Part shown: positions 1-64,000 of the stretch, one piece after another
Position numbering within the stretch: position 1 is the first letter of the stretch
Layout of the letters: each line of letters begins with the position of its first letter
The notes under the pieces: generated by a model
The model's input: the letters and a program-made list of their open reading frames with translations, nothing else
Database searches by the model: none
What the model was told of the DNA's origin: nothing
Source of the DNA: Ruania suaedae
GTDB lineage: Bacteria > Actinomycetota > Actinomycetes > Actinomycetales > Beutenbergiaceae
Direction of reading: 5' to 3'
Length of the DNA stretch: 64,000 bases
NCBI RefSeq assembly: GCF_021049265.1
Contig: NZ_CP088018.1
Location: 2,604,001-2,668,000 of the forward strand
Made by a program: the position numbers and the translations under genes

Positions 1-90
1 ACGGCGCGTACAGACGCGCAGTCTACGCCGCCGCCACGAACGGGCCGGCGGTCTGCTGCGCCGTCGCGCACGCCCCGTCGGGAGGTTCCG

Positions 91-2091
91 GTGACCGTTG
101 GCCGCCACGACGCTCCGACGCCCGGGCACGGCGTCGAGTCGCTCCTGCCGGCTGCCCTGGCACTGTTGGGCGAGCCTCGCCCGAACGGCTACGAACGCCG
201 GCACGAGGTGCTCAAACGCGAGCTCGACGTCGTCCGCCTCGAGGAGGCAGCGCTGCGCCGCGGCCTGGAGAGCATCCGGATGGACCCGCTCGTGCGGGTT
301 TTCCACGACGGCGCCTCCGCGCTGGGTTTCGTGAAGAACATGTCCTCCACCCTGCTCTACCTCGATCGCGCGACCACGAACCGCAAACCGCTCACGCGGC
401 GGATTCTGCAGCGGGGCGGCGTCCCTGTGGCTCGTGGTGCCGAAACCGGCGACCCGGACGAGCTGGCGAGAGCCGTCGAGTCGATCGGGTGCCCGGTGGT
501 GGTCAAACCCGTCACCGGAAGCGGTGGGAAGGGCGTGGTCACCGATCTGGCCTCGGTCGAGGAGGCGCAGGAGGCCGCCGCGGAGATCTTCGCGGCGGGC
601 AAGCGGGTGCTGGTCGAGGAGATGGTGCACGGCGTCGACCTGCGGGTCAGCGTGGTGGCGGGGACGGCCGTCGCCTCGACCCTGCGGGTACCGGCGAGCG
701 TGATCGGGGACGGCTCATCCACGATCGCCGAGCTCGCGGAGGCCAAGAACGAGCTCCGCGCCCGCAGCGACTACCTGCGCCACCAGCCGATCGTGCTCGG
801 CCCCGACAAGGAGCGGTTCCTCGCCGCACGCGGGCTGAGCGCGGAGTCCGTACCGCCTGCGGGCCGGCCGGTGCTGCTGCACCACGTGGCGAACCTCTCT
901 GCCGGAGGCGACAGCTACGAGGTTCTCCCCGTGCTCCATCCCGAGGTTGCCGCACTGGCCGAGCGTGCCGCGTCCTTCTTCCCCACCTCCCTGCACGCCG
1001 GGGTCGACATCCTCCTCGAGCGCCTGGATGCCCCGCTCGCCGAGCAGCACGCCGTGGTGTGCGAGGTCAACCTCAACAACGAGATGCCGATGCACGTCTA
1101 CCCCATGTACGGCACACCCGTCGCACTCGACGAGCTGGAGATCGCCGCCCACTGGCAGGCCGAGGCCGTGATCCCGTCCGCGTCGCTAAACGCCGAGACC
1201 GCCCCGGGCCCGGTCAGCGTGACGCTGGACGAACTGTGCGAGGACACCCGGATCTGCGCCACGGCTCCCCCGCCACAGCGGGAACCGGCACCTTCGGCCA
1301 CGCTCCAGAGCCTCGACGACAAGCACCTGCTCGCCGCGCTCGACCCCCTCCTCGACAAGGGGTGCGGGGCAAGGATCCCGGATGACGGACTGGTGCACCT
1401 GACCGGCAGCGGGGAGCGGGTCGCCGACCGATACGGTCGCACCGTGCTCGCCGGCGAGGTGGGCCGCACCCCCGGGGCAGTGCACCGCTACGCCCGGACG
1501 TCGGGCATCGACGTGGCGGACCACCACGAGCGGGCCGAGACCCCGGTCGATCCCGCGTGCGTCCTGCTCATGGACGGCACCACTCTCCTGGCGGCCCAGT
1601 TATGGGTTCCACTGACGGTGGCCGGGGACGGCGTCACCGCGCTGGGCGAGCTGGTGGAGCAGCAGCTCGCCACCCGCCGGTTTCATGCTCCGCTGGCCCG
1701 GTTCGCGGCCGGGCTGGAGGCGGCGGATCTACTCCTCACGCGCGGTCTCGAGCCCGCCACGGTCCCGGAGGATGGCGCGCTCGTGCAGGTGGGGCGCTCC
1801 CCCATGCTCTCCGACGGCGCCGCCACCCTCGGCCTGAGCGAACTGCCGTGGCCGGGCCTGACCGAGCTGGCGGCGCGGCTGGTCACCGCCATCGGCAGTC
1901 ACGGCATCGTCACCGTGGCCTTCGTCCCGCGGCGGCGGGACGGCAACCACGCGACATGGGCGTTGTGGCGCTACCACTGCGAGCCACCGCTGGCGCCGTT
2001 CCACTCCCCGCTGCACGGTCCCGGGTTCGACCCCTACCCCGCCATGGCGCGCCGCATCCTGACCGGCCCCACCCGGGAGCTCGTCACCTAG
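91..2091 (+). CDS. ATP-grasp protein with a second, degenerate ATP-grasp-like half
   Basis: This is a 666-residue cytoplasmic protein with no signal peptide or membrane segment. The first module (about residues 95-345) has the lysine/glycine loop VVVKPVTGSGGKG (136-148), the VIGDGSSTIAEL motif (204-215) and a metal-binding end CEVNLNNEMP, in the order seen in cyanophycin synthetase and GshAB-type ligases. Residues about 480-640 repeat the later half of this module (AGDGVTALGEL near 511-521, RGLEPATVP) but have no counterpart of the lysine/glycine loop, so that half looks catalytically dead. ATP-grasp enzymes join a carboxylate to an amine or thiol; the substrate here cannot be read from sequence. 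The GTG start is supported by GGGAGG 6 nt upstream. The polysaccharide exporter follows about 115 bp downstream, which hints at but does not prove a role in surface-polymer chemistry. Confidence 0.8.
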   Translation: MTVGRHDAPTPGHGVESLLPAALALLGEPRPNGYERRHEVLKRELDVVRLEEAALRRGLESIRMDPLVRVFHDGASALGFVKNMSSTLLYLDRATTNRKPLTRRILQRGGVPVARGAETGDPDELARAVESIGCPVVVKPVTGSGGKGVVTDLASVEEAQEAAAEIFAAGKRVLVEEMVHGVDLRVSVVAGTAVASTLRVPASVIGDGSSTIAELAEAKNELRARSDYLRHQPIVLGPDKERFLAARGLSAESVPPAGRPVLLHHVANLSAGGDSYEVLPVLHPEVAALAERAASFFPTSLHAGVDILLERLDAPLAEQHAVVCEVNLNNEMPMHVYPMYGTPVALDELEIAAHWQAEAVIPSASLNAETAPGPVSVTLDELCEDTRICATAPPPQREPAPSATLQSLDDKHLLAALDPLLDKGCGARIPDDGLVHLTGSGERVADRYGRTVLAGEVGRTPGAVHRYARTSGIDVADHHERAETPVDPACVLLMDGTTLLAAQLWVPLTVAGDGVTALGELVEQQLATRRFHAPLARFAAGLEAADLLLTRGLEPATVPEDGALVQVGRSPMLSDGAATLGLSELPWPGLTELAARLVTAIGSHGIVTVAFVPRRRDGNHATWALWRYHCEPPLAPFHSPLHGPGFDPYPAMARRILTGPTRELVT

Positions 2092-2205
2092 GTCACACCG
2101 AACACAACGGACACGATGACGCGTCCGCGTATGCTGTCCCGAGTCGTCAGCCCTGAGGAGTCCCCGAGTGCCTTGTCGTTCCGACCTCATCGGAGCCACC
2201 GCGTA

Positions 2206-3078
2206 ATGGCGCGCGAGAACATCGGCCCCGGCAGCTCCGAGCTGGCGCAACTGGCGTACGAGCACGGCCTCACCAAGGTCGGGGACCGGCCCCGCCTCGG
2301 GCAGTACCTGCGCGATCTGTGGTCCCGGCGCAGCTTCCTGTGGACCCTCTCCCACGCCCGCTCCTACGCCCGCAACCAGAACAACTACCTCGGTCAGCTC
2401 TGGGTGGTGCTGAGCCCGCTCACGCTCGCCGTCGTGTACTACCTGGTGTTCGGCGTCGTCCTGGACACCACGAACGGGCTGGACAACTTCCCGGCGTTCC
2501 TGATCGTCGGCATCTTCATCTTCCTGTCGCTCTCGGCCGCCATCAACTCCGGTGCGACGTCGATCATCAACAACATCGATCTGGTCCGTGCCCTCACCTT
2601 CCCGCGGGCGGTGCTGCCGATCTCGGTGGCGATCTCGGAGATGCTCACGCTGCTGCCGGCCGTCGGGGTGATGCTCGCGATCGTGCTCGTCACCGGCGAA
2701 CCGCTGACCTGGAACTGGCTGCTGCTGCCGGTGGCCCTGGCGGTCATCCTCGTCTTCACCGCCGGCGCCTGCCTGATCGTGGCCCGCGTGGTCGTCGCAG
2801 CACGTGACCTGCGCAACCTCATCCCCGTCGCCACCCGGCTGCTGCGCTACGTCTCCGGGGTGTTCTTCTCCATCCAGGCCTACGTCTCCGGCACGATCGG
2901 GACCATCCTCGAATACCAGCCGTTCGCGGTGTACCTGACCCTCGTGCGGGCCTGTGTGATGGAGGAGTTCGCGATGACCTGGGCGCTGTGGGGGGCCGCC
3001 GTCGGATGGGCGGTGCTCTTCGCCGTCGTGGGCCTGCTGGTGTTCTGGAGTGCGGAGGACCAATATGGCCGTGACTGA
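2206..3078 (+). CDS. ABC-2 type polysaccharide export permease (Wzm/TagG-like)
   Basis: This is the membrane subunit of a two-component ABC exporter for lipid-linked polysaccharide or teichoic-acid-like polymer. After a cytoplasmic amphipathic N-terminus (WSRRSFLWTLSHARSYARNQ) there are six predicted membrane segments, starting near LGQLWVVLSPLTLAVVYYLV. The length of about 290 residues is normal for Wzm/TagG. The ATG at 2206 is preceded by GGAG 10 nt upstream. An in-frame TTG at 2173 behind GAGGAG and an ATG at 2116 are alternatives, so the exact start is uncertain. The gene overlaps the ATPase gene by 14 bp, so the two are translationally coupled. The glycosyltransferase at 3950 completes what looks like one operon. 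Confidence 0.9.
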   Translation: MARENIGPGSSELAQLAYEHGLTKVGDRPRLGQYLRDLWSRRSFLWTLSHARSYARNQNNYLGQLWVVLSPLTLAVVYYLVFGVVLDTTNGLDNFPAFLIVGIFIFLSLSAAINSGATSIINNIDLVRALTFPRAVLPISVAISEMLTLLPAVGVMLAIVLVTGEPLTWNWLLLPVALAVILVFTAGACLIVARVVVAARDLRNLIPVATRLLRYVSGVFFSIQAYVSGTIGTILEYQPFAVYLTLVRACVMEEFAMTWALWGAAVGWAVLFAVVGLLVFWSAEDQYGRD

Positions 3079-3934
3079 TCCCGACTCCTTCGACGAGCGC
3101 GACTACGACGAGGTCGACCACGACCCCGCCGAGGGTCTGGGCGGCGAGTCCGAGACCGCTCCGCCCGCGCACCTGGGCACCCCCTCGGTGGTCGTGGACG
3201 ACGTGCACGTGAAGTACCGCGTGTTCGGCGGACGCCGGCAGGCGGGCCCCGACACGGGCCGCATCCGGTCCCTGCTCAATCGCAGCCGCCGCCACGTCGG
3301 CGCCGTCAGCGAGGTGCACGCCGTGCGCGGGGTCTCCTTCACCGCCCACCACGGGGAGTCGATCGGGCTCGTCGGACTGAACGGGGCCGGCAAGAGCACC
3401 CTGCTGCGCGCCGTCGCCGGCCTGATGCCCGTCAGTGCCGGTTCGGTCTACGTCGGCGGCACCTCCGCCCTGCTCGGGGTCAACGCGGCGCTCGTGCGCT
3501 CGCTGACCGGGGAGCGCAACATCATGCTCGGCGGGCTCGCCCTGGGGCTGACGAAGAAGCAGGTGGAGGAGAGGTTCGACGAGATCGTCGAGTTCGCCGG
3601 CCTCGAGAAGTTCGTCCACCTGCCGATGAAGGCCTACTCCTCCGGGATGGCGGCACGATTGCGGTTCGCGATCTCCACCGCCGCCGTGCCCGACATCCTG
3701 ATGATCGACGAGGCCCTGGCCACCGGTGACGCGGCGTTCCGGGCCCGCAGCCAGAAGCGGATCGAACAGATCCGCGACAGCGCCGGCACGGTCTTCCTCG
3801 TCAGCCACTCCATGGGCGCCATCCGCAACACCTGCACCCGCACGATCTGGCTGGATCAGGGCGCGATCGTCGACGACGGCCCCACCGACGAGGTCATGAC
3901 CCGCTACGCCGAGGAGCTCAAGCGCCGCCGATAG
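3065..3934 (+). CDS. ABC polysaccharide exporter ATPase (Wzt/TagH-like)
   Basis: This is the nucleotide-binding subunit that powers the permease encoded just upstream. Walker A GLNGAGKS lies at residues 104-111, the signature is the Wzt-type YSSGM (191-195) rather than LSGGQ, Walker B ILMIDE is at 211-216, and the H-loop is VSHS. An acidic 40-residue N-terminal extension precedes the domain. There is no C-terminal carbohydrate-binding domain of the kind found in long Wzt proteins, so export probably does not depend on recognition of a capped chain end. ATG 3065 is favoured by the GGAGGA immediately upstream; it overlaps the permease by 14 bp. A start at 3050 is possible but lacks a comparable ribosome site. 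Confidence 0.92.
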   Translation: MAVTDPDSFDERDYDEVDHDPAEGLGGESETAPPAHLGTPSVVVDDVHVKYRVFGGRRQAGPDTGRIRSLLNRSRRHVGAVSEVHAVRGVSFTAHHGESIGLVGLNGAGKSTLLRAVAGLMPVSAGSVYVGGTSALLGVNAALVRSLTGERNIMLGGLALGLTKKQVEERFDEIVEFAGLEKFVHLPMKAYSSGMAARLRFAISTAAVPDILMIDEALATGDAAFRARSQKRIEQIRDSAGTVFLVSHSMGAIRNTCTRTIWLDQGAIVDDGPTDEVMTRYAEELKRRR

Positions 3935-3949
3935 GCGAGGCTTGTCCGT

Positions 3950-5056
3950 ATGCACAGTCGACAGCCCCGGGTCCTGGTCGTGACCGTCGTGCACGATCCC
4001 GAGGACGCGCGCATCCGCCACCGGCAGATCCCCGCGCTCCTCGCCGCGGGGATGCGCGTGACCTATGCGGCGCCCTTCGCCGCGTTCGGACGCACTCCCC
4101 CGCCCGGAGTGCGCGGGGTCGATCTGCCACGGGCGCACGGCCGTGACCGGTTGCGCGCTGTGCGGCGCGCCCGCGCGGTGATCGCACGGGTGGGCAGGAG
4201 CGCCGACGTGGTGCTGCTGCACGATCCCGACCTGCTGCTGGCGGCGGCCGGGCTGGGCAGGGGCGTGGGGCAGATCGTCTGGGACGTCCACGAGGACACC
4301 GCCGCGGCGATCGGCATGCGCCAGTGGGTCCCGCCGCTCCTGCGCCGGCCCCTGCAGTGGTCGGTCCGGCTCGCCGAGCGGATCGCCGAGGCCCGGTTCT
4401 CCCTCCTGCTGGCCGAGCACAGCTACGCGGATCGGTTCCGGCGGGCCCACCCGGTGGTCCCGAACTCGAACTGGGTGCCCGACCGGCCGCCACCGCCCCC
4501 GGGCAGCACCCGCGTGGTCTACCTGGGCAGCATCACCGTTCCCCGGGGCGGCCGGGAGATGATCGCCGTGGCCCGGGCCGCCCGTGAGCTCGACATGGTG
4601 CTCATCGGCCCGGCGGATGCCACGATGCGGCCCGAGCTCGAGGCGGCACAGGCTGCCGGTGAGCTGACCTGGCTGGGATTCGTGCCCAACGACGAGGCCA
4701 CCCGGATGCTGGAGGGTTCTCTCGCCGGCCTGGCCCTGCTGCACGACCAGCCCAACTACGCGCGCTCGCTGCCGACGAAGCTCGCCGAGTACATGGCCCG
4801 CGGCATCCCGGTGGTGACCACCCCGAATCAGAGCTCGGCGGAGCTGGTCCGGGCCTCCGGCGGCGGGGTGGTGGTCGGCTTCGGTGACGTCGAGGCGACG
4901 GTCGCTGCCCTGCGCGAACTGGCCCGGGACGAGTCCCAGCGCCGCGCGCTGGCGCGCTCGGGCTACCGCCACGTGCAGGCCGAGGTGAACTGGCACCGCG
5001 ACGGCCAGGAGTTCGCGCGGATCATCGCCGGCCTCGCCGGGGCCGCTCGGCGCTGA
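3950..5056 (+). CDS. GT-B glycosyltransferase (group 4 type)
   Basis: This is a 368-residue predicted sugar transferase. The N-terminal Rossmann half contains LLHDPDLLL and VWDVHED (about residues 88-115). The C-terminal half has a nucleotide-sugar-binding layout: VVYLGSITVPRGG near 185, LGFVPNDEATRMLEGSLAGLALL, then LPTKLAEYMARGIPVV, in which the lysine and glutamate contact the donor in this fold. No membrane anchor is seen. It lies 15 bp after the exporter ATPase and probably shares its operon, suggesting it helps build the exported polymer. Donor and acceptor sugars are unknown. It converges with the Trm112 gene (3 bp apart). Confidence 0.85.
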   Translation: MHSRQPRVLVVTVVHDPEDARIRHRQIPALLAAGMRVTYAAPFAAFGRTPPPGVRGVDLPRAHGRDRLRAVRRARAVIARVGRSADVVLLHDPDLLLAAAGLGRGVGQIVWDVHEDTAAAIGMRQWVPPLLRRPLQWSVRLAERIAEARFSLLLAEHSYADRFRRAHPVVPNSNWVPDRPPPPPGSTRVVYLGSITVPRGGREMIAVARAARELDMVLIGPADATMRPELEAAQAAGELTWLGFVPNDEATRMLEGSLAGLALLHDQPNYARSLPTKLAEYMARGIPVVTTPNQSSAELVRASGGGVVVGFGDVEATVAALRELARDESQRRALARSGYRHVQAEVNWHRDGQEFARIIAGLAGAARR

Positions 5057-5059
5057 GGG

Positions 5060-5269
5060 TCAGGCCGGCCGGTCCAGGGCGGTGGCCTCATGGGCGAGCA
5101 GCACCGGCACGCCCGACCGGATCGGATAGCCGAGCGGCCGGTCGGGACTGTCGTTGACGAGCAGGCCTTCGTCAGCACCCGTGCCCTGCCGCAGCGCCGT
5201 CCCGGTCACCGGGCAGCGCAGCACGGTCATCAGGTCCGCCGGGATCGTCACCGGTTGCTGCTCACTCAT
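5060..5269 (-). CDS. Trm112 family small protein
   Basis: This is a 69-residue protein of the Trm112/YcaR family, small zinc-ribbon-like partners of methyltransferases and other enzymes. The family core LMTVLRCPVTGTALRQ is followed by LLVNDSPDRPLGYPIRSGVPVLL, the typical 'xYPIxxGIPxLL' ending. Only one cysteine of the ancestral zinc site remains, which is common in bacterial members. Its start overlaps the end of the phosphomannomutase gene by 8 bp, an arrangement conserved next to manB in actinobacteria. A direct partner is not known. Confidence 0.85.
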   Translation of the reverse strand: MSEQQPVTIPADLMTVLRCPVTGTALRQGTGADEGLLVNDSPDRPLGYPIRSGVPVLLAHEATALDRPA

Positions 5270-6698
5270 CGTCGTCCTGCCCCTCGCGCACGACGGCCAG
5301 GACGCCGTCGGTGATCTTGGTGAGAATGTCCTCGTCGTGCGCCTCCACGTTCAGCCGCAGCAGCGGCTCGGTGTTGGAGGGCCGCAGGTTGAACCACCAG
5401 CGCGGCATCGCGTCCCAGTGGCTGAAGGTGACGCCGTCGAACTCCTCCACCGCGACCACGCCCGCGGCGATGTCGTCGGCGAAGGCCTCCCGCACACGCT
5501 GCAGCGCAGCCTCGGGATCGGCGACGGTGGAGTTGATCTCGCCGGAGCCGTAGTACGGGGTGTAGATCTCGGAGAGCTCCGAGAGCGCGGCGGCGCCGGA
5601 GCCGAGTGCCTGCAGCACGTGCATCGCGGCCAGCATCCCGGTGTCGGCGAACCAGAAGTCGCGGAAGTAGTAGTGCGCGCTGTGCTCGCCACCGAAGACG
5701 GCGTCCTCCTCGGCCATCCTGGCCTTGATGAAGGAGTGCCCCACCCGGGTGCGCACCGCACGCCCGCCGGCGGCCTCGACGAGCTCGGGGACGGCGCGGG
5801 AGGTGATGAGGTTGTGGATCACCGTCGCCTGGCGTCCGGCGGCCTTCTCCTTCTCCAGCTCGCGCAGCCCCACCAGCGCCGTCACGGCGGAGGGGCTGAC
5901 GGAGACGCCGCGTTCGTCGATCACGAAGCAGCGGTCGGCGTCACCGTCGAAGGCGAGGCCGATATCGGCCTGCTCGGCGATCACCGCCGTCTGCAGATCG
6001 ATGAGGTTGGCCGGATCGAGGGGGTTCGCCTCATGGTTGGGGAACGTACCGTCGAGCTCGAAGTACATCGGCACGATCTCCAGGCCCAGATCGGCGAGCC
6101 CGGCGTCGGTGCCGAGCACGGCTCCGGCGGTCAGCCCCGCCATCCCGTTGCCCGCATCGACGACCACCTTCAGCGGGCGCACCCCCTCCAGCCCGACGAG
6201 CGAGCGCAGGTGCTCGGCGTAGTCGGCGAGGGTGTCCTCCTCGCGCAGCTCCCCCTGCCGCTCGGCGGCGGGGATCCCCTCGTCCAGGTACTGCTCGGCC
6301 AGATGCTGGACCTGCTCCAGTCCCGCCTCGCGCCCCACGGGGCGCGCACCGGGGTGGCACATCTTGATCCCGTTGTACCGGGCGGGGTTGTGGCTCGCCG
6401 TGAACATCGCGCCGGCGATGCCCCGGGAACCGGAGACGTAGTAGAGCCCGTCGGTCGAGCACAGGCCGATCATCGTCACGTCCATACCGCGCCAGGCGGC
6501 CCCCTCGGCGAACGCCTGCGCCAGGCCCGGCGAGGAGTCTCGCATGTCGTGCCCGACCGCCACCGTGCGCGCCCCGACCGGGGCGGCGGCCACGTCCGCG
6601 AAAGCGGCTCCCAGCGCGCGGGCGGACTCCTCGTCCAGCTCGTCGGGGACGACGCCGCGCACGTCGTAGGCCTTGACGATCGCACTCAGGTCTGACAC
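5262..6698 (-). CDS. manB: phosphomannomutase / phosphoglucomutase
   Basis: This enzyme interconverts mannose-6-phosphate and mannose-1-phosphate (some members also act on glucose phosphates), feeding GDP-mannose synthesis in the cytoplasm. The alpha-D-phosphohexomutase hallmarks are all present in 478 residues: YDVRG near the N-terminus, the catalytic phosphoserine loop TASHNP (Ser102), the Mg-binding loop DGDADR, the sugar-binding GGEHSAHYYF loop and the phosphate-binding RPSNTEP near the C-terminus. The start is GTG. Together with manA at 13972-15144 it forms a fructose-6-phosphate to mannose-1-phosphate route. The neighbours Trm112, DUF3499 and WhiB2 reproduce the mycobacterial Rv3256c-Rv3260c region. 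Confidence 0.95.
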   Translation of the reverse strand: MSDLSAIVKAYDVRGVVPDELDEESARALGAAFADVAAAPVGARTVAVGHDMRDSSPGLAQAFAEGAAWRGMDVTMIGLCSTDGLYYVSGSRGIAGAMFTASHNPARYNGIKMCHPGARPVGREAGLEQVQHLAEQYLDEGIPAAERQGELREEDTLADYAEHLRSLVGLEGVRPLKVVVDAGNGMAGLTAGAVLGTDAGLADLGLEIVPMYFELDGTFPNHEANPLDPANLIDLQTAVIAEQADIGLAFDGDADRCFVIDERGVSVSPSAVTALVGLRELEKEKAAGRQATVIHNLITSRAVPELVEAAGGRAVRTRVGHSFIKARMAEEDAVFGGEHSAHYYFRDFWFADTGMLAAMHVLQALGSGAAALSELSEIYTPYYGSGEINSTVADPEAALQRVREAFADDIAAGVVAVEEFDGVTFSHWDAMPRWWFNLRPSNTEPLLRLNVEAHDEDILTKITDGVLAVVREGQDDDE

Positions 6699-6737
6699 CA
6701 GAGGAGCCTATCGCCTGCACGCAGCACGGACGACGCG

Positions 6738-7136
6738 CTACTCCTCCTCGCCGCGGATGACCCGCAGGTGTCCCCGCCGGCTCGCCTCGGTCATCGGACG
6801 GCTCTGCGTCACCGGCGCCGGCACCACGGGTCCACGCGCGGCCGGCACGCTGCTCGGCGGCGGGGTGCGGGAGGCCTCACGCACGGCGTCGGCGAGCGCC
6901 AGCAGGTCGTCCGAGCTGGGCGGTGCGGGCTCGAACTCGGTGGCCAGGCGCACCACGTCCCAGCCGCGCGGCACCGTCAGCCGCTCGGCGTGCTGGGCGC
7001 ACAGGTCGTAGGTGTGGGGTTCGGCGTGCGTGGCCAGCGGGCCCAGCACGGCGGTGGAGTCCGAGTACACGTACGTGAGCGTGGCCACGGCTGGTTCCGT
7101 GCACGCTGAACGGCTGCATCCTCGGGTGGGTCTCAC
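6738..7136 (-). CDS. DUF3499 family protein
   Basis: This is a conserved actinobacterial protein of unknown function, about 132 residues. The family signature runs CSRSAC ... TLTYVYSDSTAVLGPL ... EPHTYDLCAQHAERLTVPRGW, with cysteines and a histidine spaced so that a small zinc knuckle is plausible. The C-terminus is Pro/Ala-rich and ends in HLRVIRG, also typical. The family usually begins just before CSR, so the GTG at 7136 is preferred; a GTG at 7181 would add 15 residues but there is no clear ribosome site for either. It lies 39 bp upstream of manB on the same strand, as in Mycobacterium (Rv3258c), and is divergent from the metallopeptidase-like gene. Confidence 0.85.
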   Translation of the reverse strand: MRPTRGCSRSACTEPAVATLTYVYSDSTAVLGPLATHAEPHTYDLCAQHAERLTVPRGWDVVRLATEFEPAPPSSDDLLALADAVREASRTPPPSSVPAARGPVVPAPVTQSRPMTEASRRGHLRVIRGEEE

Positions 7137-7233
7137 CCCTCCACGGTACCGCCCCGGGGGCCGCCGATCCGGCCGGGCCACGCCGGGCCACGCCGGGCAG
7201 GACCAGGCTCAGCAGGTCTGGCAGGCTGGGCCC

Positions 7234-7698
7234 ATGTCCGCATCGTTCCGCCCGCTGGTGCCGCACGGGTCCGCCTACGCGAACCCGCCCCGCCGCCGGG
7301 ACCGGCACGGCCGCGGGGTGCGCGGGCCGCTGATCCCGCCGGCGCTGCCGGGGTGGCGTACCCGGTCCGAGCGCTTCGACGAGTCGGTGCTGACCATCCT
7401 GGAGCACGTGGAGCGTCACCTCGGCGATGCCCTCGACGGGCTGGAAATCGGCGTGGAGGAGGTGCCGCCGAGCAACCCGGCCCCGTGGGAGAGCGGAGCG
7501 GTGCCGCTGGGCCGGTACTTCGCCGCCGACCCCGCCGCCGGGCTCCCCCACCGGATCGTGGTCTATCGCCGCCCGGTGGTGGCCCGGGCCGAGGACGAGC
7601 TCGAGCTCACCGCGCTGGTCCACGACGTGCTGGTCGAGCAGATCGCGCAGATGCTGGGTCGCTCTCCGGAGGACATCGACCCGGACTTCCGCGGCTGA
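7234..7698 (+). CDS. metallopeptidase-family (minimal zincin-like, DUF1025) protein lacking HExxH
   Basis: This is a 154-residue member of the small zincin-like family related to Rv3259 and Acel_2062. The fold markers are FDESVLTILEHVERHLGDALDGLEIGVEEVP and the C-terminal PEDIDPDFRG. The helix that should carry the zinc motif HExxHxxG reads HDVLVEQIAQMLG, so the glutamate and second histidine are missing; proteolysis by the canonical mechanism is therefore unlikely. The N-terminal 35 residues are basic and probably disordered. It is divergent from DUF3499 and converges with the DUF5719 gene, with one base between stop codons. Confidence 0.8.
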   Translation: MSASFRPLVPHGSAYANPPRRRDRHGRGVRGPLIPPALPGWRTRSERFDESVLTILEHVERHLGDALDGLEIGVEEVPPSNPAPWESGAVPLGRYFAADPAAGLPHRIVVYRRPVVARAEDELELTALVHDVLVEQIAQMLGRSPEDIDPDFRG

Positions 7699-7699
7699 C

Positions 7700-9220
7700 T
7701 CAGCTCGCGCCCACGTGCACCGCGACGCTCTGGTCCGAGTGCGCGTCCGGGGTTATCGGCACCAGCCCGATCAACGTGCCCTCCTCGGTGCCGGCGCTCA
7801 GCGTCAGGCTCGCCAGCACCGGGGCACCGGAGATCTCGACGGCGACCGCGCCCGCCAGGCCGAGGTCCTCCGGGCTCGAGGTGCTCAGGGCGGGGATCCT
7901 GACCTCGACCGGTTCCCCGCGCGCCCCCTCGGGATCCACCGTGCGCACCGTGACCGTGCGGTCCTGCTCGCCCGGATTCGTCAGGGCCAGCGCCGCCTCG
8001 TCCACCAGCGCATCATCGGCGGGCAGGGCGAACAGGCCGTGCTCGCTCGGTTCGGCGGCCGGCAACCACGCCCGATCGCTCAGCGTCCGGTCCGGGTCGA
8101 GCTCGCTCGGGGCGCCCTCGCGCTTGATCCGCACGGCACCGGTGACGGGCTGGTCACTGGTGACGCGCACGCTCGCCGCACCGGCATCGATGCCGTCGAG
8201 GGCGATGTCGCTCGCGGTGCCTGCCTCCACCACGAGCGCCTCGGCGCCGGGCAACGTGCTCGCGCCCTCCCCGAGCACCTCGATGGTCACCTCCGCCGTC
8301 TCCTGGCCGGGGTTGACCAGCCGGAGCATCGCCGTCCCGGACTCGTCCACCACCGGGAAGGGCCCCACGTACAGCTCGGTCGCCGGGTCCGCCGCCGGGC
8401 CGATGACGGCGCTGCCCTGGGAGACCAGCCCGTCCAGCACGGTCTCCTGCAGGGAGGCGGTCACGCGCCCACCCTCGGCGGCGATGTGCAGTCCCAGCCG
8501 CGACTCCAGGGTCAGCGCCTCCAGCAGCACGCTGGTCACGTCCCCCGGCGCGATCGCCGACGTGAACGGCTCCACCGCACCCACGCTCCCCCAGCCGCGC
8601 ACCGTCACGGTCACCGGCGTCTGGCCCGGGTTGGTCAACGTCAGCCTCGAGCTGGACCCGGGCTCGGTCTGCCCGCCCACGAGCCACGCCGAGGAAGCCG
8701 GGCTCGTGCAGGAGGCGGCGGTGAGGCCGCGCAGGTCACCGGCACCGGTGCGCGCGAGCGAGAGGCCGGCCGCCAGCGCCGCCTGCTCGGAGGGCTGGGC
8801 CTGCAGCAACAGCGGCTCCGGGCTCTCGGACTCGACGAGGCGCACGGATCCGGCCGCGGGGATCTCGCTGCCGGCCGATCCCAGCTCCCCGGCACTCGCC
8901 GTGGCCGGCTCCTGCCCGTCCCGGCCGAGCACCACCCCGACGTCGGCGAGCTCGCTCTCCCCGCCGGTCTCGAACTGCTCGTCGTAGTCCAGGTCGCCGC
9001 CGTCCCCGGTGGGCAGCAGCGGCACCGGCGGGCACACCAGCGTCACCGGGGCCGCACCCACGTCGATCTGCGCGGGTTCCAGCCCGGGTGACTCGGCGGG
9101 TGGGCGCAGGGTCGCGGCTGCCACGAGGCCGCCGGCGAGCGCCAGCACGCCCGCGCCGGTGAGCACTCGCCCGACGCCGCTCAGCACCTGGCGCACACGG
9201 GATGCGGATGAGTCACTCAT
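7700..9220 (-). CDS. DUF5719 family exported protein
   Basis: This 506-residue protein has one N-terminal membrane segment (about residues 18-37, GAGVLALAGGLVAAATL) and then a long extracellular, threonine/valine-rich region of beta-sandwich-like repeats. Phrases such as LTNPGQTPVTVTVRGWG, RLVNPGQETAEVTIEVLG and LTNPGEQDRTVTVRTVDPEG recur, suggesting three related Ig-like modules. Function is unknown. In actinobacteria the family is typically encoded directly behind the large GT2 membrane protein, and here the start codon overlaps the stop of that gene by 4 bp, so the two probably act together at the cell envelope. Confidence 0.85.
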   Translation of the reverse strand: MSDSSASRVRQVLSGVGRVLTGAGVLALAGGLVAAATLRPPAESPGLEPAQIDVGAAPVTLVCPPVPLLPTGDGGDLDYDEQFETGGESELADVGVVLGRDGQEPATASAGELGSAGSEIPAAGSVRLVESESPEPLLLQAQPSEQAALAAGLSLARTGAGDLRGLTAASCTSPASSAWLVGGQTEPGSSSRLTLTNPGQTPVTVTVRGWGSVGAVEPFTSAIAPGDVTSVLLEALTLESRLGLHIAAEGGRVTASLQETVLDGLVSQGSAVIGPAADPATELYVGPFPVVDESGTAMLRLVNPGQETAEVTIEVLGEGASTLPGAEALVVEAGTASDIALDGIDAGAASVRVTSDQPVTGAVRIKREGAPSELDPDRTLSDRAWLPAAEPSEHGLFALPADDALVDEAALALTNPGEQDRTVTVRTVDPEGARGEPVEVRIPALSTSSPEDLGLAGAVAVEISGAPVLASLTLSAGTEEGTLIGLVPITPDAHSDQSVAVHVGAS

Positions 9221-12200
9221 GCGTCCTCCCCTCGTCGGCGGCGGGTGGGCAGGGCGAGCAGGGCGGTCAGCGCCAGCACCACCACCGTGAGGATCTGCCA
9301 GGGCTGGTACCAGGCCGGGCGGAAGGCGAGCACGAGCTCACCGCGGGCGCCGTCGGGGATCGAGAACGCCTGCTGCCAGCCGGAGTCCACCGCGCGCAGC
9401 GCCGTGCCGCCCAGCCATGCGCGCCACGAGGGGTCGCTGCGTTCGGCGAGGACGACGGTGCGGCCGGTGCCCTCAGCATCGAGGGTGTCGCGGATCTGAC
9501 CGTCGGTGCCGCTCACGTTGGCCACGAGGGCGCCGCCGGAGTCGCGGATCTGCGCGCGGGCGATGTCGGCATCGCTCGACTCCTCAGAGGTCCGTACCCG
9601 CCAGATCACCCCGGACTCGTTCTCGGTGACCCGGTCCAGTCCGACCACCGAGTCCAGCAGCGGGATCAACCGGGTGCGGGCCGCAGCGTCCAGCGGGGCA
9701 CGCGTGACGTCGGAGGTGGCCGGGACGACGATCACCGAGATCGCATGGCCGGCGAACGTCTCCGCGACCTCGGTGGCGGTGCCCTGGGTGAGCCGGGCGA
9801 CCACGGCCGCCAGTTCCTGCGCCGCCGGATCGGAGGTGCCCCCGGCCGTCTGCTGCCACTGCCGCAGCGCTGCGACCGTCGAGCTCTCGGTCAGCTGCGG
9901 GCCCGGTCCACGCCAGATCTGGGCGTCGACGCCCTCACCGGTGGCGGTCAGGGCGAGCACCCGGGCCTGCTGTTCCGACCCCTGCAGCTCCTCGGCGAGA
10001 GCCGGCACAGGGGGTGCGCCGCGGTCGTGCAGCAGCATCGCCTGGGCATCGAGGCCGCCGTCGCGCTCTGAGACCACGCGGGCACCGTGGGTCAGGCCCG
10101 TGGTCAGCAGCGCCAGCGTGATGGCGAGGGTCCCGACGGCCACGCCCAGCTGCCGCCACCCGAAGCTGGCACCCGAGAGCGCGCCCCGCAATCCGTCCAC
10201 GCCGCTGGCCGCGGCGATCAGCAGCCCGGCCAGTGCCAGCGAGGCGCCGGGGCCCGCCCATCCGGTCACCGCGGCGATCTCGCCACCGGCCTCACGCCCC
10301 AGCCCGACGACGACCCGGCCCGAGAGCTCGGCCGTCACCACGCCCAGGCTCACCAGCAGCCAGCCGAGCCGGACCGCGCGGGAGCGTCCTGCGCCGCGCA
10401 GCAATGCCAGCAGCGCGATGATCACCAGCACCCCCGAGGCCGCCAGCGGCAGGTAGGCCCCAGCACCGCCATCCATCACCACGCCGCCCTCCCAGGCCGG
10501 CGGTTGCGGCCAGCCGAGCAGCCGCAGCCAGGCGGGACCGTGATCGATGGCCAGGCCCGCGCCGGGGTCGGCGAGCAGCGCCCGCCAGCCGTCCGTGGTA
10601 GCCAGGGCATGCACCCCGAGCGGCAACATCACCACCACCGCCGGCACCAGCACCAGCACCAGGCGCCCGCGGCCCACCGGCAGCCGGCGGCGCCGGCCCA
10701 GACCGGCAGCGAGGATGAGGATGGCCGGCACGGCGGCTGCGAGCAGCACCGGCGCCCCCGCCACCACCACGGCGAAGGCGAGTCCGGCCGCGGCGGCGGC
10801 GCCGAGCGAGCCGGCGCGGGAGATGCGCGAGACCACCGAGGCGCGGGGCGTCTCCTCCTCCGGCGCCGGGCGGCTGCGGGGAGTGCGCGGCGTGCGCGGA
10901 GTGCGCTGCGGCACCTCCTCGGCCTTGGCCTCCTCCGACCCGACCTCGGCCAGGGCGGCGAGCCGGGCCCGCTTGGCCTCACGTGCGGAGACACCCTTGG
11001 CCACGCGCGCCCGGGGCAGGCGCTGGGCTCCGACCATGCCGGAGACGATGACATCGCGCCGGTCCAGGCCCAGAGAGCGCACCACCCCGAGCAGCACCAG
11101 CGGCAGCAGCAGATGGGCGAGCACGCCGCCCACCCGGCCGGCGCCCAGGCCCAGCAGCAACGACGGCCCGAGCGCCCACGTCAGGGCCACCCACGCACGC
11201 ACCAGCACCGAGCGGGTGGCAGCCCCGGCGGCGAACCAGGCGGAGAGGGCCGCCAGCGGTACCGCCAGCACGAGCAGCAGCGAGATCGAGGTGTGCAGGG
11301 GCACCCCCCACAGTCCGCCGGTGAGCAGCGAGAGCGCGCCGAGCACCAGCAGGAACGGGTCCGGCGGCCCGGGCTGGCCGTCACCCGCGGCGATCCACGC
11401 GGAGGTGGCCGCGTGCCAGACACCGGCGAAGTCGGCGTCAGCCGGCAGCAGCGCCCCGCCGATCAGCGGTCCGGTCAAGACCGTGGGCAGGATCGTGACG
11501 GCGGCCAGCGCCGAGGACAGTAGAAGCACCCCGGCCAGGGCGAGGCGCCGCCGTCGGGCGACGGAGGCCCGCTCGGCCATCTCCAGCTCGCTCGGCGTGC
11601 GGGCGGCCCGGCGGGCGGCGGCGCGCAGCAGCCGGCGGTCGCGCCGCAATCGCCACACGTCCCGCCAGCTCGCCTGCAGTGGCCGTAACCGGCGCCGGGG
11701 CAGCCGCCGGGTGCGGCCGGCGTGCCGGCGTGCCCGCGCGATCGCCCCCGGCCGGGCCAGCACCGCCAGCGGTGCGAGGAGCTCCTGCACCGTCAGGGCC
11801 AGCTCCTTGGTGCTCACGCGCCACAGCGCACGCACCACCCCGACGACGACGGCGGCTACCGCAAGCACGGGCACGAGCGGCGCGGGGGCGCTGACCAGTC
11901 GCAGGTGCAGTGCCGCCCTGCGGCGCTCACGGAAGGAGCGGCGCGGGTCAGGCCGCCGGTGCCCGTCCTCGCGCAGGCCCCGGTAGGAGAGCCGGGCGTG
12001 GCGGATCACCGCGGTGGGCGCCACCACCACGCGGTGGCCGGCGAGGCGGGCGCGCTGGCACAGGTCACGGCCGTCCTCGAACGGTCCCAGGGCGGCGTCG
12101 GGGCCGCCAAGGAGGTCCCACAACTCGGTGGCGATCAGCATCCCGGCGGTACCGACGGCCAGGACGTCCTCGCGCCCGTCGTGCTGGCCCTGGTCGATCT

Positions 12201-12750
12201 CCCGGTCCTCGATGCCGGTGAAGCGCAGTCCCCCGGGGGTGGCGCGCACCCCGACGGAGATCAGCCGCTCGGGGCGGTCCCAGTCGACCTGCTTGCAGCC
12301 CACCACGGTGATCGCCCGGGAGGCCTCCACCGTGTGCAGGAGCTCGGCGGCCGCCTCCGGTGCGGGGGCGGAATCGTCGTGCAGGAGCCACAGCCACTGC
12401 GGTTCCTGGCCGGACACCGGGCTCGATCCAGGGCCTGACCCGGGGCCGGGCGTCCCGTCCGCCTTCTGCTCCGCCTTCTGGGCCGCCGCGAGCGCGCGGC
12501 GCACGGCCGAGCCGAAGGTGTCGGCATCGGGCACCGGGACCACGCGGACGCGGCTGCGGTCGAGCCCGGCGTCGGCGACCAGCCGTTCCCACTCCTGCGA
12601 GGTGGCGGCGCGGCCCGTGCCGAGCGCCGCGATCAGCACCTCATCCACCGGCCGGGTCTGGGCCGCCAGGGCCGCCAGGGTGTGCGGGAGGTAGCGAGAG
12701 GCCACCGGTGCGACGACGACGGCGCGCAGGCGGACCTCGCTGGTGGTCAT
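9217..12750 (-). CDS. large GT2 glycosyltransferase with multi-spanning membrane domain
   Basis: The 1177-residue protein starts with a GT2 catalytic domain (about residues 8-250). LHDDSAP is the nucleotide-sugar/metal DxD-type motif, and FEDGRDLCQRARLAGH resembles the later acceptor-loop acidic region. After a basic stretch (RRSFRERRRAA) there are two helices near 300, then from about 405 a polytopic membrane part with more than ten segments, interrupted near residues 590-650 by a charged linker containing three TPR triplets in a row. The C-terminal 200 residues appear extracellular. The family is often annotated as a 'glycosyltransferase' next to WhiB2 and DUF5719, consistent with envelope glycan assembly; substrate unknown. 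Confidence 0.85.
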   Translation of the reverse strand: MTTSEVRLRAVVVAPVASRYLPHTLAALAAQTRPVDEVLIAALGTGRAATSQEWERLVADAGLDRSRVRVVPVPDADTFGSAVRRALAAAQKAEQKADGTPGPGSGPGSSPVSGQEPQWLWLLHDDSAPAPEAAAELLHTVEASRAITVVGCKQVDWDRPERLISVGVRATPGGLRFTGIEDREIDQGQHDGREDVLAVGTAGMLIATELWDLLGGPDAALGPFEDGRDLCQRARLAGHRVVVAPTAVIRHARLSYRGLREDGHRRPDPRRSFRERRRAALHLRLVSAPAPLVPVLAVAAVVVGVVRALWRVSTKELALTVQELLAPLAVLARPGAIARARRHAGRTRRLPRRRLRPLQASWRDVWRLRRDRRLLRAAARRAARTPSELEMAERASVARRRRLALAGVLLLSSALAAVTILPTVLTGPLIGGALLPADADFAGVWHAATSAWIAAGDGQPGPPDPFLLVLGALSLLTGGLWGVPLHTSISLLLVLAVPLAALSAWFAAGAATRSVLVRAWVALTWALGPSLLLGLGAGRVGGVLAHLLLPLVLLGVVRSLGLDRRDVIVSGMVGAQRLPRARVAKGVSAREAKRARLAALAEVGSEEAKAEEVPQRTPRTPRTPRSRPAPEEETPRASVVSRISRAGSLGAAAAAGLAFAVVVAGAPVLLAAAVPAILILAAGLGRRRRLPVGRGRLVLVLVPAVVVMLPLGVHALATTDGWRALLADPGAGLAIDHGPAWLRLLGWPQPPAWEGGVVMDGGAGAYLPLAASGVLVIIALLALLRGAGRSRAVRLGWLLVSLGVVTAELSGRVVVGLGREAGGEIAAVTGWAGPGASLALAGLLIAAASGVDGLRGALSGASFGWRQLGVAVGTLAITLALLTTGLTHGARVVSERDGGLDAQAMLLHDRGAPPVPALAEELQGSEQQARVLALTATGEGVDAQIWRGPGPQLTESSTVAALRQWQQTAGGTSDPAAQELAAVVARLTQGTATEVAETFAGHAISVIVVPATSDVTRAPLDAAARTRLIPLLDSVVGLDRVTENESGVIWRVRTSEESSDADIARAQIRDSGGALVANVSGTDGQIRDTLDAEGTGRTVVLAERSDPSWRAWLGGTALRAVDSGWQQAFSIPDGARGELVLAFRPAWYQPWQILTVVVLALTALLALPTRRRRGEDA

Positions 12751-12775
12751 GAAGGCATCGTGAGTCCGGGTGCGA

Positions 12776-13099
12776 TCAGATGGCGCGGCGCTTCAGCTTG
12801 CGCCGCTCCCGCTCGGAGAGCCCGCCCCAGATACCGAACCGCTCATCGTGGGCCAGCGCATACTCCAGGCACTCCGACCTCACGTCACAGGAGACGCACA
12901 CGCGCTTGGCCTCGCGGGTCGATCCGCCCTTCTCGGGGAAGAACGCCTCCGGGTCCGTCTGCGCGCACAGGGCCCGCTCCTGCCACGACAGTGCACCTTC
13001 GTCCTCGAAGGGCTCACCGAATGTGAGGGGATGCTCAGGCCGCGGCGCGGGTTGCGGCACACCGGAGGTCAGCGGCCCCTCGCCTAGGATGTTCCACAC
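12776..13099 (-). CDS. whiB2: WhiB-family iron-sulfur transcriptional regulator (WhiB2/WhmD-like)
   Basis: This 107-residue regulator has the four [4Fe-4S] cysteines at C45, C68, C71 and C77 (CAQTD ... CVSCDVRSEC), the GIWGG turn (89-93) and the basic DNA-binding tail ERRKLKRR. WhiB proteins act with the principal sigma factor region 4. The orthologue in Mycobacterium and Streptomyces (WhmD/WhiB) is needed for septation and sporulation. The syntenic position beside DUF3499, manB and TIGR03089 supports the WhiB2 assignment. The start is a GTG; the first 25 residues are poorly conserved, so a shorter start such as the GTG at V14 is possible. Confidence 0.93.
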   Translation of the reverse strand: MWNILGEGPLTSGVPQPAPRPEHPLTFGEPFEDEGALSWQERALCAQTDPEAFFPEKGGSTREAKRVCVSCDVRSECLEYALAHDERFGIWGGLSERERRKLKRRAI

Positions 13100-13165
13100 A
13101 GCTGCCCCAATCGTCCGACATGCAGTGCGCGGGGCCGGTGAGCCCGCACTGACTGCTTGACCTAA

Positions 13166-13195
13166 ATTACACGCGTGTCATCCGTGGAAAGTCAA
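13166..13195 (-). promoter_or_regulatory. probable whiB2 promoter
   Basis: Read on the minus strand, TTGACT (13195-13190) is followed after 18 nt by TGTAAT (13171-13166), a good housekeeping-type pair about 67 bp before the whiB2 start. The perfect palindrome ACACGCGTGT (13169-13178) sits on the -10 element and could be a regulator site. The pairing is by eye; no transcript data. Confidence 0.5.
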
Positions 13196-13246
13196 GCCCG
13201 GAGGTGATATCCAGCGAGATCGGCCCGGGCCGCGTATCCTTCCCGG

Positions 13247-13939
13247 ATGCCAGGAATCGCAACGCTTCTCGATCAGTGGACCAGCGAGCCGGGGCAGCCC
13301 CGGCTGACCTGGTACGGACCCGATGGGGAACGCGTGGAGCTCACCGGCCGGGTCATGGCGAACTGGGTGGCCAAGGCCACGAACCTGCTCGCCGAGGAGG
13401 CAGACCTGCAGGCCGCGGGCCATCTCGAGCTCGACCTGCCGGTGCACTGGCGCACCGCCGTCTGGGCCCTGGCCGCCTGGACCTGCGGGGCGAGCGCGGG
13501 CACCGGCCCGGGCGGGGCTCCCGAGGCCCTCGTGACCACGGTGGATCGGCTCGGCGGGCCTCCCCCGGCGGAGGTCACGATCGTGATCGCGCTGCCGGCG
13601 CTGGCGATGTCGGTCGACGACGCCCCGCCCGGCACCCTCGATGGCGCGGCGGAATTGATGAGCCAGCCGGACGTCCTGATCCACCCGGTGCCCGCCCCCG
13701 GCACCGGTCCCGCCGCGGGCTGGCGCACCGACGGCGAGACGGTGGATCTGCTGGCCGGCACGGCCGGCAGCAGCCGGGTGCTCCTCGACGCCACCACCGT
13801 GAGCGTGACGGAGTTCCTCGCCTCCGCGGTGCGGGCGTGGGGCGGCGGTGGCTCGGTGGTCCTGGTGGGCGACCCGGAGGCCGACCTCGAGCGGATCGCC
13901 CAGCAGGAGGGCACCGACGGCGGCCCACCGGCAGGGTGA
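13247..13939 (+). CDS. TIGR03089 family protein
   Basis: This is a 230-residue actinobacterial conserved protein. The opening (MPGIATLLDQW, RLTWYGPDGERVELTGRVMANWVAKATNLL) resembles the N-terminal edge of acyl-CoA synthetase / adenylate-forming enzymes, but the protein stops long before the AMP-binding core, as is normal for TIGR03089. Function is unknown. It is divergent from whiB2 and ends 32 bp before the convergent manA gene. Confidence 0.8.
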   Translation: MPGIATLLDQWTSEPGQPRLTWYGPDGERVELTGRVMANWVAKATNLLAEEADLQAAGHLELDLPVHWRTAVWALAAWTCGASAGTGPGGAPEALVTTVDRLGGPPPAEVTIVIALPALAMSVDDAPPGTLDGAAELMSQPDVLIHPVPAPGTGPAAGWRTDGETVDLLAGTAGSSRVLLDATTVSVTEFLASAVRAWGGGGSVVLVGDPEADLERIAQQEGTDGGPPAG

Positions 13940-13971
13940 GTCCGCGCGCCTGGCGGCGTGCCGGGTTTGCC

Positions 13972-15144
13972 TCAGGGCACCCCGGCCTGCACCAGGCGCC
14001 CGGTACCGGACAGGCGCACCAGTGCCTCCTCGGCGCTGAGGAACAGCGCCTCGCCCTGGCTGAGCGCGTGGGCGGACCCGGCGGTCTCGACCGTCAGCTC
14101 GCCCGCCAGGCCCACCAGGATGCGCGGACCGCGACCGCGGAGGGCGCGGCCGTCGGTGCGGTCGACGGTGGCGACCGAGAGCTCGAAGTCGTCGACCGGG
14201 GCGTAGAAGACCTCCGTCCCGGCGCCGTCGGTCTCGGCGGCGATGCGGATCGGCGGGGCGGCCACGGGGTCGACGGTGGCGAGCAGCTCGTCGACGTCGA
14301 TGCGCTTGGCCGTCAGGCCGGCGCGCAGCACGTTGTCGGAGTTGGCCATCAGCTCCACGCCGAACCCGCTGAGGTAGGAGTGCACGCACCCGGCCGGGAC
14401 GAACATCGCCTCCCCCGGCTGAAGCGTGACAGGGTTGAGGAGCAGCGCGGCCACGGCGCCCGGGTCGCCCGGGTGCTGCTCGTCCAGGAGGCCCACCAGG
14501 CGGTCGGCACGGGGCGAGGGCGAGCGGCCTGAGGCCAGGCGCTGCCGGCATCGCTGAGCCAGGGCACTGACCTCGGTGTCGCAGCTGCCGGAGAGGACCC
14601 GGGTGAACACGGCGTGCACCCCCGGCGCGGCCGGGGCCGAGCGCAGCACGGCCGCCAGCTCCTGGGCGAGCGGGGCGTCGAGGCCCTCGAGCAGCTCGGC
14701 CACCCGACGCGGTGCGCGGAAGCCGCACACCGCCTCGAACGTGGTCAGCGCGTAGACGAGCTCGGGTTTGTGATTGGCGTCGGGATAGTTGCGCTGCCCG
14801 GCGGGCACGCCGGCGCGCTCCTCGCGCGCGAACCCGGCTCTGGCCTGGTCGAGGTTGGGGTGGACCTGCAGGGAGAGCGGACGCTCCGGGGCGATCAGCT
14901 TGAGCAGATAGGGCAGCCGGCGGCCGAACCGGGCGATCACGTCCGCGCCGAGCAGGCGCTCGGGGTCGCGCTCCAGCAGGGCGGCCAGGTCGGAGCCCGC
15001 TCGCAGCGGGGTCGGAGCGCTGGGGTGCGCACCGAACCACAGCTCGGCCACCGGATCGGCCCCCGGGGGGCCACCGAGGAACTCGGGGATGACGCGGGTC
15101 GAGCCCCAGGGGTAGGTCCGGGGTGCGGGCAGCAGCGGGTACAC
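13972..15144 (-). CDS. manA: mannose-6-phosphate isomerase, class I
   Basis: This 390-residue enzyme interconverts fructose-6-phosphate and mannose-6-phosphate. The type I zinc isomerase motifs are present: AELWFGAHPSAP, LSLQVHPN (zinc Gln/His), YPDANHKPEL (zinc Glu) and MFVPAGCVHSYLSGFGVELMANSDNVLRAG containing the third histidine and the PROSITE-type ending. The product is the substrate of manB at 5262-6698. It starts 2 bp after the stop of the upstream epimerase gene and is likely co-transcribed with it. Confidence 0.95.
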   Translation of the reverse strand: MYPLLPAPRTYPWGSTRVIPEFLGGPPGADPVAELWFGAHPSAPTPLRAGSDLAALLERDPERLLGADVIARFGRRLPYLLKLIAPERPLSLQVHPNLDQARAGFAREERAGVPAGQRNYPDANHKPELVYALTTFEAVCGFRAPRRVAELLEGLDAPLAQELAAVLRSAPAAPGVHAVFTRVLSGSCDTEVSALAQRCRQRLASGRSPSPRADRLVGLLDEQHPGDPGAVAALLLNPVTLQPGEAMFVPAGCVHSYLSGFGVELMANSDNVLRAGLTAKRIDVDELLATVDPVAAPPIRIAAETDGAGTEVFYAPVDDFELSVATVDRTDGRALRGRGPRILVGLAGELTVETAGSAHALSQGEALFLSAEEALVRLSGTGRLVQAGVP

Positions 15145-15146
15145 GG

Positions 15147-16196
15147 TCAGCGCGAGACCTCGGCCGGGGGCAGGTGGATCACCGGCGCCGCGTCACGGCC
15201 CTCGCGCAGGTACCAGGTGACCATCTGCTCGATGCCGTCGGGCAGGCTGACGGCGGGGGTGAAGCCGGCTTCCCGGATCCGGTCCGCGGCGAAGGCGGTC
15301 TCGGCGTCGGAGAGCTTGCGCACCCGGGCGGAGGTGATCGGCAGGTCCTTGCCCGTCACCTTCCCCACCAGGTCGAACGGGCGGGCCGCGAGCAGCACGG
15401 GCGCGAGCGGGAGCCGCAACCGTGGCTCGGTGCGGCCCAGGGCGCGGTAGACGGTCGAGACGGTCTCGCGGGAGGTCAGGTCCGGCTTGTCCGCGTAGTT
15501 GTAGACCTCCGCCGTGCCCGCGGCCAGGCGGGAGGGGGCGCTCCACAGGTAGCCGATGGCCTGCACCAGGTTCGTCACGAAGCACATGCTCTTGCGGTTG
15601 CGTCCCGGGCCCACCGGGAGGAACCGGCGGGTGTCGATCTGGTGGATCAGCTTGTAGAGGTTGGCGAAGTTGCGCGGTCCGAACACCACGGCCGGGCGCA
15701 CGATCAGCGCCCGGCGCTCGGCCGGGGCGGCGGCCTCCCACTCCCGGTAGACGGCCTCGGCGGCGAGCTTGGTGCGGCCGTAGTCGTTCACCGGTGCCGG
15801 GGCGGTCGTCTCATCCGGCGGCTCGGTGTGCTCGCCGTAGACCGCCACCGAGGAGTAGAAGCACAGGTTGGTGATGCCGTGGTGCTCCATCGCGGCCACC
15901 ACCGCCCGCGCCCCGCCGACGTTGACCGACTCGAAGGTGGCGGTGGCGATCCCGAAGTCGTGGTGGGCGGCGGCCAGGTTGAGCACGGCGGTGCAGCCGG
16001 TCATCGCCCGGGTCAGCGCCTCCACGTCGCGCACGTCACCGAGGATCGTCTCGTCGCGGCCGGCGGGGTCGGGGTGCAGGTCGAAGCGGACCAGCTCGGC
16101 ACCGAGGGCGGTGAGGACTGCCTCGAGGTGGGAGCCGACGAAGCCGGAGCTGCCGATGACCAGGATCTTCGACCCCGGACCGATCGTGTTGGCCAC
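15147..16196 (-). CDS. NAD-dependent sugar epimerase/dehydratase (extended SDR)
   Basis: This is a 349-residue extended short-chain dehydrogenase, probably acting on a nucleotide sugar. The Rossmann loop GSSGFVG is at residues 15-21, the active-site serines at SSVAVYG (115-121) and the catalytic YGRTK at 139-143. Then come RPAVVFGPRN and a C-terminal substrate domain. Whether it epimerises, reduces or dehydrates cannot be told. It sits 2 bp upstream of manA and divergent from a GT2 gene, in a sugar-nucleotide cluster. Confidence 0.88.
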   Translation of the reverse strand: MANTIGPGSKILVIGSSGFVGSHLEAVLTALGAELVRFDLHPDPAGRDETILGDVRDVEALTRAMTGCTAVLNLAAAHHDFGIATATFESVNVGGARAVVAAMEHHGITNLCFYSSVAVYGEHTEPPDETTAPAPVNDYGRTKLAAEAVYREWEAAAPAERRALIVRPAVVFGPRNFANLYKLIHQIDTRRFLPVGPGRNRKSMCFVTNLVQAIGYLWSAPSRLAAGTAEVYNYADKPDLTSRETVSTVYRALGRTEPRLRLPLAPVLLAARPFDLVGKVTGKDLPITSARVRKLSDAETAFAADRIREAGFTPAVSLPDGIEQMVTWYLREGRDAAPVIHLPPAEVSR

Positions 16197-16319
16197 CCCT
16201 GTCTCCTTCCGACTGGCACTGGCGTTGGACTGGCACTGGGCGCCCTCACGCTACCGTGGCTGCAGGCCGGTCCCGAGCAGGAGGGGCCGCGCTTGTCGCT
16301 GATGGAGGAACGAGGTCCG

Positions 16320-17096
16320 ATGCCCCTGGTCTCAGTGATCATGCCGGTCCACGACGCCGTGGCGACCGTGGGCGCCGCGATCCGGTCGGTGCAGGAGCAG
16401 TCCCACACCGACTGGGAGCTGCTGATCACCGACGACGCCTCCACCGACGGCAGCTGGGATCTGGTGCAGCGCCTCGCCGAGGAGGACTCGCGGATCAAGC
16501 CGGCGCGTGCCGAGGTCTCGGGCGGGGCGGCGCGGGCACGCAATGCCGCGATCGACCGGGCAGCCGGCTCGTATGTCGCCTTCCTCGACGCCGACGACCA
16601 GTGGCTTCCGCGCAAGCTGGCGCGCCAGCTCGCCTTCGCCGCGGACACGGCCGCCCCGCTGACGTTCACCGCCTACTACAAGGTGGCCGCCGACTTCGAG
16701 GGCGAGGCCGGGCAGTTCGCGCCCAACGACCGGGTCGTGCACGCCCCGCCGCAGCTCGACTACCGGGCGATGCTGCGCCAGAACCACATCGGCTGCCTGA
16801 CGGCGATGTACGACGTCGGCGCCCTGGGGCTGCGCCGGATGCCGGACCTGCGCAAGCGCCAGGACTACGGGCTATGGCTGTCGATCCTGCGCGAGGGCGG
16901 CAGCGCCCACGGGCTGGACGAGCCGCTGGCCCTCTATCGGGAGGCACGCCCGGGCTCACTCTCGGGTGGCAGCCGATTGCGGCTGGTGCGCTACAACTGG
17001 CAGCTCTACCGCGAGATCGAAGGCCTCTCGCTGCCCCGGTCGGTGTGGGCACTGGGGCAGGTGACCATCAACTCGACGCTCAAGCGCCGGGTCTGA
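16320..17096 (+). CDS. family 2 glycosyltransferase (GT-A)
   Basis: This is a 258-residue soluble GT2 enzyme: VSVIMPVHDAVATVGAAIRSV, ITDDASTDGSWDL, then YVAFLDADDQWLP, where DADD is the metal/nucleotide-binding DxD motif, and KRQDYGLWLSIL as the catalytic-base region. It resembles WcaA/rhamnosyltransferase-type enzymes. ATG 16320 is placed 10 nt after GGAGG; an in-frame ATG at 16302 is less well placed. It is divergent from the SDR gene and converges with the amidohydrolase gene, 4 bp apart. Confidence 0.88.
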   Translation: MPLVSVIMPVHDAVATVGAAIRSVQEQSHTDWELLITDDASTDGSWDLVQRLAEEDSRIKPARAEVSGGAARARNAAIDRAAGSYVAFLDADDQWLPRKLARQLAFAADTAAPLTFTAYYKVAADFEGEAGQFAPNDRVVHAPPQLDYRAMLRQNHIGCLTAMYDVGALGLRRMPDLRKRQDYGLWLSILREGGSAHGLDEPLALYREARPGSLSGGSRLRLVRYNWQLYREIEGLSLPRSVWALGQVTINSTLKRRV

Positions 17097-17100
17097 GGCT

Positions 17101-18330
17101 CTACGCCCGGAAGCGTTCGCTGCGTTCGACCACCCGCGGCCCGCCCTCGCCCGGGACGAGCACCGGCGTGCCGCCGATGATCACCTGCTCCACCCGGGAC
17201 TCGAGTTCGAGCGGGTCACCGGACCAGAGCACGACGTCGCCGTCGCGGCCGGGCTCGAGAGCGCCCACCCGGTCGTCGAGGCCGAGGATGGCGGCGGGGT
17301 TGCGGGTCAGGGCGGCCAGCGCGGTCTCGCGCGGCAGGCCCTCCTTCACGGCGAAGGTGGCCTGGTGGACGAGGAAGTTGATCGGCACCACGGGGTGGTC
17401 GGTGGTGATGGCGACCTGCACCCCGGCCCGGTCGAGGGCGACGAGGTTGGCGATGTCGCGCTCGCGCACCTCCACCTTCACCCGGGAGGTGAACATGGGG
17501 CCGTAGATGACCGGGATCTGCTTCTCGGCCAGCACATCGGCGATCTTGTGGCCCTCGGTGCCGTGGTTGACCACGAGGCGGTAGCCGAACTCCTCGGAGA
17601 TGCGGATCGCGGTGGCGATGTCGTCGTGGCGGTGGCAGTGCTGGTCCCAGGCGAGGGTGCCCTCGAGGACGTCGGCGAGGGTTTCCTTGGTGAGGTCGCG
17701 GGCGAACGGCTTGCCGTCGGCGGCGGCCGCGGCGCGCTCCTCGGCGTAGGTGCGGGCAGCCACGAACGCCTCCCTGAGCACGGCCGCCACGCCGAGGCGG
17801 GTGGAGGGGGTGGTCTTCTTCTCGCCATAGACGCGCTTGGGGTTCTCCCCCAGCGCCGACTTCACGGACACGTCGGCGCTGAGCACCTGCTCGTCGACGG
17901 TGCGCCCACCCCAGGTCTTGATGGCCACGGTGCGCCCACCGATGGGGTTTCCCGAGCCGGGCTTGATGACGGCGGTGGTCACCCCGCCGTGCAGGGCGTC
18001 GCGGAAGCCGAGCTCCTCGATGTCGATCCCGTCGATCGCGCGGAAGCGAGCGCCGTTGGGATCGGTCATCTCGTTGGTGTCGTTGCCCGACCAGCCCTCG
18101 CCGTCCTCGTGGACGCCCAGGTGGCCGTGGGCCTCGACGAACCCGGGCAGCACCCAGGAGCCGGTCGCGTCGATCACGCGGGCGCCCTCGGGCACCGCCG
18201 TGTCCGATCCGCCGACGGCGGTGATGACGCCGTCACTGACCACGACCGTGCCGCAGTCGATGGCGGGGCCGCTGACGGGGACGACGTGGCCGCCGGTGAT
18301 GGCGAGGACGGAGGGGGCGCTGGTGCTCAT
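17101..18330 (-). CDS. amidohydrolase family protein (imidazolonepropionase-like)
   Basis: This is a 409-residue metal-dependent hydrolase of the amidohydrolase superfamily. The N-terminal beta-sandwich is followed by the metal motif VEAHGHLG (HxH), then HCHRHDD, NHGTEGHK and the final metal aspartate in ITTDHPVVP. The C-terminus has the usual ALTRNPAAILGLDDRVGALEPGRDGDVVLW. It resembles uncharacterised relatives of imidazolonepropionase and TolB-fused amidohydrolases; the substrate is not evident and no histidine-catabolic genes surround it. ATG 18330 gives the family-typical start; upstream in-frame sequence has no homology. Confidence 0.85.
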   Translation of the reverse strand: MSTSAPSVLAITGGHVVPVSGPAIDCGTVVVSDGVITAVGGSDTAVPEGARVIDATGSWVLPGFVEAHGHLGVHEDGEGWSGNDTNEMTDPNGARFRAIDGIDIEELGFRDALHGGVTTAVIKPGSGNPIGGRTVAIKTWGGRTVDEQVLSADVSVKSALGENPKRVYGEKKTTPSTRLGVAAVLREAFVAARTYAEERAAAAADGKPFARDLTKETLADVLEGTLAWDQHCHRHDDIATAIRISEEFGYRLVVNHGTEGHKIADVLAEKQIPVIYGPMFTSRVKVEVRERDIANLVALDRAGVQVAITTDHPVVPINFLVHQATFAVKEGLPRETALAALTRNPAAILGLDDRVGALEPGRDGDVVLWSGDPLELESRVEQVIIGGTPVLVPGEGGPRVVERSERFRA

Positions 18331-18356
18331 GCCCCCAGGGTAGGCATGCCCGGGCC

Positions 18357-19658
18357 TCAGCTGGGCGTGCCCACTCCGACGGTCAGGTGCTGCACGCCGG
18401 GCCAGCTCGCGGCCGCGGTGATGCGGCGGCCGTCGACCATCACCTGCACTCCCGGCAGGTCGGCGGGGGTGAGGCCGGCGTAGTCGCGGTGGTCGGCCTG
18501 GACGATCGCGGCGTCCACGGGCTCGCCCAGGTGGTAGGCGGTGAAGCCGTAGCCGGCCAGCTCCTCGTCGGAGTACATCGGGTCGTGCACCAGGACCTCG
18601 GCGCCGGCCTCGCGCAGGGCGTCGACGGCGGGGAAGACCCCGGAGAAGGCGGTCTCCTTCACCCCGCCCCGGTAGGAGGCCCCCAGCACGACGACCCGCT
18701 TGCCCTCGAGCCCGCCGAGGGCGCCGGCCGCCAGGCCGACGGTGTAGGCGGGCATCTGCATGTTCGCCTGCCGGGCGGTGCGCACCACGGTGGCATCCGG
18801 ATCGGTCCACAGGTACAGGCGCGGGTAGACCGGGATGCAGTGGCCCCCGACGGCGATGCCCGGCCGGTGGATGTGGGAGTAGGGCTGAGAGTTCGAGGCG
18901 TCGATCACCTGGTGGACGTCGATACCGTTCGCGGCGGCGAAGCGGCCGAACTCGTTCGCCAGGGCGATGTTGACGTCGCGGTAGGTGGTCTCGGCGAGCT
19001 TGGCCATCTCGGCCGCCTCGGCGCTGCCCAGGTCCCAGACGCCGTTTGCGCGCTCGAGGTCGGGCCGGTCGTCGAAGCTGAGCACCGCCTCGTAGAACTC
19101 GCGGGCACGCGCCGCGCCGGCCTCGGAGAGGCCGCCGATGAGCTTGGGGTACTTACGCAGATCGGCGAAGACGCGCCCGGTGAGCACCCGCTCCGGCGAG
19201 AAGACGACGTGGAAGTCCTCACCCTCGCGCAGGCCGGAGATCTCCTCGAGCATCGGCTTCCAGCGGGTGCGGGTGGTGCCCACCGGCAGGGTCGTCTCGT
19301 AGGAGACCAGGGTGCCCGGGGTCAGGTGCTCGGCCAGGGAGCGGGTGGCGGAGTCCATCCAGCCGAAGTCCGGCTCCCAGCTGGCGTCGTCGACGAAGAG
19401 CGGCACCACGAGCACCACGGCGTCGCTGCCCGGCACGGCGTCGGCGTAGTCGGTCGTGGCGCGAAGCCGGCCGGCCGGAACGAGTTCGGCCAGCCGGTCG
19501 GCGAGCTCGGCCTCGCCGGGGAACGGCTCGGTGCCGGCGTTGACGAGGTCGACCACGCGTGGTGAGACGTCGAGACCGATGACATCGTGCCCGGCACCCG
19601 CGAACTGGACCGCCAGCGGTAGACCGATCTTGCCGAGACCCACGACGGTGATCTGCAT
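18357..19658 (-). CDS. UDP-N-acetyl-hexosamine 6-dehydrogenase (WecC/WbpA-like)
   Basis: This enzyme oxidises C6 of UDP-ManNAc or UDP-GlcNAc to the uronic acid with two NAD. The 433 residues show VVGLGKIGLPLAVQFA (NAD loop, 4-20), SYETTLPVGTT, FSPERVLTGR and the catalytic cysteine in GGHCIPVYP (Cys274). The FSPER and GGHCIPVYP forms match the UDP-HexNAc dehydrogenases rather than UDP-glucose dehydrogenase (GGSCxPKD). Start ATG 19658 has GAGGAG 5 nt upstream. With WecB at 22073 it could supply UDP-ManNAcA; with the WbpB/E/D-like genes at 38.8-41.5 kb it could supply diacetamido derivatives. Confidence 0.88.
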   Translation of the reverse strand: MQITVVGLGKIGLPLAVQFAGAGHDVIGLDVSPRVVDLVNAGTEPFPGEAELADRLAELVPAGRLRATTDYADAVPGSDAVVLVVPLFVDDASWEPDFGWMDSATRSLAEHLTPGTLVSYETTLPVGTTRTRWKPMLEEISGLREGEDFHVVFSPERVLTGRVFADLRKYPKLIGGLSEAGAARAREFYEAVLSFDDRPDLERANGVWDLGSAEAAEMAKLAETTYRDVNIALANEFGRFAAANGIDVHQVIDASNSQPYSHIHRPGIAVGGHCIPVYPRLYLWTDPDATVVRTARQANMQMPAYTVGLAAGALGGLEGKRVVVLGASYRGGVKETAFSGVFPAVDALREAGAEVLVHDPMYSDEELAGYGFTAYHLGEPVDAAIVQADHRDYAGLTPADLPGVQVMVDGRRITAAASWPGVQHLTVGVGTPS

Positions 19659-19730
19659 GATTCTCCTCGCACGTTGGGGAACCGGTTCGGCCCGGGCCCT
19701 CACGATAGTAGTCAGCGCCGGCGGGGCGCC

Positions 19731-20858
19731 TCACCGGTTCAGCAGCGACGCCCCCATCACCCGCGCCGGCGCCTCCCGGGCGAGCAGCTGGGCCGGGTCC
19801 CGGGTGAGCAGCGTGCGGGGGCGGCCATGTTTGCGCCGCGCCACCGCGAGCGCCAGCATCCGCTCGGTGGGCGCGCCCTCGATAATCGCGTCCAGCAGAT
19901 CGCGATCCGCCATCGACAGGACCGACTCCGCTCCTGGCGCCGCGCGCAACAGCCGGGTGGCGGTCTTGGCCAGGGCCTGGCGCTCCTCCTCGGTCCAGAA
20001 CTGCGGGTCCTGCCTGTTCCACACCGCTCCGAAGAGGTGGATGCGCAGGTACTTCACCACCGCCGAGCGGCGCTGCAGGAGGCTGAGGCGCTCGAACCAC
20101 GAGGCCTCGACGATGGTGCGCAGGAAACGCAGCTCGACGGCGATCGGCCGGGGCGCGTAGGTGACCCGATCGGTGGCGTCCTCCCCGATCACGTAGGCCG
20201 GGCCGGTGCGGTCGTAGGCGATCCGGCCGAGGAACCACAACCGGGTCACGAAGCCGACGTCGCCGCCGACCGGTGCCCCCTCCTCCAGGCGCAGGCCGAG
20301 GCGTTCGATCGCCTCCTTCGACACCACGCCCAGCGGAGCGCTGCGGTAGCAGAGCCGGTCGGCCACGCCGTCGAGGTTCGTGCGCCGCAGCGGCCGGGTG
20401 GGTGGGGTGGGCACGATCACGCGGCCATCGCCCCGCTCCAGCCGGGCGATCACGGCGTCGGCGCCGGAACGCTTGGCCAGCCAGTACCAGGAGGCCACCG
20501 CGCCGGGGGCGAGGACGTCGTCGGAGCCCATGATCGAGACGTATTCACCGGTGGCGGCAGCGATCCCGGCGTTGAACGGTCCCGAGGCGCTGCGATGGGA
20601 GTCGCGGTGCTCGAGGAAGTGCACCTGCTCGCGGTGGGCCGGGTCCAGCAGCGGGCGGATCTGGTCGGGTGAGATGTTGTGGCAGACGATGGTCAGCCGC
20701 GCGCCCCCGCCGTTGTGGTCGAGCACCGAACGCACCGCGCGGGCGATGGGGCGCTGGGTTGAGTGGACGGCGATGACCACGTCAACCCCGGGCCGGAGCG
20801 GAGGCTGCGGCTCGGTCGACTCCTGCTGCGGCGCAGTGGGCTCCTCAGGGCCGGGCAC
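19731..20858 (-). CDS. family 2 glycosyltransferase
   Basis: This GT-A enzyme has VDVVIAVHSTQRPIARAVRSVL, SASGPFNAGIAAATGEYVSIMGSDDVL (the SDD is the DxD-type motif) and a long helical C-terminus containing RIHLFG. The start is uncertain. GTG 20858 lies 9 nt after GAGG and overlaps the upstream glycosyltransferase stop by 14 bp, which suggests translational coupling; an ATG at 20933 would overlap by 89 bp. Acceptor and donor are unknown. It belongs to the same minus-strand unit as the GT-B gene at 20845-21945. Confidence 0.82.
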   Translation of the reverse strand: MPGPEEPTAPQQESTEPQPPLRPGVDVVIAVHSTQRPIARAVRSVLDHNGGGARLTIVCHNISPDQIRPLLDPAHREQVHFLEHRDSHRSASGPFNAGIAAATGEYVSIMGSDDVLAPGAVASWYWLAKRSGADAVIARLERGDGRVIVPTPPTRPLRRTNLDGVADRLCYRSAPLGVVSKEAIERLGLRLEEGAPVGGDVGFVTRLWFLGRIAYDRTGPAYVIGEDATDRVTYAPRPIAVELRFLRTIVEASWFERLSLLQRRSAVVKYLRIHLFGAVWNRQDPQFWTEEERQALAKTATRLLRAAPGAESVLSMADRDLLDAIIEGAPTERMLALAVARRKHGRPRTLLTRDPAQLLAREAPARVMGASLLNR

Positions 20859-21945
20859 GCCGGTAGGCCTCGAGGTAGCCGTCGGTGACCCGAGCTGCGG
20901 AGAACCGCTCGGCCACGGTGGCAGCCACGTCACTGGCGTTCAGGTGCAGCGTGCTGTGCTCGAGGTCGATCACCGCATCAGCGTACGCGCCGGCGTCCTG
21001 CACGTGCACGAGCGAGCCGACCCGCGGGTCGATGTACTCCCCCTGCCCGCCGGTGGCTCCGACCACCACGGGGCGGCCCTCCACCAGCGCCTCGGCGGCG
21101 GAGACGCAGAAGTTGTCCCCCCGGGTGGGCAGGAAGAACAGGTCCGCATCGGCCAGGGCGGACCGGACGCCGTCGGAGTCCTGCGCCCCGCGCAGCCGGA
21201 CGAGGTGCTCCACCCCGCGCTTGCGGGCGCGGCGCTCGACCTTGGTGCGCAGCGGGCCCGAGCCGATCCAGGTCAGGCGGGCCGGGTGACCGCGCCGGTC
21301 CAGCTCGGCCACGGTGTCCACGGCCAGCAGCGGGTCCTTGCGTTCCACCAACCCCCCGACGGCGACCAGCCGCATGGGAGTGCGGGGCCGCATCGGGCGA
21401 TCCTGCAGATGGTCCGGGGAGGGCACGATGCAGGGCACCACGGTGGTCGGTGCACTCCGGCGCGCGCGGATCGGGGTGGCGAGGTAGTTGCAGACGGCGG
21501 TGACGACGTCCGGTCGCCGGACCAGCGGCCACAGCAGCGGCAGGGCCGCCCTCCACAGTAGCGGCAAGGTGCTGGGGGTGGTCAGGCCAGACCAGTGCTC
21601 GGTGTGCACCCACGGCACCCGGGGGCGCCACCACGCCATCGGCAGCAGCGCCGGGAAGGCCATGCTGTGGACGACGTCGGCGCCCTTGACGGCCGCGCGC
21701 AGCGCGCGCCCGGCCCGCAGCACCGACAGCGGCGAGCGGGGGTTCATGGGGATGCGGCGCACCCGGACGCCGTCGTGGGTGAGGGCCTGCTCGCCGTCGT
21801 CCTGGGCCGGCGGGACCAGGTGCACCACCTGGATCTGGGTGACCTCCGGGCGGTCGGCCAGGGCGGCTACGTCCCGGGCGACGAAGCTGCCCATGGTGGG
21901 GGCGTCGTCGGTGGGGAACCAAGGGGTGACGGCCAGGACCTTCAT
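20845..21945 (-). CDS. GT-B glycosyltransferase (GT4 family)
   Basis: The 366-residue protein has the GT4 layout: VLAVTPWFPTDDAPTMGSFVARDVAAL at the N-terminus, MRLVAVGGLVERKDP at the domain junction, LTWIGSGPLRTKVE, and FFLPTRGDNFCVSAAEALVEGRPVV with the donor-contacting glutamate. It is cytoplasmic, with one hydrophobic helix pair near 125-145. Start ATG 21945 has GGGGAG upstream. It is divergent from wecB, and its product may use the sugar nucleotides made by the neighbouring enzymes. Confidence 0.88.
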   Translation of the reverse strand: MKVLAVTPWFPTDDAPTMGSFVARDVAALADRPEVTQIQVVHLVPPAQDDGEQALTHDGVRVRRIPMNPRSPLSVLRAGRALRAAVKGADVVHSMAFPALLPMAWWRPRVPWVHTEHWSGLTTPSTLPLLWRAALPLLWPLVRRPDVVTAVCNYLATPIRARRSAPTTVVPCIVPSPDHLQDRPMRPRTPMRLVAVGGLVERKDPLLAVDTVAELDRRGHPARLTWIGSGPLRTKVERRARKRGVEHLVRLRGAQDSDGVRSALADADLFFLPTRGDNFCVSAAEALVEGRPVVVGATGGQGEYIDPRVGSLVHVQDAGAYADAVIDLEHSTLHLNASDVAATVAERFSAARVTDGYLEAYRRARP

Positions 21946-22072
21946 GCGTGTGCTCCCCTGCCGATCGCCACCTGTTTCATCCGCACCCCTCGAGTATGGC
22001 GCAGGCCGGGTGGCGGTTCGACTCGGGCCACGGTGACGGCGGCCACACGCCTCCGCGTGCCAGACTCGCCAT

Positions 22073-23146
22073 GTGCGCATCGTCAGTGTGGTCGGGGCCC
22101 GGCCCCAGTTCGTCAAACTCGCCCCGGTGGCGGCTGCCTGCCGCGCGGCCGGGGTGGAGCACGTGATCGTGCACACCGGGCAGCACTACGACGCGCTGCT
22201 CTCGGACGTGTTCTTCAGCGCGCTGCACATCCCCGAGCCGGACGTGCAGCTGGGGATCGGATCGGGCGGTCACGGGGAGCAGACCGGGGCGATGCTCGCG
22301 GCGCTGGCGCCGGTGCTGAGCGCGCAGGACCCGGACTGGGTGCTGGTCTACGGGGACACGAACTCCACGCTCGCCGCCGCGCTGGCGGCGGTGAAGCTGC
22401 ACCTGCCCGTGGCGCACCTGGAGGCGGGACTGCGCTCGTTCAACCGGCGCATGCCCGAGGAGCACAACCGGGTGCTGACCGACCACGCGGCCGACCTGCT
22501 GCTGGCGCCGACGGAGGTGGCGGCCTCGCACCTGGCGCGCGAGGGGCTGGCCGAGCGGACCGTGGTGGTCGGGGATGTGATGACCGATGTGGTGCATCAG
22601 GTCGCGGCGAACGTGGCCGATGCCGGGGAGCGGCTGCTCGGGCAGCTCGGGGTGAGGGCCGGCGAGTTCAGCGTGGCGACCCTGCACCGGGCGGAGAACA
22701 CCGACGACGCCGCTCGGCTGGCAGGGATCGTGGCCGGGCTGGGCGCGGTCGATCATCCGGTGCTGCTGCTGGCCCATCCACGGCTGCGGGCCAAGGCCGG
22801 CGAGCACGGGGTGCCGCTGGAGTCGGGCGCGGTGCGGGTGCTCGATCCGCTCGGCTACCCGGACCTGGTGGCGCTGGTCTCCCGGGCCCGTGGGGTGATC
22901 ACCGACTCCGGCGGGCTGCAGAAGGAGGCCTTCGAGCTGCGCGTGCCGTGCACCACCGTGCGGACGGAGACCGAGTGGGTCGAGACCGTGGAGCTGGGGT
23001 GGAACGTGCTGGCCGGCCCCGGGGAGATCGCGGCGGCTGCGACGCGGGAGCGGCCGGAGGAGACCGATGCGGCGCCGTACGGGGACGGGCATGCGGCGGA
23101 GCGGGTGGTCGAGGTGCTGGTGAACGAGACCGGACGCACGGCCTGA
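22073..23146 (+). CDS. wecB: UDP-N-acetylglucosamine 2-epimerase (non-hydrolysing)
   Basis: This enzyme converts UDP-GlcNAc to UDP-ManNAc. All family markers are present in 357 residues: GARPQFVKLAPV (9-20), HTGQHYD (34-40), GDTNST (94-99), HLEAGLRS (115-122), MPEEHNR (127-133) and TDSGGLQKEAF late in the protein. It might equally be a WbpI-type enzyme acting on UDP-GlcNAc3NAcA; the two are hard to separate by motif. The GTG start has no clear Shine-Dalgarno sequence, so a leaderless or near-leaderless transcript is possible. It pairs functionally with the dehydrogenase at 18357. Confidence 0.9.
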   Translation: MRIVSVVGARPQFVKLAPVAAACRAAGVEHVIVHTGQHYDALLSDVFFSALHIPEPDVQLGIGSGGHGEQTGAMLAALAPVLSAQDPDWVLVYGDTNSTLAAALAAVKLHLPVAHLEAGLRSFNRRMPEEHNRVLTDHAADLLLAPTEVAASHLAREGLAERTVVVGDVMTDVVHQVAANVADAGERLLGQLGVRAGEFSVATLHRAENTDDAARLAGIVAGLGAVDHPVLLLAHPRLRAKAGEHGVPLESGAVRVLDPLGYPDLVALVSRARGVITDSGGLQKEAFELRVPCTTVRTETEWVETVELGWNVLAGPGEIAAAATRERPEETDAAPYGDGHAAERVVEVLVNETGRTA

Positions 23147-23179
23147 CCGGACTCGCAGCCGTCGCATCCTCATGCTAAT

Positions 23180-23241
23180 GGTCGACATAGCGACCTTTAG
23201 ACGACATAATGGTTGCTACACCGACCCTTAGGAGCAACCAT
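23180..23241 (+). promoter_or_regulatory. hipBA promoter and operator
   Basis: A TCGACA -35 (23182-23187) and CATAAT -10 (23205-23210) are separated by 17 nt. The inverted repeat GGTCG-N6-CGACC (23180-23195) covers the -35. A second, perfect 9-bp inverted repeat (ATGGTTGCT 23209-23217 and AGCAACCAT 23233-23241) runs from the -10 over the ribosome site to the start codon. HipB-type antitoxins autorepress through such palindromes, so these are the likely operators. The second arm also covers the GGAGC ribosome site. Confidence 0.6.
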
Positions 23242-23542
23242 GGCTACGCGGCCTCTCCCTGTTGCGGTCCGGCGCGCCGCCGAGGAGCTCGGCGAGAACT
23301 TGACGGCGTGGCGCAAGCTCCAGGGGCTGACCGCGCAGCAGGTCGCCGAACGTGCAGGCATCACCCGGAGCACCCTGCGTCGCCTCGAGCAGGGCGACCC
23401 GGGCGTGGGCATGGGCTCCTTTCTCTCCGTCGCGCGAGCGCTGGGACAGCTGCCCAGGGTCGCCGAGGCGGTCGACCCGTACGAGACCGACTTCGGACGT
23501 GCCCGCTCTGACCAGCTGCTCCCTCAACGCGTGCGCTCATGA
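23240..23542 (+). CDS. hipB: HipB-like antitoxin, XRE-family HTH
   Basis: This is a 100-residue protein with a helix-turn-helix of the Xre/Cro type: GENLTAWRKLQGLTAQQVAERAGITRSTLRRLEQG (about 18-52), followed by FLSVARALG. It should dimerise, bind the palindromes just upstream and neutralise HipA. Start ATG 23240 has AGGAGC 5-10 nt before it. The stop overlaps the HipA start by 4 bp (ATGA), typical of a toxin-antitoxin operon. Confidence 0.85.
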   Translation: MATRPLPVAVRRAAEELGENLTAWRKLQGLTAQQVAERAGITRSTLRRLEQGDPGVGMGSFLSVARALGQLPRVAEAVDPYETDFGRARSDQLLPQRVRS

Positions 23543-24762
23543 GGGCGCCGTCACGCGAGTTCGCGGTGCACGTCGAACTCGGGGTCGGCACGGTCCACGC
23601 CGGCACGGCGTACGTCACCCAGGGCCGCGGCACCGTCACCACCGCGTTCACCTACAGCACCGGCTACCTCCGGACACCAGGCGCATACGCGCTGGGTCCT
23701 GACCTTCCGCTCGACCAGCGCAGTCACGCCATCTCCGGCCTTCCAGGCGCTCTCTCGGACACCGCACCCGACCGGTGGGGCCGCACCCTCATCGCCAAAC
23801 GACTCCGTGCACTCGACCGGGGCGCCGAACGAACGACGCGTACCGTTTCCGAGGTCGACTACCTGCTCGGAGTGAGCGACTACACCCGGCAGGGCGCGCT
23901 GCGGTACTCCTCGAACGGCGACGCCCCATTCCTGGCCGACGACCACGAGGTTCCACCGCTGATCGAGCTGCCGGCACTCATGCACGCTGCCGATGCCATC
24001 AGTAGGGACGACGATGACCACGCAGCGGTGAAAGCCCTGCTGCGAGCCGGGACCGGCTCGCTCGGCGGCGCCCGCCCCAAAGCCTCGGTGCGCGACGGCG
24101 ACCAGCTTCTGATCGCCAAGTTCTCCCACCCGAACGACGACTGGGATGTCATGGCATGGGAGAAGACAGCGCTCGACCTGGCGGAGACAGCCGGGATCGA
24201 GGTACCTGCGCGGCGACTGGTCACGATCGACGCTCGTCACGCTCTCCTACTCACCAGGTTCGATCGAGCGCAGCGACGCCGCATCCCCTACATCAGCGCG
24301 ATGACCCTCCTCGGCGCGGACGACGGCGAGCCCCGGGACTACTTGGAAATCGCCGAGGCGCTGGCCGAGCACTCATCGGCTCCCAGCGCCGACCTCCGGC
24401 AGCTGTGGCGCCGCGCGGTATTCTCCTGCGCAGTCAACAACACCGACGACCACCTGCGGAACCTGGGGTTCCTTCGCAGCGGCGCGGGCTGGGCGCTGTC
24501 GCCCGCCTTCGACATCAACCCCAACCCGGACCCGGCCGCCGGCCATGCCACGACGGCCGGCTGGGCACCTGCGCAGTCAGCAGCGACGTACGACTCGTTG
24601 ATGCAGAACCGAGCCGAGTTCGGTCTCGACACCCGACAGGCCGAGGCGATCGCCAACCAAGTGATCGCTGCCACGGCGAACTGGACGGAGGTCGCCACCA
24701 GGAACGAGGTGCCCGAGCGACAGCTCGAAAGATTCCGCCGCAGCTTCGCGCGCCTCGCGTGA
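23539..24762 (+). CDS. hipA: HipA-like serine/threonine kinase toxin
   Basis: This 407-residue kinase is of the HipA family; the E. coli enzyme phosphorylates glutamyl-tRNA synthetase and induces persistence. The glycine-rich ATP loop is GSLGGARPKA (about residue 173), the lysine strand follows in LLIAKFSH, and RFDR comes later. The catalytic loop reads NNTDDHLRN (Asp as base) and the metal-binding aspartate is in DINPNP. All catalytic residues look intact, so the toxin is probably active. Its codon and base composition looks slightly less GC-biased than its neighbours, consistent with transfer; this is an impression and was not computed. Confidence 0.88.
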   Translation: MRAPSREFAVHVELGVGTVHAGTAYVTQGRGTVTTAFTYSTGYLRTPGAYALGPDLPLDQRSHAISGLPGALSDTAPDRWGRTLIAKRLRALDRGAERTTRTVSEVDYLLGVSDYTRQGALRYSSNGDAPFLADDHEVPPLIELPALMHAADAISRDDDDHAAVKALLRAGTGSLGGARPKASVRDGDQLLIAKFSHPNDDWDVMAWEKTALDLAETAGIEVPARRLVTIDARHALLLTRFDRAQRRRIPYISAMTLLGADDGEPRDYLEIAEALAEHSSAPSADLRQLWRRAVFSCAVNNTDDHLRNLGFLRSGAGWALSPAFDINPNPDPAAGHATTAGWAPAQSAATYDSLMQNRAEFGLDTRQAEAIANQVIAATANWTEVATRNEVPERQLERFRRSFARLA

Positions 24763-25021
24763 CCCCGCCGCCCCGCATGTCGGCACCTTCCGCAGCTGAC
24801 GGGCGTGGACGGCATCGGACTCGGCGTCGCGGAGAAGTGGAGCTCCTGCCCTCACATCCCAGGTGCGCACGCGTTCGGGAAGTCGCGTCTTCGGCGTAGC
24901 CGGCTTCGGCATCGGCATGGGCATCGACGGGCATCAGCTGGCCGAACCGACCGGACGGAGCACGATCCGCGAGGCAGCCGCACGCAGGGGTCCGAAAATC
25001 AGGGTGACCCAGGTGAAAGGG

Positions 25022-26149
25022 TCAAATATTCGGCCCGGGGGGCGGGGCGAGCGCGCGGACGGCGTCCACCCATCCCCCCGACCGGCGCTCGGCCGAGACC
25101 TGCGGCGCCAGCGCGTGCGCGGCCGCCTTCCACCCGGCCACGACCTCCGGGTCGAGACCCTCCAGCGCCTGGGTGAGGGACGCCGTCGTGAAGTCCTCGG
25201 TGACCTGCCCGAGGCCGTGCTCGCGCACGAGCGAGGCCATCTCCGGGGAGGGCCCCACGATGATGCCCAGGCGCGCCTGCACGAAGTCGAAGAACTTGTT
25301 CGGCAGCGTCCACCGGTAGTTGAACGTCAGCGGCGGCAGCACGAACACCCCGACGTCGTAAGCCACTAGGGTCCGCACCAGCTCGGCGTAGGGCACCGGA
25401 TCGAGCACCCGGACGCGCTCGCCGTCGGCACGCTCCTTCAGCTCGGCCAGGTACGCCGGGTCGTTCGGCATCAGGTACAGGTCCAGCGTCACGTCCGCGC
25501 TGGTGGCTGCCACCGCGTCGATCATCAGTTCCAGAGTGCGGTTGCGCCGGGCGTTGCCCGAGTGCACCAGCCGGATCGGGGATCCGACCGCCCCCGGCTC
25601 AGTCTCATGGAAGGCCGTGGCGTTCTCCACCACCCCCGTCTCGATACCGAATTCGCGCCGGTACTCCGCCGCCAGGCCCTGCCCGACCGTGGTCACCGAC
25701 GCCGCCCGCGCGACGTACCGGCGCACGATCCACCGGTAGTACGGGGCCACGAACAGCCGCCACCGCCAGGACTCCTCGTTCTCGCGCGGGGCGTACTCGT
25801 GCAGGTCCGCGTGCACCCCGCGCCGGGGCTGAAGGGCGAACGCCAGCGGCACCGTGTCGGCGTCGTTGGCCACCACCACGTCCGCCTCACCGACCGGCAG
25901 GGTGGCGCGCAGGTGCGCGATCACCGCGTTGTGCGCCTGCACCCGGGAGTACCGGCGCAGGATCAGACTCAGGCGATCCTTGTGCCAGGCCACCAGCTCA
26001 GCGGGGATCTCGTGGTGGGCCACCGCCTCGGCCGGGGCGGGCCCGTAGCCGACCGTGGTCACCTCGTGCTCGGCCGCCAGCACCCGCACCTGCTTGAGCA
26101 CGCGCGCATCCTCGGTGATGGTCGAGAACGAGACCACCCAGACCTTCAC
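25022..26149 (-). CDS. GT-B glycosyltransferase
   Basis: This is a 375-residue GT4-like enzyme: VWVVSFSTITEDARVLKQVRVL at the start, ADVVVANDADTVPLAF, then HADLHEYAPRENEE. The C-terminal donor-binding half runs LVHSGNARRNRTLELMIDAV, LDLYLMPNDPAYLAELKE and NYRWTLPNKFFDFVQARLGII, where the lysine of PNKFFDF is conserved in this clade. It is the last gene of a three-gene unit with 4-bp overlaps (flippase-like ABC protein, GT, GT), suggesting that the two GTs extend a lipid-linked glycan and the ABC protein moves it. Confidence 0.85.
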   Translation of the reverse strand: MKVWVVSFSTITEDARVLKQVRVLAAEHEVTTVGYGPAPAEAVAHHEIPAELVAWHKDRLSLILRRYSRVQAHNAVIAHLRATLPVGEADVVVANDADTVPLAFALQPRRGVHADLHEYAPRENEESWRWRLFVAPYYRWIVRRYVARAASVTTVGQGLAAEYRREFGIETGVVENATAFHETEPGAVGSPIRLVHSGNARRNRTLELMIDAVAATSADVTLDLYLMPNDPAYLAELKERADGERVRVLDPVPYAELVRTLVAYDVGVFVLPPLTFNYRWTLPNKFFDFVQARLGIIVGPSPEMASLVREHGLGQVTEDFTTASLTQALEGLDPEVVAGWKAAAHALAPQVSAERRSGGWVDAVRALAPPPGPNI

Positions 26150-27606
26150 TGCAGTACCCGCTCGTACTCGCCCAGCAGTACCTCCGCCTCGCCCTCCCAG
26201 GTCAGCTCGCGCGCCGCGGCCTGCGCCGCCTTGCGGAACGGCTGCGGATCGGCCAGCACCCGCTCGATCGCCGCGGCCAGATCGGCCGCTCCCCCGGTCA
26301 CGCTGAACACCGCGCCGACGCCGTACCCGGTCACCACGGCCTCGGTGTCGGGCAGGTCGGCGGCCACGATCGGCAGCCCGGCGTGGATCGACTCGAACAA
26401 CTTGTTGGGCAGCGAGAACCGATAGCTCAGGCAGGTGGGGCGCACGTAGACCACCGACACGTCCGCGTCCGCGAGCGCCGTGGCCACCTCGTGCGAGGCC
26501 ACCGCTCCCACCAGGTGCACCCGCGCGCTCACGCCCGCCTCCGCTGCCCGACGGCGCACCACGGCCAGGTAGTCCTCTTCGCCGTAGCCCAGCAGCACCA
26601 GATGCACGTGGGCCGGCAGGTGCACCAGTGCGTCGATCGTCTCCTCGATGCCGCGGCTGGTGGTCAGGCGCCCGCCGTAGGCGATCACCTGGTCACCGGC
26701 GGCCAGGCCGGCGCGCTCGCGCAGCACCCCGGTGGCCGGGTCGGGCACGGGGGCCGCGGGCGGAATGTTGCGCACCAGCTGCGGGCGGCGGGGCAGCCGG
26801 TAGGTGCGGTGCAACCAGCCGGCGATGCTCGGCGAGACGGTGAGCACCGAGGCGGCCCGGGCGATGCCGAGGCGCTCGAGCAGGTGTTCCACGTGCGGGG
26901 CCACCGGCCGGGGCCGGACGTTGCGGTGGCGCCAGAGCTCGTGGGCGTCGTAGACGATCGCGGCACCGGTGTGGCGGGCGATGCGCAGGGCCGGGGCGAG
27001 GGTGTTGCCGTCGTTGGCGTGGATGACATCGGGATGGAAGGCGATGCCGTCGGCGATCGCGGCCCGCCAGTAGATGGCCAGGCTGACGGTGCGGTAGGTG
27101 CGCAGCCACACATCCAGCAGGGCCCCGACCGGCTTGGCCGCGGCGGCCGGCGCCGGACCGGCGGGCTCGGCGGCCGGGGCAGTGGACTCGGCAGCCGGGG
27201 CAGTGGCCGGCGCAGTGGCCGGTGAGGCCGCGGCATCACTGGAGCCGGCCACCCGCCGCATCCGGGCCAGCACCCACCGGTAGGCGCCGGCCAGCCACGG
27301 CGCCGAGCGCGCCAGCTGGAACTCCGGCAGCCGCACGATCTGCACCCCGTTCGGCAACGTCTCGCTACCCTCGGGGTAGCCGGCCCGCTCACGCGCGACG
27401 GCGAGGATGCGCACCTCGCAGCCGGCCTCGCGCAACGTGGCGGCGGTCTTGAGCACCCGGGAGTCGGCGTGGGCATCGTTGTAGACACAGATCGCCACCC
27501 GCGGGGTGTGCCCGCCCCGGCTCCGCAGCAGCGGGGCGGCGACCTCGCCGGGGTCGGCGTCGCCGTCGGGGATCTGCTCGGGCGGGACAGTCTCGGGCTC
27601 GGTCAC
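26146..27606 (-). CDS. GT-B glycosyltransferase with Ala/Pro-rich insert
   Basis: This is a 486-residue GT4-type enzyme related to its downstream neighbour: VAICVYNDAHADSRVLKTAATL, DVIHANDGNTLAPAL, VYDAHELWRHRN, then VIAYGGRLTTSRGIEETIDAL, LVLLGYGEEDYLAVV and SYRFSLPNKLFESIHAGLPIV. An approximately 40-residue Ala/Pro/Thr-only stretch (residues about 125-165) interrupts the N-terminal domain and probably forms a disordered loop. It overlaps the genes on both sides by 4 bp. Confidence 0.85.
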   Translation of the reverse strand: MTEPETVPPEQIPDGDADPGEVAAPLLRSRGGHTPRVAICVYNDAHADSRVLKTAATLREAGCEVRILAVARERAGYPEGSETLPNGVQIVRLPEFQLARSAPWLAGAYRWVLARMRRVAGSSDAAASPATAPATAPAAESTAPAAEPAGPAPAAAAKPVGALLDVWLRTYRTVSLAIYWRAAIADGIAFHPDVIHANDGNTLAPALRIARHTGAAIVYDAHELWRHRNVRPRPVAPHVEHLLERLGIARAASVLTVSPSIAGWLHRTYRLPRRPQLVRNIPPAAPVPDPATGVLRERAGLAAGDQVIAYGGRLTTSRGIEETIDALVHLPAHVHLVLLGYGEEDYLAVVRRRAAEAGVSARVHLVGAVASHEVATALADADVSVVYVRPTCLSYRFSLPNKLFESIHAGLPIVAADLPDTEAVVTGYGVGAVFSVTGGAADLAAAIERVLADPQPFRKAAQAAARELTWEGEAEVLLGEYERVLQ

Positions 27607-29468
27607 GCTGATCCGTTCTCGTCACGGGGTTCATCGGCACGGTGTTCGTCGGCACGGGGGTCATCGAGCAGCCCGGCCAGGGCCGCCTGCTGGGCGAAGT
27701 CGGGTTCGGCGGCCACCACCTGCGCGAAGCTGCCGTGCGCCACCAGCTCACCATCGCGCATGAAGCACACGGTGTCGCTGTGGCGGATCGTGGCCAGGCG
27801 GTGGGCCACCACCACGATCGTCACCTCACCGGCCAGGTCGTTGATCGCGGAGGTCACCGCGGCCTCGGTGGAGGTGTCCAGCGCCGAGGTGGCCTCATCC
27901 ATCACCAGCACCAGCGGGTCGGTGTACAGCGCCCGCGCGATCCCCAGCCGCTGCCGCTGCCCGCCCGAGAGGGCCAGCCCACGCTCGCCGACCCGGGCGT
28001 GGATGCCCCCCTCACGTGCCTCGATCATGTGCAGCAGCTGTGCCCGCTCCAGCGCCCGGCGCACCCGGTCCTCGTCCACCTGGGCGGGATCCCAGGTCAG
28101 CGCCACGTTCTGAGCCACCGTGGAGTCGAAGAGCGAGACCTCCTGCGGCACATAGCCCACCCGGGAGCGCCAGTCGGCGAGCACCTCGGCCATCGGCGCC
28201 TCCCCCACCAGCAGCCGCCCGGCCGTGGGCTGCAGCAACCCCAGCAGCAGGTCCACCAGGGTGGACTTGCCCGATCCCGAGGCCCCCACGAGCGCGAGGG
28301 AGCGCCCGAACGGCAGGTCGAAGCTCACCTCGTGCACCGCATCGACGTCACTGCCGGGATAGCGGAAGGTGACCTCGCGCACGGCAAGCGAGCGGGCGCC
28401 GTCGGGAATCGTGCGGCCCTGCGCCGGGGGCGTGGCCTCCCGGCGGGAGGCGGCCGCGCGGATCTCGTCCAGCACCTGCTGCGCGAACGGCATCGAGGCC
28501 CCGGTCTGGGCCATGATCGACTGGAACCTCGTCAGGGAGGGCACGATCCGGAAGCCGGCGACGGCGAACAGCGCCACCGCGCTCAAGGCGCCCTGGATGG
28601 CCGCATCCGTTCCGCCCCCGCCGTTCTGCAGATAGCCCACGCCGGCCCCCAGGGCCAGGCCCCCGATCAGACCCGCCTCGAGCACGTAGCGCGGGACCAC
28701 CCCGAGGAAGGACATGTTCGCCCGGGCGCGGGAGGATATGACGCGTTCGGCGCGCACGACCTTCGCCACCTCCGGGCCCTTGCCGCGCAGGGTGATCTCC
28801 TTGAGGGAGTGCACCATCTCGCTGACCAGGCGCACCGAGCGGGTGGAGTGCTCGCGGTTGCGGCGCCCGGCGGCCACGGCCTTGCGCAGCACCCACAGGT
28901 AGAGCACGGCACCGATCAGACCGAAGTAGGCGATCGCCACCAGCGCCATCACCGGCTGGGCCACCAGGAGCACGCCGAGGACCGCGACGAAGGTGACCAG
29001 CTCGCCGGAGAGCATCGCGGCGGGGATGAGCACCCCGGTCACCGTGGTCGCCACGCCCACGTCGGTGGCGCGCACCAGGTCGGTGGAGTTGCGCCCGAGC
29101 CGGTCGGTCCACGGGGCGTCGAAGAAGGAGTCGAGCAGCTGGGCGCCGAGGTCCTGCTCGAACCGGGCGAAGCGGCGGGTGGCCAGCCACTGCAGCGTGA
29201 TCGCGAAGACGCTCTTGGTCACGATCAGCACGCCGACCGCGCCGAGGAGCCACGGCAGCTGGGTGTTGGAGATCTCCAGGCCGACCACCGGGACAGTGAC
29301 GCTGGTGCCCGAGAGCAGCGGGGTCAGCGTCAGGGCGAGCAGACCGAGCGCGAGCACGTCCAGGATCGCCAGCGCGGAGGAGGCGATCGCGAAGGCGACG
29401 ATGAAGCGGGTGCTGCCGGCGGGCAGCACGGTGAGGAGCTCACGAACGGTGCGCCACAGCGCGCCCAT
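27603..29468 (-). CDS. ABC transporter, fused membrane and ATPase domains (flippase-like)
   Basis: This 621-residue half-transporter would work as a homodimer. Six membrane segments occupy residues about 20-310. The ATPase part carries Walker A GASGSGKS (395-402), Q-loop VPQEVSLF, signature LSGGQRQR (500-507), Walker B VLVMDEATSALD and switch VAHRL. The class includes PglK-type lipid-linked oligosaccharide flippases as well as lipid and drug exporters. Its overlap with two glycosyltransferase genes favours glycolipid or polysaccharide-precursor export. The start is an ATG at 29468. Confidence 0.88.
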   Translation of the reverse strand: MGALWRTVRELLTVLPAGSTRFIVAFAIASSALAILDVLALGLLALTLTPLLSGTSVTVPVVGLEISNTQLPWLLGAVGVLIVTKSVFAITLQWLATRRFARFEQDLGAQLLDSFFDAPWTDRLGRNSTDLVRATDVGVATTVTGVLIPAAMLSGELVTFVAVLGVLLVAQPVMALVAIAYFGLIGAVLYLWVLRKAVAAGRRNREHSTRSVRLVSEMVHSLKEITLRGKGPEVAKVVRAERVISSRARANMSFLGVVPRYVLEAGLIGGLALGAGVGYLQNGGGGTDAAIQGALSAVALFAVAGFRIVPSLTRFQSIMAQTGASMPFAQQVLDEIRAAASRREATPPAQGRTIPDGARSLAVREVTFRYPGSDVDAVHEVSFDLPFGRSLALVGASGSGKSTLVDLLLGLLQPTAGRLLVGEAPMAEVLADWRSRVGYVPQEVSLFDSTVAQNVALTWDPAQVDEDRVRRALERAQLLHMIEAREGGIHARVGERGLALSGGQRQRLGIARALYTDPLVLVMDEATSALDTSTEAAVTSAINDLAGEVTIVVVAHRLATIRHSDTVCFMRDGELVAHGSFAQVVAAEPDFAQQAALAGLLDDPRADEHRADEPRDENGSA

Positions 29469-29559
29469 CGGTGCTCACCTCCCTCTCGCCGGACTGGGAC
29501 GAGCCTAAACGGTGCGGAGGTGAGAACCGGCAGGCGCAAGGACCGGGGGGCCACCCTGC

Positions 29560-30258
29560 CTAGAGCTGGAGGCGGCCTTCCACGACGTCGTCGGCAACCT
29601 CGCGCACCTTGCGACCGTTGTTGCGCGCGTTGCGCCGGAGCAACTCGTACGCCTCGGTGAGCGTGAGGGCGTGCGTCTGGGTCAGGACGCCCTTGGCCTG
29701 TTCGATCAGCACCCGGGAGTCCAACGCGTGCTGCAGCTGGTCCGAGAGCTGGTTCTGCTGGCTCAGCGTGGAGGAGTGGATGAGGTAGGCGGTCGCCATG
29801 TTGCTCAGGGCACGGGCGGCGAGCAGGTCACTGTCGTCCCAGATGTGCGGCTCAGCGTGGTACATGTTCAGGGCACCCACCGCGTTGCCCGCGAGCTTCA
29901 TCGGCATACCCGCGACCGCCCGCACACCGACATCGGCAGCGATCGTGCGATAGCCGGGCCACCGCGTCTCCTCCCTCAGATCGGAGACGGCAACCACCTC
30001 GCCGGTGTGGTAAGCGCTGACGCACGGACCCTCCTGGTGCTGCTCCTGATAGTGCTCCAGGGCTGCCAGGTGCGGCGGCACGGCCGTGGCCGCCCGCAGC
30101 CGCTCCTCCAGACCGAGGGTCACGCCGCTGCCGGCGAGAGCGAGGAGATCGGTGAGATTCTCGGCGAGCGTCCGCAGTGCCTCGTCGACGTCATAGGGCG
30201 CGACCAGCTTCTCGGTGAACGCGGCAGTGAGCTGGACGAACTTCTGCTCGTCGTACAT
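29560..30258 (-). CDS. GAF and ANTAR domain RNA-binding regulator
   Basis: This 232-residue protein has a GAF sensor domain (about residues 20-165, with VRAVAGMPMKLAGNAVGALNMY) and a C-terminal ANTAR domain (LIEQAKGVLTQTHALTLTEAYELLRRNARNNGRKVREVADDVV). ANTAR domains bind paired RNA hairpins and cause transcription antitermination. The GAF ligand and RNA targets are unknown. No histidine kinase is adjacent, so it is probably ligand-controlled like the actinobacterial GAF-ANTAR proteins. Confidence 0.9.
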   Translation of the reverse strand: MYDEQKFVQLTAAFTEKLVAPYDVDEALRTLAENLTDLLALAGSGVTLGLEERLRAATAVPPHLAALEHYQEQHQEGPCVSAYHTGEVVAVSDLREETRWPGYRTIAADVGVRAVAGMPMKLAGNAVGALNMYHAEPHIWDDSDLLAARALSNMATAYLIHSSTLSQQNQLSDQLQHALDSRVLIEQAKGVLTQTHALTLTEAYELLRRNARNNGRKVREVADDVVEGRLQL

Positions 30259-30404
30259 GGCGGTGGTTCCTCGGATCGGCGCTGGGGCATGGAACTCACC
30301 GACGTTTCGTGGACCGACGGTCGGGATCCAGCTGATATCACCAGCCTACGCGGGTGAGCAACAGTATGGACGCGCCCCGGCCGAGCGCAGTGAGCAGGGT
30401 GATC

Positions 30405-31004
30405 TTAATAGTCCACGAGCGGAACCGGCGTCTGGTCCGGATACCAACCGTCCCGGCCGGTGAGCGGACACGTGTGGCTGGTGCAGACCGGCGGGTCACC
30501 CTGGACCGGCCAGCCACACCGCGGGCACACCATCTGCTGGCCGTCCGAGCCCAACTCGGCGAAGGAGTCCATCAACTGGTTCCAGCGCTCGGCGCACGGC
30601 CCGGTCGCGGCGCCGTCGGACAGGGTGTGCTCGACCCTGACCACCGTCTCGTCCCCGTCCTCCTCATTCACGGCGAAGGTCACCGTCACCAGGCCCTCCG
30701 GCGCCGGGCCGTGCTCGTCGAGCCACCGCCAGCGCAGCACGAGCCGCCGCGGGCGGTCCACCGTGACGAACCGTCCCCGGGCGCCGAGACCCCGTCCCGC
30801 GGAGTAGATCCGGCAACCGGCACCGACGTGCGGATCGATCGTGCAGGTGAAGTCCTCGTCGTGGGTCCACCACCAGGACCGCAGCCCGCCGGGGGTGGTC
30901 CAGGCGTCCCACGCCTCATCGCGCGAGATGGCGACGGCGCGGACCGTGCACACCGTCGGTTCGCGGGTCGGTGCCGCGGCGGGCCGATCGATCAGGTCAG
31001 TCAT
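30405..31004 (-). CDS. SRPBCC (AHSA1-like) protein with C-terminal zinc ribbon
   Basis: The 199-residue protein combines an SRPBCC/START-type ligand-binding domain (about residues 20-145: ISRDEAWDAWTTPGGLRSWWW, LRWRWLDEHGPAPEGLVTVTF, CAERWNQLMDSFAEL) with a cysteine-rich tail, CPRCGW ... CTSHTCPLTG, of zinc-ribbon type. AHSA1-like SRPBCC proteins bind small hydrophobic ligands or chaperones, and the function here is open. ATG 31004 is chosen because AAGGAG lies 7 nt upstream. The gene follows the STAS pair on the same strand. Confidence 0.75.
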   Translation of the reverse strand: MTDLIDRPAAAPTREPTVCTVRAVAISRDEAWDAWTTPGGLRSWWWTHDEDFTCTIDPHVGAGCRIYSAGRGLGARGRFVTVDRPRRLVLRWRWLDEHGPAPEGLVTVTFAVNEEDGDETVVRVEHTLSDGAATGPCAERWNQLMDSFAELGSDGQQMVCPRCGWPVQGDPPVCTSHTCPLTGRDGWYPDQTPVPLVDY

Positions 31005-31062
31005 GGTCAACTCCTTCTTCTCGGAGCTGCCGGGGGCAAGGGCAACCGGTGTTCTGGTGTGG

Positions 31063-31389
31063 TTACAGCGGTTCCGGGACGGCGTCGTCGGAGACGAACG
31101 TCACCAGGTCATGCAGGTGGGTCACCTCGAGCAGGAAGCGCACCGTGTCCGGGGCGCCGAAGATGGTCAAGGGCGCAGGCGTGCGCGCCGCCAGGCGAGC
31201 CACGGCGCTGATGCCGGTCGAGTCGAGTGAGACCAGGCCGCAGGCGTCCACCTGCACCGGCGCAGCAGCTGCTTCGGCCTTGTCGATCGCCCGATAGAGC
31301 TCGTCGGTGACAGTGGCGTCGAGGTCTCCTTTGAGGATGACGATGGTGCGCGCGCCGCCGCTGAACACCCACACCTTGCCGCGGGTCAC
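31063..31389 (-). CDS. STAS-domain anti-sigma-factor antagonist-like protein
   Basis: This is a 108-residue STAS domain of the SpoIIAA type. The central loop is LVSLDSTGISAVARL; the serine of DSTG is the residue that partner kinases phosphorylate in true antagonists. The rest fits the fold (RTIVILKGDLDATVTDELYRAI; PLTIFGAPDTVRFLLEVTHL). No RsbW-type kinase or sigma factor is encoded nearby. Its start overlaps the stop of the upstream gene by 4 bp, so those two proteins are produced together. Confidence 0.85.
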   Translation of the reverse strand: MTRGKVWVFSGGARTIVILKGDLDATVTDELYRAIDKAEAAAAPVQVDACGLVSLDSTGISAVARLAARTPAPLTIFGAPDTVRFLLEVTHLHDLVTFVSDDAVPEPL

Positions 31390-31742
31390 CGCGGGGCGCC
31401 CACTTCCCGGGCCTCCTCCTCGGCACGGTGCAGCAACGACGCCACCGACTCGTCGCCCTCAGCGATCACGACACCGATCCGCGCGGCGAACGCCGGGACA
31501 TCCCCCGCCTCGGACAGGCACCGCACGTGCCACCCGAGTTCGTCCGCCACGTGCATCACCTGACTGAGTGATCCCGTGTACCGGAGGAAGAATGAGGCGG
31601 GCCCGCGCCCCCCCACTCGTGTGCCGGGGAACGTCTCGTCGACGAAGACGGCGATCCGCTCAGCGGCCACGGGGGTCGCACTCTGTTCGTCGCCCGGGTC
31701 GCGGCTCTCGATGCCGATCCAGATGGCTGCCTCGCACGTCAT
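31386..31742 (-). CDS. uncharacterised protein, possibly a degenerate GGDEF-like domain
   Basis: I do not recognise this 118-residue protein with certainty. Its end (ARIGVVIAEGDESVASLLHRAEEEAREVGAP) looks like the last strand and helix of a GGDEF domain, and RVGGRGPASFFLRY sits where the GGDEF signature would be, but the catalytic and metal residues are absent. The ATG at 31742 starts the recognisable part; an in-frame start at 31850 would add 36 unstructured residues. It is coupled to the STAS gene by a 4-bp overlap, suggesting a signalling partner without cyclase activity. Confidence 0.5.
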   Translation of the reverse strand: MTCEAAIWIGIESRDPGDEQSATPVAAERIAVFVDETFPGTRVGGRGPASFFLRYTGSLSQVMHVADELGWHVRCLSEAGDVPAFAARIGVVIAEGDESVASLLHRAEEEAREVGAPR

Positions 31743-31939
31743 CGGCCCACGGACGCGGCGGGGAGGACGATCTGCTACGACCTCGCGGTGACCAGCGGGC
31801 GCACCAGGGCTGACCGGCTCAGGTTCGCGTACTCCAGTGCTGACTCCCACGACACTCCTTCTACAGACGGAGTCGCCGGGGGCAGGGGCAACGATCGCAG
31901 CAAGCGGAACGGCTCGCTGCTATGAAACGAGTGTACGCA

Positions 31940-33277
31940 TCAGCCGGCGCTTGCGTCCACCGACGGTGGCGAGCGCCGGCTGATGCGCCCGAATCGGCGA
32001 TGGAGCAGGTACAGCACGAACCCGACCATGATCAGCCCACCACCCAGCGCCCAGGCCTGCCAGCTCTGCTGGGAGAGCAGCGCCACGCAACTGATCAGAG
32101 CAGCCACCGGAACGGCGGTCGCGACCCGGAAGTGCTCGTGGCCGGGGTCGTCCCGACGCAGCACCAGCACGGCGACGTTGGTGGAGATGAAGACGAAGAG
32201 CAACAGCAGCACCACGGTCTCGGCCAGTAATGCCAACGTGCCCACCGCCGCCAGCAGCGCCGAGAGCGCGGTGGTGACCAGGATGGCCACCCACGGGGTC
32301 CTCCGAGCGGGGAGCAACCGGCCGAAGATCCCCGGCAACAGGCCCTCCTCGGCCATGCCGTAGGTCAGCCGCGAACTCATCACCGAGGTGAGCAACGCGC
32401 CGTTGGCAACCGCCACCAGAGCCACCGCGCTGAACGCCCAGCCCGGCACAGCCACGCCGCTCGCGGCCACGACCTCGAGCAGCGGCCCACTGGAGCCGGC
32501 GAGATCGTCGGCGGGCAGCATGGCCGAGGATGCGAGCGCCACCAGCAGATACACCACGCCCGCGGCTGCGAGCGCACCGAAGAGGGCACGAGGGTAGACC
32601 CGCGTGACCCCGCGCACCTCCTCGGCCACGTTCGCGGACGTCTCGAACCCGACGAAGCTGTAGAAGGCCAGCAGGGCGGCCCCGAACAGGGCCCAGGCGG
32701 CGCCGGCCTCCGGCGGCTGCAGCACGCGCCCGGGCTCGCCCTGACCATCGGCGAGGGCCAGGCCCACCACGATGAGCACGAGCACCAGACCGCTCACCTC
32801 GATGACCGTCATCACCAGGTTGGAGCGCACCGATTCCTTGATGCCGCGCAGGTTGATCAGCGCCAGTACCGCCAGGAAGATCGGGGCTGCCACGGCGACG
32901 GGCACCGTGAAGAACGTCCCGAGGTAGTCACCGCTGAAGGCCACGGCCAGGCCCGCCACGCTGACGATGCCGGCGCACAGCATGCAGAACCCGACGAGGA
33001 AGGAGATCAGCGGGTGCTTGAATGCCCGTTTCGCGAAGACGGCCGAACCGCCCGCCCGGGGATACTTGGTGACGAGCTCGGCGTAGGACCCTGCGGTCAG
33101 CAGCGCCATGGCCAGCGCGATCGCAATGGGAAGCCAGGTCATCCCGCCGGCCTGACCGGCCAGCTCGCCGGTCAGCGCATAGACGCCGGCGCCCAGGACG
33201 TCGCCGAGGATGAACGCGAACAGCAGGCCACCGCCCATGCCCTGCCGCAGCCGGGACTCCCCGGTGGGCCGGCTCAT
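31940..33277 (-). CDS. APC-superfamily amino acid permease
   Basis: This is a 445-residue polytopic membrane protein with about 12 segments. The first helix contains the unwound substrate-binding motif GDVLGAGVYALTGELAG (GxGxY-like), followed by TAGSYAELVTKYPRAGGSAVFAKRAF and FYSFVGFETSANVAEEVRG, all typical of APC amino acid and cation transporters. The substrate is not deducible. ATG 33277 overlaps the stop of the oxidoreductase gene upstream by 4 bp. Confidence 0.9.
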   Translation of the reverse strand: MSRPTGESRLRQGMGGGLLFAFILGDVLGAGVYALTGELAGQAGGMTWLPIAIALAMALLTAGSYAELVTKYPRAGGSAVFAKRAFKHPLISFLVGFCMLCAGIVSVAGLAVAFSGDYLGTFFTVPVAVAAPIFLAVLALINLRGIKESVRSNLVMTVIEVSGLVLVLIVVGLALADGQGEPGRVLQPPEAGAAWALFGAALLAFYSFVGFETSANVAEEVRGVTRVYPRALFGALAAAGVVYLLVALASSAMLPADDLAGSSGPLLEVVAASGVAVPGWAFSAVALVAVANGALLTSVMSSRLTYGMAEEGLLPGIFGRLLPARRTPWVAILVTTALSALLAAVGTLALLAETVVLLLLFVFISTNVAVLVLRRDDPGHEHFRVATAVPVAALISCVALLSQQSWQAWALGGGLIMVGFVLYLLHRRFGRISRRSPPSVDASAG

Positions 33278-33933
33278 GCCAGGCCCAGGCGGGCCGATGA
33301 CATCCCGGTGGTGGCCGGACCCTCCCGCAGCTCGCCCGTCGCCGTGGACCGCGAGCCGTGCAGGGAGCAGTCCCAGGTGCACTCGGCGTCGTTCCACGAC
33401 AGGACGCCCCCCAGATGGGGGCAGGAGGCGGACACTTCGTGCGTGCGGCCCCCCACGCGGGCGCGCGCCACGAGCATGGCCCCCTCCCGCCCGACGACGC
33501 CGGAGCCCTCCTCCGGATCGCCGGCCGGGCGGGCGTAGCCCTCGGCCCGCGGGCCTACGACGTTTGCGGCGGCATGCAGGTTGTGCGAGAGCCCCTTCGG
33601 GGCGCCTGCGGCCTCGTGTGCGCTCCCGCTGGTGAACGCCCCGACCCGGTTGCCGGCTACGTACTGGGCCACCGTCTCGGCCGGATGCCGGGAGACGATG
33701 GCCGACAGCCGCGTGCCCTGCAGCAGGCTGATCTTGGCGGTGGATCCTCCCGTGGTCCCGGCCCCCACCTCGCGGGCCTCCAGGACGATCACCCGGGCGC
33801 CGTGGCGCGCCGGCATCACGGCCGTGCTCAGGCCCATCAGGCCTGCACCCACGACGGCGACGTCGTAGTGGCGCGTCAGGGGCGCCAGGTCGGTAATCGG
33901 TCCGGCTTCCTCAGCGCGCCACGGTGACGGCAT
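33274..33933 (-). pseudogene. internally deleted FAD/Rieske oxidoreductase
   Basis: The intact family is about 500 residues: an FAD-binding amine-oxidase-like part followed by a C-terminal Rieske [2Fe-2S] domain. Here 219 residues remain. The FAD loop VVGAGLMGLSTAV (27-39) and GAGTTGGSTAKISLLQGTRL (58-77) run into a short stretch (about 98-115) and then directly into the Rieske region with intact ligands CPH (171-173) and CSLH (189-192). Most of the FAD and substrate domain is missing, yet the frame is open throughout and the neighbours overlap or nearly abut. It is probably a non-functional deletion product, or a remodelled small ferredoxin-like protein. Confidence 0.7.
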
Positions 33934-33936
33934 CGC

Positions 33937-35130
33937 TCAGACCCTCGGGTCCAGGACAACCTTGATGCACCCGTCGTCCTTCTTCTGGAACATCTCGTAC
34001 GCGGCGGGCGCCTCCTCCAGGGAGACCCGGTGCGTGCGCAGGTCGAGCACGCCGAGCGGGTCGGCGGAGTCGGTGACCAGCGGGAGCAGGTCGGGAACCC
34101 AGCGGTGCACGTTGGCCTGGCCCATGCGCACGGTGAGTTGCTTGTCGAACATCTCCAGCAGCGGCATCGGGTCGGCGGCGCCGCCGTAGACGCCGGACAA
34201 CGAGACCGTGCCGCCGCGCCGGACGGTGGAGATGGCGGTGTGCAGTGCGGCGAGCCGGTCGACGCCGGCATGCTTCATCATCGGCTGGGCGACGGCGTCG
34301 GGCATCCGGTCGGCCAGCTTCTGGATGCCCTCGGCCACCGGCGAGCCGTGCGCCTCCATCCCGACGGCGTCGATCACGGCGTCCGGGCCGCGCCCGCCGG
34401 TCAGCTCCCGCATCGCCTCGGGAAGATCGTCGACCTGACGCAGGTCGATGGTGCGGATCCCGTGGCGGCGCGCCACCTCCAGGCGCTCCGGGACGCGGTC
34501 TGCGGCGAACACCTGCTCCGCCCCGCGATGGGCGGCGACCCGCGCGCTCATCTGACCGACCGGCCCGAGTCCGAGCACGAGCACCGTGGCGTTCTCCGGC
34601 ACGCCGGCGTACTCGACGGCCTGCCACGCGGTGGGCAGCACGTCGGAGAGGTACAGGTAGCGCTCGTCCGGCTCCCCGTCGTCGGGAACCAGGATCGGGC
34701 CGTACTGGGCCTGCGGCACCCGCAGGTACTGCGCCTGCCCGCCCGGGATTTGCCCGTAGAGCTTGGTGTAGCCGAACAGTGCGGCGCCCTTGCCCTGCGC
34801 CCGGGTCTGTGTGGTCTCGCACTGGGTCTGCAGTCCGCGCGAGCACATCCAGCACGCGCCGCAGGCGATCGGGAACGGGACGACCACCCGGTCACCGGGG
34901 CTGATGTGGTGCACATCCGCACCGACCTCACGGACCACGCCCATCGTCTCGTGGCCGAGCACATCACCGGGATCGAGGAAAGCACCCAGCACCGAGTACA
35001 GGTGCAGGTCGGAGCCGCAGATGGCGGTGGAGGTCACCTCGATGACCGCATCCGTCGGCTCCTGGATCCGCGGGTCCGGGACGTCCTCGATCGAGACCTT
35101 CTCGTGTCCTTGCCAGGTCAGTGCGCGCAT
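33937..35130 (-). CDS. zinc-dependent alcohol/formaldehyde dehydrogenase
   Basis: This is a 397-residue medium-chain dehydrogenase close to glutathione-independent formaldehyde dehydrogenase-like enzymes. Catalytic zinc ligands are Cys38 (AICGSDLH) and His60/Glu61 (GHET); structural zinc cysteines are C90, C93, C96 and C104. The NAD loop VLVLGLGPVGQMSARV lies near residue 184-199. It would oxidise an alcohol or aldehyde with NAD(P). It is divergent from a MerR regulator (130 bp between starts), which is the likely controller. Confidence 0.9.
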   Translation of the reverse strand: MRALTWQGHEKVSIEDVPDPRIQEPTDAVIEVTSTAICGSDLHLYSVLGAFLDPGDVLGHETMGVVREVGADVHHISPGDRVVVPFPIACGACWMCSRGLQTQCETTQTRAQGKGAALFGYTKLYGQIPGGQAQYLRVPQAQYGPILVPDDGEPDERYLYLSDVLPTAWQAVEYAGVPENATVLVLGLGPVGQMSARVAAHRGAEQVFAADRVPERLEVARRHGIRTIDLRQVDDLPEAMRELTGGRGPDAVIDAVGMEAHGSPVAEGIQKLADRMPDAVAQPMMKHAGVDRLAALHTAISTVRRGGTVSLSGVYGGAADPMPLLEMFDKQLTVRMGQANVHRWVPDLLPLVTDSADPLGVLDLRTHRVSLEEAPAAYEMFQKKDDGCIKVVLDPRV

Positions 35131-35260
35131 GAGTGCCTCTCGTCCGTGCTCGTCCGTGCCTCGGTTGATGACGCGTCGTGCGCTCCCAACGCTAGGTTCG
35201 CCTGGACCGTGCGCAACTCGAACGCGTTTACGATGTGCTCACGCCGGACGGAAGGGTGGG

Positions 35261-35668
35261 ATGGGCAACCAGGACAAGCAGCACATGCAGATCGGTGCCG
35301 TGGCGGAGCGCACCGGGCTGTCCCTGCGCACCATCCGCTACTACGAGGAGATCGGGCTGGTGAGCCCGTCGGCACGCACCGGCGGCGGCTTCCGGCTCTA
35401 CACCGACGCCGACGTCGCCCGGCTACGGGTGGCGATGGGGATGAAGCCGCTGGGCTTCAGCCTCGAGGAGATGCGCGAGCTGCTCGAGGCACGCGACGCC
35501 GTCGCGAGCAGCGCGGTGACCGCCCACGAGCGCGAGCGCGCGCTGGCTCGCCTGGCCGCCTTCCAGGCCGATGCCGAGACCCGGTGCGCGACGATGCGCC
35601 GCCGGCTCACGAACGCCGAGGCGTTCACGCGGACCCTGGCCGCCGAGCTCGATCCAGCCCGACCCTGA
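35261..35668 (+). CDS. MerR-family transcriptional regulator
   Basis: This 135-residue regulator has the winged HTH MQIGAVAERTGLSLRTIRYYEEIGLVSPSARTGGGFRLYTDADVARLRV (residues 9-58), followed by a coiled-coil dimerisation helix and a C-terminus with one cysteine (TRCATMRRR). MerR proteins remodel promoters with long spacers. An ATG at 35285 (just before QIGAV) is an alternative start. Its position opposite the zinc dehydrogenase suggests it senses an electrophile such as an aldehyde, as some MerR members do; this is inference from context. Confidence 0.88.
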   Translation: MGNQDKQHMQIGAVAERTGLSLRTIRYYEEIGLVSPSARTGGGFRLYTDADVARLRVAMGMKPLGFSLEEMRELLEARDAVASSAVTAHERERALARLAAFQADAETRCATMRRRLTNAEAFTRTLAAELDPARP

Positions 35669-35730
35669 CCCAGCGCAGGGCGGCGTCCAGGGAGCGAGAC
35701 AGGGGTGCAACCCTCCCCGAACGTGAGAGT

Positions 35731-35877
35731 ATGCTCATTCCGGCGCCAGCGGCTGCCGTCCGCCCGCCCGTCCCCGCCCCTCGTACGCAGCGTCGCGTGC
35801 ACCGTACCCGTCCCAACCTGCCCACGGTGCCGGCGCACGCCGGTGCCACGGGGCCCTGCTGCCCCGCGACTCTCTGA
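35731..35877 (+). CDS. possible short leader ORF with a Cys-Cys pair upstream of the SulP gene
   Basis: This is a 48-codon frame that starts with ATG and ends 12 nt before the transporter start, with its stop codon overlapping the GAAGGA ribosome site of that gene. The penultimate segment is GPCCPATL, containing adjacent cysteine codons (TGC TGC). The peptide is Pro/Arg-rich and has no recognisable homology; its own ribosome site is weak (GAGAG just before the ATG). It could be a cysteine-sensing leader for a sulfate-type transporter, or simply an open frame by chance in GC-rich DNA. Confidence 0.3.
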   Translation: MLIPAPAAAVRPPVPAPRTQRRVHRTRPNLPTVPAHAGATGPCCPATL

Positions 35878-35889
35878 AGGAACTGCTGC

Positions 35890-37452
<1,563 letters not shown>

Positions 37453-37463
37453 GGACCCACTGA

Positions 37464-37533
37464 CCGGACCGACACGGCTGCGCCGGTCTGCAGAACGACC
37501 CTGCCGCAGATCCACACAGCCGTGTCGCTCCCG
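37464..37533. repeat. dispersed hairpin repeat, family 2, copy 1 (likely terminator)
   Basis: This is a 70-bp nested palindrome between the convergent SulP and glycosyltransferase genes. The outer arms 37464-37480 and 37517-37533 match at 15 of 17 positions, and an inner TCTGC/GCAGA stem lies inside. The same sequence design recurs at 52475-52544, with both copies followed by GTCAGCG. In this place it could terminate transcription from both sides. Confidence 0.65.
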
Positions 37534-38796
37534 TCAGCGCTCGCGGCTCACCACGCCCAGCACCGCCGCGGCAGCGCGCTCCCCCACCGCCGCCAGGGAC
37601 CGGTGCTCGCGCACCCAGGCCACGCGGCGCTCCGGCTCGCCGGGCTCATCCGGAGCCTGCAGCGCGGCGATCATGGCCTGCGCCACCTCGGCGGGGTCTT
37701 GGTCGGTGACCCACCCGAGCCGTTCATCCTCGACCAGCCGGGCCGCGGGGCTCTGGGCAGGTCCGGCGAAGAGCACCGGCGTCCCGCACGCGAGCGCCGC
37801 GAACATCTTCGTCGGCATCGCGAAGTCGTACCCGATCCCCGGGCGCAGGCTCACCAGCGCGGCACTCGCCCGCTGCTGCCAGATCGCCGACTCGGCGGCG
37901 CTGACCGGGTCACGCAGCGTCACCGCTGCCTCGGGCAGACCGGCGGCCAGCAGGCTGAGCCGGTCCCACGAGCTGCCCTGCCCGAGGAAGACCACCTGCG
38001 CGCTGGGCACCTCCTCGAGCACGCGGGGCATCGCCTCTGCGAACACCTCCGCGCCCTGCCATTCCGAGGCCGTGCCCGCGTACAGCAGGAACGGGCCATC
38101 GGGGATCTGGGACCCTCGTCGGAATCCACCTTCGCCGTCGGAATCCGCTTCTGCACGCCCGGAACTGGATTCCGATGACGAAGGTGGATTCGCATGCGTG
38201 GGGCTCGGCGTGAACACCTCGGTGTCCACCCCGTTGCCGACCGTCACCACGTGCCGCGCCCCCAGCGCCTCGACCCGCTCGGTGACCCCCTCGTTCACCG
38301 AGAGCACCACCGCGGCCCCGCGCAGGACCCAGGACTCCAGCGCCCGCACCAGCCGCACCACCACATCCGGAGCACCGGTTGAGGCCGAGGCATCACTCCA
38401 GACGTCGGCCGCGTAGTAGACATAGGGCACGCGCCGCAGCGCCGAGATCACCCGGACCACCGCGCCGGTGGTCGGGGGCGGCTCCACCACGTAGACGTCC
38501 GGGCACCGGCCGCGCAGCAGCCGCCACAGCAGCGGCACGTCGAAACTCAGATAGGGCAGATACCCGCGCACATAGCCCGACGCATCGCGCAGCACCGGGG
38601 CCCGGCGTATCCGAGCGGGGATGTCACCGGGCCGGCCCGCCGGCGAGTGGGCGCCGTCGGGGGCCTGCGCGGTGACCACCTCGAGGCGGGCGCCCTCCCC
38701 CGCCAGCGCGCGCACGAGCGCGCCGAGCCGGAACGTGGCCGCGGAGGGCTCGGGGGCGAAGATCCGCGAGACCAGGGTGACGCGGGCCCTCACCAC
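37534..38796 (-). CDS. GT-B glycosyltransferase carrying an in-frame palindromic element
   Basis: This is a 420-residue GT4-type enzyme of the WbuB-like class. LVSRIFAPEPSAATFRLGAL opens the acceptor domain, and PYVYYAADVWSDASASTGA and LSVNEGVTERVEALGARHVVTVGNGVDTEVF close it. PFLLYAGTASEWQGAEVFAEAM and PTKMFAALACGTPVLFAG form the donor domain. Between them, residues about 202-226 (NPPSSSESSSGRAEADSDGE...) are encoded by the 77-bp repeat at 38117-38193. They fall in the interdomain linker, where extra length is tolerable, and the frame is preserved, so the enzyme may still work. The ATG start at 38796 lies just upstream of the oxidoreductase stop. Confidence 0.87.
   Translation of the reverse strand: MVRARVTLVSRIFAPEPSAATFRLGALVRALAGEGARLEVVTAQAPDGAHSPAGRPGDIPARIRRAPVLRDASGYVRGYLPYLSFDVPLLWRLLRGRCPDVYVVEPPPTTGAVVRVISALRRVPYVYYAADVWSDASASTGAPDVVVRLVRALESWVLRGAAVVLSVNEGVTERVEALGARHVVTVGNGVDTEVFTPSPTHANPPSSSESSSGRAEADSDGEGGFRRGSQIPDGPFLLYAGTASEWQGAEVFAEAMPRVLEEVPSAQVVFLGQGSSWDRLSLLAAGLPEAAVTLRDPVSAAESAIWQQRASAALVSLRPGIGYDFAMPTKMFAALACGTPVLFAGPAQSPAARLVEDERLGWVTDQDPAEVAQAMIAALQAPDEPGEPERRVAWVREHRSLAAVGERAAAAVLGVVSRER
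38117..38193 (-). repeat. 77-bp palindromic element, copy A (in-frame in a glycosyltransferase gene)
   Basis: This imperfect nested palindrome has outer arms GGAATCCACCTTCG (38121-38134) and CGAAGGTGGATTC (38179-38191), inner arms TCGGAATCC (38138-38146) and GGATTCCGA (38167-38175), and a GC-rich loop. It aligns without gaps to copies at 53085-53162 (about 57 of 77 by hand) and 54296-54372 (about 63 of 77). In the host gene's frame it encodes an acidic Ser-rich peptide also readable from the other copies. Confidence 0.85.
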
Positions 38797-38806
38797 GCTG
38801 CGCGCC

Positions 38807-39793
38807 TCACAGCGTCACCGTCGTCCCCGTCCGGGCGGACTCGAGCACCGCCTCGGCCACGGCCACCGTGTTCAGGCCCTGCGCCATCGTGACGATGTCG
38901 GCGGGCTTGCCGAGCACGGCATCCCGGAAGGCCTCGTGCTCGGTGCGCAACGGCTCCGGCTTGTCGATCGCGTACCTGACCATGTCCCCCTCGGAGACAC
39001 CCCGGAACTGGGCCACATCGTCCCAGCGGGTCTGGATCAGCCCGTTCGCGTGGAAGGTGAGATCGGCCAGCAGCGTGTCCGCCACGAACGCCCCCTTCTC
39101 CCCCGTGACCACCGTGACGCGTTCCTTCATCGGCGAGAGCCAGTTCACCAGGTGGTTGGTCACCAGGCCGCCGCTGAGCATGCCGGTCACCGCCACCAGG
39201 TCCTCGTGCTCGCGGCCGGACTTGAACGCGGTCCGTGCGGAGACGCTCGCGAACTCCTGCTGCGCCACCCAGGCGGTGAGGTCGATGTCGTGCGTGCCGA
39301 GGTCCTTGACCACGCCGACGTCGGCGATCCGCGACGGGAACGGACCCTGCCGGCGGGTGGCGATCTGGTAGACATCCCCGAGCTCACCGTGCTCGAGCCG
39401 CGCGCGCAGCGACTGCAGCGCCGGGTTGTACCGCTCGATGTGCCCGACGGCGCCCACCAGCCCGGCGGCCTCGAAGGCCTCGGCGAGCCGGCGTGCCCCC
39501 GCGCTGTCGGTGGCGAGCGGCTTCTCCACCAGGGCGTGCACCCCCGCCTCGGCCAGCGCCAGCCCGGTCTCGGTGTGGAACCGGGTGGGCACGGCCACCA
39601 TCGCGTAGTCGATGCCGGCCTCGATCAGCGCGTGCACGTCCGGCAGCACGGGAAGGTCTCCGGCCACCCCATGCGGGTCGCCGCCCGGGTCGGCCACGGC
39701 CACCAGGTCCACGCCGTCGAGCTGGCGCAGCACCCGCGCGTGGTGACGCCCCATCATGCCCAGGCCGATCAGGCCCGCCCGCAGGTTCGTCAT
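38807..39793 (-). CDS. Gfo/Idh/MocA sugar-nucleotide 3-dehydrogenase (WbpB-like)
   Basis: This 328-residue NAD-dependent oxidoreductase probably oxidises C3 of a UDP-N-acetyl-hexosamine(uronate). The NAD-binding loop LIGLGMMGRHHARVL is at residues 8-22, the family EKP motif at 90-92 (VEKPLAT), and the catalytic-site histidine at about 168 in VVKDLGTHDIDL. Immediately upstream, overlapping by 4 bp, is the matching aminotransferase and then the acetyltransferase, the same three activities as WbpB/WbpE/WbpD of Pseudomonas, which make the 3-acetamido group of diacetamido-uronic acids. Confidence 0.87.
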   Translation of the reverse strand: MTNLRAGLIGLGMMGRHHARVLRQLDGVDLVAVADPGGDPHGVAGDLPVLPDVHALIEAGIDYAMVAVPTRFHTETGLALAEAGVHALVEKPLATDSAGARRLAEAFEAAGLVGAVGHIERYNPALQSLRARLEHGELGDVYQIATRRQGPFPSRIADVGVVKDLGTHDIDLTAWVAQQEFASVSARTAFKSGREHEDLVAVTGMLSGGLVTNHLVNWLSPMKERVTVVTGEKGAFVADTLLADLTFHANGLIQTRWDDVAQFRGVSEGDMVRYAIDKPEPLRTEHEAFRDAVLGKPADIVTMAQGLNTVAVAEAVLESARTGTTVTL

Positions 39794-40905
39794 GCCCCAC
39801 CCCCGACGGCGTCCGCGACCCCGGCCACGATCCGCTCCAGGTCCGCCTCGCTCAGGCTGGGATGGACCGGCAGCGAGATGACCTCGCGCGCCGCCTGCTC
39901 GGTGACCGGCAGCTCCAGGTCCGGGGCGTACGCGGCGAGTGAGGGCAGCCGGTGGTTGGGGATCGGGTAGTAGACCCCGCACCCCACGCCCTGCTCGCGC
40001 AGGCGGGCCACGACGGCGTCCCGCTCCTTCCCCGAGGCACCGTCCAGCCGGATCGTGTACTGGTGGTAGACGTGCGTGGCCCCGGGCTTGACGGTGGGCG
40101 TGACCACGCCGGGGATGCCGGCCAGGCCCTCGTCCAGGGCGGCGGCGTTGGCCTGCCGGGTGGTGGTCCAGCCCGCGAGCTTGGCCAGCTGCGCCCGGCC
40201 GATGGCGGCGTGCACATCGGTCATCCGGGCATTGAAGCCGATGATCTCGTTCTCGTAGGGCCGGTCCATCCCCTGGGTGCGCAGGAGCCGCAGGTACCGT
40301 GCGATCTCCTCAGTGGCCACCGAGACCATCCCGCCCTCACCGGAGGTCATGTTCTTGGTGGGGTAGAGCGAGAACATGGCGAAGTCACCGAAGGTGCCCA
40401 CCGGGTCCCCGTGCAGGGAGGCGCCGTGCGCCTGAGCGGCGTCCTCGAAGACGCGCAGCCCATAGGAGTCCGCCACCGCCTGCAGACCGGCCATGTCGGC
40501 CGGGTGGCCGTACAGGTGGACCGGCATGATCGCCGTCGTCCGCTCCGTGACGGCCTCGGCCACGGCGCTGGGGTCGAGGCAGAAGGTCTCGAGGTCGATG
40601 TCGGCGAAGACGGGGGTGGCGCCGGCCAGGGCCACCGAGTTGCCGGTGGCGGCGAAGGTGAAGGAGGGCACGATCACCTCATCGCCGGGCTTGACGCCGG
40701 CGGCGAGCAGCCCCAGGTGCAGGCCGGAGGTGCCGGAGCTGACGGCCACGCAGGTGCGTCCACCGAGCAGAGCGTCGGAGAACTCCTGCTCGAAGGTGGC
40801 CACCTCCGGGCCCTGGGCGAGCATGCCCGAACGCAGCACCCGGTCGACGGCGGCGCGCTCCTCCTCACCGATGAGCGGCTTGGCAGCGGGGATCGGCTCA
40901 GTCAC
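39790..40905 (-). CDS. DegT/DnrJ/EryC1/StrS sugar aminotransferase (WbpE-like)
   Basis: This is a 371-residue PLP enzyme that transfers an amino group to a keto-sugar nucleotide. The cofactor lysine is Lys184 in SLYPTKNMTSGEGGM. FEDAAQAHGASLHG holds the PLP-ring aspartate, VPSFTFAATGNSVALAGATPVFADID the substrate loop, and HVYHQYTIRL lies in the C-terminal domain. In context the substrate is the 3-keto product of the adjacent dehydrogenase. It overlaps both neighbours by 4 bp. Confidence 0.9.
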   Translation of the reverse strand: MTEPIPAAKPLIGEEERAAVDRVLRSGMLAQGPEVATFEQEFSDALLGGRTCVAVSSGTSGLHLGLLAAGVKPGDEVIVPSFTFAATGNSVALAGATPVFADIDLETFCLDPSAVAEAVTERTTAIMPVHLYGHPADMAGLQAVADSYGLRVFEDAAQAHGASLHGDPVGTFGDFAMFSLYPTKNMTSGEGGMVSVATEEIARYLRLLRTQGMDRPYENEIIGFNARMTDVHAAIGRAQLAKLAGWTTTRQANAAALDEGLAGIPGVVTPTVKPGATHVYHQYTIRLDGASGKERDAVVARLREQGVGCGVYYPIPNHRLPSLAAYAPDLELPVTEQAAREVISLPVHPSLSEADLERIVAGVADAVGGGA

Positions 40906-41528
40906 GGTACTCCTGGTGCTCCGGGGGCGGCTGCTGTCTCGCGCAGGCGGGCTGCGCCGTCGGGGGTGGTGTACTCCTCGTAGCGCTCACCGGTGCGCGG
41001 GCACGTCCACTCGTCGGGGGCGGATTCGGTGAGCGGGACGCCGGCGCGCCCCACCCATCGGATGCGGCGGGCGGGCACCCCGGCGACGAGCGCGAAGTCG
41101 GGGACGTCGGTGGTGACCACGGCGCCGGCGGCCACGGTGGCCCAGCGGCCCACGGTGACCGGGGCGATGCACACGGCGCGGGCTCCGATCGAGCAGCCCT
41201 CGCGCAGCGTGACACCCACCGGCTCCCAGTCGGTGCCGGACTTGCGGGTGCCGTCGGGGTTGATCGCGCGGGGGAACTGGTCGTTGGTGAGCACGGCGGC
41301 GGGGCCGACGAAGACGCCGTCCTCCAGGTGCGCCGGCTCGTAGACGAGGGCGTGGTTCTGCACCTTGCAGTTGGCGCCGAGGTGCACGCCGGTGCCGATA
41401 TAAGCACCACGGCCGATGATGCAGCCCGGTCCGAGGCGGGCGTTCTCGCGCACCTGGGCGAGCTGCCAGATGCTCGTGCCCTCGCCGACCTCGGCGCTGG
41501 GATCCACCTCGGCGGACTCGACGATCAT
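40902..41528 (-). CDS. left-handed beta-helix N-acetyltransferase (WbpD-like)
   Basis: This is a 208-residue hexapeptide-repeat acyltransferase. The isoleucine/valine-rich hexapeptides run from AEVGEGTSIW through ARLGPGCIIGRGAYIGTGVHLGANCKVQN to VTVGRWATVAAGAVVTTDVPDFALVAGVPARRI. The loop LTNDQFPRAINPDG matches the WbpD/WlbB group that N-acetylates a 3-amino sugar nucleotide with acetyl-CoA. The last 40 residues carry CPRTGERYEEY, a short tail often present in this group. It is the first gene of the acetyltransferase-aminotransferase-dehydrogenase unit and is divergent from a GT2 gene. Confidence 0.88.
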   Translation of the reverse strand: MIVESAEVDPSAEVGEGTSIWQLAQVRENARLGPGCIIGRGAYIGTGVHLGANCKVQNHALVYEPAHLEDGVFVGPAAVLTNDQFPRAINPDGTRKSGTDWEPVGVTLREGCSIGARAVCIAPVTVGRWATVAAGAVVTTDVPDFALVAGVPARRIRWVGRAGVPLTESAPDEWTCPRTGERYEEYTTPDGAARLRETAAAPGAPGVP

Positions 41529-41621
41529 GCCTCGCACACTACTTGGTGGACGGCTCCTCGCCCACGCCCTGCACCCGCCCCGGCCGCACGCTGGGGCGCC
41601 GCACCTGCCAGAATGGCGGTC

Positions 41622-42296
41622 ATGCCCACCGCCGACGACACCTGGCTCGTGGTGCCGCTGTACAACGAGGCACGCGTGGTGGGTGAGGTGATCGCCGGGG
41701 CACTGCCCACCTTCGGCCACATCGTCTGCATCGACGACGGGTCCACCGACGACTCCGCCGCCGCGGCCCGTGCCGCCGGCGCCACGGTGATCCGGCACGC
41801 GACCAACCTGGGCCAGGGGGCGGCCCTGCAGACCGGGATCGATTTCGTGCTCAGCCAGACCGGGGCGCGCTACCTGATCACCTTCGACGCCGACGGTCAG
41901 CACCAGGTCTCCGACGCCGCGAGCATGCTCCAGCGGGCGCGCGAGGAGGACCTCGCGGTGGTGTTCGGCTCCCGCTTCCTGGACAACCGCACCAAGGCCG
42001 GCCTGCTGAAGCGGATCGTGCTGAAGACGGCGGTCTGGGTGACCAACCAGTCCACCGGGCTGCGCCTGACCGACGCCCACAACGGCCTGCGGGTGATCCG
42101 CCGCGACGCCGCGCAGGGGGTGCGCCTGCGCCAGGACCGGATGGCGCACGCCTCCGAGATCGTGCTGCAGCTGGGCCGCACCCGGCTACCGTGGGCCGAG
42201 CACCCGGTGCACGTGCTCTACACCGACTACTCCAAGGGCAAGGGCCAGTCCTTGTGGAACGCGGTGAACATCCTCGTGGAGCTGATGTTCAAATGA
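41622..42296 (+). CDS. GT2 glycosyltransferase, polyprenyl-phosphate sugar synthase-like
   Basis: This is a 224-residue GT-A enzyme: WLVVPLYNEARVVGEVI, IDDGSTDDSAAAARAAGATVIRHATNLGQGAALQTGIDF, then ITFDADGQHQVSDAASML with the catalytic DxD (DADG). It resembles dolichol/polyprenyl-phosphate glycosyltransferases without a membrane tail; the downstream DUF2304 membrane protein (4-bp overlap) probably anchors it. An in-frame ATG lies 9 nt upstream at 41613. Confidence 0.9.
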   Translation: MPTADDTWLVVPLYNEARVVGEVIAGALPTFGHIVCIDDGSTDDSAAAARAAGATVIRHATNLGQGAALQTGIDFVLSQTGARYLITFDADGQHQVSDAASMLQRAREEDLAVVFGSRFLDNRTKAGLLKRIVLKTAVWVTNQSTGLRLTDAHNGLRVIRRDAAQGVRLRQDRMAHASEIVLQLGRTRLPWAEHPVHVLYTDYSKGKGQSLWNAVNILVELMFK

Positions 42297-42697
42297 CCGA
42301 TCAGATCTGGATCCAGCTGCTGCTCCTGCTCGGCGTGGCGGTGGTGACGGTGCTGCTCACCCGTTCCACCGCCGACGCCCGCCACCAGGCGATCCGCCGG
42401 GTGCTGCTGGTGCTGTTCGTGCTGGTCACCGCGAGCGCCGTGCTCTACCCCACCTGGCTCTCGCAGCTGGCGGCGCTGGTAGGCGTGGGCCGAGGCACCG
42501 ACCTGCTGCTGTACGGCCTGGTGATCGCGTTCCTGTCCTTCATCGCCACCAGCTACCGGCGGATGAAGCAGCAGGACCGGCGTATCACCGAACTCACCCG
42601 CACCATCGCGCTGACCCAGGTGCGCCAGCAGCGCGCCGGGCTGCCGACGTCCGATTCGGCCACCGGCCGCGACGAGGAGCCGGACCGGCCCTCATGA
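42293..42697 (+). CDS. DUF2304 family membrane protein
   Basis: This is a 134-residue protein with three predicted membrane helices (about 5-25, 36-55, 68-88) and a cytoplasmic coiled-coil tail (RRMKQQDRRITELTRTIAL). DUF2304 proteins are encoded right after GT2 polyprenyl-phosphate glycosyltransferases and are thought to dock them at the membrane. The gene overlaps both neighbours by 4 bp, forming a tight three-gene operon. Confidence 0.88.
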   Translation: MTDQIWIQLLLLLGVAVVTVLLTRSTADARHQAIRRVLLVLFVLVTASAVLYPTWLSQLAALVGVGRGTDLLLYGLVIAFLSFIATSYRRMKQQDRRITELTRTIALTQVRQQRAGLPTSDSATGRDEEPDRPS

Positions 42698-44628
42698 TCG
42701 TGCTGACCGTGCTGTGGGCGATCGCGGCCTTCGCCTTCGGCGCGCTGCTGCTGTACGCGCCCGGCACCCTGACGCTGCGGCTGGTGGGTGTGCGGGGCCT
42801 GTCGTTGTTCGCCGCGGCGCCCGCCGTGACCTTCGCGATCTACGGGGTGGTCGCGGTGGCCGCCGGCGTGCTCGGCCTGGACTGGGGGCTGCTCGCGGCC
42901 GCCGGCGGGTCGATCGCGGCGATCGCGGTGGCCCTGGGCATGCGCGCGCTCAACGCGATCCTGCCCCGCACCGACGCCCCTCAGCCCGGCCGCATCGGGG
43001 TGACCGTATGGGCCGCGATACTGGCCGGGGTGCTGCTCGCGCTCATCCCGGTGTGGGTCGGGGCCGGGAGCCCGGAGCACGTGCTGCAGCGCTGGGACGC
43101 GGTCTTCCACCTCGGGGCCCTGCAGCTGATCGAGGAGACCGGCTCGGCCTCCTCCCTCACCGTCGGTGCCCTCTCCTACGGTTCCGGCGAGGCCGCGGTC
43201 TACCCGGCCGCCTGGCACGCCTTCGCCGCGCTCATCCCCGCCTCCGCCCCGACGGCGGTGCTCACCGTCTGCGCCTCGCTCACCGCGGCGATGACGTGGG
43301 TGGTGGGCATGGTCGCGCTGGTGCGCGAGCTGCGGCCGGGCAGCGGAGCTGCGATGGCGGGGGTGGCCGTCGCGGCCGGGTTGGTGACGGCGTCACCGAT
43401 GAGCCTGTGGGTGGGGTGGGGGCACGTGCCCAACGCGGCGGCGCTGGCGATGGTGCCCGGCGTGCTCGCGCTGGCGCTGCGATGGCTGGTACGGGACCGG
43501 CCTCGTTCGACGAGCTCGGCGGCGGGCGCGCTGGTGGTGCTGCTGGCCGCGGCTGCGGGACTCGGTCTGGCGCACCCGAACGCCACCCTGGCGCTGGTGG
43601 CGCTGCTGGCCCCGGCCGCGGTGTGGGTGCTCGGGCGAGGCGTACGGCACTGGTGGCGGCAGGGGCGGCGAGCGGTCGCCGTCGGGGGTCCGGTGGCGAT
43701 GGTGGTGCTGGGTGGCGCCGCGGCGGTGGGACTCTCGCGCTCGCCGCTGGCGGCGATGGTGGCCGGCTACGAGGGGCTCGCGGCCGATCCGGCAGGCGTG
43801 GCTCTCGCCGAGGCGGTCACGGGCTGGTACGACCTGTGGGCCCACCCGGTCACCGCGGTGCTGCTGATCGGCGCGCCGGTGGGGGCCTGGCTCATGCGGC
43901 GGCGCCCGTGGGTGGCCGGGATGCTCCTGGTGGCGTGGGCGCTGTACCTGGATGCGGCGCTGGGCGGGCCGCTGGGGATCTCCGGGCTCTGGTACACGAG
44001 CACCGCGCGACTGAGTGTGGTCACGGCGATGGTCGCCATGCCGCTCGGGGTGGTGGCGCTGCTCGCCGGGGCGGGCCGGGTGCGGAGGCTAGTACAGGGC
44101 CGGCGGGGCGCGGCGCTGCTCGCGGCCGGGATGGTGCTCGTGCTCGTGGCGGTGATGGTGGTGGCCTCCTCGGTGCACACCGCGCGGCGCACGGCCGACG
44201 TGTACGGGCTCGAGGCGGGCGTCCACCCCCGGTTCGTCACCACCGAGGAGCTGAGGATGCAGCAGCAGGTGGGGGCCAGGCTCGGCCCGGGCGCGGTGCT
44301 GGCCAACCCGTTCTCCGGTGCGCCGCTGCTGTATTCGATGCACGGGGTGGACGTGGTCTTCCCGGTGGCCGGGCAGGTGCTGACCGACGATCAGGAGACG
44401 GTGCTGGAGGGGGTCGCCGCGATCACGCAGGGCGCGGCGTGGGGCGATGCAGCGGGTCCGGGCTTCTGCGAGGCGCTGGATCGCCTCGACGTGGCATACC
44501 TGTATCAGGACTCCGAGCCCTACCAGGTGGACCGTCGCTTCCAGGTGCTCGACCAGGTGGAGGTGCCGGGCGCCGACGTCGTCGGCGAGGGGAGCACGGC
44601 TCGGATTCTCGAGCTTCCGGAGTGCTGA
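42694..44628 (+). CDS. DUF6541-like polytopic membrane protein (probable GT-C type)
   Basis: This is a 644-residue protein with about 13-14 membrane helices through residue 490 and a C-terminal extracellular part of about 150 residues. Between the early helices lies RWDAVFHLGALQLIEETGSAS, an extracytoplasmic loop with the acidic residue that GT-C enzymes use as catalytic base, followed by YPAAWHAFAALIP. In actinobacteria this family follows GT2 and DUF2304 genes, so it plausibly transfers a sugar from the polyprenyl-phosphate carrier made by the GT2 enzyme onto an outer envelope acceptor. That role is inferred, not shown. Confidence 0.8.
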   Translation: MIVLTVLWAIAAFAFGALLLYAPGTLTLRLVGVRGLSLFAAAPAVTFAIYGVVAVAAGVLGLDWGLLAAAGGSIAAIAVALGMRALNAILPRTDAPQPGRIGVTVWAAILAGVLLALIPVWVGAGSPEHVLQRWDAVFHLGALQLIEETGSASSLTVGALSYGSGEAAVYPAAWHAFAALIPASAPTAVLTVCASLTAAMTWVVGMVALVRELRPGSGAAMAGVAVAAGLVTASPMSLWVGWGHVPNAAALAMVPGVLALALRWLVRDRPRSTSSAAGALVVLLAAAAGLGLAHPNATLALVALLAPAAVWVLGRGVRHWWRQGRRAVAVGGPVAMVVLGGAAAVGLSRSPLAAMVAGYEGLAADPAGVALAEAVTGWYDLWAHPVTAVLLIGAPVGAWLMRRRPWVAGMLLVAWALYLDAALGGPLGISGLWYTSTARLSVVTAMVAMPLGVVALLAGAGRVRRLVQGRRGAALLAAGMVLVLVAVMVVASSVHTARRTADVYGLEAGVHPRFVTTEELRMQQQVGARLGPGAVLANPFSGAPLLYSMHGVDVVFPVAGQVLTDDQETVLEGVAAITQGAAWGDAAGPGFCEALDRLDVAYLYQDSEPYQVDRRFQVLDQVEVPGADVVGEGSTARILELPEC

Positions 44629-44710
44629 GAGGTACGTCTGCACACAACCTCCCCAGATCGATTGCGACCTGTTCGCCCAGGTGGGCGCGTCATTGCTTAC
44701 GATCGTGGGG

Positions 44711-45895
44711 ATGGCTACCACCGAGAACCGAGCCGCACGGGGGCCGCGGCACAGCAGGCGAGCACCGGGCGCTCATCGCGCGCTGCGCGTGACGCTCGTG
44801 GCGGCGCTGTTTTTGGTGACCTTCACCGGCACCGGCGCCGCACTCGCCTACCAGAACCTGCAGGGCGGGATCGATCGGCACGACTTCGACGACGTGCTCG
44901 GCACCGACCGCCCGACCATGGACTCCGGTGAGGCGCCGAACCCGGACGACTCCATGGAAGGCCGGGCCGTCAACCTGCTGGTGATGGGGACCGACTCCCG
45001 CGCCGGGGACGACAACCAGGATCTCGGCGGCGGCGACGTCGACGGGATGCGCTCGGACACCACGCTGCTGATGCACATCTCCGCCGACCGCTCCCGGGTG
45101 GACGTGGTCTCCATCCCGCGTGACCTGCTGGTGACGATCCCCAGCTGCCCACGGCCGGACGGGACCTCCACCTACGAGCAGTACGACGCGATGTTCAACG
45201 CCGCTTTCGCCCTCGGGGGCGGCAGTGGTGACGTCGGCTATGCCGCCGCCTGCACCATCAAGACCGTCGAGACCATGACCGACATCCGCATCGACGACTT
45301 CGTGGTGGTCGACATGTCCGGGTTCAAGGACATGGTTGACGCCATCGGCGGAGTGGACATGTGCTTCGAGCAGGACCTGTACTCCGAGCAGGCCAAACTC
45401 GACATCACCGCCGGCTGCCACACCCTCGATGGCGAGACCGCCCTCGCCGTGGCTCGGGCGCGCAAGGGCGTGGGCCTGGGCGACGGCTCCGACATCGGCC
45501 GCATCGACCGCCAGCAGGAGCTGCTGAGCAACATGGCCGAACAGGTGCTGGACCGCAACGTCATGACCGAGACCACCGAGCTCTACCAGTTCCTGCAGGC
45601 GGCGACGTCCTCGCTGACCACGAGCGAGCGGATCGGCAACCTCACCACCATGGCCGGCCTGGCCTACTCCCTGCGCAACATCGAGCTGGACGAGGTCAGC
45701 TTCGCGACCATGCCCTTCGACTGGGCCGGCAACCGGGTGCGCCCCAACTACCTCTCCGAGGAGCTGTGGGCCTCCATCCGTGCCGACGAGCCGATGGCCC
45801 TGCCGGAGGATCCGGAGGCCTCGGAGGAGGCCTCGGGCGGGGCGGACATGGGCGAGACCGCGGACGAGCTCGCGTCCTCGGACGCCACCGGATAA
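44711..45895 (+). CDS. LytR-CpsA-Psr (LCP) cell-wall polymer ligase, first copy
   Basis: This is a 394-residue LCP protein: one N-terminal membrane helix (about 26-47) then an extracellular LCP domain with NLLVMGTDSRAGDD, MRSDTTLLMHISADRSRVDVVSIPRDLLVTIP and, later, LDGETALAVARARKGVGLGDGSDIGRIDRQQELL. The arginines of SRAGD, SIPRD, ARARK and GRIDRQQ are the pyrophosphate-binding set. LCP enzymes attach polyprenyl-linked teichoic acids, arabinogalactan or capsule to peptidoglycan. The C-terminus is acidic and Ala/Ser-rich. A second LCP gene follows after 102 bp. Confidence 0.92.
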   Translation: MATTENRAARGPRHSRRAPGAHRALRVTLVAALFLVTFTGTGAALAYQNLQGGIDRHDFDDVLGTDRPTMDSGEAPNPDDSMEGRAVNLLVMGTDSRAGDDNQDLGGGDVDGMRSDTTLLMHISADRSRVDVVSIPRDLLVTIPSCPRPDGTSTYEQYDAMFNAAFALGGGSGDVGYAAACTIKTVETMTDIRIDDFVVVDMSGFKDMVDAIGGVDMCFEQDLYSEQAKLDITAGCHTLDGETALAVARARKGVGLGDGSDIGRIDRQQELLSNMAEQVLDRNVMTETTELYQFLQAATSSLTTSERIGNLTTMAGLAYSLRNIELDEVSFATMPFDWAGNRVRPNYLSEELWASIRADEPMALPEDPEASEEASGGADMGETADELASSDATG

Positions 45896-45997
45896 CTGCG
45901 GCCTCGGCAGCGACCAGCGCGCCACGGCCCCGCACCCAGCCCGGCCCGCTACTCTCGTGCTGCCGCGGGACGGGAACGATCGAGGAGCTGACCCACG

Positions 45998-47302
45998 ATG
46001 ACTGACGATCCGTTCGCCGACGAACCCCGGCGCGCCCCCGGGCGGCGGCCTCGCACCGGCGGCAGCCGGGCCCGCGACGGCGGCTCGGCCCGTCCGGTGA
46101 ATGGCTCGCCCCAGCGCGAGACCCCCGCGGATGCCCCGCAGGTGCGCCGCACCTCCGCCCGGCCCCCCAGTTTCGCCCCGGGAGGGCAACCCCACGACGG
46201 CGGAGCCCGCCCGCCGGTGGACCGCACCCGGGTGATGCCCGCTGGGCAGGCGCCCCCGCCCGCCCGGCCGGTCCACCGTCCTACCTCCGGCGGTGGGCAG
46301 GCTCCCCCGCCCGGCGGGCCCGGCGGCACCGGTGGCCCGCCCTCCGGCGGCAGCCCCCGACGACGCCGCGTGGCGCGCCGGCGCGTCCTGACCGTCCTCG
46401 CCGTGCTGCTGATCCTCGCCCTCGCCTGGCCGGTCGGGCTGCTGATCTGGGCGAATGGGCAGATCACGCACGTCGCCGCCACCAACGACGATCTGAGCAC
46501 CGAGGGGACCACCTACCTGCTCGCCGGCTCGGACTCGCGTGACAACTCCGGCCTGACCGGGGACACCACCGGCGGGGAGCGCACCGACACGATCATCCTG
46601 CTCACCGCACCCCCGAGCGGCACCGCATCGCTGATCTCCATCCCCCGAGACACGTTCGTGGACATCCCGGGCTTCGGCCCGAACAAGATCAATGCCGCCT
46701 ACGCCTACGGCGGGCCCGAGCTGCTCGTGGACTCGGTGCAGAGCCTGACCGGGATCGAGGTGGACCACTACGTCGAGATCGGGATGGGCGGCGTGGCCGA
46801 TGTGGTCGACGCCGTCGGCGGTGTGGAGCTGTGCCTGGACTACGACGTCGACGACGCCGACTCCGACCTGGTCTGGGACGCCGGCTGCCACATGGCCGAT
46901 GGCGACACCGCACTGGCCTTCGCGCGGATGCGCAAGGCGGACCCGCTCGGGGACATCGGCCGGACGCAGCGCCAGCAGCAGGTCATCAGCGCCGTCTCCG
47001 ACGCCGTCGTGGAGCCCTCCCTGGCAGTGCGGCCCGCCGACCAGGTCCAGCTGATCGACGCCGGGCTCGGCGCCCTGCTGGTCTCCGAGGGCACCGGCAT
47101 CATCGACCTCGGGCAGATGGCGCTCGCGTTCCGGTCCGCCACGGGGTCCGACGGCGTCCGCGGCACTCCCCCGGTGGCCGACCTGAACTACCGGCCCGGC
47201 GGGGTGGGCTCCACGGTGCTGCTCGACCCGGACCTCGCACCGGCGTTCTTCGAGGCCGTCGCCGACGGCACCGTCACCGAGGGCGATCTGCAGGAGTACT
47301 GA
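45998..47302 (+). CDS. LytR-CpsA-Psr (LCP) cell-wall polymer ligase, second copy
   Basis: This is a 434-residue LCP protein with a long disordered Pro/Arg/Gly-rich cytoplasmic N-terminus (about 125 residues), a single membrane helix (about 129-150) and an LCP domain: TTYLLAGSDSRDNSG, ERTDTIILLTAPPSGTASLISIPRDTFVDIPGFGPNKINAAYAYGG, FARMRKADPLGDIGRTQRQQQV. It diverges clearly from the first LCP copy, so the two probably serve different polymers or growth phases. A 30-bp-stem hairpin lies 8 bp after the stop codon. Confidence 0.92.
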   Translation: MTDDPFADEPRRAPGRRPRTGGSRARDGGSARPVNGSPQRETPADAPQVRRTSARPPSFAPGGQPHDGGARPPVDRTRVMPAGQAPPPARPVHRPTSGGGQAPPPGGPGGTGGPPSGGSPRRRRVARRRVLTVLAVLLILALAWPVGLLIWANGQITHVAATNDDLSTEGTTYLLAGSDSRDNSGLTGDTTGGERTDTIILLTAPPSGTASLISIPRDTFVDIPGFGPNKINAAYAYGGPELLVDSVQSLTGIEVDHYVEIGMGGVADVVDAVGGVELCLDYDVDDADSDLVWDAGCHMADGDTALAFARMRKADPLGDIGRTQRQQQVISAVSDAVVEPSLAVRPADQVQLIDAGLGALLVSEGTGIIDLGQMALAFRSATGSDGVRGTPPVADLNYRPGGVGSTVLLDPDLAPAFFEAVADGTVTEGDLQEY

Positions 47303-47310
47303 GCCTGCCG

Positions 47311-47387
47311 ACCCAGGTTCCACGCACGGACCGAGGGTGCGGGCATCGACCGGGCTTGCACCGTCGGTCCGTGCCGGGAACCTGGGT
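47311..47387 (+). terminator. long hairpin after the second LCP gene
   Basis: Arms 47311-47340 and 47358-47387 pair at about 27 of 30 positions around a 17-nt loop. No T-run follows, which is common in actinobacterial terminators. It lies between two same-strand genes. The arm length is unusual for a simple terminator, so a repeat element is also possible. Confidence 0.6.
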
Positions 47388-47440
47388 CCGCCTGGGACGG
47401 TCGCGGGAATCGACCGGACCACCGGCGGCGTTGCACCGGC

Positions 47441-47860
47441 ATGAGCACCCACACCAATGACCCGGCCACGATCGAACGGCTCCTGCGCACCCCCGGCCGG
47501 TGGGCCGTCGTCGGACTCTCGGACAACCCCGCCCGGACGGCGTATCGCATCGCCAGCTACGTGCAGGGGCTGGGTCACGAGATCGTGCCCGTGCACCCCA
47601 AGGCCGAGACCGTGCACGGGGCCACCGGCTACGCGAGCCTCGCCGAGGTGCCCGGTGAGATCGACGTCGTCGACGTCTTCGTCAACTCCGACCTCGCCGG
47701 CGGCGTGGTCGACGAGGCGATCACCCGCGGGGCGAAGGCCGTCTGGCTGCAGCTGGGCGTCATCGACGAGGCCGCGGCGGCGCGGGCCCGCGAGGCCGGG
47801 CTGGACGTGGTGATGGACACCTGCCCGGCGATCGAGGGACCGCGCCTCGGCCTGGGCTGA
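47441..47860 (+). CDS. CoA-binding domain protein
   Basis: This is a 139-residue Rossmann-type CoA-binding protein (YccU-like): WAVVGLSDNPARTAYRIASYVQGLGHEIVPVHP is the nucleotide loop, and GAKAVWLQLGVIDEAAAARAREAGLDVVMDTCPAIE is the conserved second half. Family members bind CoA; a physiological role is not established. It converges with the AIM24 gene, 1 bp between stops. Confidence 0.88.
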   Translation: MSTHTNDPATIERLLRTPGRWAVVGLSDNPARTAYRIASYVQGLGHEIVPVHPKAETVHGATGYASLAEVPGEIDVVDVFVNSDLAGGVVDEAITRGAKAVWLQLGVIDEAAAARAREAGLDVVMDTCPAIEGPRLGLG

Positions 47861-47861
47861 C

Positions 47862-48869
47862 TCAGAAGCGGTTGTCCCCGCCGAGCAGGTTCCCGAACCC
47901 GCCCAGCACCGACCCCTCACCCCGGTCGCGGCCGCCGGTCTGCGGCGCGGCGGCGAGCATCCGGCCGGCCATCCGGGAGAACGGCAGCGACTGCAGCCAC
48001 ACCTTGCCCGGGCCGGTCAGGGTCGCGAGGAACACGCCCTCCCCGCCGAAGAACATCGACTTCACCCCGCCGACCGGGCGCACGTCCATGTCGACGGTGT
48101 CGTGGTAGGCCATGACGCAGCCGGTGTCGACGTCGATGCGCTCCCCGACCGCCAGCTCGCGCTCGATGATGGTGCCGCCGCCGTGCACGAAGACCCAGCC
48201 GTCGCCCTCGAGCTTCTGCATGATGAAGCCCTCGCCACCGAACAGGCCGGTCATCACCTTGCGCTGGAAGTGGATCCCGATCGAGACCCCGCGCGCTCCG
48301 GCGAGGAAGCTGTCCTTCTGGCAGATGAGCCGGCCGCCGTGGTCGGAGAGCTTGATGGGCAGCACGGTGCCGGGGAACGGTGCGGCGAAGGAGACGTGCG
48401 CCTTGCCCTGGCCCTCGTGGGTGAACATCGTGGTGAACAGCGACTCCCCGGTCACCACCCGCTTACCGGCGGAGAGGACCTTGTCCATGAAGCCGCCGCC
48501 GGCACCCTCGGCCGCGGACCCGTCGCCGAAGACGGTGTCCATCCGCACGCTCGCGTCCTTCATCATCAGCGCACCGGCTTCGGAGATCGCGGTCTCACCC
48601 GGGTCGAGCTCGATCTCGACGAACTGCATGTCCTCGCCGATGATCCGGAAGTCGATCTCGTCCGAACGGCGCCCGGCCTGGGCCGGCGCCGGTGGCGGCG
48701 GGGGCGAGCCGGCCGATCCGAGCTCGGCGATCGACTGGATCGGCAGCCACTCGGCGAAGCCCTCCCGCCAGGCGTGCCCGTTCGGGTTCGCCGCCGCCTG
48801 CGCGCGGGCCTGCTCGTCCTCGAACGGCCCGGTCCGCTCCCCCTGATAGGTGAAGTACCACTGACTCAT
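47862..48869 (-). CDS. GYF_2-AIM24 (TIGR00266) family protein
   Basis: The 335 residues comprise an N-terminal GYF_2-like domain (about 1-55: WYFTYQGERTGPFEDEQAR ... WREGFAEWLPIQSI), a proline linker, and an AIM24/TIGR00266 beta-helix-like domain (about 72-310: FVEIELDPGETAISEAGALMMKD, GGEGFIMQKLEGDGWVFVHGGGTI, VKSMFFGGEGVFLATLTGPGKVWLQSLPF). The bacterial role is unknown; the GYF_2 part suggests peptide or proline-rich binding at the membrane. The start codon overlaps the upstream acyltransferase stop by 4 bp. Confidence 0.88.
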   Translation of the reverse strand: MSQWYFTYQGERTGPFEDEQARAQAAANPNGHAWREGFAEWLPIQSIAELGSAGSPPPPPAPAQAGRRSDEIDFRIIGEDMQFVEIELDPGETAISEAGALMMKDASVRMDTVFGDGSAAEGAGGGFMDKVLSAGKRVVTGESLFTTMFTHEGQGKAHVSFAAPFPGTVLPIKLSDHGGRLICQKDSFLAGARGVSIGIHFQRKVMTGLFGGEGFIMQKLEGDGWVFVHGGGTIIERELAVGERIDVDTGCVMAYHDTVDMDVRPVGGVKSMFFGGEGVFLATLTGPGKVWLQSLPFSRMAGRMLAAAPQTGGRDRGEGSVLGGFGNLLGGDNRF

Positions 48870-50041
48870 CGATGCTCTCCCTGATCGCTCCCACGGCGCC
48901 CGTCGCGACGCTCCGCGCGCAGCCTATCGACACCGGCAACCGGCGCACCGGCCGCCGGCGGCTCCCCCAGCAGCCGCAGCACCCCGTGCTTCATGCGCGG
49001 CGCCAGCGGCCGCTCCACGCAGCGATGCACCAGCCAGGCGAGCGTCAGCGACAGCGCCGTCGCTGCCACCACGCTCACCACCGGGCCCACGCTCTCGCGG
49101 AGCCCGGCGATCACCCACCACCCCCAGTACTGGTGCAGCAGGTACACCGGATAGGTCAGCGCCCCCACGGTGGTCAGCCACCGCCAGTCGATCTGCGCGG
49201 CCGGGGTCAGCGAGATCAGTCCCACCGCCACGAAGCACGCGGTCACCAGCGAGCCCAGCAGCCACGGGTTCAGGGCGTACGGGGTGTTCTGCTCCACCTG
49301 CTCGCTCAGGCCCGGCACCGTGTGCCACACCGCGAGCGCCGCATTCCCGAGCAGCACCAGCCACCGCCAGGGCGTGTGCCCGCGTGAGTAGAGCAGGTAC
49401 AGCACCATCCCGCCGGCGAAGAAGGGCGCGTGCCGGTAGATCAGCCAGTCCCAGAACCACTCCACCCCGGATTCGGCCAGCGCCCACCCGGCCAGCGGCC
49501 ACAGCACGGCCAGCCACATCACCCGGCGGGTGGTGACGCCCCAGAGCACGAGCAACCCCATGAGCAGGTAGAACTTCAGCTCCACCCACAGCGTCCAGTA
49601 GACGCCGTCGACGTGGGGGACCTCGAAGGCGGCCTGCACCATCGTCAGGTTCACGGCCACCTGCTCCAGGCTGGGCGCCCGGCCGGGGTTCCACATGAGG
49701 ATCAGCAGCGCACTGGTGAGCAGCACCGCCGTCCAGTAGCCCGGATAGAGACGGCTGATCCGGGAGGCCACGAAGTAGCGCCAGCCCCGCCCCTGCGCCG
49801 TCATGAGGATCACGAACCCGCTGATGACGAAGAACAGGTAGGGCGCCAGCGCCCCGTACCCGAACCACACCCCCACCCGGGCGGTGGCGTCCTCGATCGG
49901 CTCCCCCCACACGGGGCCCTCGACCTGGTCGAAGGCGGCGTAGTGGTAGCCCAGGACCGCGACCGCGGCGAAGAACCGCAGTCCGTCCAGCAAGCGCAGC
50001 CGCCCGCGCGGCACCGCCCTCAGTCCTTGCTGCTCAGTCAC
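48866..50041 (-). CDS. acyltransferase family 3 membrane protein
   Basis: This is a 391-residue integral membrane acyltransferase with ten or so helices. The motif LDGLRFFAAVAVLGYHY at the N-terminus carries the catalytic-site histidine/arginine pair of this family, and FFVISGFVILM and SRLYPGYWTAV follow. Members O-acetylate surface polysaccharides, peptidoglycan or antibiotics. The GTG start at 50041 lies only 13 bp from the left end of the inverted-repeat element at 50054, which therefore occupies its leader. Neighbouring LCP and GT genes suggest an envelope polymer as acceptor. Confidence 0.88.
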   Translation of the reverse strand: MTEQQGLRAVPRGRLRLLDGLRFFAAVAVLGYHYAAFDQVEGPVWGEPIEDATARVGVWFGYGALAPYLFFVISGFVILMTAQGRGWRYFVASRISRLYPGYWTAVLLTSALLILMWNPGRAPSLEQVAVNLTMVQAAFEVPHVDGVYWTLWVELKFYLLMGLLVLWGVTTRRVMWLAVLWPLAGWALAESGVEWFWDWLIYRHAPFFAGGMVLYLLYSRGHTPWRWLVLLGNAALAVWHTVPGLSEQVEQNTPYALNPWLLGSLVTACFVAVGLISLTPAAQIDWRWLTTVGALTYPVYLLHQYWGWWVIAGLRESVGPVVSVVAATALSLTLAWLVHRCVERPLAPRMKHGVLRLLGEPPAAGAPVAGVDRLRAERRDGRRGSDQGEHR

Positions 50042-50053
50042 CCGCGGAACCTT

Positions 50054-50216
50054 AGCGGTTCCGCCAGTAGGGGCTGCCGTCGCGAGCGGTGTATCCAGTG
50101 CGTACATCGCAAGGCGGAGGAGGAAGGTGTGGCGGAGCCACGTCGACCGACGACAACGCAGCGAGGTGCGCGCTGGGGCATCGCGTAGCAGGCATCGACC
50201 TACTGGCGGAACCGCT
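50054..50216. mobile_element. 163-bp element with perfect 18-bp terminal inverted repeats (MITE-like)
   Basis: The ends 50054-50071 and 50199-50216 are exact reverse complements over 18 bp. The interior has no gene and contains GC-rich self-complementary stretches. No obvious target-site duplication was found. The size, TIRs and lack of coding capacity suit a miniature inverted-repeat element, but a structured leader RNA or large terminator is also possible. It fills most of the gap between the acyltransferase start and the lipoprotein gene. Confidence 0.55.
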
Positions 50217-50254
50217 GAGCCGGATCGGCTGGGCCGGCGACGTATCCTGAGCCG

Positions 50255-50674
50255 ATGACCGCACGGATCCGACTGCTGCTCGTGGCGCTGCTCGCCATGA
50301 CGCTGCCGGTCTCCGGCTGCCAGTTCGTCCAGGACCAGGCCGGGGACGTGGTCGAGCACGCGATCGAGGAGGCCGTGGCCGGACTCGACCTGACCGACGG
50401 CGTGCCCGAGTCGTTCCCGAGCGGTGTCCCGCTGGTGGAGGGGCCCGCGCGCGGGGCCAGCCGCTCCACCGACACCGGCACCGAGTGGGTGGTCCTCATC
50501 GAGGCGGACGATCAGGGCGAGGCCGCCCAGGAGGCTGTGGAGGGCGCCGGGTTCGAGGAGAAGCACGCCGTCTCCACCGAGGCCGGCCTGATGGCCGAGT
50601 ACTCCGACGGCGCCCATCACCTCACGCTGATCGCCTCCGGCACCCGCGTCGTATACGTGATCCGCGGGGTCTGA
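50255..50674 (+). CDS. small lipoprotein
   Basis: This is a 139-residue exported protein. The signal peptide RIRLLLVALLAMTLPVSGC ends in a lipobox (PVSGC, Cys22), predicting a lipid-anchored protein on the outer face of the membrane. The mature part is acidic (DQAGDVVEHAIEEAV; WVVLIEADDQGEAAQEAVEGAGFEE) with alternating strands and helices. I do not recognise the family. It converges with purE. Confidence 0.75.
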   Translation: MTARIRLLLVALLAMTLPVSGCQFVQDQAGDVVEHAIEEAVAGLDLTDGVPESFPSGVPLVEGPARGASRSTDTGTEWVVLIEADDQGEAAQEAVEGAGFEEKHAVSTEAGLMAEYSDGAHHLTLIASGTRVVYVIRGV

Positions 50675-50687
50675 GTCCGGCCGGGTA

Positions 50688-50756
50688 CCGAACTGACGCC
50701 CCTCACGGCACCGGTGCCATTTCTGGCACGGACCTCGCCCCAGCCGTCAGTTCCGG
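50688..50756. terminator. hairpin between convergent lipoprotein and purE genes
   Basis: The arms CCGAACTGACG (50688-50698) and CGTCAGTTCCGG (50745-50756) pair with one bulge, and an inner GTGCCA/TGGCAC stem (50714-50719, 50724-50729) caps them. Position between convergent stops suggests a bidirectional terminator. Confidence 0.55.
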
Positions 50757-50762
50757 CCCGCC

Positions 50763-51290
50763 TCAGCGACCGAAGCCGGTGCGCTGGCTCCGTGAGGAGC
50801 GCAGCCGGGCGCCCTTCGCCTGGGCGCTCTCACGCAACCCCTGCTGGAACTGACGCATCGTCTCCCGCAGCTGGGCTGCGCCGTCGTCGGCTCCGGCGCC
50901 GAGGATGCGGGCGGCGAGCAGGCCGGCGTTACGCGCCCCGCCCACCGAGACGGTGGCCACCGGTACGCCCGCGGGCATCTGGACGATGGAGAACAGCGAG
51001 TCCATCCCGTCCAGATGCTGCAGCGGCACCGGCACGCCGATCACCGGCAGCGGCGTGACCGAGGCGAGCATGCCGGGCAGGTGGGCGGCTCCTCCGGCGC
51101 CGGCGATGATCACCCGCAGCCCACGATCGGCGGCCTGCTCTCCGTAGGCGATCATCTCGTGCGGCATACGGTGCGCGGAGACCACATCCACCTCGACCTC
51201 GACGCCGAACTCGGCGAGTGCCTCCACGGCGCCGGTCATCACCGGCCAGTCCGAGTCCGACCCCATCACCACACCGACCACTGCGCTCAT
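50763..51290 (-). CDS. purE: 5-(carboxyamino)imidazole ribonucleotide mutase
   Basis: This class I PurE (175 residues) converts N5-CAIR to CAIR in purine synthesis. The substrate loop GSDSDWPVM (10-18), the catalytic SAHRMP (38-43) and the phosphate-binding [12 protein letters not shown] are present. The gene starts 1 bp after purK ends, and the two enzymes act consecutively. The last 20 residues are a basic extension not needed for activity. Confidence 0.96.
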
Positions 51291-51291
51291 C

Positions 51292-52425
51292 TCAGCGTCC
51301 TCCCAGCAGCGCTGCTGCCTCTTGGGCCCGACGGCGCACCGTGGGCAGATCCGACCCGGCCACGGTCACGTGGCCGAGCTTGCGTCCGGGGCGCACCGAC
51401 TTGCCGTACAGGTGCACCTTGGCGTCGGGGTACTCGGCCATCAGGCGCGGGTAGGCGCTCGAGGGGTCCTCCAGCGCGGAGCCGAGCAGGTTCACCATGA
51501 CGGCGACCTCGGAGGTCATCGCGGTCTCCCCCAGCGGCAGGTCCAGGACCGCCCGCAGGTGCTGCTCGAACTGGCTGGTCACCGAGGCGTCGATGCTGAA
51601 ATGACCGCTGTTGTGGGGCCGCATCGCGAGCTCGTTGACGAGGATCACGCCGTCGTGGGCCTCGAACATCTCCACGGCCAGCACACCGGTCACTCCGAGC
51701 CCGGCGGAGATCTTCTCGGCCACGTCCACCGCGTCCTGGGCGACGTGATCGGGGATCTCCGGCGCGGGGGCGACGACCTCGGCGCACACCCCGCCGGTCT
51801 GGATGGTCTCCACCACCGGCCACGAGCGCACCTCGCCGGAGGGACGGCGGGCCACCAGCACGGCGAGCTCGCGACGAAAATCGACCTTCTCCTCCAGCAG
51901 CACCTCACCGCGCGGGTGGTCGAACCAGGTGGCCACGCGCTCGGCGTCGGCCGGGGACTCGAGGACCTGCACCCCCTTGCCGTCGTAACCGCCCACCGGG
52001 GTCTTGGCCACCAGCGGCCAGGCCACGACGTCCTGCTCGCGCAGCTCGGCCACCGAGGAGACGGCCGTCCAGCGCGGGCACGGCACCCCGAGCTCGGTCA
52101 TCCGGCGGCGCATGACGATCTTGTCCTGGGCGTGACGCAGCGCCTGCGGCCCGGGCTGGACGTTGACCCCGCGGGAGACCAGCTCGGCCAGCACCGGCTG
52201 CGGGACGTGCTCGTGCTCGAAGGTGAGGACGTCGGCGCCGTCGGCGATCTGCGCCACGGCGGAGGCGTCGTCGGCCCTGCCCACCCGGGCGTGCGGGACC
52301 ACCTGGGCGGTCGCGCCGTCGCCGGCCTCCACCAGCGCCTGCAGCCGGATCTGCAGCGCTCCGGCGGGCTCGGCCATCATCCGGGCGAGCTGTCCGCCCC
52401 CTACCACGGCTACGACTGGTCCCAT
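51292..52425 (-). CDS. purK: 5-(carboxyamino)imidazole ribonucleotide synthase
   Basis: This 377-residue ATP-grasp enzyme makes N5-CAIR from AIR, bicarbonate and [20 protein letters not shown] opens the protein. [17 protein letters not shown] is the ATP loop, [20 protein letters not shown] follows, and [37 protein letters not shown] is the PurK signature. It is first in the purK-purE operon. A family-2 hairpin repeat lies 50 bp upstream of its start, in the divergent gap. Confidence 0.96.
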
Positions 52426-52474
52426 GGGGGCTCACCCTACCGACTCCGCGCCGGCCGTCGGCGAGGTCGGCCGG

Positions 52475-52544
52475 CCGGATCGACACGGATGCGCAGGTCT
52501 GCGACAACTGGCGGGCGCAGAGGTGCGCAGCCGTGTCGATCCGG
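52475..52544. repeat. dispersed hairpin repeat, family 2, copy 2
   Basis: The outer arms 52475-52494 and 52525-52544 match at 19 of 20 positions; an inner stem TCTGCG/CGCAGA lies at 52498-52503 and 52516-52521. It shares its arm sequence, inner stem and the trailing GTCAGCG with copy 1 at 37464-37533. Unlike copy 1 it lies between divergent genes (purK and GtrA), so termination alone does not explain it. Confidence 0.65.
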
Positions 52545-52583
52545 TCAGCGGCCCGGGATGGACCGGGCCGTTATCCTGACCCG

Positions 52584-53162
52584 ATGGCCACCCCCACCTC
52601 CCCCGACGGCGTCACCTGGCGCGCCCGGGTGGCCGACCGCCGGCGCCGGCTGACCGCCTGGCTCGGTGAGCTGCTCCGGTTCGGGACCGTGGGGCTGATC
52701 GCGTTCGTCGTGGACACGGGGCTGATGAACCTGCTGCGGTTCGGGCCCGGTGAGCTGCTCGGGCACAAGCCGCTGACCGCGAAGGTGATCTCGGTGAGCG
52801 TGGCCGTGCTCGTCGCCTGGCTGGGCAACCGGTACTGGGCCTTCGCCGCCAAACGCAGCGAGGAGACCCCGACGGCGCGCAGCAAGGAGCTCGTGCAGTT
52901 CGCCGCCGTCAATGTGGTGGGGATGGCGATCGCCGTCGGCTGCCTGGCCGTGTCCCACTACCTGCTCGGGTTCACCTCCCCGCTCGCCGACAACATCTCC
53001 GCCAACGGGGTCGGGCTCGTGCTCGGGACGGCGTTCCGGTACCTCGGCTACCGGTACTGGGTGTTCACGGGGGCACCACCTCCATCGAATCCATATCCGT
53101 CATCGGAATCCGTTTCTGCACGTTCGGACGTGGATTCCAACGACAGAAGTGGATTCCGATAG
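52584..53162 (+). CDS. GtrA-family membrane protein with repeat-derived C-terminus
   Basis: This 192-residue protein has four membrane helices, typical of GtrA/PST-C1 proteins that help flip or present polyprenyl-phosphate sugars: LLRFGTVGLIAFVVDTGLMNLL, AKVISVSVAVLVAWLGNRYWAF, and the end motif FRYLGYRYWVF. Normal members stop soon after YWVF. Here about 25 more residues (SNPYPSSESVSARSDVDS...) and the stop codon come from the palindromic element at 53085-53162. No dedicated polyprenyl glycosyltransferase is adjacent. Confidence 0.87.
   Translation: MATPTSPDGVTWRARVADRRRRLTAWLGELLRFGTVGLIAFVVDTGLMNLLRFGPGELLGHKPLTAKVISVSVAVLVAWLGNRYWAFAAKRSEETPTARSKELVQFAAVNVVGMAIAVGCLAVSHYLLGFTSPLADNISANGVGLVLGTAFRYLGYRYWVFTGAPPPSNPYPSSESVSARSDVDSNDRSGFR
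53085..53162 (+). repeat. 77-bp palindromic element, copy B (forms the 3' end of the GtrA gene)
   Basis: It aligns gap-free with copies A and C and shares the GTCATCGGAATCC core and the terminal TGGATTCC. It is read in the same frame as copy A, giving the peptide NPYPSSESVSARSDVDS..., and ends in the TAG that terminates the gene. With copy C it brackets the gene at 53245-54279. Confidence 0.83.
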
Positions 53163-53244
53163 GTCCCCGCCCCGACGCCCCCACATCCCCAGCCCCACCC
53201 CGTGGCGGCACGCTCCCGGGAGCGCCTGTGCTGAGGTGCGGCCC

Positions 53245-54279
53245 ATGGACATCTCGAACTCGTCTCACCCGGGCCCAGCGAATCGGCCTGCGGACCGGCT
53301 GATCCGGTTCGGTGACGCCGCTGCTACCGGCCAGGGCGGCACGCTCCGCAAGGCGCACCGGGAAGGTCGGGTGCGTCGGGTGACCCGGGGCATCTATGCA
53401 CCGGTTCAGCCGGAGAAGGACCTCTCGGCAGCGCAGATCACCGCCGCGCGCTATCGCGAGCGGGTTCTCGCGATCGCATGCCGCCGCCGGGAACCCATAT
53501 TCACCGGCCCCTCGGCACTGGCGCTCCTCGAGCTTCCGATCATCGGGCCCTGGCCCAGTGACGTGTTCGTGGTCTCCGCCACGCGGCAGGGACGACGACG
53601 ATCCGGTGTGGCGGAGATCGCGCGCCGGTTCGAGGTGACGACGACGATGGCGAACGGCTGCGTGATCACGTCCGTCGAGCTGACGCTGATCCAGGCAGCT
53701 CGTCGGCTACCGCTGCTCGGCAGCCTCGTGGCGGCCGATGCTGCCTGCCGCGTGCCGCGATCCGGGCCGGACGGGCCGCTGACCACCCCGGGTGCGCTGT
53801 GGACGGTTCACGATCGCTTGATGCCGTATCAGGGGTCCGCGCGGGTGGTCGCGATGCTCGAGCGGGTCTCGACCGGTTCCGAGTCCCCGCTGGAGACGCT
53901 GAGTGGCCTCATCATCGAGTCGCTCGGCTTCCAGGCGCCCCGCCAGCAGGTCCGCTTCCAGCTCTCGTCCCACGCGGAGGCGTTCGTCGACTTCTACTGG
54001 GAGGGAGTCAATGCCGCCGGGGAAGCCGACGGCGACCTCAAGTACCGCGCCATCGGCGAGGGCCCCGGAGCCGCCGAGCGCGTGATCGCCGAGAAGCGTC
54101 GGGAGGATGAGCTGCGCGAGCAGCTCAGCGCGCTCACACGCTGGGGATGGAGCGACTGCTGGCAGCGCGTGCGCGGAAGCGACGGCCGCATCCGTGGTGC
54201 TCCCCGGCTCGATCGCCTCGGAGCGAAGCTGCTGCGCGCCGGCGTTCCGCAGACCCGCCTACGACGGCGCCTCCTCTGA
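53245..54279 (+). CDS. AbiEi-antitoxin-like N-terminus with DUF559-like nuclease-fold C-terminus
   Basis: The 344-residue protein starts like the AbiEi-type antitoxin/regulator domains of actinobacteria: RVRRVTRGIYAPVQPEKDL, a winged-helix 'gate' followed by FTGPSALALLELPI. Its C-terminal third (SPLETLSGLIIESLGFQAPRQQV, FVDFYWEGVNAAGEADGDLKY, EKRREDELREQ) resembles the DUF559/Vsr-like restriction-endonuclease fold with the E...D...EK pattern. This two-part type is common in actinobacteria and uncharacterised; no AbiEii-type toxin partner lies next to it. It is flanked by inverted copies of the 77-bp element. Confidence 0.65.
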   Translation: MDISNSSHPGPANRPADRLIRFGDAAATGQGGTLRKAHREGRVRRVTRGIYAPVQPEKDLSAAQITAARYRERVLAIACRRREPIFTGPSALALLELPIIGPWPSDVFVVSATRQGRRRSGVAEIARRFEVTTTMANGCVITSVELTLIQAARRLPLLGSLVAADAACRVPRSGPDGPLTTPGALWTVHDRLMPYQGSARVVAMLERVSTGSESPLETLSGLIIESLGFQAPRQQVRFQLSSHAEAFVDFYWEGVNAAGEADGDLKYRAIGEGPGAAERVIAEKRREDELREQLSALTRWGWSDCWQRVRGSDGRIRGAPRLDRLGAKLLRAGVPQTRLRRRLL

Positions 54280-54295
54280 GCCCAGCCCGTGTGCG

Positions 54296-54372
54296 CGTAG
54301 GAATCCACGTCGGGCATAGGAATCCGCTTCTGCGCTCCCAGAAGTGGACTCCGATGACGGAGGTGGATTCCC
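54296..54372 (-). repeat. 77-bp palindromic element, copy C (intergenic)
   Basis: Read on the minus strand it aligns gap-free with copy A at about 63 of 77 positions and encodes a matching peptide (NPPPSSESTSGSAEADS...) although no gene uses it here. It lies between the convergent AbiEi-like and histidine-kinase genes. Confidence 0.83.
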
Positions 54373-54406
54373 AGGGGTCAGCACGCCGGCGGACGTGGAC
54401 GCCCGC

Positions 54407-55741
54407 TCAGCGGCGCCGTCGCCGGCGCCCCACCACCACCAGCGAGCCCGGCGGCAGCACCTTGTCCGGGTCGAGGCGCTTGGGCACCGCGTTGAGGAAG
54501 ATCGCGAAGACCGGGGGCCGGCGTTGGGCCAGCTCCAGCCGGCCGCCGTCGGCCGTGACCAGGTCGCGCGCCAGGCCCAACCCCAGCCCGGTGCCCTTGC
54601 CCGAGGTGACATGGCGCTCGAAGATCCGCGGGGCCAACTCGTCCGGCACTCCGGGGCCCTCGTCGGCCACCTCGATCACCACCCCGGTGTCGGCGCCGGA
54701 CTTCGAGGGCCGCACGTGGACCGAGGTGGTGCCCTCGCCGTACTTGAGGGAGTTCTCCAGCAGGGTGGCCAGCACCTGGGCGAGCGCACCCGGAGTCGCC
54801 AGCACCGAGACGTCGACGGCGTCACCGACGACCAGCTCCCGCCCCGCCCGGGCGTAGGTGCGAACCCACTCCTCGCGCTGCTGGTCGAAGACCTCCTCCA
54901 GGTGCAGCGCCTCGGTGGTCCCGCCCTCGGTCTTACGGGAGGTCTTGAGCAGGTCGTCGACCACGTGCACCAGCCGCTCCACCTGCTCCAGCGAGATGCG
55001 GGCCTCCTCGCGGACCTCCTCGTCCTCGCTGAGCAGCTGGATCTCCTCCAGCCGCATCGACAGCGCCGTCAGCGGGGTGCGCAACTGGTGGGAGACGTTG
55101 GCGGCGAACTGCCGCTCCGCCGCGATCCGGCCGGCCAGCCGGTCGGAGGTGCGGGCCAGCTCGGCGGCGACCAGGTCGATCTCCTCCACCCCGGAGGGCT
55201 CCAGCCGGGGACGCACCTGCCCGGAGCCGATCTGCTCGGCACTGGCGGCCAGATAGATCAGCGGTGCCGCGAGCCGGCGCGCCAGGCGCAGTGCCACCAT
55301 CGCGGCCACCCCGAAGGCCAGCACGCTCAGCCCGGTCACGGCCAGCACCACCTGCGCACTACGCCAGAACAGCAGCGATCCGCTCACCTCCAGCAGCACC
55401 AGGGCGCCGGAGGGGGACGTGCTGGAGGCCACGAAGGCCTCCTCGGGCGGGCCCACGTCCGGGCCGGCCACCACCTCGGTGCCGCTGGGAAGCCGCACCG
55501 TGATGCGCGCCGGCGTCCCGGACTCCTCGTCCACCCAGCGGTCCAGGTAGTCCTGGTCCACCGGGAGATTCAGCCCGAGGCGCCCCTCCACCGAGCGGGT
55601 CACCGACTCGGTGCGCACCTGCAGGTTCTGCTGCACGCTCTCCTGCACCATGAGCGCCCCGAAGATCCCCATCGGCAGGCCGAGGAAGATGACGGCGACG
55701 GTCACGGCCACCACCGCGACCGTCAGGACGCGTCGGCGCAG
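54407..55741 (-). CDS. two-component sensor histidine kinase
   Basis: The kinase has two membrane helices flanking a roughly 100-residue sensor loop, a HAMP region (ALRLARRLAAPLIYLAASAEQI), the phosphoacceptor His in FAANVSHQLRTPLTAL (His209 counting from the GTG at 55714), N-box LLENSLKYG, G1 DEGPGVP and G2 GKGTGLGLGLAR. No ATG, GTG or TTG lies between the in-frame upstream stop and 55714. Starting at 55714 would remove the positively charged LRRR that should precede helix 1. A CTG at 55741, 1 nt after the response-regulator stop, restores it, so I extend the gene to there with caution. Confidence 0.85.
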   Translation of the reverse strand: MRRRVLTVAVVAVTVAVIFLGLPMGIFGALMVQESVQQNLQVRTESVTRSVEGRLGLNLPVDQDYLDRWVDEESGTPARITVRLPSGTEVVAGPDVGPPEEAFVASSTSPSGALVLLEVSGSLLFWRSAQVVLAVTGLSVLAFGVAAMVALRLARRLAAPLIYLAASAEQIGSGQVRPRLEPSGVEEIDLVAAELARTSDRLAGRIAAERQFAANVSHQLRTPLTALSMRLEEIQLLSEDEEVREEARISLEQVERLVHVVDDLLKTSRKTEGGTTEALHLEEVFDQQREEWVRTYARAGRELVVGDAVDVSVLATPGALAQVLATLLENSLKYGEGTTSVHVRPSKSGADTGVVIEVADEGPGVPDELAPRIFERHVTSGKGTGLGLGLARDLVTADGGRLELAQRRPPVFAIFLNAVPKRLDPDKVLPPGSLVVVGRRRRRR

Positions 55742-55742
55742 G

Positions 55743-56426
55743 TCAGCTCACCCCGTCCTCGAACCGGAAACCCATGCCACGCACGGTCGAGATGTAGCGG
55801 GGGGCGTTCGCGTCGTCGCCGAGCTTGCGCCGCAGCCAGGACACGTGCATGTCGAGCGTCTTGGTCGACCCGGTCGGGTCAGAGGCCCACACCTCGCGCA
55901 TCAGTCCCTCGCGGGAGACCACGGACCCGGCCTCGCGCACCAGCACCCGCAGCAGCTCGAACTCCTTGGCGGTCAGCTGCAGCTCCCGCTCCCCCTGGAA
56001 GGCGCGGTGGGCGGCGGCGTCCACGCGCACGTCCTGGGCGGCGATCTCCTCCGACTCCACCCCGTCGGAGCCGGCGCGGCGCAGCAGCGCCCGCACCCGG
56101 GCGAGCAGCTCGGCCAGCCGGAACGGCTTGGTCACGTAGTCATCGGCCCCCGCGTCCAGCCCGACGACGAGGTCGACCTCGTCGGCGCGGGCAGTCAGGA
56201 CGAGGATCGGCGTGGTCATCCCCTGGTTGCGGATCCACCGGGCGACGTCGAGGCCGTCCATGTCCGGCAGGCCCAGATCGAGCACGAACAGGTCTGCCTG
56301 GGTGGCCTCGTCGATCGCCCCACGGCCGGTGCCGTGCACCGACACCTCATACCCCTCGCGCGTCAACGCCCGGGCCAACGGCTCGGCAATGGCCGGGTCA
56401 TCTTCTGCTAATAGAACTCGGGTCAC
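55743..56426 (-). CDS. OmpR-family response regulator
   Basis: This is a 227-residue regulator. The receiver domain has LLAEDD, the phospho-acceptor Asp50 in LFVLDLGLPDMDGLD and the switch lysine in DDYVTKPF. The C-terminal winged helix has FELLRVLVREAGSVVSREGLMREVW and DMHVSWLRRKLGDDANAPRYISTVRGMGFRF. It is upstream of and nearly contiguous with its cognate kinase. The stimulus and targets are unknown. Confidence 0.93.
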   Translation of the reverse strand: MTRVLLAEDDPAIAEPLARALTREGYEVSVHGTGRGAIDEATQADLFVLDLGLPDMDGLDVARWIRNQGMTTPILVLTARADEVDLVVGLDAGADDYVTKPFRLAELLARVRALLRRAGSDGVESEEIAAQDVRVDAAAHRAFQGERELQLTAKEFELLRVLVREAGSVVSREGLMREVWASDPTGSTKTLDMHVSWLRRKLGDDANAPRYISTVRGMGFRFEDGVS

Positions 56427-56523
56427 AGTGCCATGCTAATGCCACGATCTGACCGCGAGGCCAGATCCGAGCCAGATCGATCTTCCCGCCTGCGGCGTGA
56501 GGGCGCAGCGTCGGGGAAAAACC

Positions 56524-57552
56524 TCAGTCCTGACGGCGCACGACCACCGGATGCACCTCGCCCAGGCCCGGCACGGCGCGCACGTCCATCGGGTCGAGCA
56601 CCACCCCATGGGCGCTCAGGTCCCCCTCCAGCAACGCGGCGGAGACGTCGTCCATCAGCACGGTGCCGGGCTCGGCGATGTCGGTCAGGCGCGAGGCGAG
56701 GTTGACCACGGGTCCGAAGATGTCCCCGGAGCGGGAGAGCACGCGGCCCCAGACCACCGACCCGCGCACCGGCAGGTCCCCCGCACCCATCGCGGCCACG
56801 AGGCCGGTCGCCGTGCGTACACCGGTGAGCAGGTCGTCGGCCACGAAGAGCACGGCGTCGCCGATGGTCTTGACCACCCGGCCGCCGTGCTGGGCCACGA
56901 CGTCACGCGCGATCGTCTCGAAGTCCTGCACCAGGCTCGTCAGCGCCGCCCGGTCCAGGTCGGCCGCGCGGGTGGTGTAGGAGACGATGTCGATGAACCC
57001 GACGGCCCGCTCCAGGGGCAGCTGGCCCGGGTCGGGCGCCTCGTTGCCCAGCCGTGCGACGTCCTTGTCGATGCGCCCCAGCAGGGCCACGAGCTGGCGC
57101 CGCCAGGCGTAGTCCAGCTGGTCGCGCAGCAGCGGGCTGAGCTCGACCAGCCGGTCCAGCACCACCAGCCGCGCGCTCACGTCGTCCAGGGAGTAGCGAA
57201 CCGTGGCGTCCTGGACCAGGGCCTCCACCTGCCACAGCACCAGCCGGTCCATGGAGTGCCCGAGCGCCCGGACCAGGTCCTGCGCGGTGGTCAGGCTCAT
57301 CCCCCCGTCGGTGACGACGTCGACCAGGTCACGCAGCGCGGCCACGTCGGCGTCGGTGAACGGGTGCGCCTCGGCCGGCACGTCGGCGAAGCCGAGCGCG
57401 CGCCAGTAGCTGTGCACCAGATGCTCGGGGACCTCGGCAGCGTCCGCGAACTGCGCCACTGTCATGGTTCCGGGGCCGCCGAGCAGACGCTCCTCGTGAC
57501 GGCGGAGGGTCGACGGCGCAGCCTCACGGCTCGGGTCGGTCTCCTCGCTCAC
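56524..57552 (-). CDS. class III adenylate cyclase with N-terminal regulatory domain
   Basis: The 342-residue soluble protein has an N-terminal helical regulatory domain (about 28-165) like that of mycobacterial Rv1264, then a cyclase homology domain. Metal-binding aspartates are D188 (GFIDIVSYT) and D232 (TIGDAV). K228 (VVKTIGD) and D277 (SGDIFG) are the adenine-specifying pair, and N284/R288 (VVNLASR) the transition-state pair. All catalytic residues are intact, so it should make cAMP as a homodimer. GTG 57552 is the most plausible start; upstream in-frame sequence is non-conserved. Confidence 0.9.
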   Translation of the reverse strand: MSEETDPSREAAPSTLRRHEERLLGGPGTMTVAQFADAAEVPEHLVHSYWRALGFADVPAEAHPFTDADVAALRDLVDVVTDGGMSLTTAQDLVRALGHSMDRLVLWQVEALVQDATVRYSLDDVSARLVVLDRLVELSPLLRDQLDYAWRRQLVALLGRIDKDVARLGNEAPDPGQLPLERAVGFIDIVSYTTRAADLDRAALTSLVQDFETIARDVVAQHGGRVVKTIGDAVLFVADDLLTGVRTATGLVAAMGAGDLPVRGSVVWGRVLSRSGDIFGPVVNLASRLTDIAEPGTVLMDDVSAALLEGDLSAHGVVLDPMDVRAVPGLGEVHPVVVRRQD

Positions 57553-57628
57553 ACCGCCGAGGGTAACGGGTCCGCCCGGGCGCCGGCCGGGACCTCGGTC
57601 CCGCGCCGCCACGCGCCCGCAGCGAGGC

Positions 57629-58294
57629 TCAGGTCGTGGCCAGCTTCCCGCGCAGGCGCCGCACGGCGTCGTCCAGGTGTGCGCTCACGACGGCGTCCAT
57701 CGCCTCGGGCGTGCCGGTACGGACGGTCTCGCGCCACTCCTCGTGCTCGCGGACCTGCTCGGCCAGGTCCGGGTAGGTGGTCTGCAGCTCGCCGAGGCAG
57801 ATGCGGGTCTCCACCAGCAGCGTGCGCATCGCCCGGGCCAGGCGCGGGCTGTCGGCCGCGCGGACGAAGACGTCGTGGAAGAGCTGGTCGGCGTTGGAGA
57901 CGGCCGTGGCGTCCCCGCGCTCGGCGGCGCGGGTCATCACCTGCAGCGGACGGCCCAGCGCGCGCCACGCCGCCTCCCGGCCACCGGCGAGGACCAGCCG
58001 GCCGGCCCCGCGTTCGATCGCCGCCCGGGTGCGGTAGACGTCGACCATGTCGGTGAGCGTCAGCTCGGGGACGAAGATGCCGCGGTGGCGCACGCTGATG
58101 GCGATGCCCTCGGAGACCAGCCGCTGCAGCGCCTCCCGCACCGGCCCGCGGGAGACCTCGAAGCGGGCGGCGATCTCGGCCTCGCCGAGCTGCTCGCCCG
58201 GCGCGAGGGTGCCGGTGAGGATCGCCGAGCGCAGCTGCTCGGCGATGAGCTCGGCCGTGGACATCCGGTGGGCGGGCGAGGGGTCAGGCAGCAC
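57629..58294 (-). CDS. GntR-family regulator, FCD subfamily
   Basis: This is a 221-residue regulator: the winged HTH TAELIAEQLRSAILTGTLAPGEQLGEAEIAARFEVSRGPVREALQRLVSEGI (about 13-65), then an all-helical FCD domain with the metal/ligand histidines in ADQLFHDVFVRAA, HEEWRETV and SAHLDDAVRR. FCD regulators bind organic acids and release TTGT-NN-ACAA-type operators. Its start overlaps the stop of the racemase-like gene by 11 bp, placing it in the catabolic operon whose promoter at 59828-59867 carries such sites. Confidence 0.92.
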   Translation of the reverse strand: MLPDPSPAHRMSTAELIAEQLRSAILTGTLAPGEQLGEAEIAARFEVSRGPVREALQRLVSEGIAISVRHRGIFVPELTLTDMVDVYRTRAAIERGAGRLVLAGGREAAWRALGRPLQVMTRAAERGDATAVSNADQLFHDVFVRAADSPRLARAMRTLLVETRICLGELQTTYPDLAEQVREHEEWRETVRTGTPEAMDAVVSAHLDDAVRRLRGKLATT

Positions 58295-59006
58295 GAGGAC
58301 CTCCTCCGAACAGCGAGCCGAGCGCGGGCGCGTGGGCCTGCCGGCCCACCAGCCGCAGCGCCTCCCAGATGGTGACCTGGTTGGCGGTGAGGACCCGCTT
58401 ACCCAGGCGCTCCTCCAGCCGGGGCAGCTCGCGCAGGGTGTGCATCGCGGTGTCGGGGATGAGCAGGGCCTCGGCGTCGGGATGGTCGTTCGCCTCCGCC
58501 AGTGCCAGCACCTGCTCCCCGGTCAGGCGACCCACCTCGGCGGCGGTGTCGATACCGGCGCTGCTGGTGGCCACCACCTCCACCCCTGCGGCGCCGAGGA
58601 ACTCGGTGAACAGCGAGGCGACGTCGTCGGGATAGCTGGCCGCCACGGCCACCGTGCGCACGCCGAGCGCCTCACAGGCGCGGGTGAAGGCGAAGCTGGT
58701 GCTGGAGGCGGGCACTCCCGCGGCCTCGGCGAGGCGCTGCACCTGCTGGGCTGCGCCGTCGGGGCGGTAGACGAAGCTGCCGGAGGTGCAGGCCCACACC
58801 ACCGCCTGCGGGGCCGCGGCCGCGAGCTGGCGGGCGCCGACAGCCAGGCGCTCCGGGCTGCCGAGATCGAGCAGCTCGGGCACGGCGTGCAGATCAGTGC
58901 CGTAGATGTGGGTGACCTCCAGGCGCAGCCCGAGCAGCTCGGCGGCGTAGGGGTAGTCGTCCTCGGCGGCGTGGTCGGGGTAGATGAATCCGAGTGTGGT
59001 GCTCAT
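58284..59006 (-). CDS. Asp/Glu racemase superfamily protein (maleate isomerase-like), second cysteine replaced
   Basis: This is a 240-residue two-domain protein of the maleate cis-trans isomerase / EutA / arylmalonate decarboxylase group. The first active-site cysteine is Cys73 in VVWACTSGSF. At the place of the second, the motif reads LLIPDTAMHT with Asp185 in place of cysteine, so the two-cysteine acid-base mechanism cannot operate. It overlaps a paralogue with both cysteines by 4 bp. It may form a heteromer with it or act as a single-cysteine lyase-type enzyme; both are inference. Confidence 0.85.
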   Translation of the reverse strand: MSTTLGFIYPDHAAEDDYPYAAELLGLRLEVTHIYGTDLHAVPELLDLGSPERLAVGARQLAAAAPQAVVWACTSGSFVYRPDGAAQQVQRLAEAAGVPASSTSFAFTRACEALGVRTVAVAASYPDDVASLFTEFLGAAGVEVVATSSAGIDTAAEVGRLTGEQVLALAEANDHPDAEALLIPDTAMHTLRELPRLEERLGKRVLTANQVTIWEALRLVGRQAHAPALGSLFGGGPRAA

Positions 59007-59788
59007 GAGCGGACGTCCTGTGCGGGGGCGGTGGTCTCGGGAACGGGGCCGAAGACGGAGCCCAGCCATCGGCCCGGCCCCATCATCGGCAGGCCCATCC
59101 GGGCCAGGCAGGCCCAGATCGTGAGCTGGTTGGCGGTCAGGACCGGTTTGCCGAGGCGCTGCTCCAGCGGGTCGATCACGTCGTAGGTGGGCAGGTTCGT
59201 GCAGGAGACGAAGACGGCCTGCGCCTGGGGATCATCGGCGGCCATGATCCGCTCGGCCACGGTGCGGTAGTTCACCTTCCAGATCCCGCCGCCCAGGCCC
59301 AGGTGGTTGGAACGGATCACCTCGACGCCGAGCTCGGCGAGGTAGGCGTGCAGGCGCAGCGTGAGCGGTTCGTCGTAGGGGGTGATCACGCTGATCCTGG
59401 TCAGCCCGAGCGTGCGGATCGCCTCGGCGAGAGCACCGGAGGTCGTCAGGGCGGTCGGTGCGCCCGCCTCCAGGATGGCCTCGACCAGCCCACGCTCGTA
59501 GTCGACGCCGTGGATGAAGCTTCCGGAGTTGCAGAGGTAGGCCACCACCTCCGGCTCGGTGCCGAGCACGTCCTGGGTGGCCCGGCGCAGATGCGCACGG
59601 TCGGAGACGAGCTCGGCCATCTGCAGGCTCACCGGCACCGGTTCGAAGGGCGTGCGTGCCAGGTGCAGGCTCACCTCGAGCGGGCACCACCGCCACAGTT
59701 CACGCTCGAGCGCCAGGTCGAACGGCGCAATGATCCCGATGCCACGCTGAGCCAGCGGACCCTCGAACTCCGCGCCGTCCAGTTCCAA
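59003..59788 (-). CDS. Asp/Glu racemase superfamily protein (maleate isomerase-like)
   Basis: This 261-residue protein keeps both active-site cysteines, Cys86 (AYLCNSGSF) and Cys196 (FVSCTNLPTYDVI). Family enzymes isomerise maleate or racemise or decarboxylate small dicarboxylates; EutA of ectoine breakdown also belongs here. The conserved opening AQRGIGIIAPFDLALERELWRW fixes the frame. The TTG at 59788 is chosen because GGGAGG lies 6 nt upstream and no better start exists. It is the first gene of the left arm of the divergon. Confidence 0.87.
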   Translation of the reverse strand: MELDGAEFEGPLAQRGIGIIAPFDLALERELWRWCPLEVSLHLARTPFEPVPVSLQMAELVSDRAHLRRATQDVLGTEPEVVAYLCNSGSFIHGVDYERGLVEAILEAGAPTALTTSGALAEAIRTLGLTRISVITPYDEPLTLRLHAYLAELGVEVIRSNHLGLGGGIWKVNYRTVAERIMAADDPQAQAVFVSCTNLPTYDVIDPLEQRLGKPVLTANQLTIWACLARMGLPMMGPGRWLGSVFGPVPETTAPAQDVRS

Positions 59789-59827
59789 TACCGGCCTCCC
59801 GAGAACACGAACCCAGACCGGATTCGG

Positions 59828-59867
59828 ATTGTTGACAATAGTACGACCCGCTCCTACGTTGTCAACG
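59828..59867 (+). promoter_or_regulatory. promoter of the dehydrogenase-amidase operon with GTTGACAA operator boxes
   Basis: TTGACA (59832-59837) and TACGTT (59855-59860) are 17 nt apart, putting the transcription start at or next to the GTG at 59867; no Shine-Dalgarno precedes it, so a leaderless mRNA is likely. ATTGT-TG-ACAAT (59828-59839) is a palindrome of FCD-GntR operator type, and GTTGACAA (59831-59838) recurs inverted as TTGTCAAC (59859-59866). Confidence 0.65.
59838..59865 (-). promoter_or_regulatory. overlapping divergent promoter of the racemase-GntR operon
   Basis: On the minus strand TTGACA (59865-59860) and TACTAT (59843-59838) are separated by 16 nt. The -35 of this promoter lies over the -10 region of the rightward promoter, and the reverse at the other end, so the two share the same DNA and the same operator boxes. 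A roughly 43-nt leader would precede the TTG start. Confidence 0.6.
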
Positions 59868-60847
59868 TGCCTGAGCCAGCCCGCGTCCTTGTCCTGCACG
59901 ACGGATCCGCGACCAGTTCGCCCGGCCTGGATGCTGTGGCGGAGCAGGCGCCCCTCACCTTCACCGACGAGGCAGGGCTGGCCGAGGCACTGCCCGGGGC
60001 GGACGTGCTCTACCTGCACCACTTCCTCAGTCACGCCCTGCGCGAGGCATGGCCGGCAGCCGATGCGCTGCAGTGGGTGCACGTCGCCGCCGCGGGTGTG
60101 GACCCGGTGCTCTTCGAGGAGCTCATCGGCAGCGACGTGACCGTCACCAACTCCCGCGGCGTATTCGATGACGCGATCGCCGAGTACGTCCTCGGGCAGA
60201 TCATCGCCGGCGCGAAGGGGTTCCGGGCCGCCTGGCGGTCCCAGGCCGAGCACCGCTGGCAGCACCGCGAGTCCGACCGGGTGGCCGGCCAGCGGGTGCT
60301 GGTGGTGGGCACCGGGGCCATCGGGCGCTCCATCGCACGGTTGCTGCGGGCAGTGGGGCTCGAGGTGCGCGGGGCCGGGCGCCGGGTGATCGAGCAGGAC
60401 CCTGACTTCGGGCACGTCACCGACGACCTGCTCGGCGCCCTGCCCGAGTTCGACTGGGTCGTGGCCGTGGCGCCGCTGACCGAGAGCACGCGCGGGATGT
60501 TCGGCACCAAGGAGTTCGCCGCCATGCCCGCCCACGCCCGGCTGATCAACGTCGGCCGCGGGGAGCTGGTGGACACCGACGCGCTGGTCGAGGCGCTGGA
60601 ACGGGGCGCCATCGCCGGAGCGGTGCTCGACGTGGTCGATCCCGAGCCGCTGCCGGCCGGCCACCCGCTGTGGGACCTGCCCGGCGTGAGCCTGACCGCG
60701 CACCAATCGGGGGACGTGCGCGGGTGGCGCGAGGAGCTCGACGCGCTGTTCGCCGACAATCTCGGCCGGTGGCGCCGCGGCGAGGAGCTGCGCAACGTCG
60801 TCGACACCGAACTCGGTTACGTGCCCACCACGAGGAGCCAGACGTGA
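59867..60847 (+). CDS. D-2-hydroxyacid dehydrogenase
   Basis: This 326-residue NAD(P)-dependent enzyme interconverts a 2-keto acid and a D-2-hydroxy acid. NAD loop VLVVGTGAIGRSIARLL (144-160); catalytic arginine in INVGRGELVD; glutamate in VVDPEPLPAGHPLW; catalytic histidine in LTAHQSGDV, where the usual HxxG/A follows a serine. It belongs to the GhrA-like branch. The GTG start coincides with the predicted transcription start. It ends in a 4-bp GTGA overlap with the amidase gene. Confidence 0.88.
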   Translation: MPEPARVLVLHDGSATSSPGLDAVAEQAPLTFTDEAGLAEALPGADVLYLHHFLSHALREAWPAADALQWVHVAAAGVDPVLFEELIGSDVTVTNSRGVFDDAIAEYVLGQIIAGAKGFRAAWRSQAEHRWQHRESDRVAGQRVLVVGTGAIGRSIARLLRAVGLEVRGAGRRVIEQDPDFGHVTDDLLGALPEFDWVVAVAPLTESTRGMFGTKEFAAMPAHARLINVGRGELVDTDALVEALERGAIAGAVLDVVDPEPLPAGHPLWDLPGVSLTAHQSGDVRGWREELDALFADNLGRWRRGEELRNVVDTELGYVPTTRSQT

Positions 60848-62214
60848 ACCCGAACGAGATGACCGCCGTCGAGCTGGCCAGCGCCTACGGCAGCGGGCAG
60901 CTGAGCCCGGTGGAGGCCACCCAGGCTGCGCTCTCGGCGATCGAGGCGCGCAACGACGAGCTGAACGCGTTCTGCCTCGTCGACGCCGAGGGCGCCCTGG
61001 CGCAGGCGCGCGAGTCCGAGCAGCGGTGGCACTCGGGCCACGTGCAGGGCCTGCTCGACGGCGTCCCCATCTCCATCAAGGACATCTTCCTCACGAAGGG
61101 CTGGCCCACGCGGCGCGGCTCGGCCGCGGTGAACCCCGACCAGCCGTGGGAGGTGGACTCCCCCGTGACGGCGCGCCTGCGCGAGGACGGGATGGTCTTC
61201 CTCGGCAAGACCACCATGCCCGAGCTGGCGTGGAAGGCGACCACGGACTCCCCCGCGTTCGGGATCACCCGCAACCCGGTGGACCCCACGCTGACGGCGG
61301 GAGGATCCTCGGGCGGGTCGGGAGCCGCCGTGGCGGCGGGCATGGGGCCGGTCTCGGTGGGGACCGACGGCGGCGGCTCGGTGCGCATCCCGGCCTCCTT
61401 CTGCGGGCTCGTGGCCCTCAAGCCCACCCACGGGCGCATCCCGCTGTTCCCGGCGAGCCCGTTCGGCCCACTCGCGCACGCCGGCCCGATGACCAGGACC
61501 GTGGACGATGCGGCGCTGCTGATGGACATCCTGGTGCTGCCCGACCACCGCGACCCGACGGCACTGGCTCCCACGAGCTCGACCTACCGCGGCGAGGTGA
61601 CCCGGGAGGTGACCGGGCTGGGCGTGGCGTACTCGAAGGACCTCGGCTTCGCCTCCGTCGATCCCGAGGTCGCGGCCGTGGTCGAGCGGGCGGTGCGGGC
61701 CCTGGATGCCGCCGGACTGGTGGTGACCGAGGCCGACCCGCCGATCGAGGATCCGATCGAGGCGTTCGAGCTGCTGTGGGCGACCGGGGCGGCGACGTTG
61801 CTGAACTCGATGTCCGGGGCCCGCGAGACCATCGACCCCGGCCTGGGCAAGGTCTGGGACGCCGGACTGACACCGAGTGCGGTGGAGTACCTGCAGGCGC
61901 GTGCGGTCGCGGCCGAGCTGGGCATCCGGATGGGCGCCTTCCACCGCACCCACGATCTGCTGATCACCCCGACCATGCCGATCACGGCCTTCGAGGCCGG
62001 GCACGACGTCCCCCCGGGCAGCGATCTGACGAGCTGGCCGCAGTGGACGCCGTTCACCTACCCCTTCAACATGACCCAGCAGCCGGCGATCTCGATCCCG
62101 TGCGGACGGACGGCGGCCGGTCTGCCGGTGGGCCTGCAGATCGTGGGCCCGCGTCATTCCGACGATCTGGTGCTGGCCGTGGCGCGATTCGCCGAGCGGG
62201 TGCTCGCGGCCTGA
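60844..62214 (+). CDS. amidase, amidase-signature family
   Basis: This 456-residue hydrolase of amide bonds has the Ser-cisSer-Lys triad: Lys79 (PISIKDIF), Ser155 (TAGGSSGGSG) and nucleophile Ser179 (GTDGGGSVRIPAS). The spacing matches well-studied family members. The C-terminus has FTYPFNMTQQPAISIPCG. Substrates range from aryl amides to malonamates; with the racemase-like and hydroxyacid enzymes it probably releases a carboxylic acid from an amide. No GatB/GatC partner is present, so it is not a tRNA amidotransferase subunit. Confidence 0.9.
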   Translation: MNPNEMTAVELASAYGSGQLSPVEATQAALSAIEARNDELNAFCLVDAEGALAQARESEQRWHSGHVQGLLDGVPISIKDIFLTKGWPTRRGSAAVNPDQPWEVDSPVTARLREDGMVFLGKTTMPELAWKATTDSPAFGITRNPVDPTLTAGGSSGGSGAAVAAGMGPVSVGTDGGGSVRIPASFCGLVALKPTHGRIPLFPASPFGPLAHAGPMTRTVDDAALLMDILVLPDHRDPTALAPTSSTYRGEVTREVTGLGVAYSKDLGFASVDPEVAAVVERAVRALDAAGLVVTEADPPIEDPIEAFELLWATGAATLLNSMSGARETIDPGLGKVWDAGLTPSAVEYLQARAVAAELGIRMGAFHRTHDLLITPTMPITAFEAGHDVPPGSDLTSWPQWTPFTYPFNMTQQPAISIPCGRTAAGLPVGLQIVGPRHSDDLVLAVARFAERVLAA

Positions 62215-62238
62215 GGTACCGGCCGGAGCCTCCCGCCC

Positions 62239-62733
62239 TCACGCCCGGGCGAAGCTGAGCGTCTCCCCCTCGACCCCGCGCAGCCACAGGTCGTTGCAGG
62301 CGGCGGCGATCTCCTCCAGGCCCTCGGTGATGGTGGCGAAGACGTTGCCCGGCACCCAGCCCATGTCACCGTTGATGAGCAGGTTGTTGCGGCCGTAGAA
62401 GATCGCCAGGTCGGTGGCGCCCTGCTCGGCGTGCGCGGCCGATCCCGCCTCGTATCCGTACGCCGGATTTCCGATCTCCCACGGTTCGAAGTCGAACAGG
62501 CACACGTCCCCCGGGATCGGGGTGACGGTCGGGTTCTCCCGGTGCGGGGCCGCCGTCAGCCGGGGCACGAGGGTGTACACCTCGTTCCGGGCGTACTTGG
62601 CGTGCAGCGCGGCGCCGGACTGCGGCAGCGCGGCCCAGACGGCGGCACAGGTGCCGGGCGCCTCTTCCTCGAGCAGGCGGGCGCGGCAGGTCACCCCGCG
62701 CGAGTCGAGAGTGATGGTCAGGTAGCGGGCCAC
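62239..62733 (-). CDS. DUF3830 family protein (cyclophilin-like fold)
   Basis: This is a 164-residue protein of the DUF3830 family: RYLTITLDSRGVTCRARLLEEEAPGTCAAVWAALP at the start, KYARNEVYTLVP, PIPGDVCLFDFEP, and DLAIFYGRNNLLINGDMGWVPGNVFATI. The fold is cyclophilin-like; the activity is unknown, but family members recur in catabolic clusters with amidases and maleate isomerase-like genes. The GTG start at 62733 has AAGGAG 6-7 nt upstream. It lies downstream of the aminotransferase on the same strand. Confidence 0.82.
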   Translation of the reverse strand: MARYLTITLDSRGVTCRARLLEEEAPGTCAAVWAALPQSGAALHAKYARNEVYTLVPRLTAAPHRENPTVTPIPGDVCLFDFEPWEIGNPAYGYEAGSAAHAEQGATDLAIFYGRNNLLINGDMGWVPGNVFATITEGLEEIAAACNDLWLRGVEGETLSFARA

Positions 62734-62788
62734 GGTGGCTCCTTCACAGTCAGCGGGATCGGATGCCCGGACGTAATCGAGAGTGGAC

Positions 62789-64000
62789 CTACACCTCGGC
62801 GAGCACCTCGCGCCAGATGGCCAGGGCATCCTCGACCTGCTCGGAGGTGACCACCAGCGGCGGGATCATCCGCACCACGTTCATGTACGCACCGCAGGTG
62901 AGCAGCAGCAGACCCTTCTCGCCGGCGAGCTTCTGTGCGGCCGCGGCGCGGGCGGTGTCGGGCTTGCCGTCGGTGGTGAACTCCGAGCCGACCAGCAGGC
63001 CGAGGCCGCGCACGTCCCCGACGGCGTCGGTGGCAGCACCGCGCGCTCCCTCGAGCAACTGGACGCCCCGTTCGGCGGCGTTGCCCACCAGGTTCTCGTT
63101 CTCGATGACCTCCAGCGTGGCCACCGCGGCCGCGCAGGCGACGGCGTTGCCGCCGTAGGTGCCGCCCTGGGACCCGGGCCACGCCTTGGACATCAGCTCC
63201 CGGGAGGCGGCGATCCCGGAGATCGGGAACCCGCTGGCCAGGCCCTTGGCCATGGTCATCACGTCCGGGCGCACGTCGAAGTGCTGGTGGCCGAAGTAGG
63301 CGCCGGTGCGTCCGAAGCCGGTCTGGATCTCGTCCATCACCAGCAGGATCCCGTGCTGATCGGCGCGCTCACGCAGACCACGGAAGAAGCGGGTGTTGCC
63401 GGGGATGTAGCCGCCCTCCCCCAGCACCGGCTCGACCATGAAGGCCGCGGTCTCGGCCGGGGAGGTGAGGGTGGCGAAGATGTAGTCCAGCTCGGCCAAG
63501 GCGAAGTCGGTGGCCTCCTCCTCGCTCCAGCCGTACCGGTACGCCGTCGGGAAGGGGGCCACGTGCACCCCGCCCATGAGCGGGGAGAAGCCGGCGGAGA
63601 AGCGGGTGCCGGAGGTGGTCATGGTGGCCGCGGCCACGGTGCGGCCGTGGAAGCCGCCGTGGAAGACGATCACGTTCGGCCGGCCGGTGGCCTGGCGCAC
63701 CAGGCGCAGCGAGGCCTCGATCGCCTCGCTGCCGGAGTTGGAGTAGAAGACCGAGTCCAAGCCCTCGGGAAGCACCGATCCGAGCTTCTCGGTCAGGGCC
63801 AGCATCGGCTTGTGCATCACGGTCGTGTACTGGCCGTGGATGAGGGAACCGACCTGCGCCTGCGCGGCGGCGACCACGTGCGGGTGGCAGTGGCCGGTGC
63901 TCGTGACGCCGATCCCGGCGGTGAAGTCGAGGAAGCGGCGGCCGTCGGTGTCGTAGAGGTAGGACCCCTCGCCGTGGTCGACGAGCACCGGGGTGGCCTG
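62789..64000 (-). CDS. class III PLP aminotransferase (partial, 5' end beyond the window)
   Basis: The visible part is about 400 residues of an omega-amino-acid / 4-aminobutyrate type aminotransferase. TAGIGVTSTGHCHPHVV is the substrate region, YSNSGSEAIEASLRL the phosphate-binding loop, FHGGFHGRTVAAATMTTSG the PLP-contacting region, and LLVMDEIQTGFGRTG and DVMTMAKGLASGFPIS include the cofactor aspartate and lysine. The frame continues through base 64000 without a start, so some N-terminal residues are missing. It probably supplies or removes the amino group in the pathway of the neighbouring amidase and racemase-like genes. Confidence 0.9.
   Translation of the reverse strand, partial: QATPVLVDHGEGSYLYDTDGRRFLDFTAGIGVTSTGHCHPHVVAAAQAQVGSLIHGQYTTVMHKPMLALTEKLGSVLPEGLDSVFYSNSGSEAIEASLRLVRQATGRPNVIVFHGGFHGRTVAAATMTTSGTRFSAGFSPLMGGVHVAPFPTAYRYGWSEEEATDFALAELDYIFATLTSPAETAAFMVEPVLGEGGYIPGNTRFFRGLRERADQHGILLVMDEIQTGFGRTGAYFGHQHFDVRPDVMTMAKGLASGFPISGIAASRELMSKAWPGSQGGTYGGNAVACAAAVATLEVIENENLVGNAAERGVQLLEGARGAATDAVGDVRGLGLLVGSEFTTDGKPDTARAAAAQKLAGEKGLLLLTCGAYMNVVRMIPPLVVTSEQVEDALAIWREVLAEV

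Follow-up and report, generated by a model that had tools for sequence, protein, structure and literature searches.

In the 64,000-nt stretch of the Ruania suaedae genome analysed here (contig NZ_CP088018.1, positions 2604001-2668000; hereafter the window), two copies of a nested palindrome bracket a gene for a predicted nuclease-like protein, and a third copy lies alone inside a glycosyltransferase gene (Table 1). Across the class Actinomycetes, the same order of palindrome, gene and palindrome is found again. Within a unit the two palindromes are alike, whereas units at different sites have different ones; lone members of a unit's palindrome family are dispersed over the genome, and in Ruania most of these fall between genes. 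On balance, and with some reserve, we favour the view that palindrome, gene and palindrome together form a mobile or homing-like element of ~ 1.3 kb, in which an AbiEi-like winged-helix protein, PD-(D/E)XK-type (REase_MTES_1575-like) in its C-terminal part, would drive the spread. The bracketing is directly observed, and from the sequences we infer the part taken by the nuclease.

Table 1. Features of the window discussed in the text (coordinates of the window; strand "." for the palindromes).
Feature	Position	Strand	Basis
GT-B glycosyltransferase gene (420 aa, Glyco_trans_4_4 + Glyco_trans_1_4), host of copy 1	37534..38796	-	ORF and domain matches
Palindromic element copy 1, solitary	about 38116..38199	.	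self-comparison, folding, covariance model match
gtrA-like gene (named from sequence by eye), left neighbour of the unit	52584..53162	+	matched in all 8 Ruania loci
Palindrome copy 2, left end of the nuclease-gene unit	about 53081..53164	.	self-comparison, covariance model, mapping
Gene for AbiEi-like winged-helix + PD-(D/E)XK-like nuclease (344 aa), between copies 2 and 3	53245..54279	+	profiles, alignment
Palindrome copy 3, right end of the nuclease-gene unit, intergenic	about 54295..54378	.	self-comparison, covariance model, mapping
Sensor-kinase-like gene (named by eye), right neighbour of the unit	54407..55714	-	present in 8/8 Ruania genomes

Architecture of the palindrome

Copy 1 is a 77-bp palindrome at 38117-38193 of the window; the covariance model matched it at 2642116-2642197 of the 3,557,440-bp, one-contig genome (G000). 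A unit of ~ 19 bp occurs twice and is followed, after a 6-nt loop, by both units inverted, which yields one nested hairpin with a 33-bp stem. Copies 2 and 3 are 72% and 81% identical to copy 1, respectively. An earlier, sequence-only reading had placed them at 53085 and 54296; both are real, the former starting 3 bp away, at 53082. Folded as single-stranded DNA and compared with dinucleotide shuffles, copies 1, 2 and 3 gave z = -5.5, -3.1 and -5.4.

Eight genomic copies could be fitted to a single 33-bp stem with a 6-nt loop, in which 84.1% of 264 cells pair and nine of the 33 stem pairs vary on both sides. After shuffling of the 3' letters, 82.2% of the cells were still paired, and 41 and 46 of 500 shuffles reached the two observed values, so the covariation evidence from the eight copies alone is only modest. 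Stem covariation can also arise from hairpin template switching, and need not indicate selection for structure. Strong hairpins were also present in the window outside the element copies, at 47307-47391, 52465-52554 and 37460-37537 (scores 26, 25 and 20); these are possibly terminators.

The nuclease-gene unit and its protein

The sequence-only reading had overlooked the nuclease-like gene that lies between copies 2 and 3 and is the sole gene predicted there. The gtrA-like gene ends within copy 2, from which its final codons and its stop derive; within the window, only copy 1 sits inside a gene.

The N-terminus of the window protein is AbiEi_4-like (E 5.5e-4, below the Pfam curated cut-off), and Pfam reported AbiEi_4 in 19 of 24 family members at E <= 0.1. 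In the C-terminal part, Glu217, Glu260, Asp262, Lys266, Glu283 and Arg286 are invariant among the 24 aligned members and Asp249 is nearly so, while the REase_MTES_1575 profile matched two of the 24. The C-terminus is thus likely a PD-(D/E)XK nuclease, with an activity predicted from these motifs. NCBIfam gave no family for the window protein and weak AbiEi matches for three of the 24 members; among known structures, no relative was found by sequence (one and two matches, E 0.39-0.83).

A phage or plasmid origin of the unit was rejected: it had no match in phage records, one weak partial match in viral contigs and two weak matches in plasmids, both from Tsukamurella. In the annotation, the two plasmid relatives appear as AbiEi family antitoxin or as hypothetical protein. 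A second nuclease homologue is represented in the genome of the window by a C-terminal piece at 3302417-3302824 (L170), without an adjoining palindrome of the R1 model.

Recurrence of the bracketed unit

Among the loci first collected, a tblastn search returned homologues at three further places, each flanked by two palindromes. Searching the genus gave 22 Ruania matches to the nuclease gene. Palindromes of the R1 model stood on both sides of seven of these (L157, L159, L160, L162, L163, L166 and L171) and on one side only of L158; some of the other matches were bracketed by palindromes of other families. At L160, L163 and L166 the flanks are common on both sides, that is, the same insertion is present in three species.

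Beyond the genus, a 24-member profile (E <= 1e-30) detected family members in 123 of the 296 genomes, and in 60 of the 115 genera, sampled in the class Actinomycetes. The 81 class loci among the matches listed comprise returned loci and 60 that were fetched, some having been skipped. For the comparison of flanks, 14 of a total of 123 loci were removed: six duplicates (L174, L198-L201, L228), three partial genes (L170, L173, L176) and five too short for both flanks (L178, L208, L213, L222, L264). Some of the genes at the 109 loci retained contain stop codons.

When the 420 bp upstream were compared with the 420 bp downstream, a match with a local score of at least 25 was present in 96 of the 109 loci, and one of at least 30 in 89. 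At the same two thresholds, swapped pairs matched in 20 and 8 of 600, although some of them may pair loci that share an address in related species; far flanks matched in 2 and 1 of 109, and ordinary genes in 6 and 1 of 268, the last one being itself a unit. The stronger far-flank match, L164, involves a larger duplication, since its far flanks match too. With each insertion context counted once (76 distinct contexts), 67 were bracketed, against one in the far control. No flank repeats were detectable at 13 of the 109 loci. Hairpins scoring at least 15 on both sides were found at 46/109 loci, compared with 0/109 far flanks and 4/268 ordinary genes. The flank repeats have a median length of about 108 bp. 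Among the 89 loci with a score of at least 30, they were inverted in 47, direct in 26 and equal or undecided in 16, a weak call because the ends of the unit are palindromic.

These counts bear on the idea that the palindromes are independent, REP- or MITE-like repeats moved by another enzyme, with the nuclease gene a frequent passenger between two copies. Seven copies in G000 are solitary and two belong to the unit, as such a reading would have it, and CGTC-type REPs have been reported without a dedicated transposase, according to the available text of PMC3733652. We nevertheless regard it as improbable: it is one gene family that is bracketed in 96 of 109 loci, in many genera, and the ends are specific to the unit. 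Moreover, the Y1 transposase (PF01797, E <= 0.001) was found in none of the 8 Ruania genomes, while 5 of 14 control genomes were positive; an identity with RAYT/REP systems was rejected on the same absence.

Ends of the units and solitary copies

Each unit has a pair of palindromes that resemble one another and not those of other units, except for L160, L163 and L166. In three genomes, the solitary copies also resembled the unit of their own genome best (7/7 in G000, 8/10 in G001 and 8/11 in G004). This own-genome matching failed in G003 (1/7), G006 (0/15), G002 (0/14) and G007 (0/4), so that the overall count was 24/68, the two unit ends of the window having been left out of the 70 copies among the matches listed. 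The failure is perhaps explained by the unit that G003 and G006 share with G004, and by the make-up of the comparison, which included no R1-type unit from G002 or G007; no matching R1-type unit was seen for the copies of these two genomes.

Solitary copies are dispersed in two genera outside Ruania as well. The palindrome family of unit L207 occupied 13 places in its genome, G127 (two of them at the unit), and one in G114, but none in six other genomes of the genus of G127. Similarly, the family of unit L274 occupied six places in G031 (two at the unit) and three in G049; two genomes from a different genus had none.

The sequence-only reading had proposed a search of the genome and its relatives with the 77-bp consensus. 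A covariance model found nine copies in the 3.56-Mb genome G000 (E <= 1.6e-13 on either strand), eight of which had themselves been used to build it. Over 59 genomes including G000, the palindrome was present in 8/8 Ruania and in 0/16 other genomes of the same family; 2/35 genomes of the rest of the order gave one weak match apiece (E 0.004-0.006). The weak matches in other families of the order (L047 in G044, L048 in G027) have a similar nested-palindrome architecture with a different sequence.

Among the matches listed, 70 copies were mapped in seven genomes by means of gene calls from a home-made codon-usage predictor. This set omits the glycosyltransferase copies of G001, G004, G002 and G005, the G005 pair, the end copies of units other than that of the window and a few weak matches. 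Of these 70 listed copies, 61 were intergenic (17 between convergent, 15 between divergent and 29 between tandem genes), four lay inside genes, four at a gene 3' end and one at a 5' end. Three of the four within-gene copies occupy the same glycosyltransferase insertion site.

AbiEi antitoxins are DNA-binding autoregulators. An AbiEi-like transcription factor, with the palindromes as co-evolving binding sites both at its own gene and across a regulon and no mobility involved, would therefore fit that background, the predominantly intergenic placement of the listed copies and the correspondence, seen in several genomes, between the sequence of the sites and the resident gene family. We consider this reading unlikely. 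The palindromes stand on both sides of the gene, downstream included; 17 of the 61 listed intergenic copies are located between convergent genes, and 8 of the 70 are situated within a gene or at the 3' end of one. A 33-bp stem is also long for an operator, and the matches vary from 1 to 36 per genome (both strands counted) within one genus. Regulation would explain the concerted change of the palindromes, but neither the two-sided bracketing nor the presence and absence of unit and palindrome at conserved sites.

The glycosyltransferase linker

As the sequence-only reading had stated, copy 1 is inserted in frame into the linker that joins the two domains of a GT-B enzyme. In an alignment of the protein with the best 80 of the 125 homologues found, two of which are from Ruania, the insert was absent from all 78 sequences from outside the genus. 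One non-Ruania homologue (L133) has a long linker of unrelated sequence. The gene was found in 7/8 Ruania genomes, and all seven carry a palindrome in the linker. In five species the palindrome belongs to one family and the insert peptides are alike, whereas G002 and G005 carry two unrelated families with unrelated peptides; the copies of G001 and G004 share the same linker site. The linker thus tolerates insertion, and no particular peptide is kept there. At the linkers of G003 and G006 (L145-L148), we also observed a PPADATLPTDAS-like tandem repeat of differing length beside the palindrome, which suggests that this linker is generally expansion-tolerant.

The linker palindrome best matched the unit of its own genome in five of the seven species, with a tie in G003 and a better match to the unit of another genome in G006. 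The scores of the match between linker palindrome and unit were 37-50 in five species; random 82-mers from two loci reached at most 22. Given the unrelated palindromes in G002 and G005, vertical inheritance alone is an unlikely source of this likeness. The codon phase of the inserts (2, 1, 0) was dropped as an argument, as it depends on the borders set for unrelated hairpins.

The peptides read from the three window copies are indeed alike, as had been noted, and this likeness can be attributed to the similarity of their DNA. The selection for a translated frame that had been suggested along with it did not hold up: each of the six reading frames is open in 42-61 of the 70 copies among the matches listed, so in-frame insertion is easy. 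The comparison with the Rickettsia palindromic elements, whose behaviour the sequence-only reading had recognised here, fared no better. An element of that type, selected for in-frame insertion, would account for the open frame in the glycosyltransferase gene and for the similar peptide frames of the three window copies. It would not account for the intergenic position of 61 of the 70 listed copies, against four inside genes, nor for the linker inserts of unrelated families and peptides in G002 and G005. An identity with these elements was rejected on location and peptide, and we give the reading very little credence. More plausibly under our proposal, the glycosyltransferase copy would be a solitary palindrome left without the nuclease gene, and tolerated because it falls in a flexible linker and the frame stays open.

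Conserved sites and their history

The junction between the gtrA-like and the kinase-like gene is kept in 8/8 Ruania genomes, and the unit is present there in G000 only. G006 has one palindrome at this junction and G003 possibly half of one; none was recognised by eye in the other five. Between the close genomes G003 and G006 (88-94% DNA identity in the stretches compared), five palindrome sites of G006 were examined. One palindrome is cleanly absent from G003, with no evident target duplication (L327 versus L342); at the L319 site, the palindrome is absent from G003 along with extra flanking sequence; at L318, L331 and L332, the differences look like decay in G003, not like insertion in G006. 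A duplication of the target site was not seen in these five site pairs, nor was a clean junction of a whole unit observed.

Where several species have a palindrome at one and the same site, each appears to follow the type of its own genome. In 21 of 23 same-site pairs (5 of 7 outside the glycosyltransferase gene), the similarity within the pair fell short of the best same-genome value on both sides. Measured against the mean same-genome value, this held on both sides for only 12 of 23, and 16 of the 23 pairs come from the single glycosyltransferase site, so the result shows a pattern but is no clean test. It leaves out the closely related G003 and G006 as a pair, and the comparisons of the G003 glycosyltransferase copy with four other species.

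Two addresses recur in the class (genes named by eye). Nine of the 109 units lie 107-257 bp after the stop of fba (L243, L253, L260, L262, L263, L266, L275, L277, L282) and belong to several families; the site is possibly a conserved target or a long, vertically kept address. Eight of the 109 are at a convergent mshC/PAC2 site (L209, L216, L217, L221, L223, L224, L241, L247). They are of one family (f38), have the gene in either orientation, and their flanks are more conserved than the gene. At this locus, the gene is flipped relative to its flanks in 2/9 loci (13/34 scored pairs), which may represent one or two events.

The repeated addresses could reflect long vertical persistence and would then count against a mobile element. 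In such a case, the unit would be an anchored defence or addiction gene, inherited mostly vertically at fixed addresses, with the palindromes as bidirectional terminators or insulators and the solitary copies as relics; the lone palindrome of G006 at the unit site of G000 agrees with this. However, a tblastn search (E <= 1e-3, with the window protein as the sole query) detected no relic of the nuclease gene within about 1.2-1.5 kb at any of 68 solitary-copy loci. The 109 loci fall into 76 distinct contexts, and the flipped genes at one address also speak against an anchored gene. We therefore hold this explanation to be unlikely, and prefer that of a mobile element.

Relation to known systems

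According to the text available from PMC3733652, REPtrons are RAYT genes flanked by GTAG REPs, and TIRtrons are described as well. The units presented here resemble both, as far as that text goes, in having one gene bracketed by palindromes or inverted repeats and related solitary palindromes mostly outside genes. They differ in the predicted protein, which is AbiEi + PD-(D/E)XK-like, no Y1 transposase having been found, and in the nested palindromes of about 60-85 bp, compared with the 20-40 bp given there for REPs. The element of the window is about 77 bp long with a 33-bp stem, and GTAG precedes the stem in one of eight aligned copies.

CGTC repeats are listed for five phyla in the consulted text of PMC3733652 and PMC10969869, Actinobacteria not being among them. 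Like the Rickettsia palindromic elements, they are described there as palindromic, sometimes in frame in genes and without a known transposase. In contrast, the palindromes studied here are rarely inside genes and have a visible coding partner, and their stem is 33 bp long, not 8-9 bp with an unpaired CGTC tag as in the portion of the literature cited; a further difference from the Rickettsia elements is that no conserved peptide is seen at the glycosyltransferase site. CGTC does stand before copy 1, and is not constant across the alignment.

MITEs are characterised in the available part of PMC10969869 as short, mostly intergenic and palindromic, with ends shared with a larger coding element. 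The palindromes described here are likewise short, mostly intergenic and share their ends with a coding element, which for G000, G001, G004, G127 and G031 is found in the same genome. That element carries a nuclease-like gene, not that of a transposase, and no target duplication was recognised in the five site pairs compared. Bracketing of a gene by matching ends, as in terminal-repeat transposons, was found in 96/109 loci. In its working, the system may be likened to a REPtron and the REPs that belong to it, or to MITEs and their autonomous partner; we do not place it in either family because enzyme, palindrome and tag differ.

Free-standing homing endonuclease genes, including those of the Vsr-like EDxHD family, consist of a single nuclease gene. 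The analogy with them would extend to the replacement at fixed addresses and the conversion of sites by the resident allele, both of which are suggested here. In our case, however, the gene is bracketed by its own palindromes, with solitary derivatives, and cutting of the empty allele is putative. The AbiE type IV toxin-antitoxin systems share the N-terminal AbiEi_4-like domain; the differences are that no second gene (AbiEii) is predicted in the unit of the window, and that a C-terminal nuclease-like domain and palindromes on both sides are present.

The sequence-only reading knew of no such element in actinobacteria, and our search agrees: no description of a palindrome-bracketed AbiEi/nuclease arrangement was found in the literature searched, mostly open-access and exclusive of preprints. 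Nor is one given in the available text of PMC3733652, PMC10969869 and PMC12915292.

Proposed mechanism and significance

In the mechanism that we propose, the N-terminal domain of the protein would bind its palindrome, and the protein would nick or cut it, perhaps when extruded as a hairpin. Repair from another copy would then spread the unit and, in a homing-like manner, would also convert older palindromes to the resident type; the process might sometimes leave a palindrome without the gene.

The element stands a fair chance of meriting a class of its own. We put forward more tentatively, at somewhat less than an even chance, that it represents a new class of actinobacterial mobile elements with a single AbiEi-nuclease gene and no transposase, rewriting its palindromic ends genome-wide by conversion. 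If this is true, the dispersed palindromes, one of them inside a protein-coding gene, would make up a genome-wide set of sites, and the identity of this set would shift with the arrival of a new nuclease allele.

Short palindromic repeats for which no mobiliser is known pose an unsolved problem. In the present case, a dispersed family of palindromes is clearly partnered with a coding gene, and the partnership is recurrent: 123 of the 296 genomes sampled carry a homologue, and bracketing was found at 96 of the 109 loci examined. Should the nuclease drive the spread, these elements would form a class with an enzyme of its own, and they would also show how inserted repeats become protein linkers.
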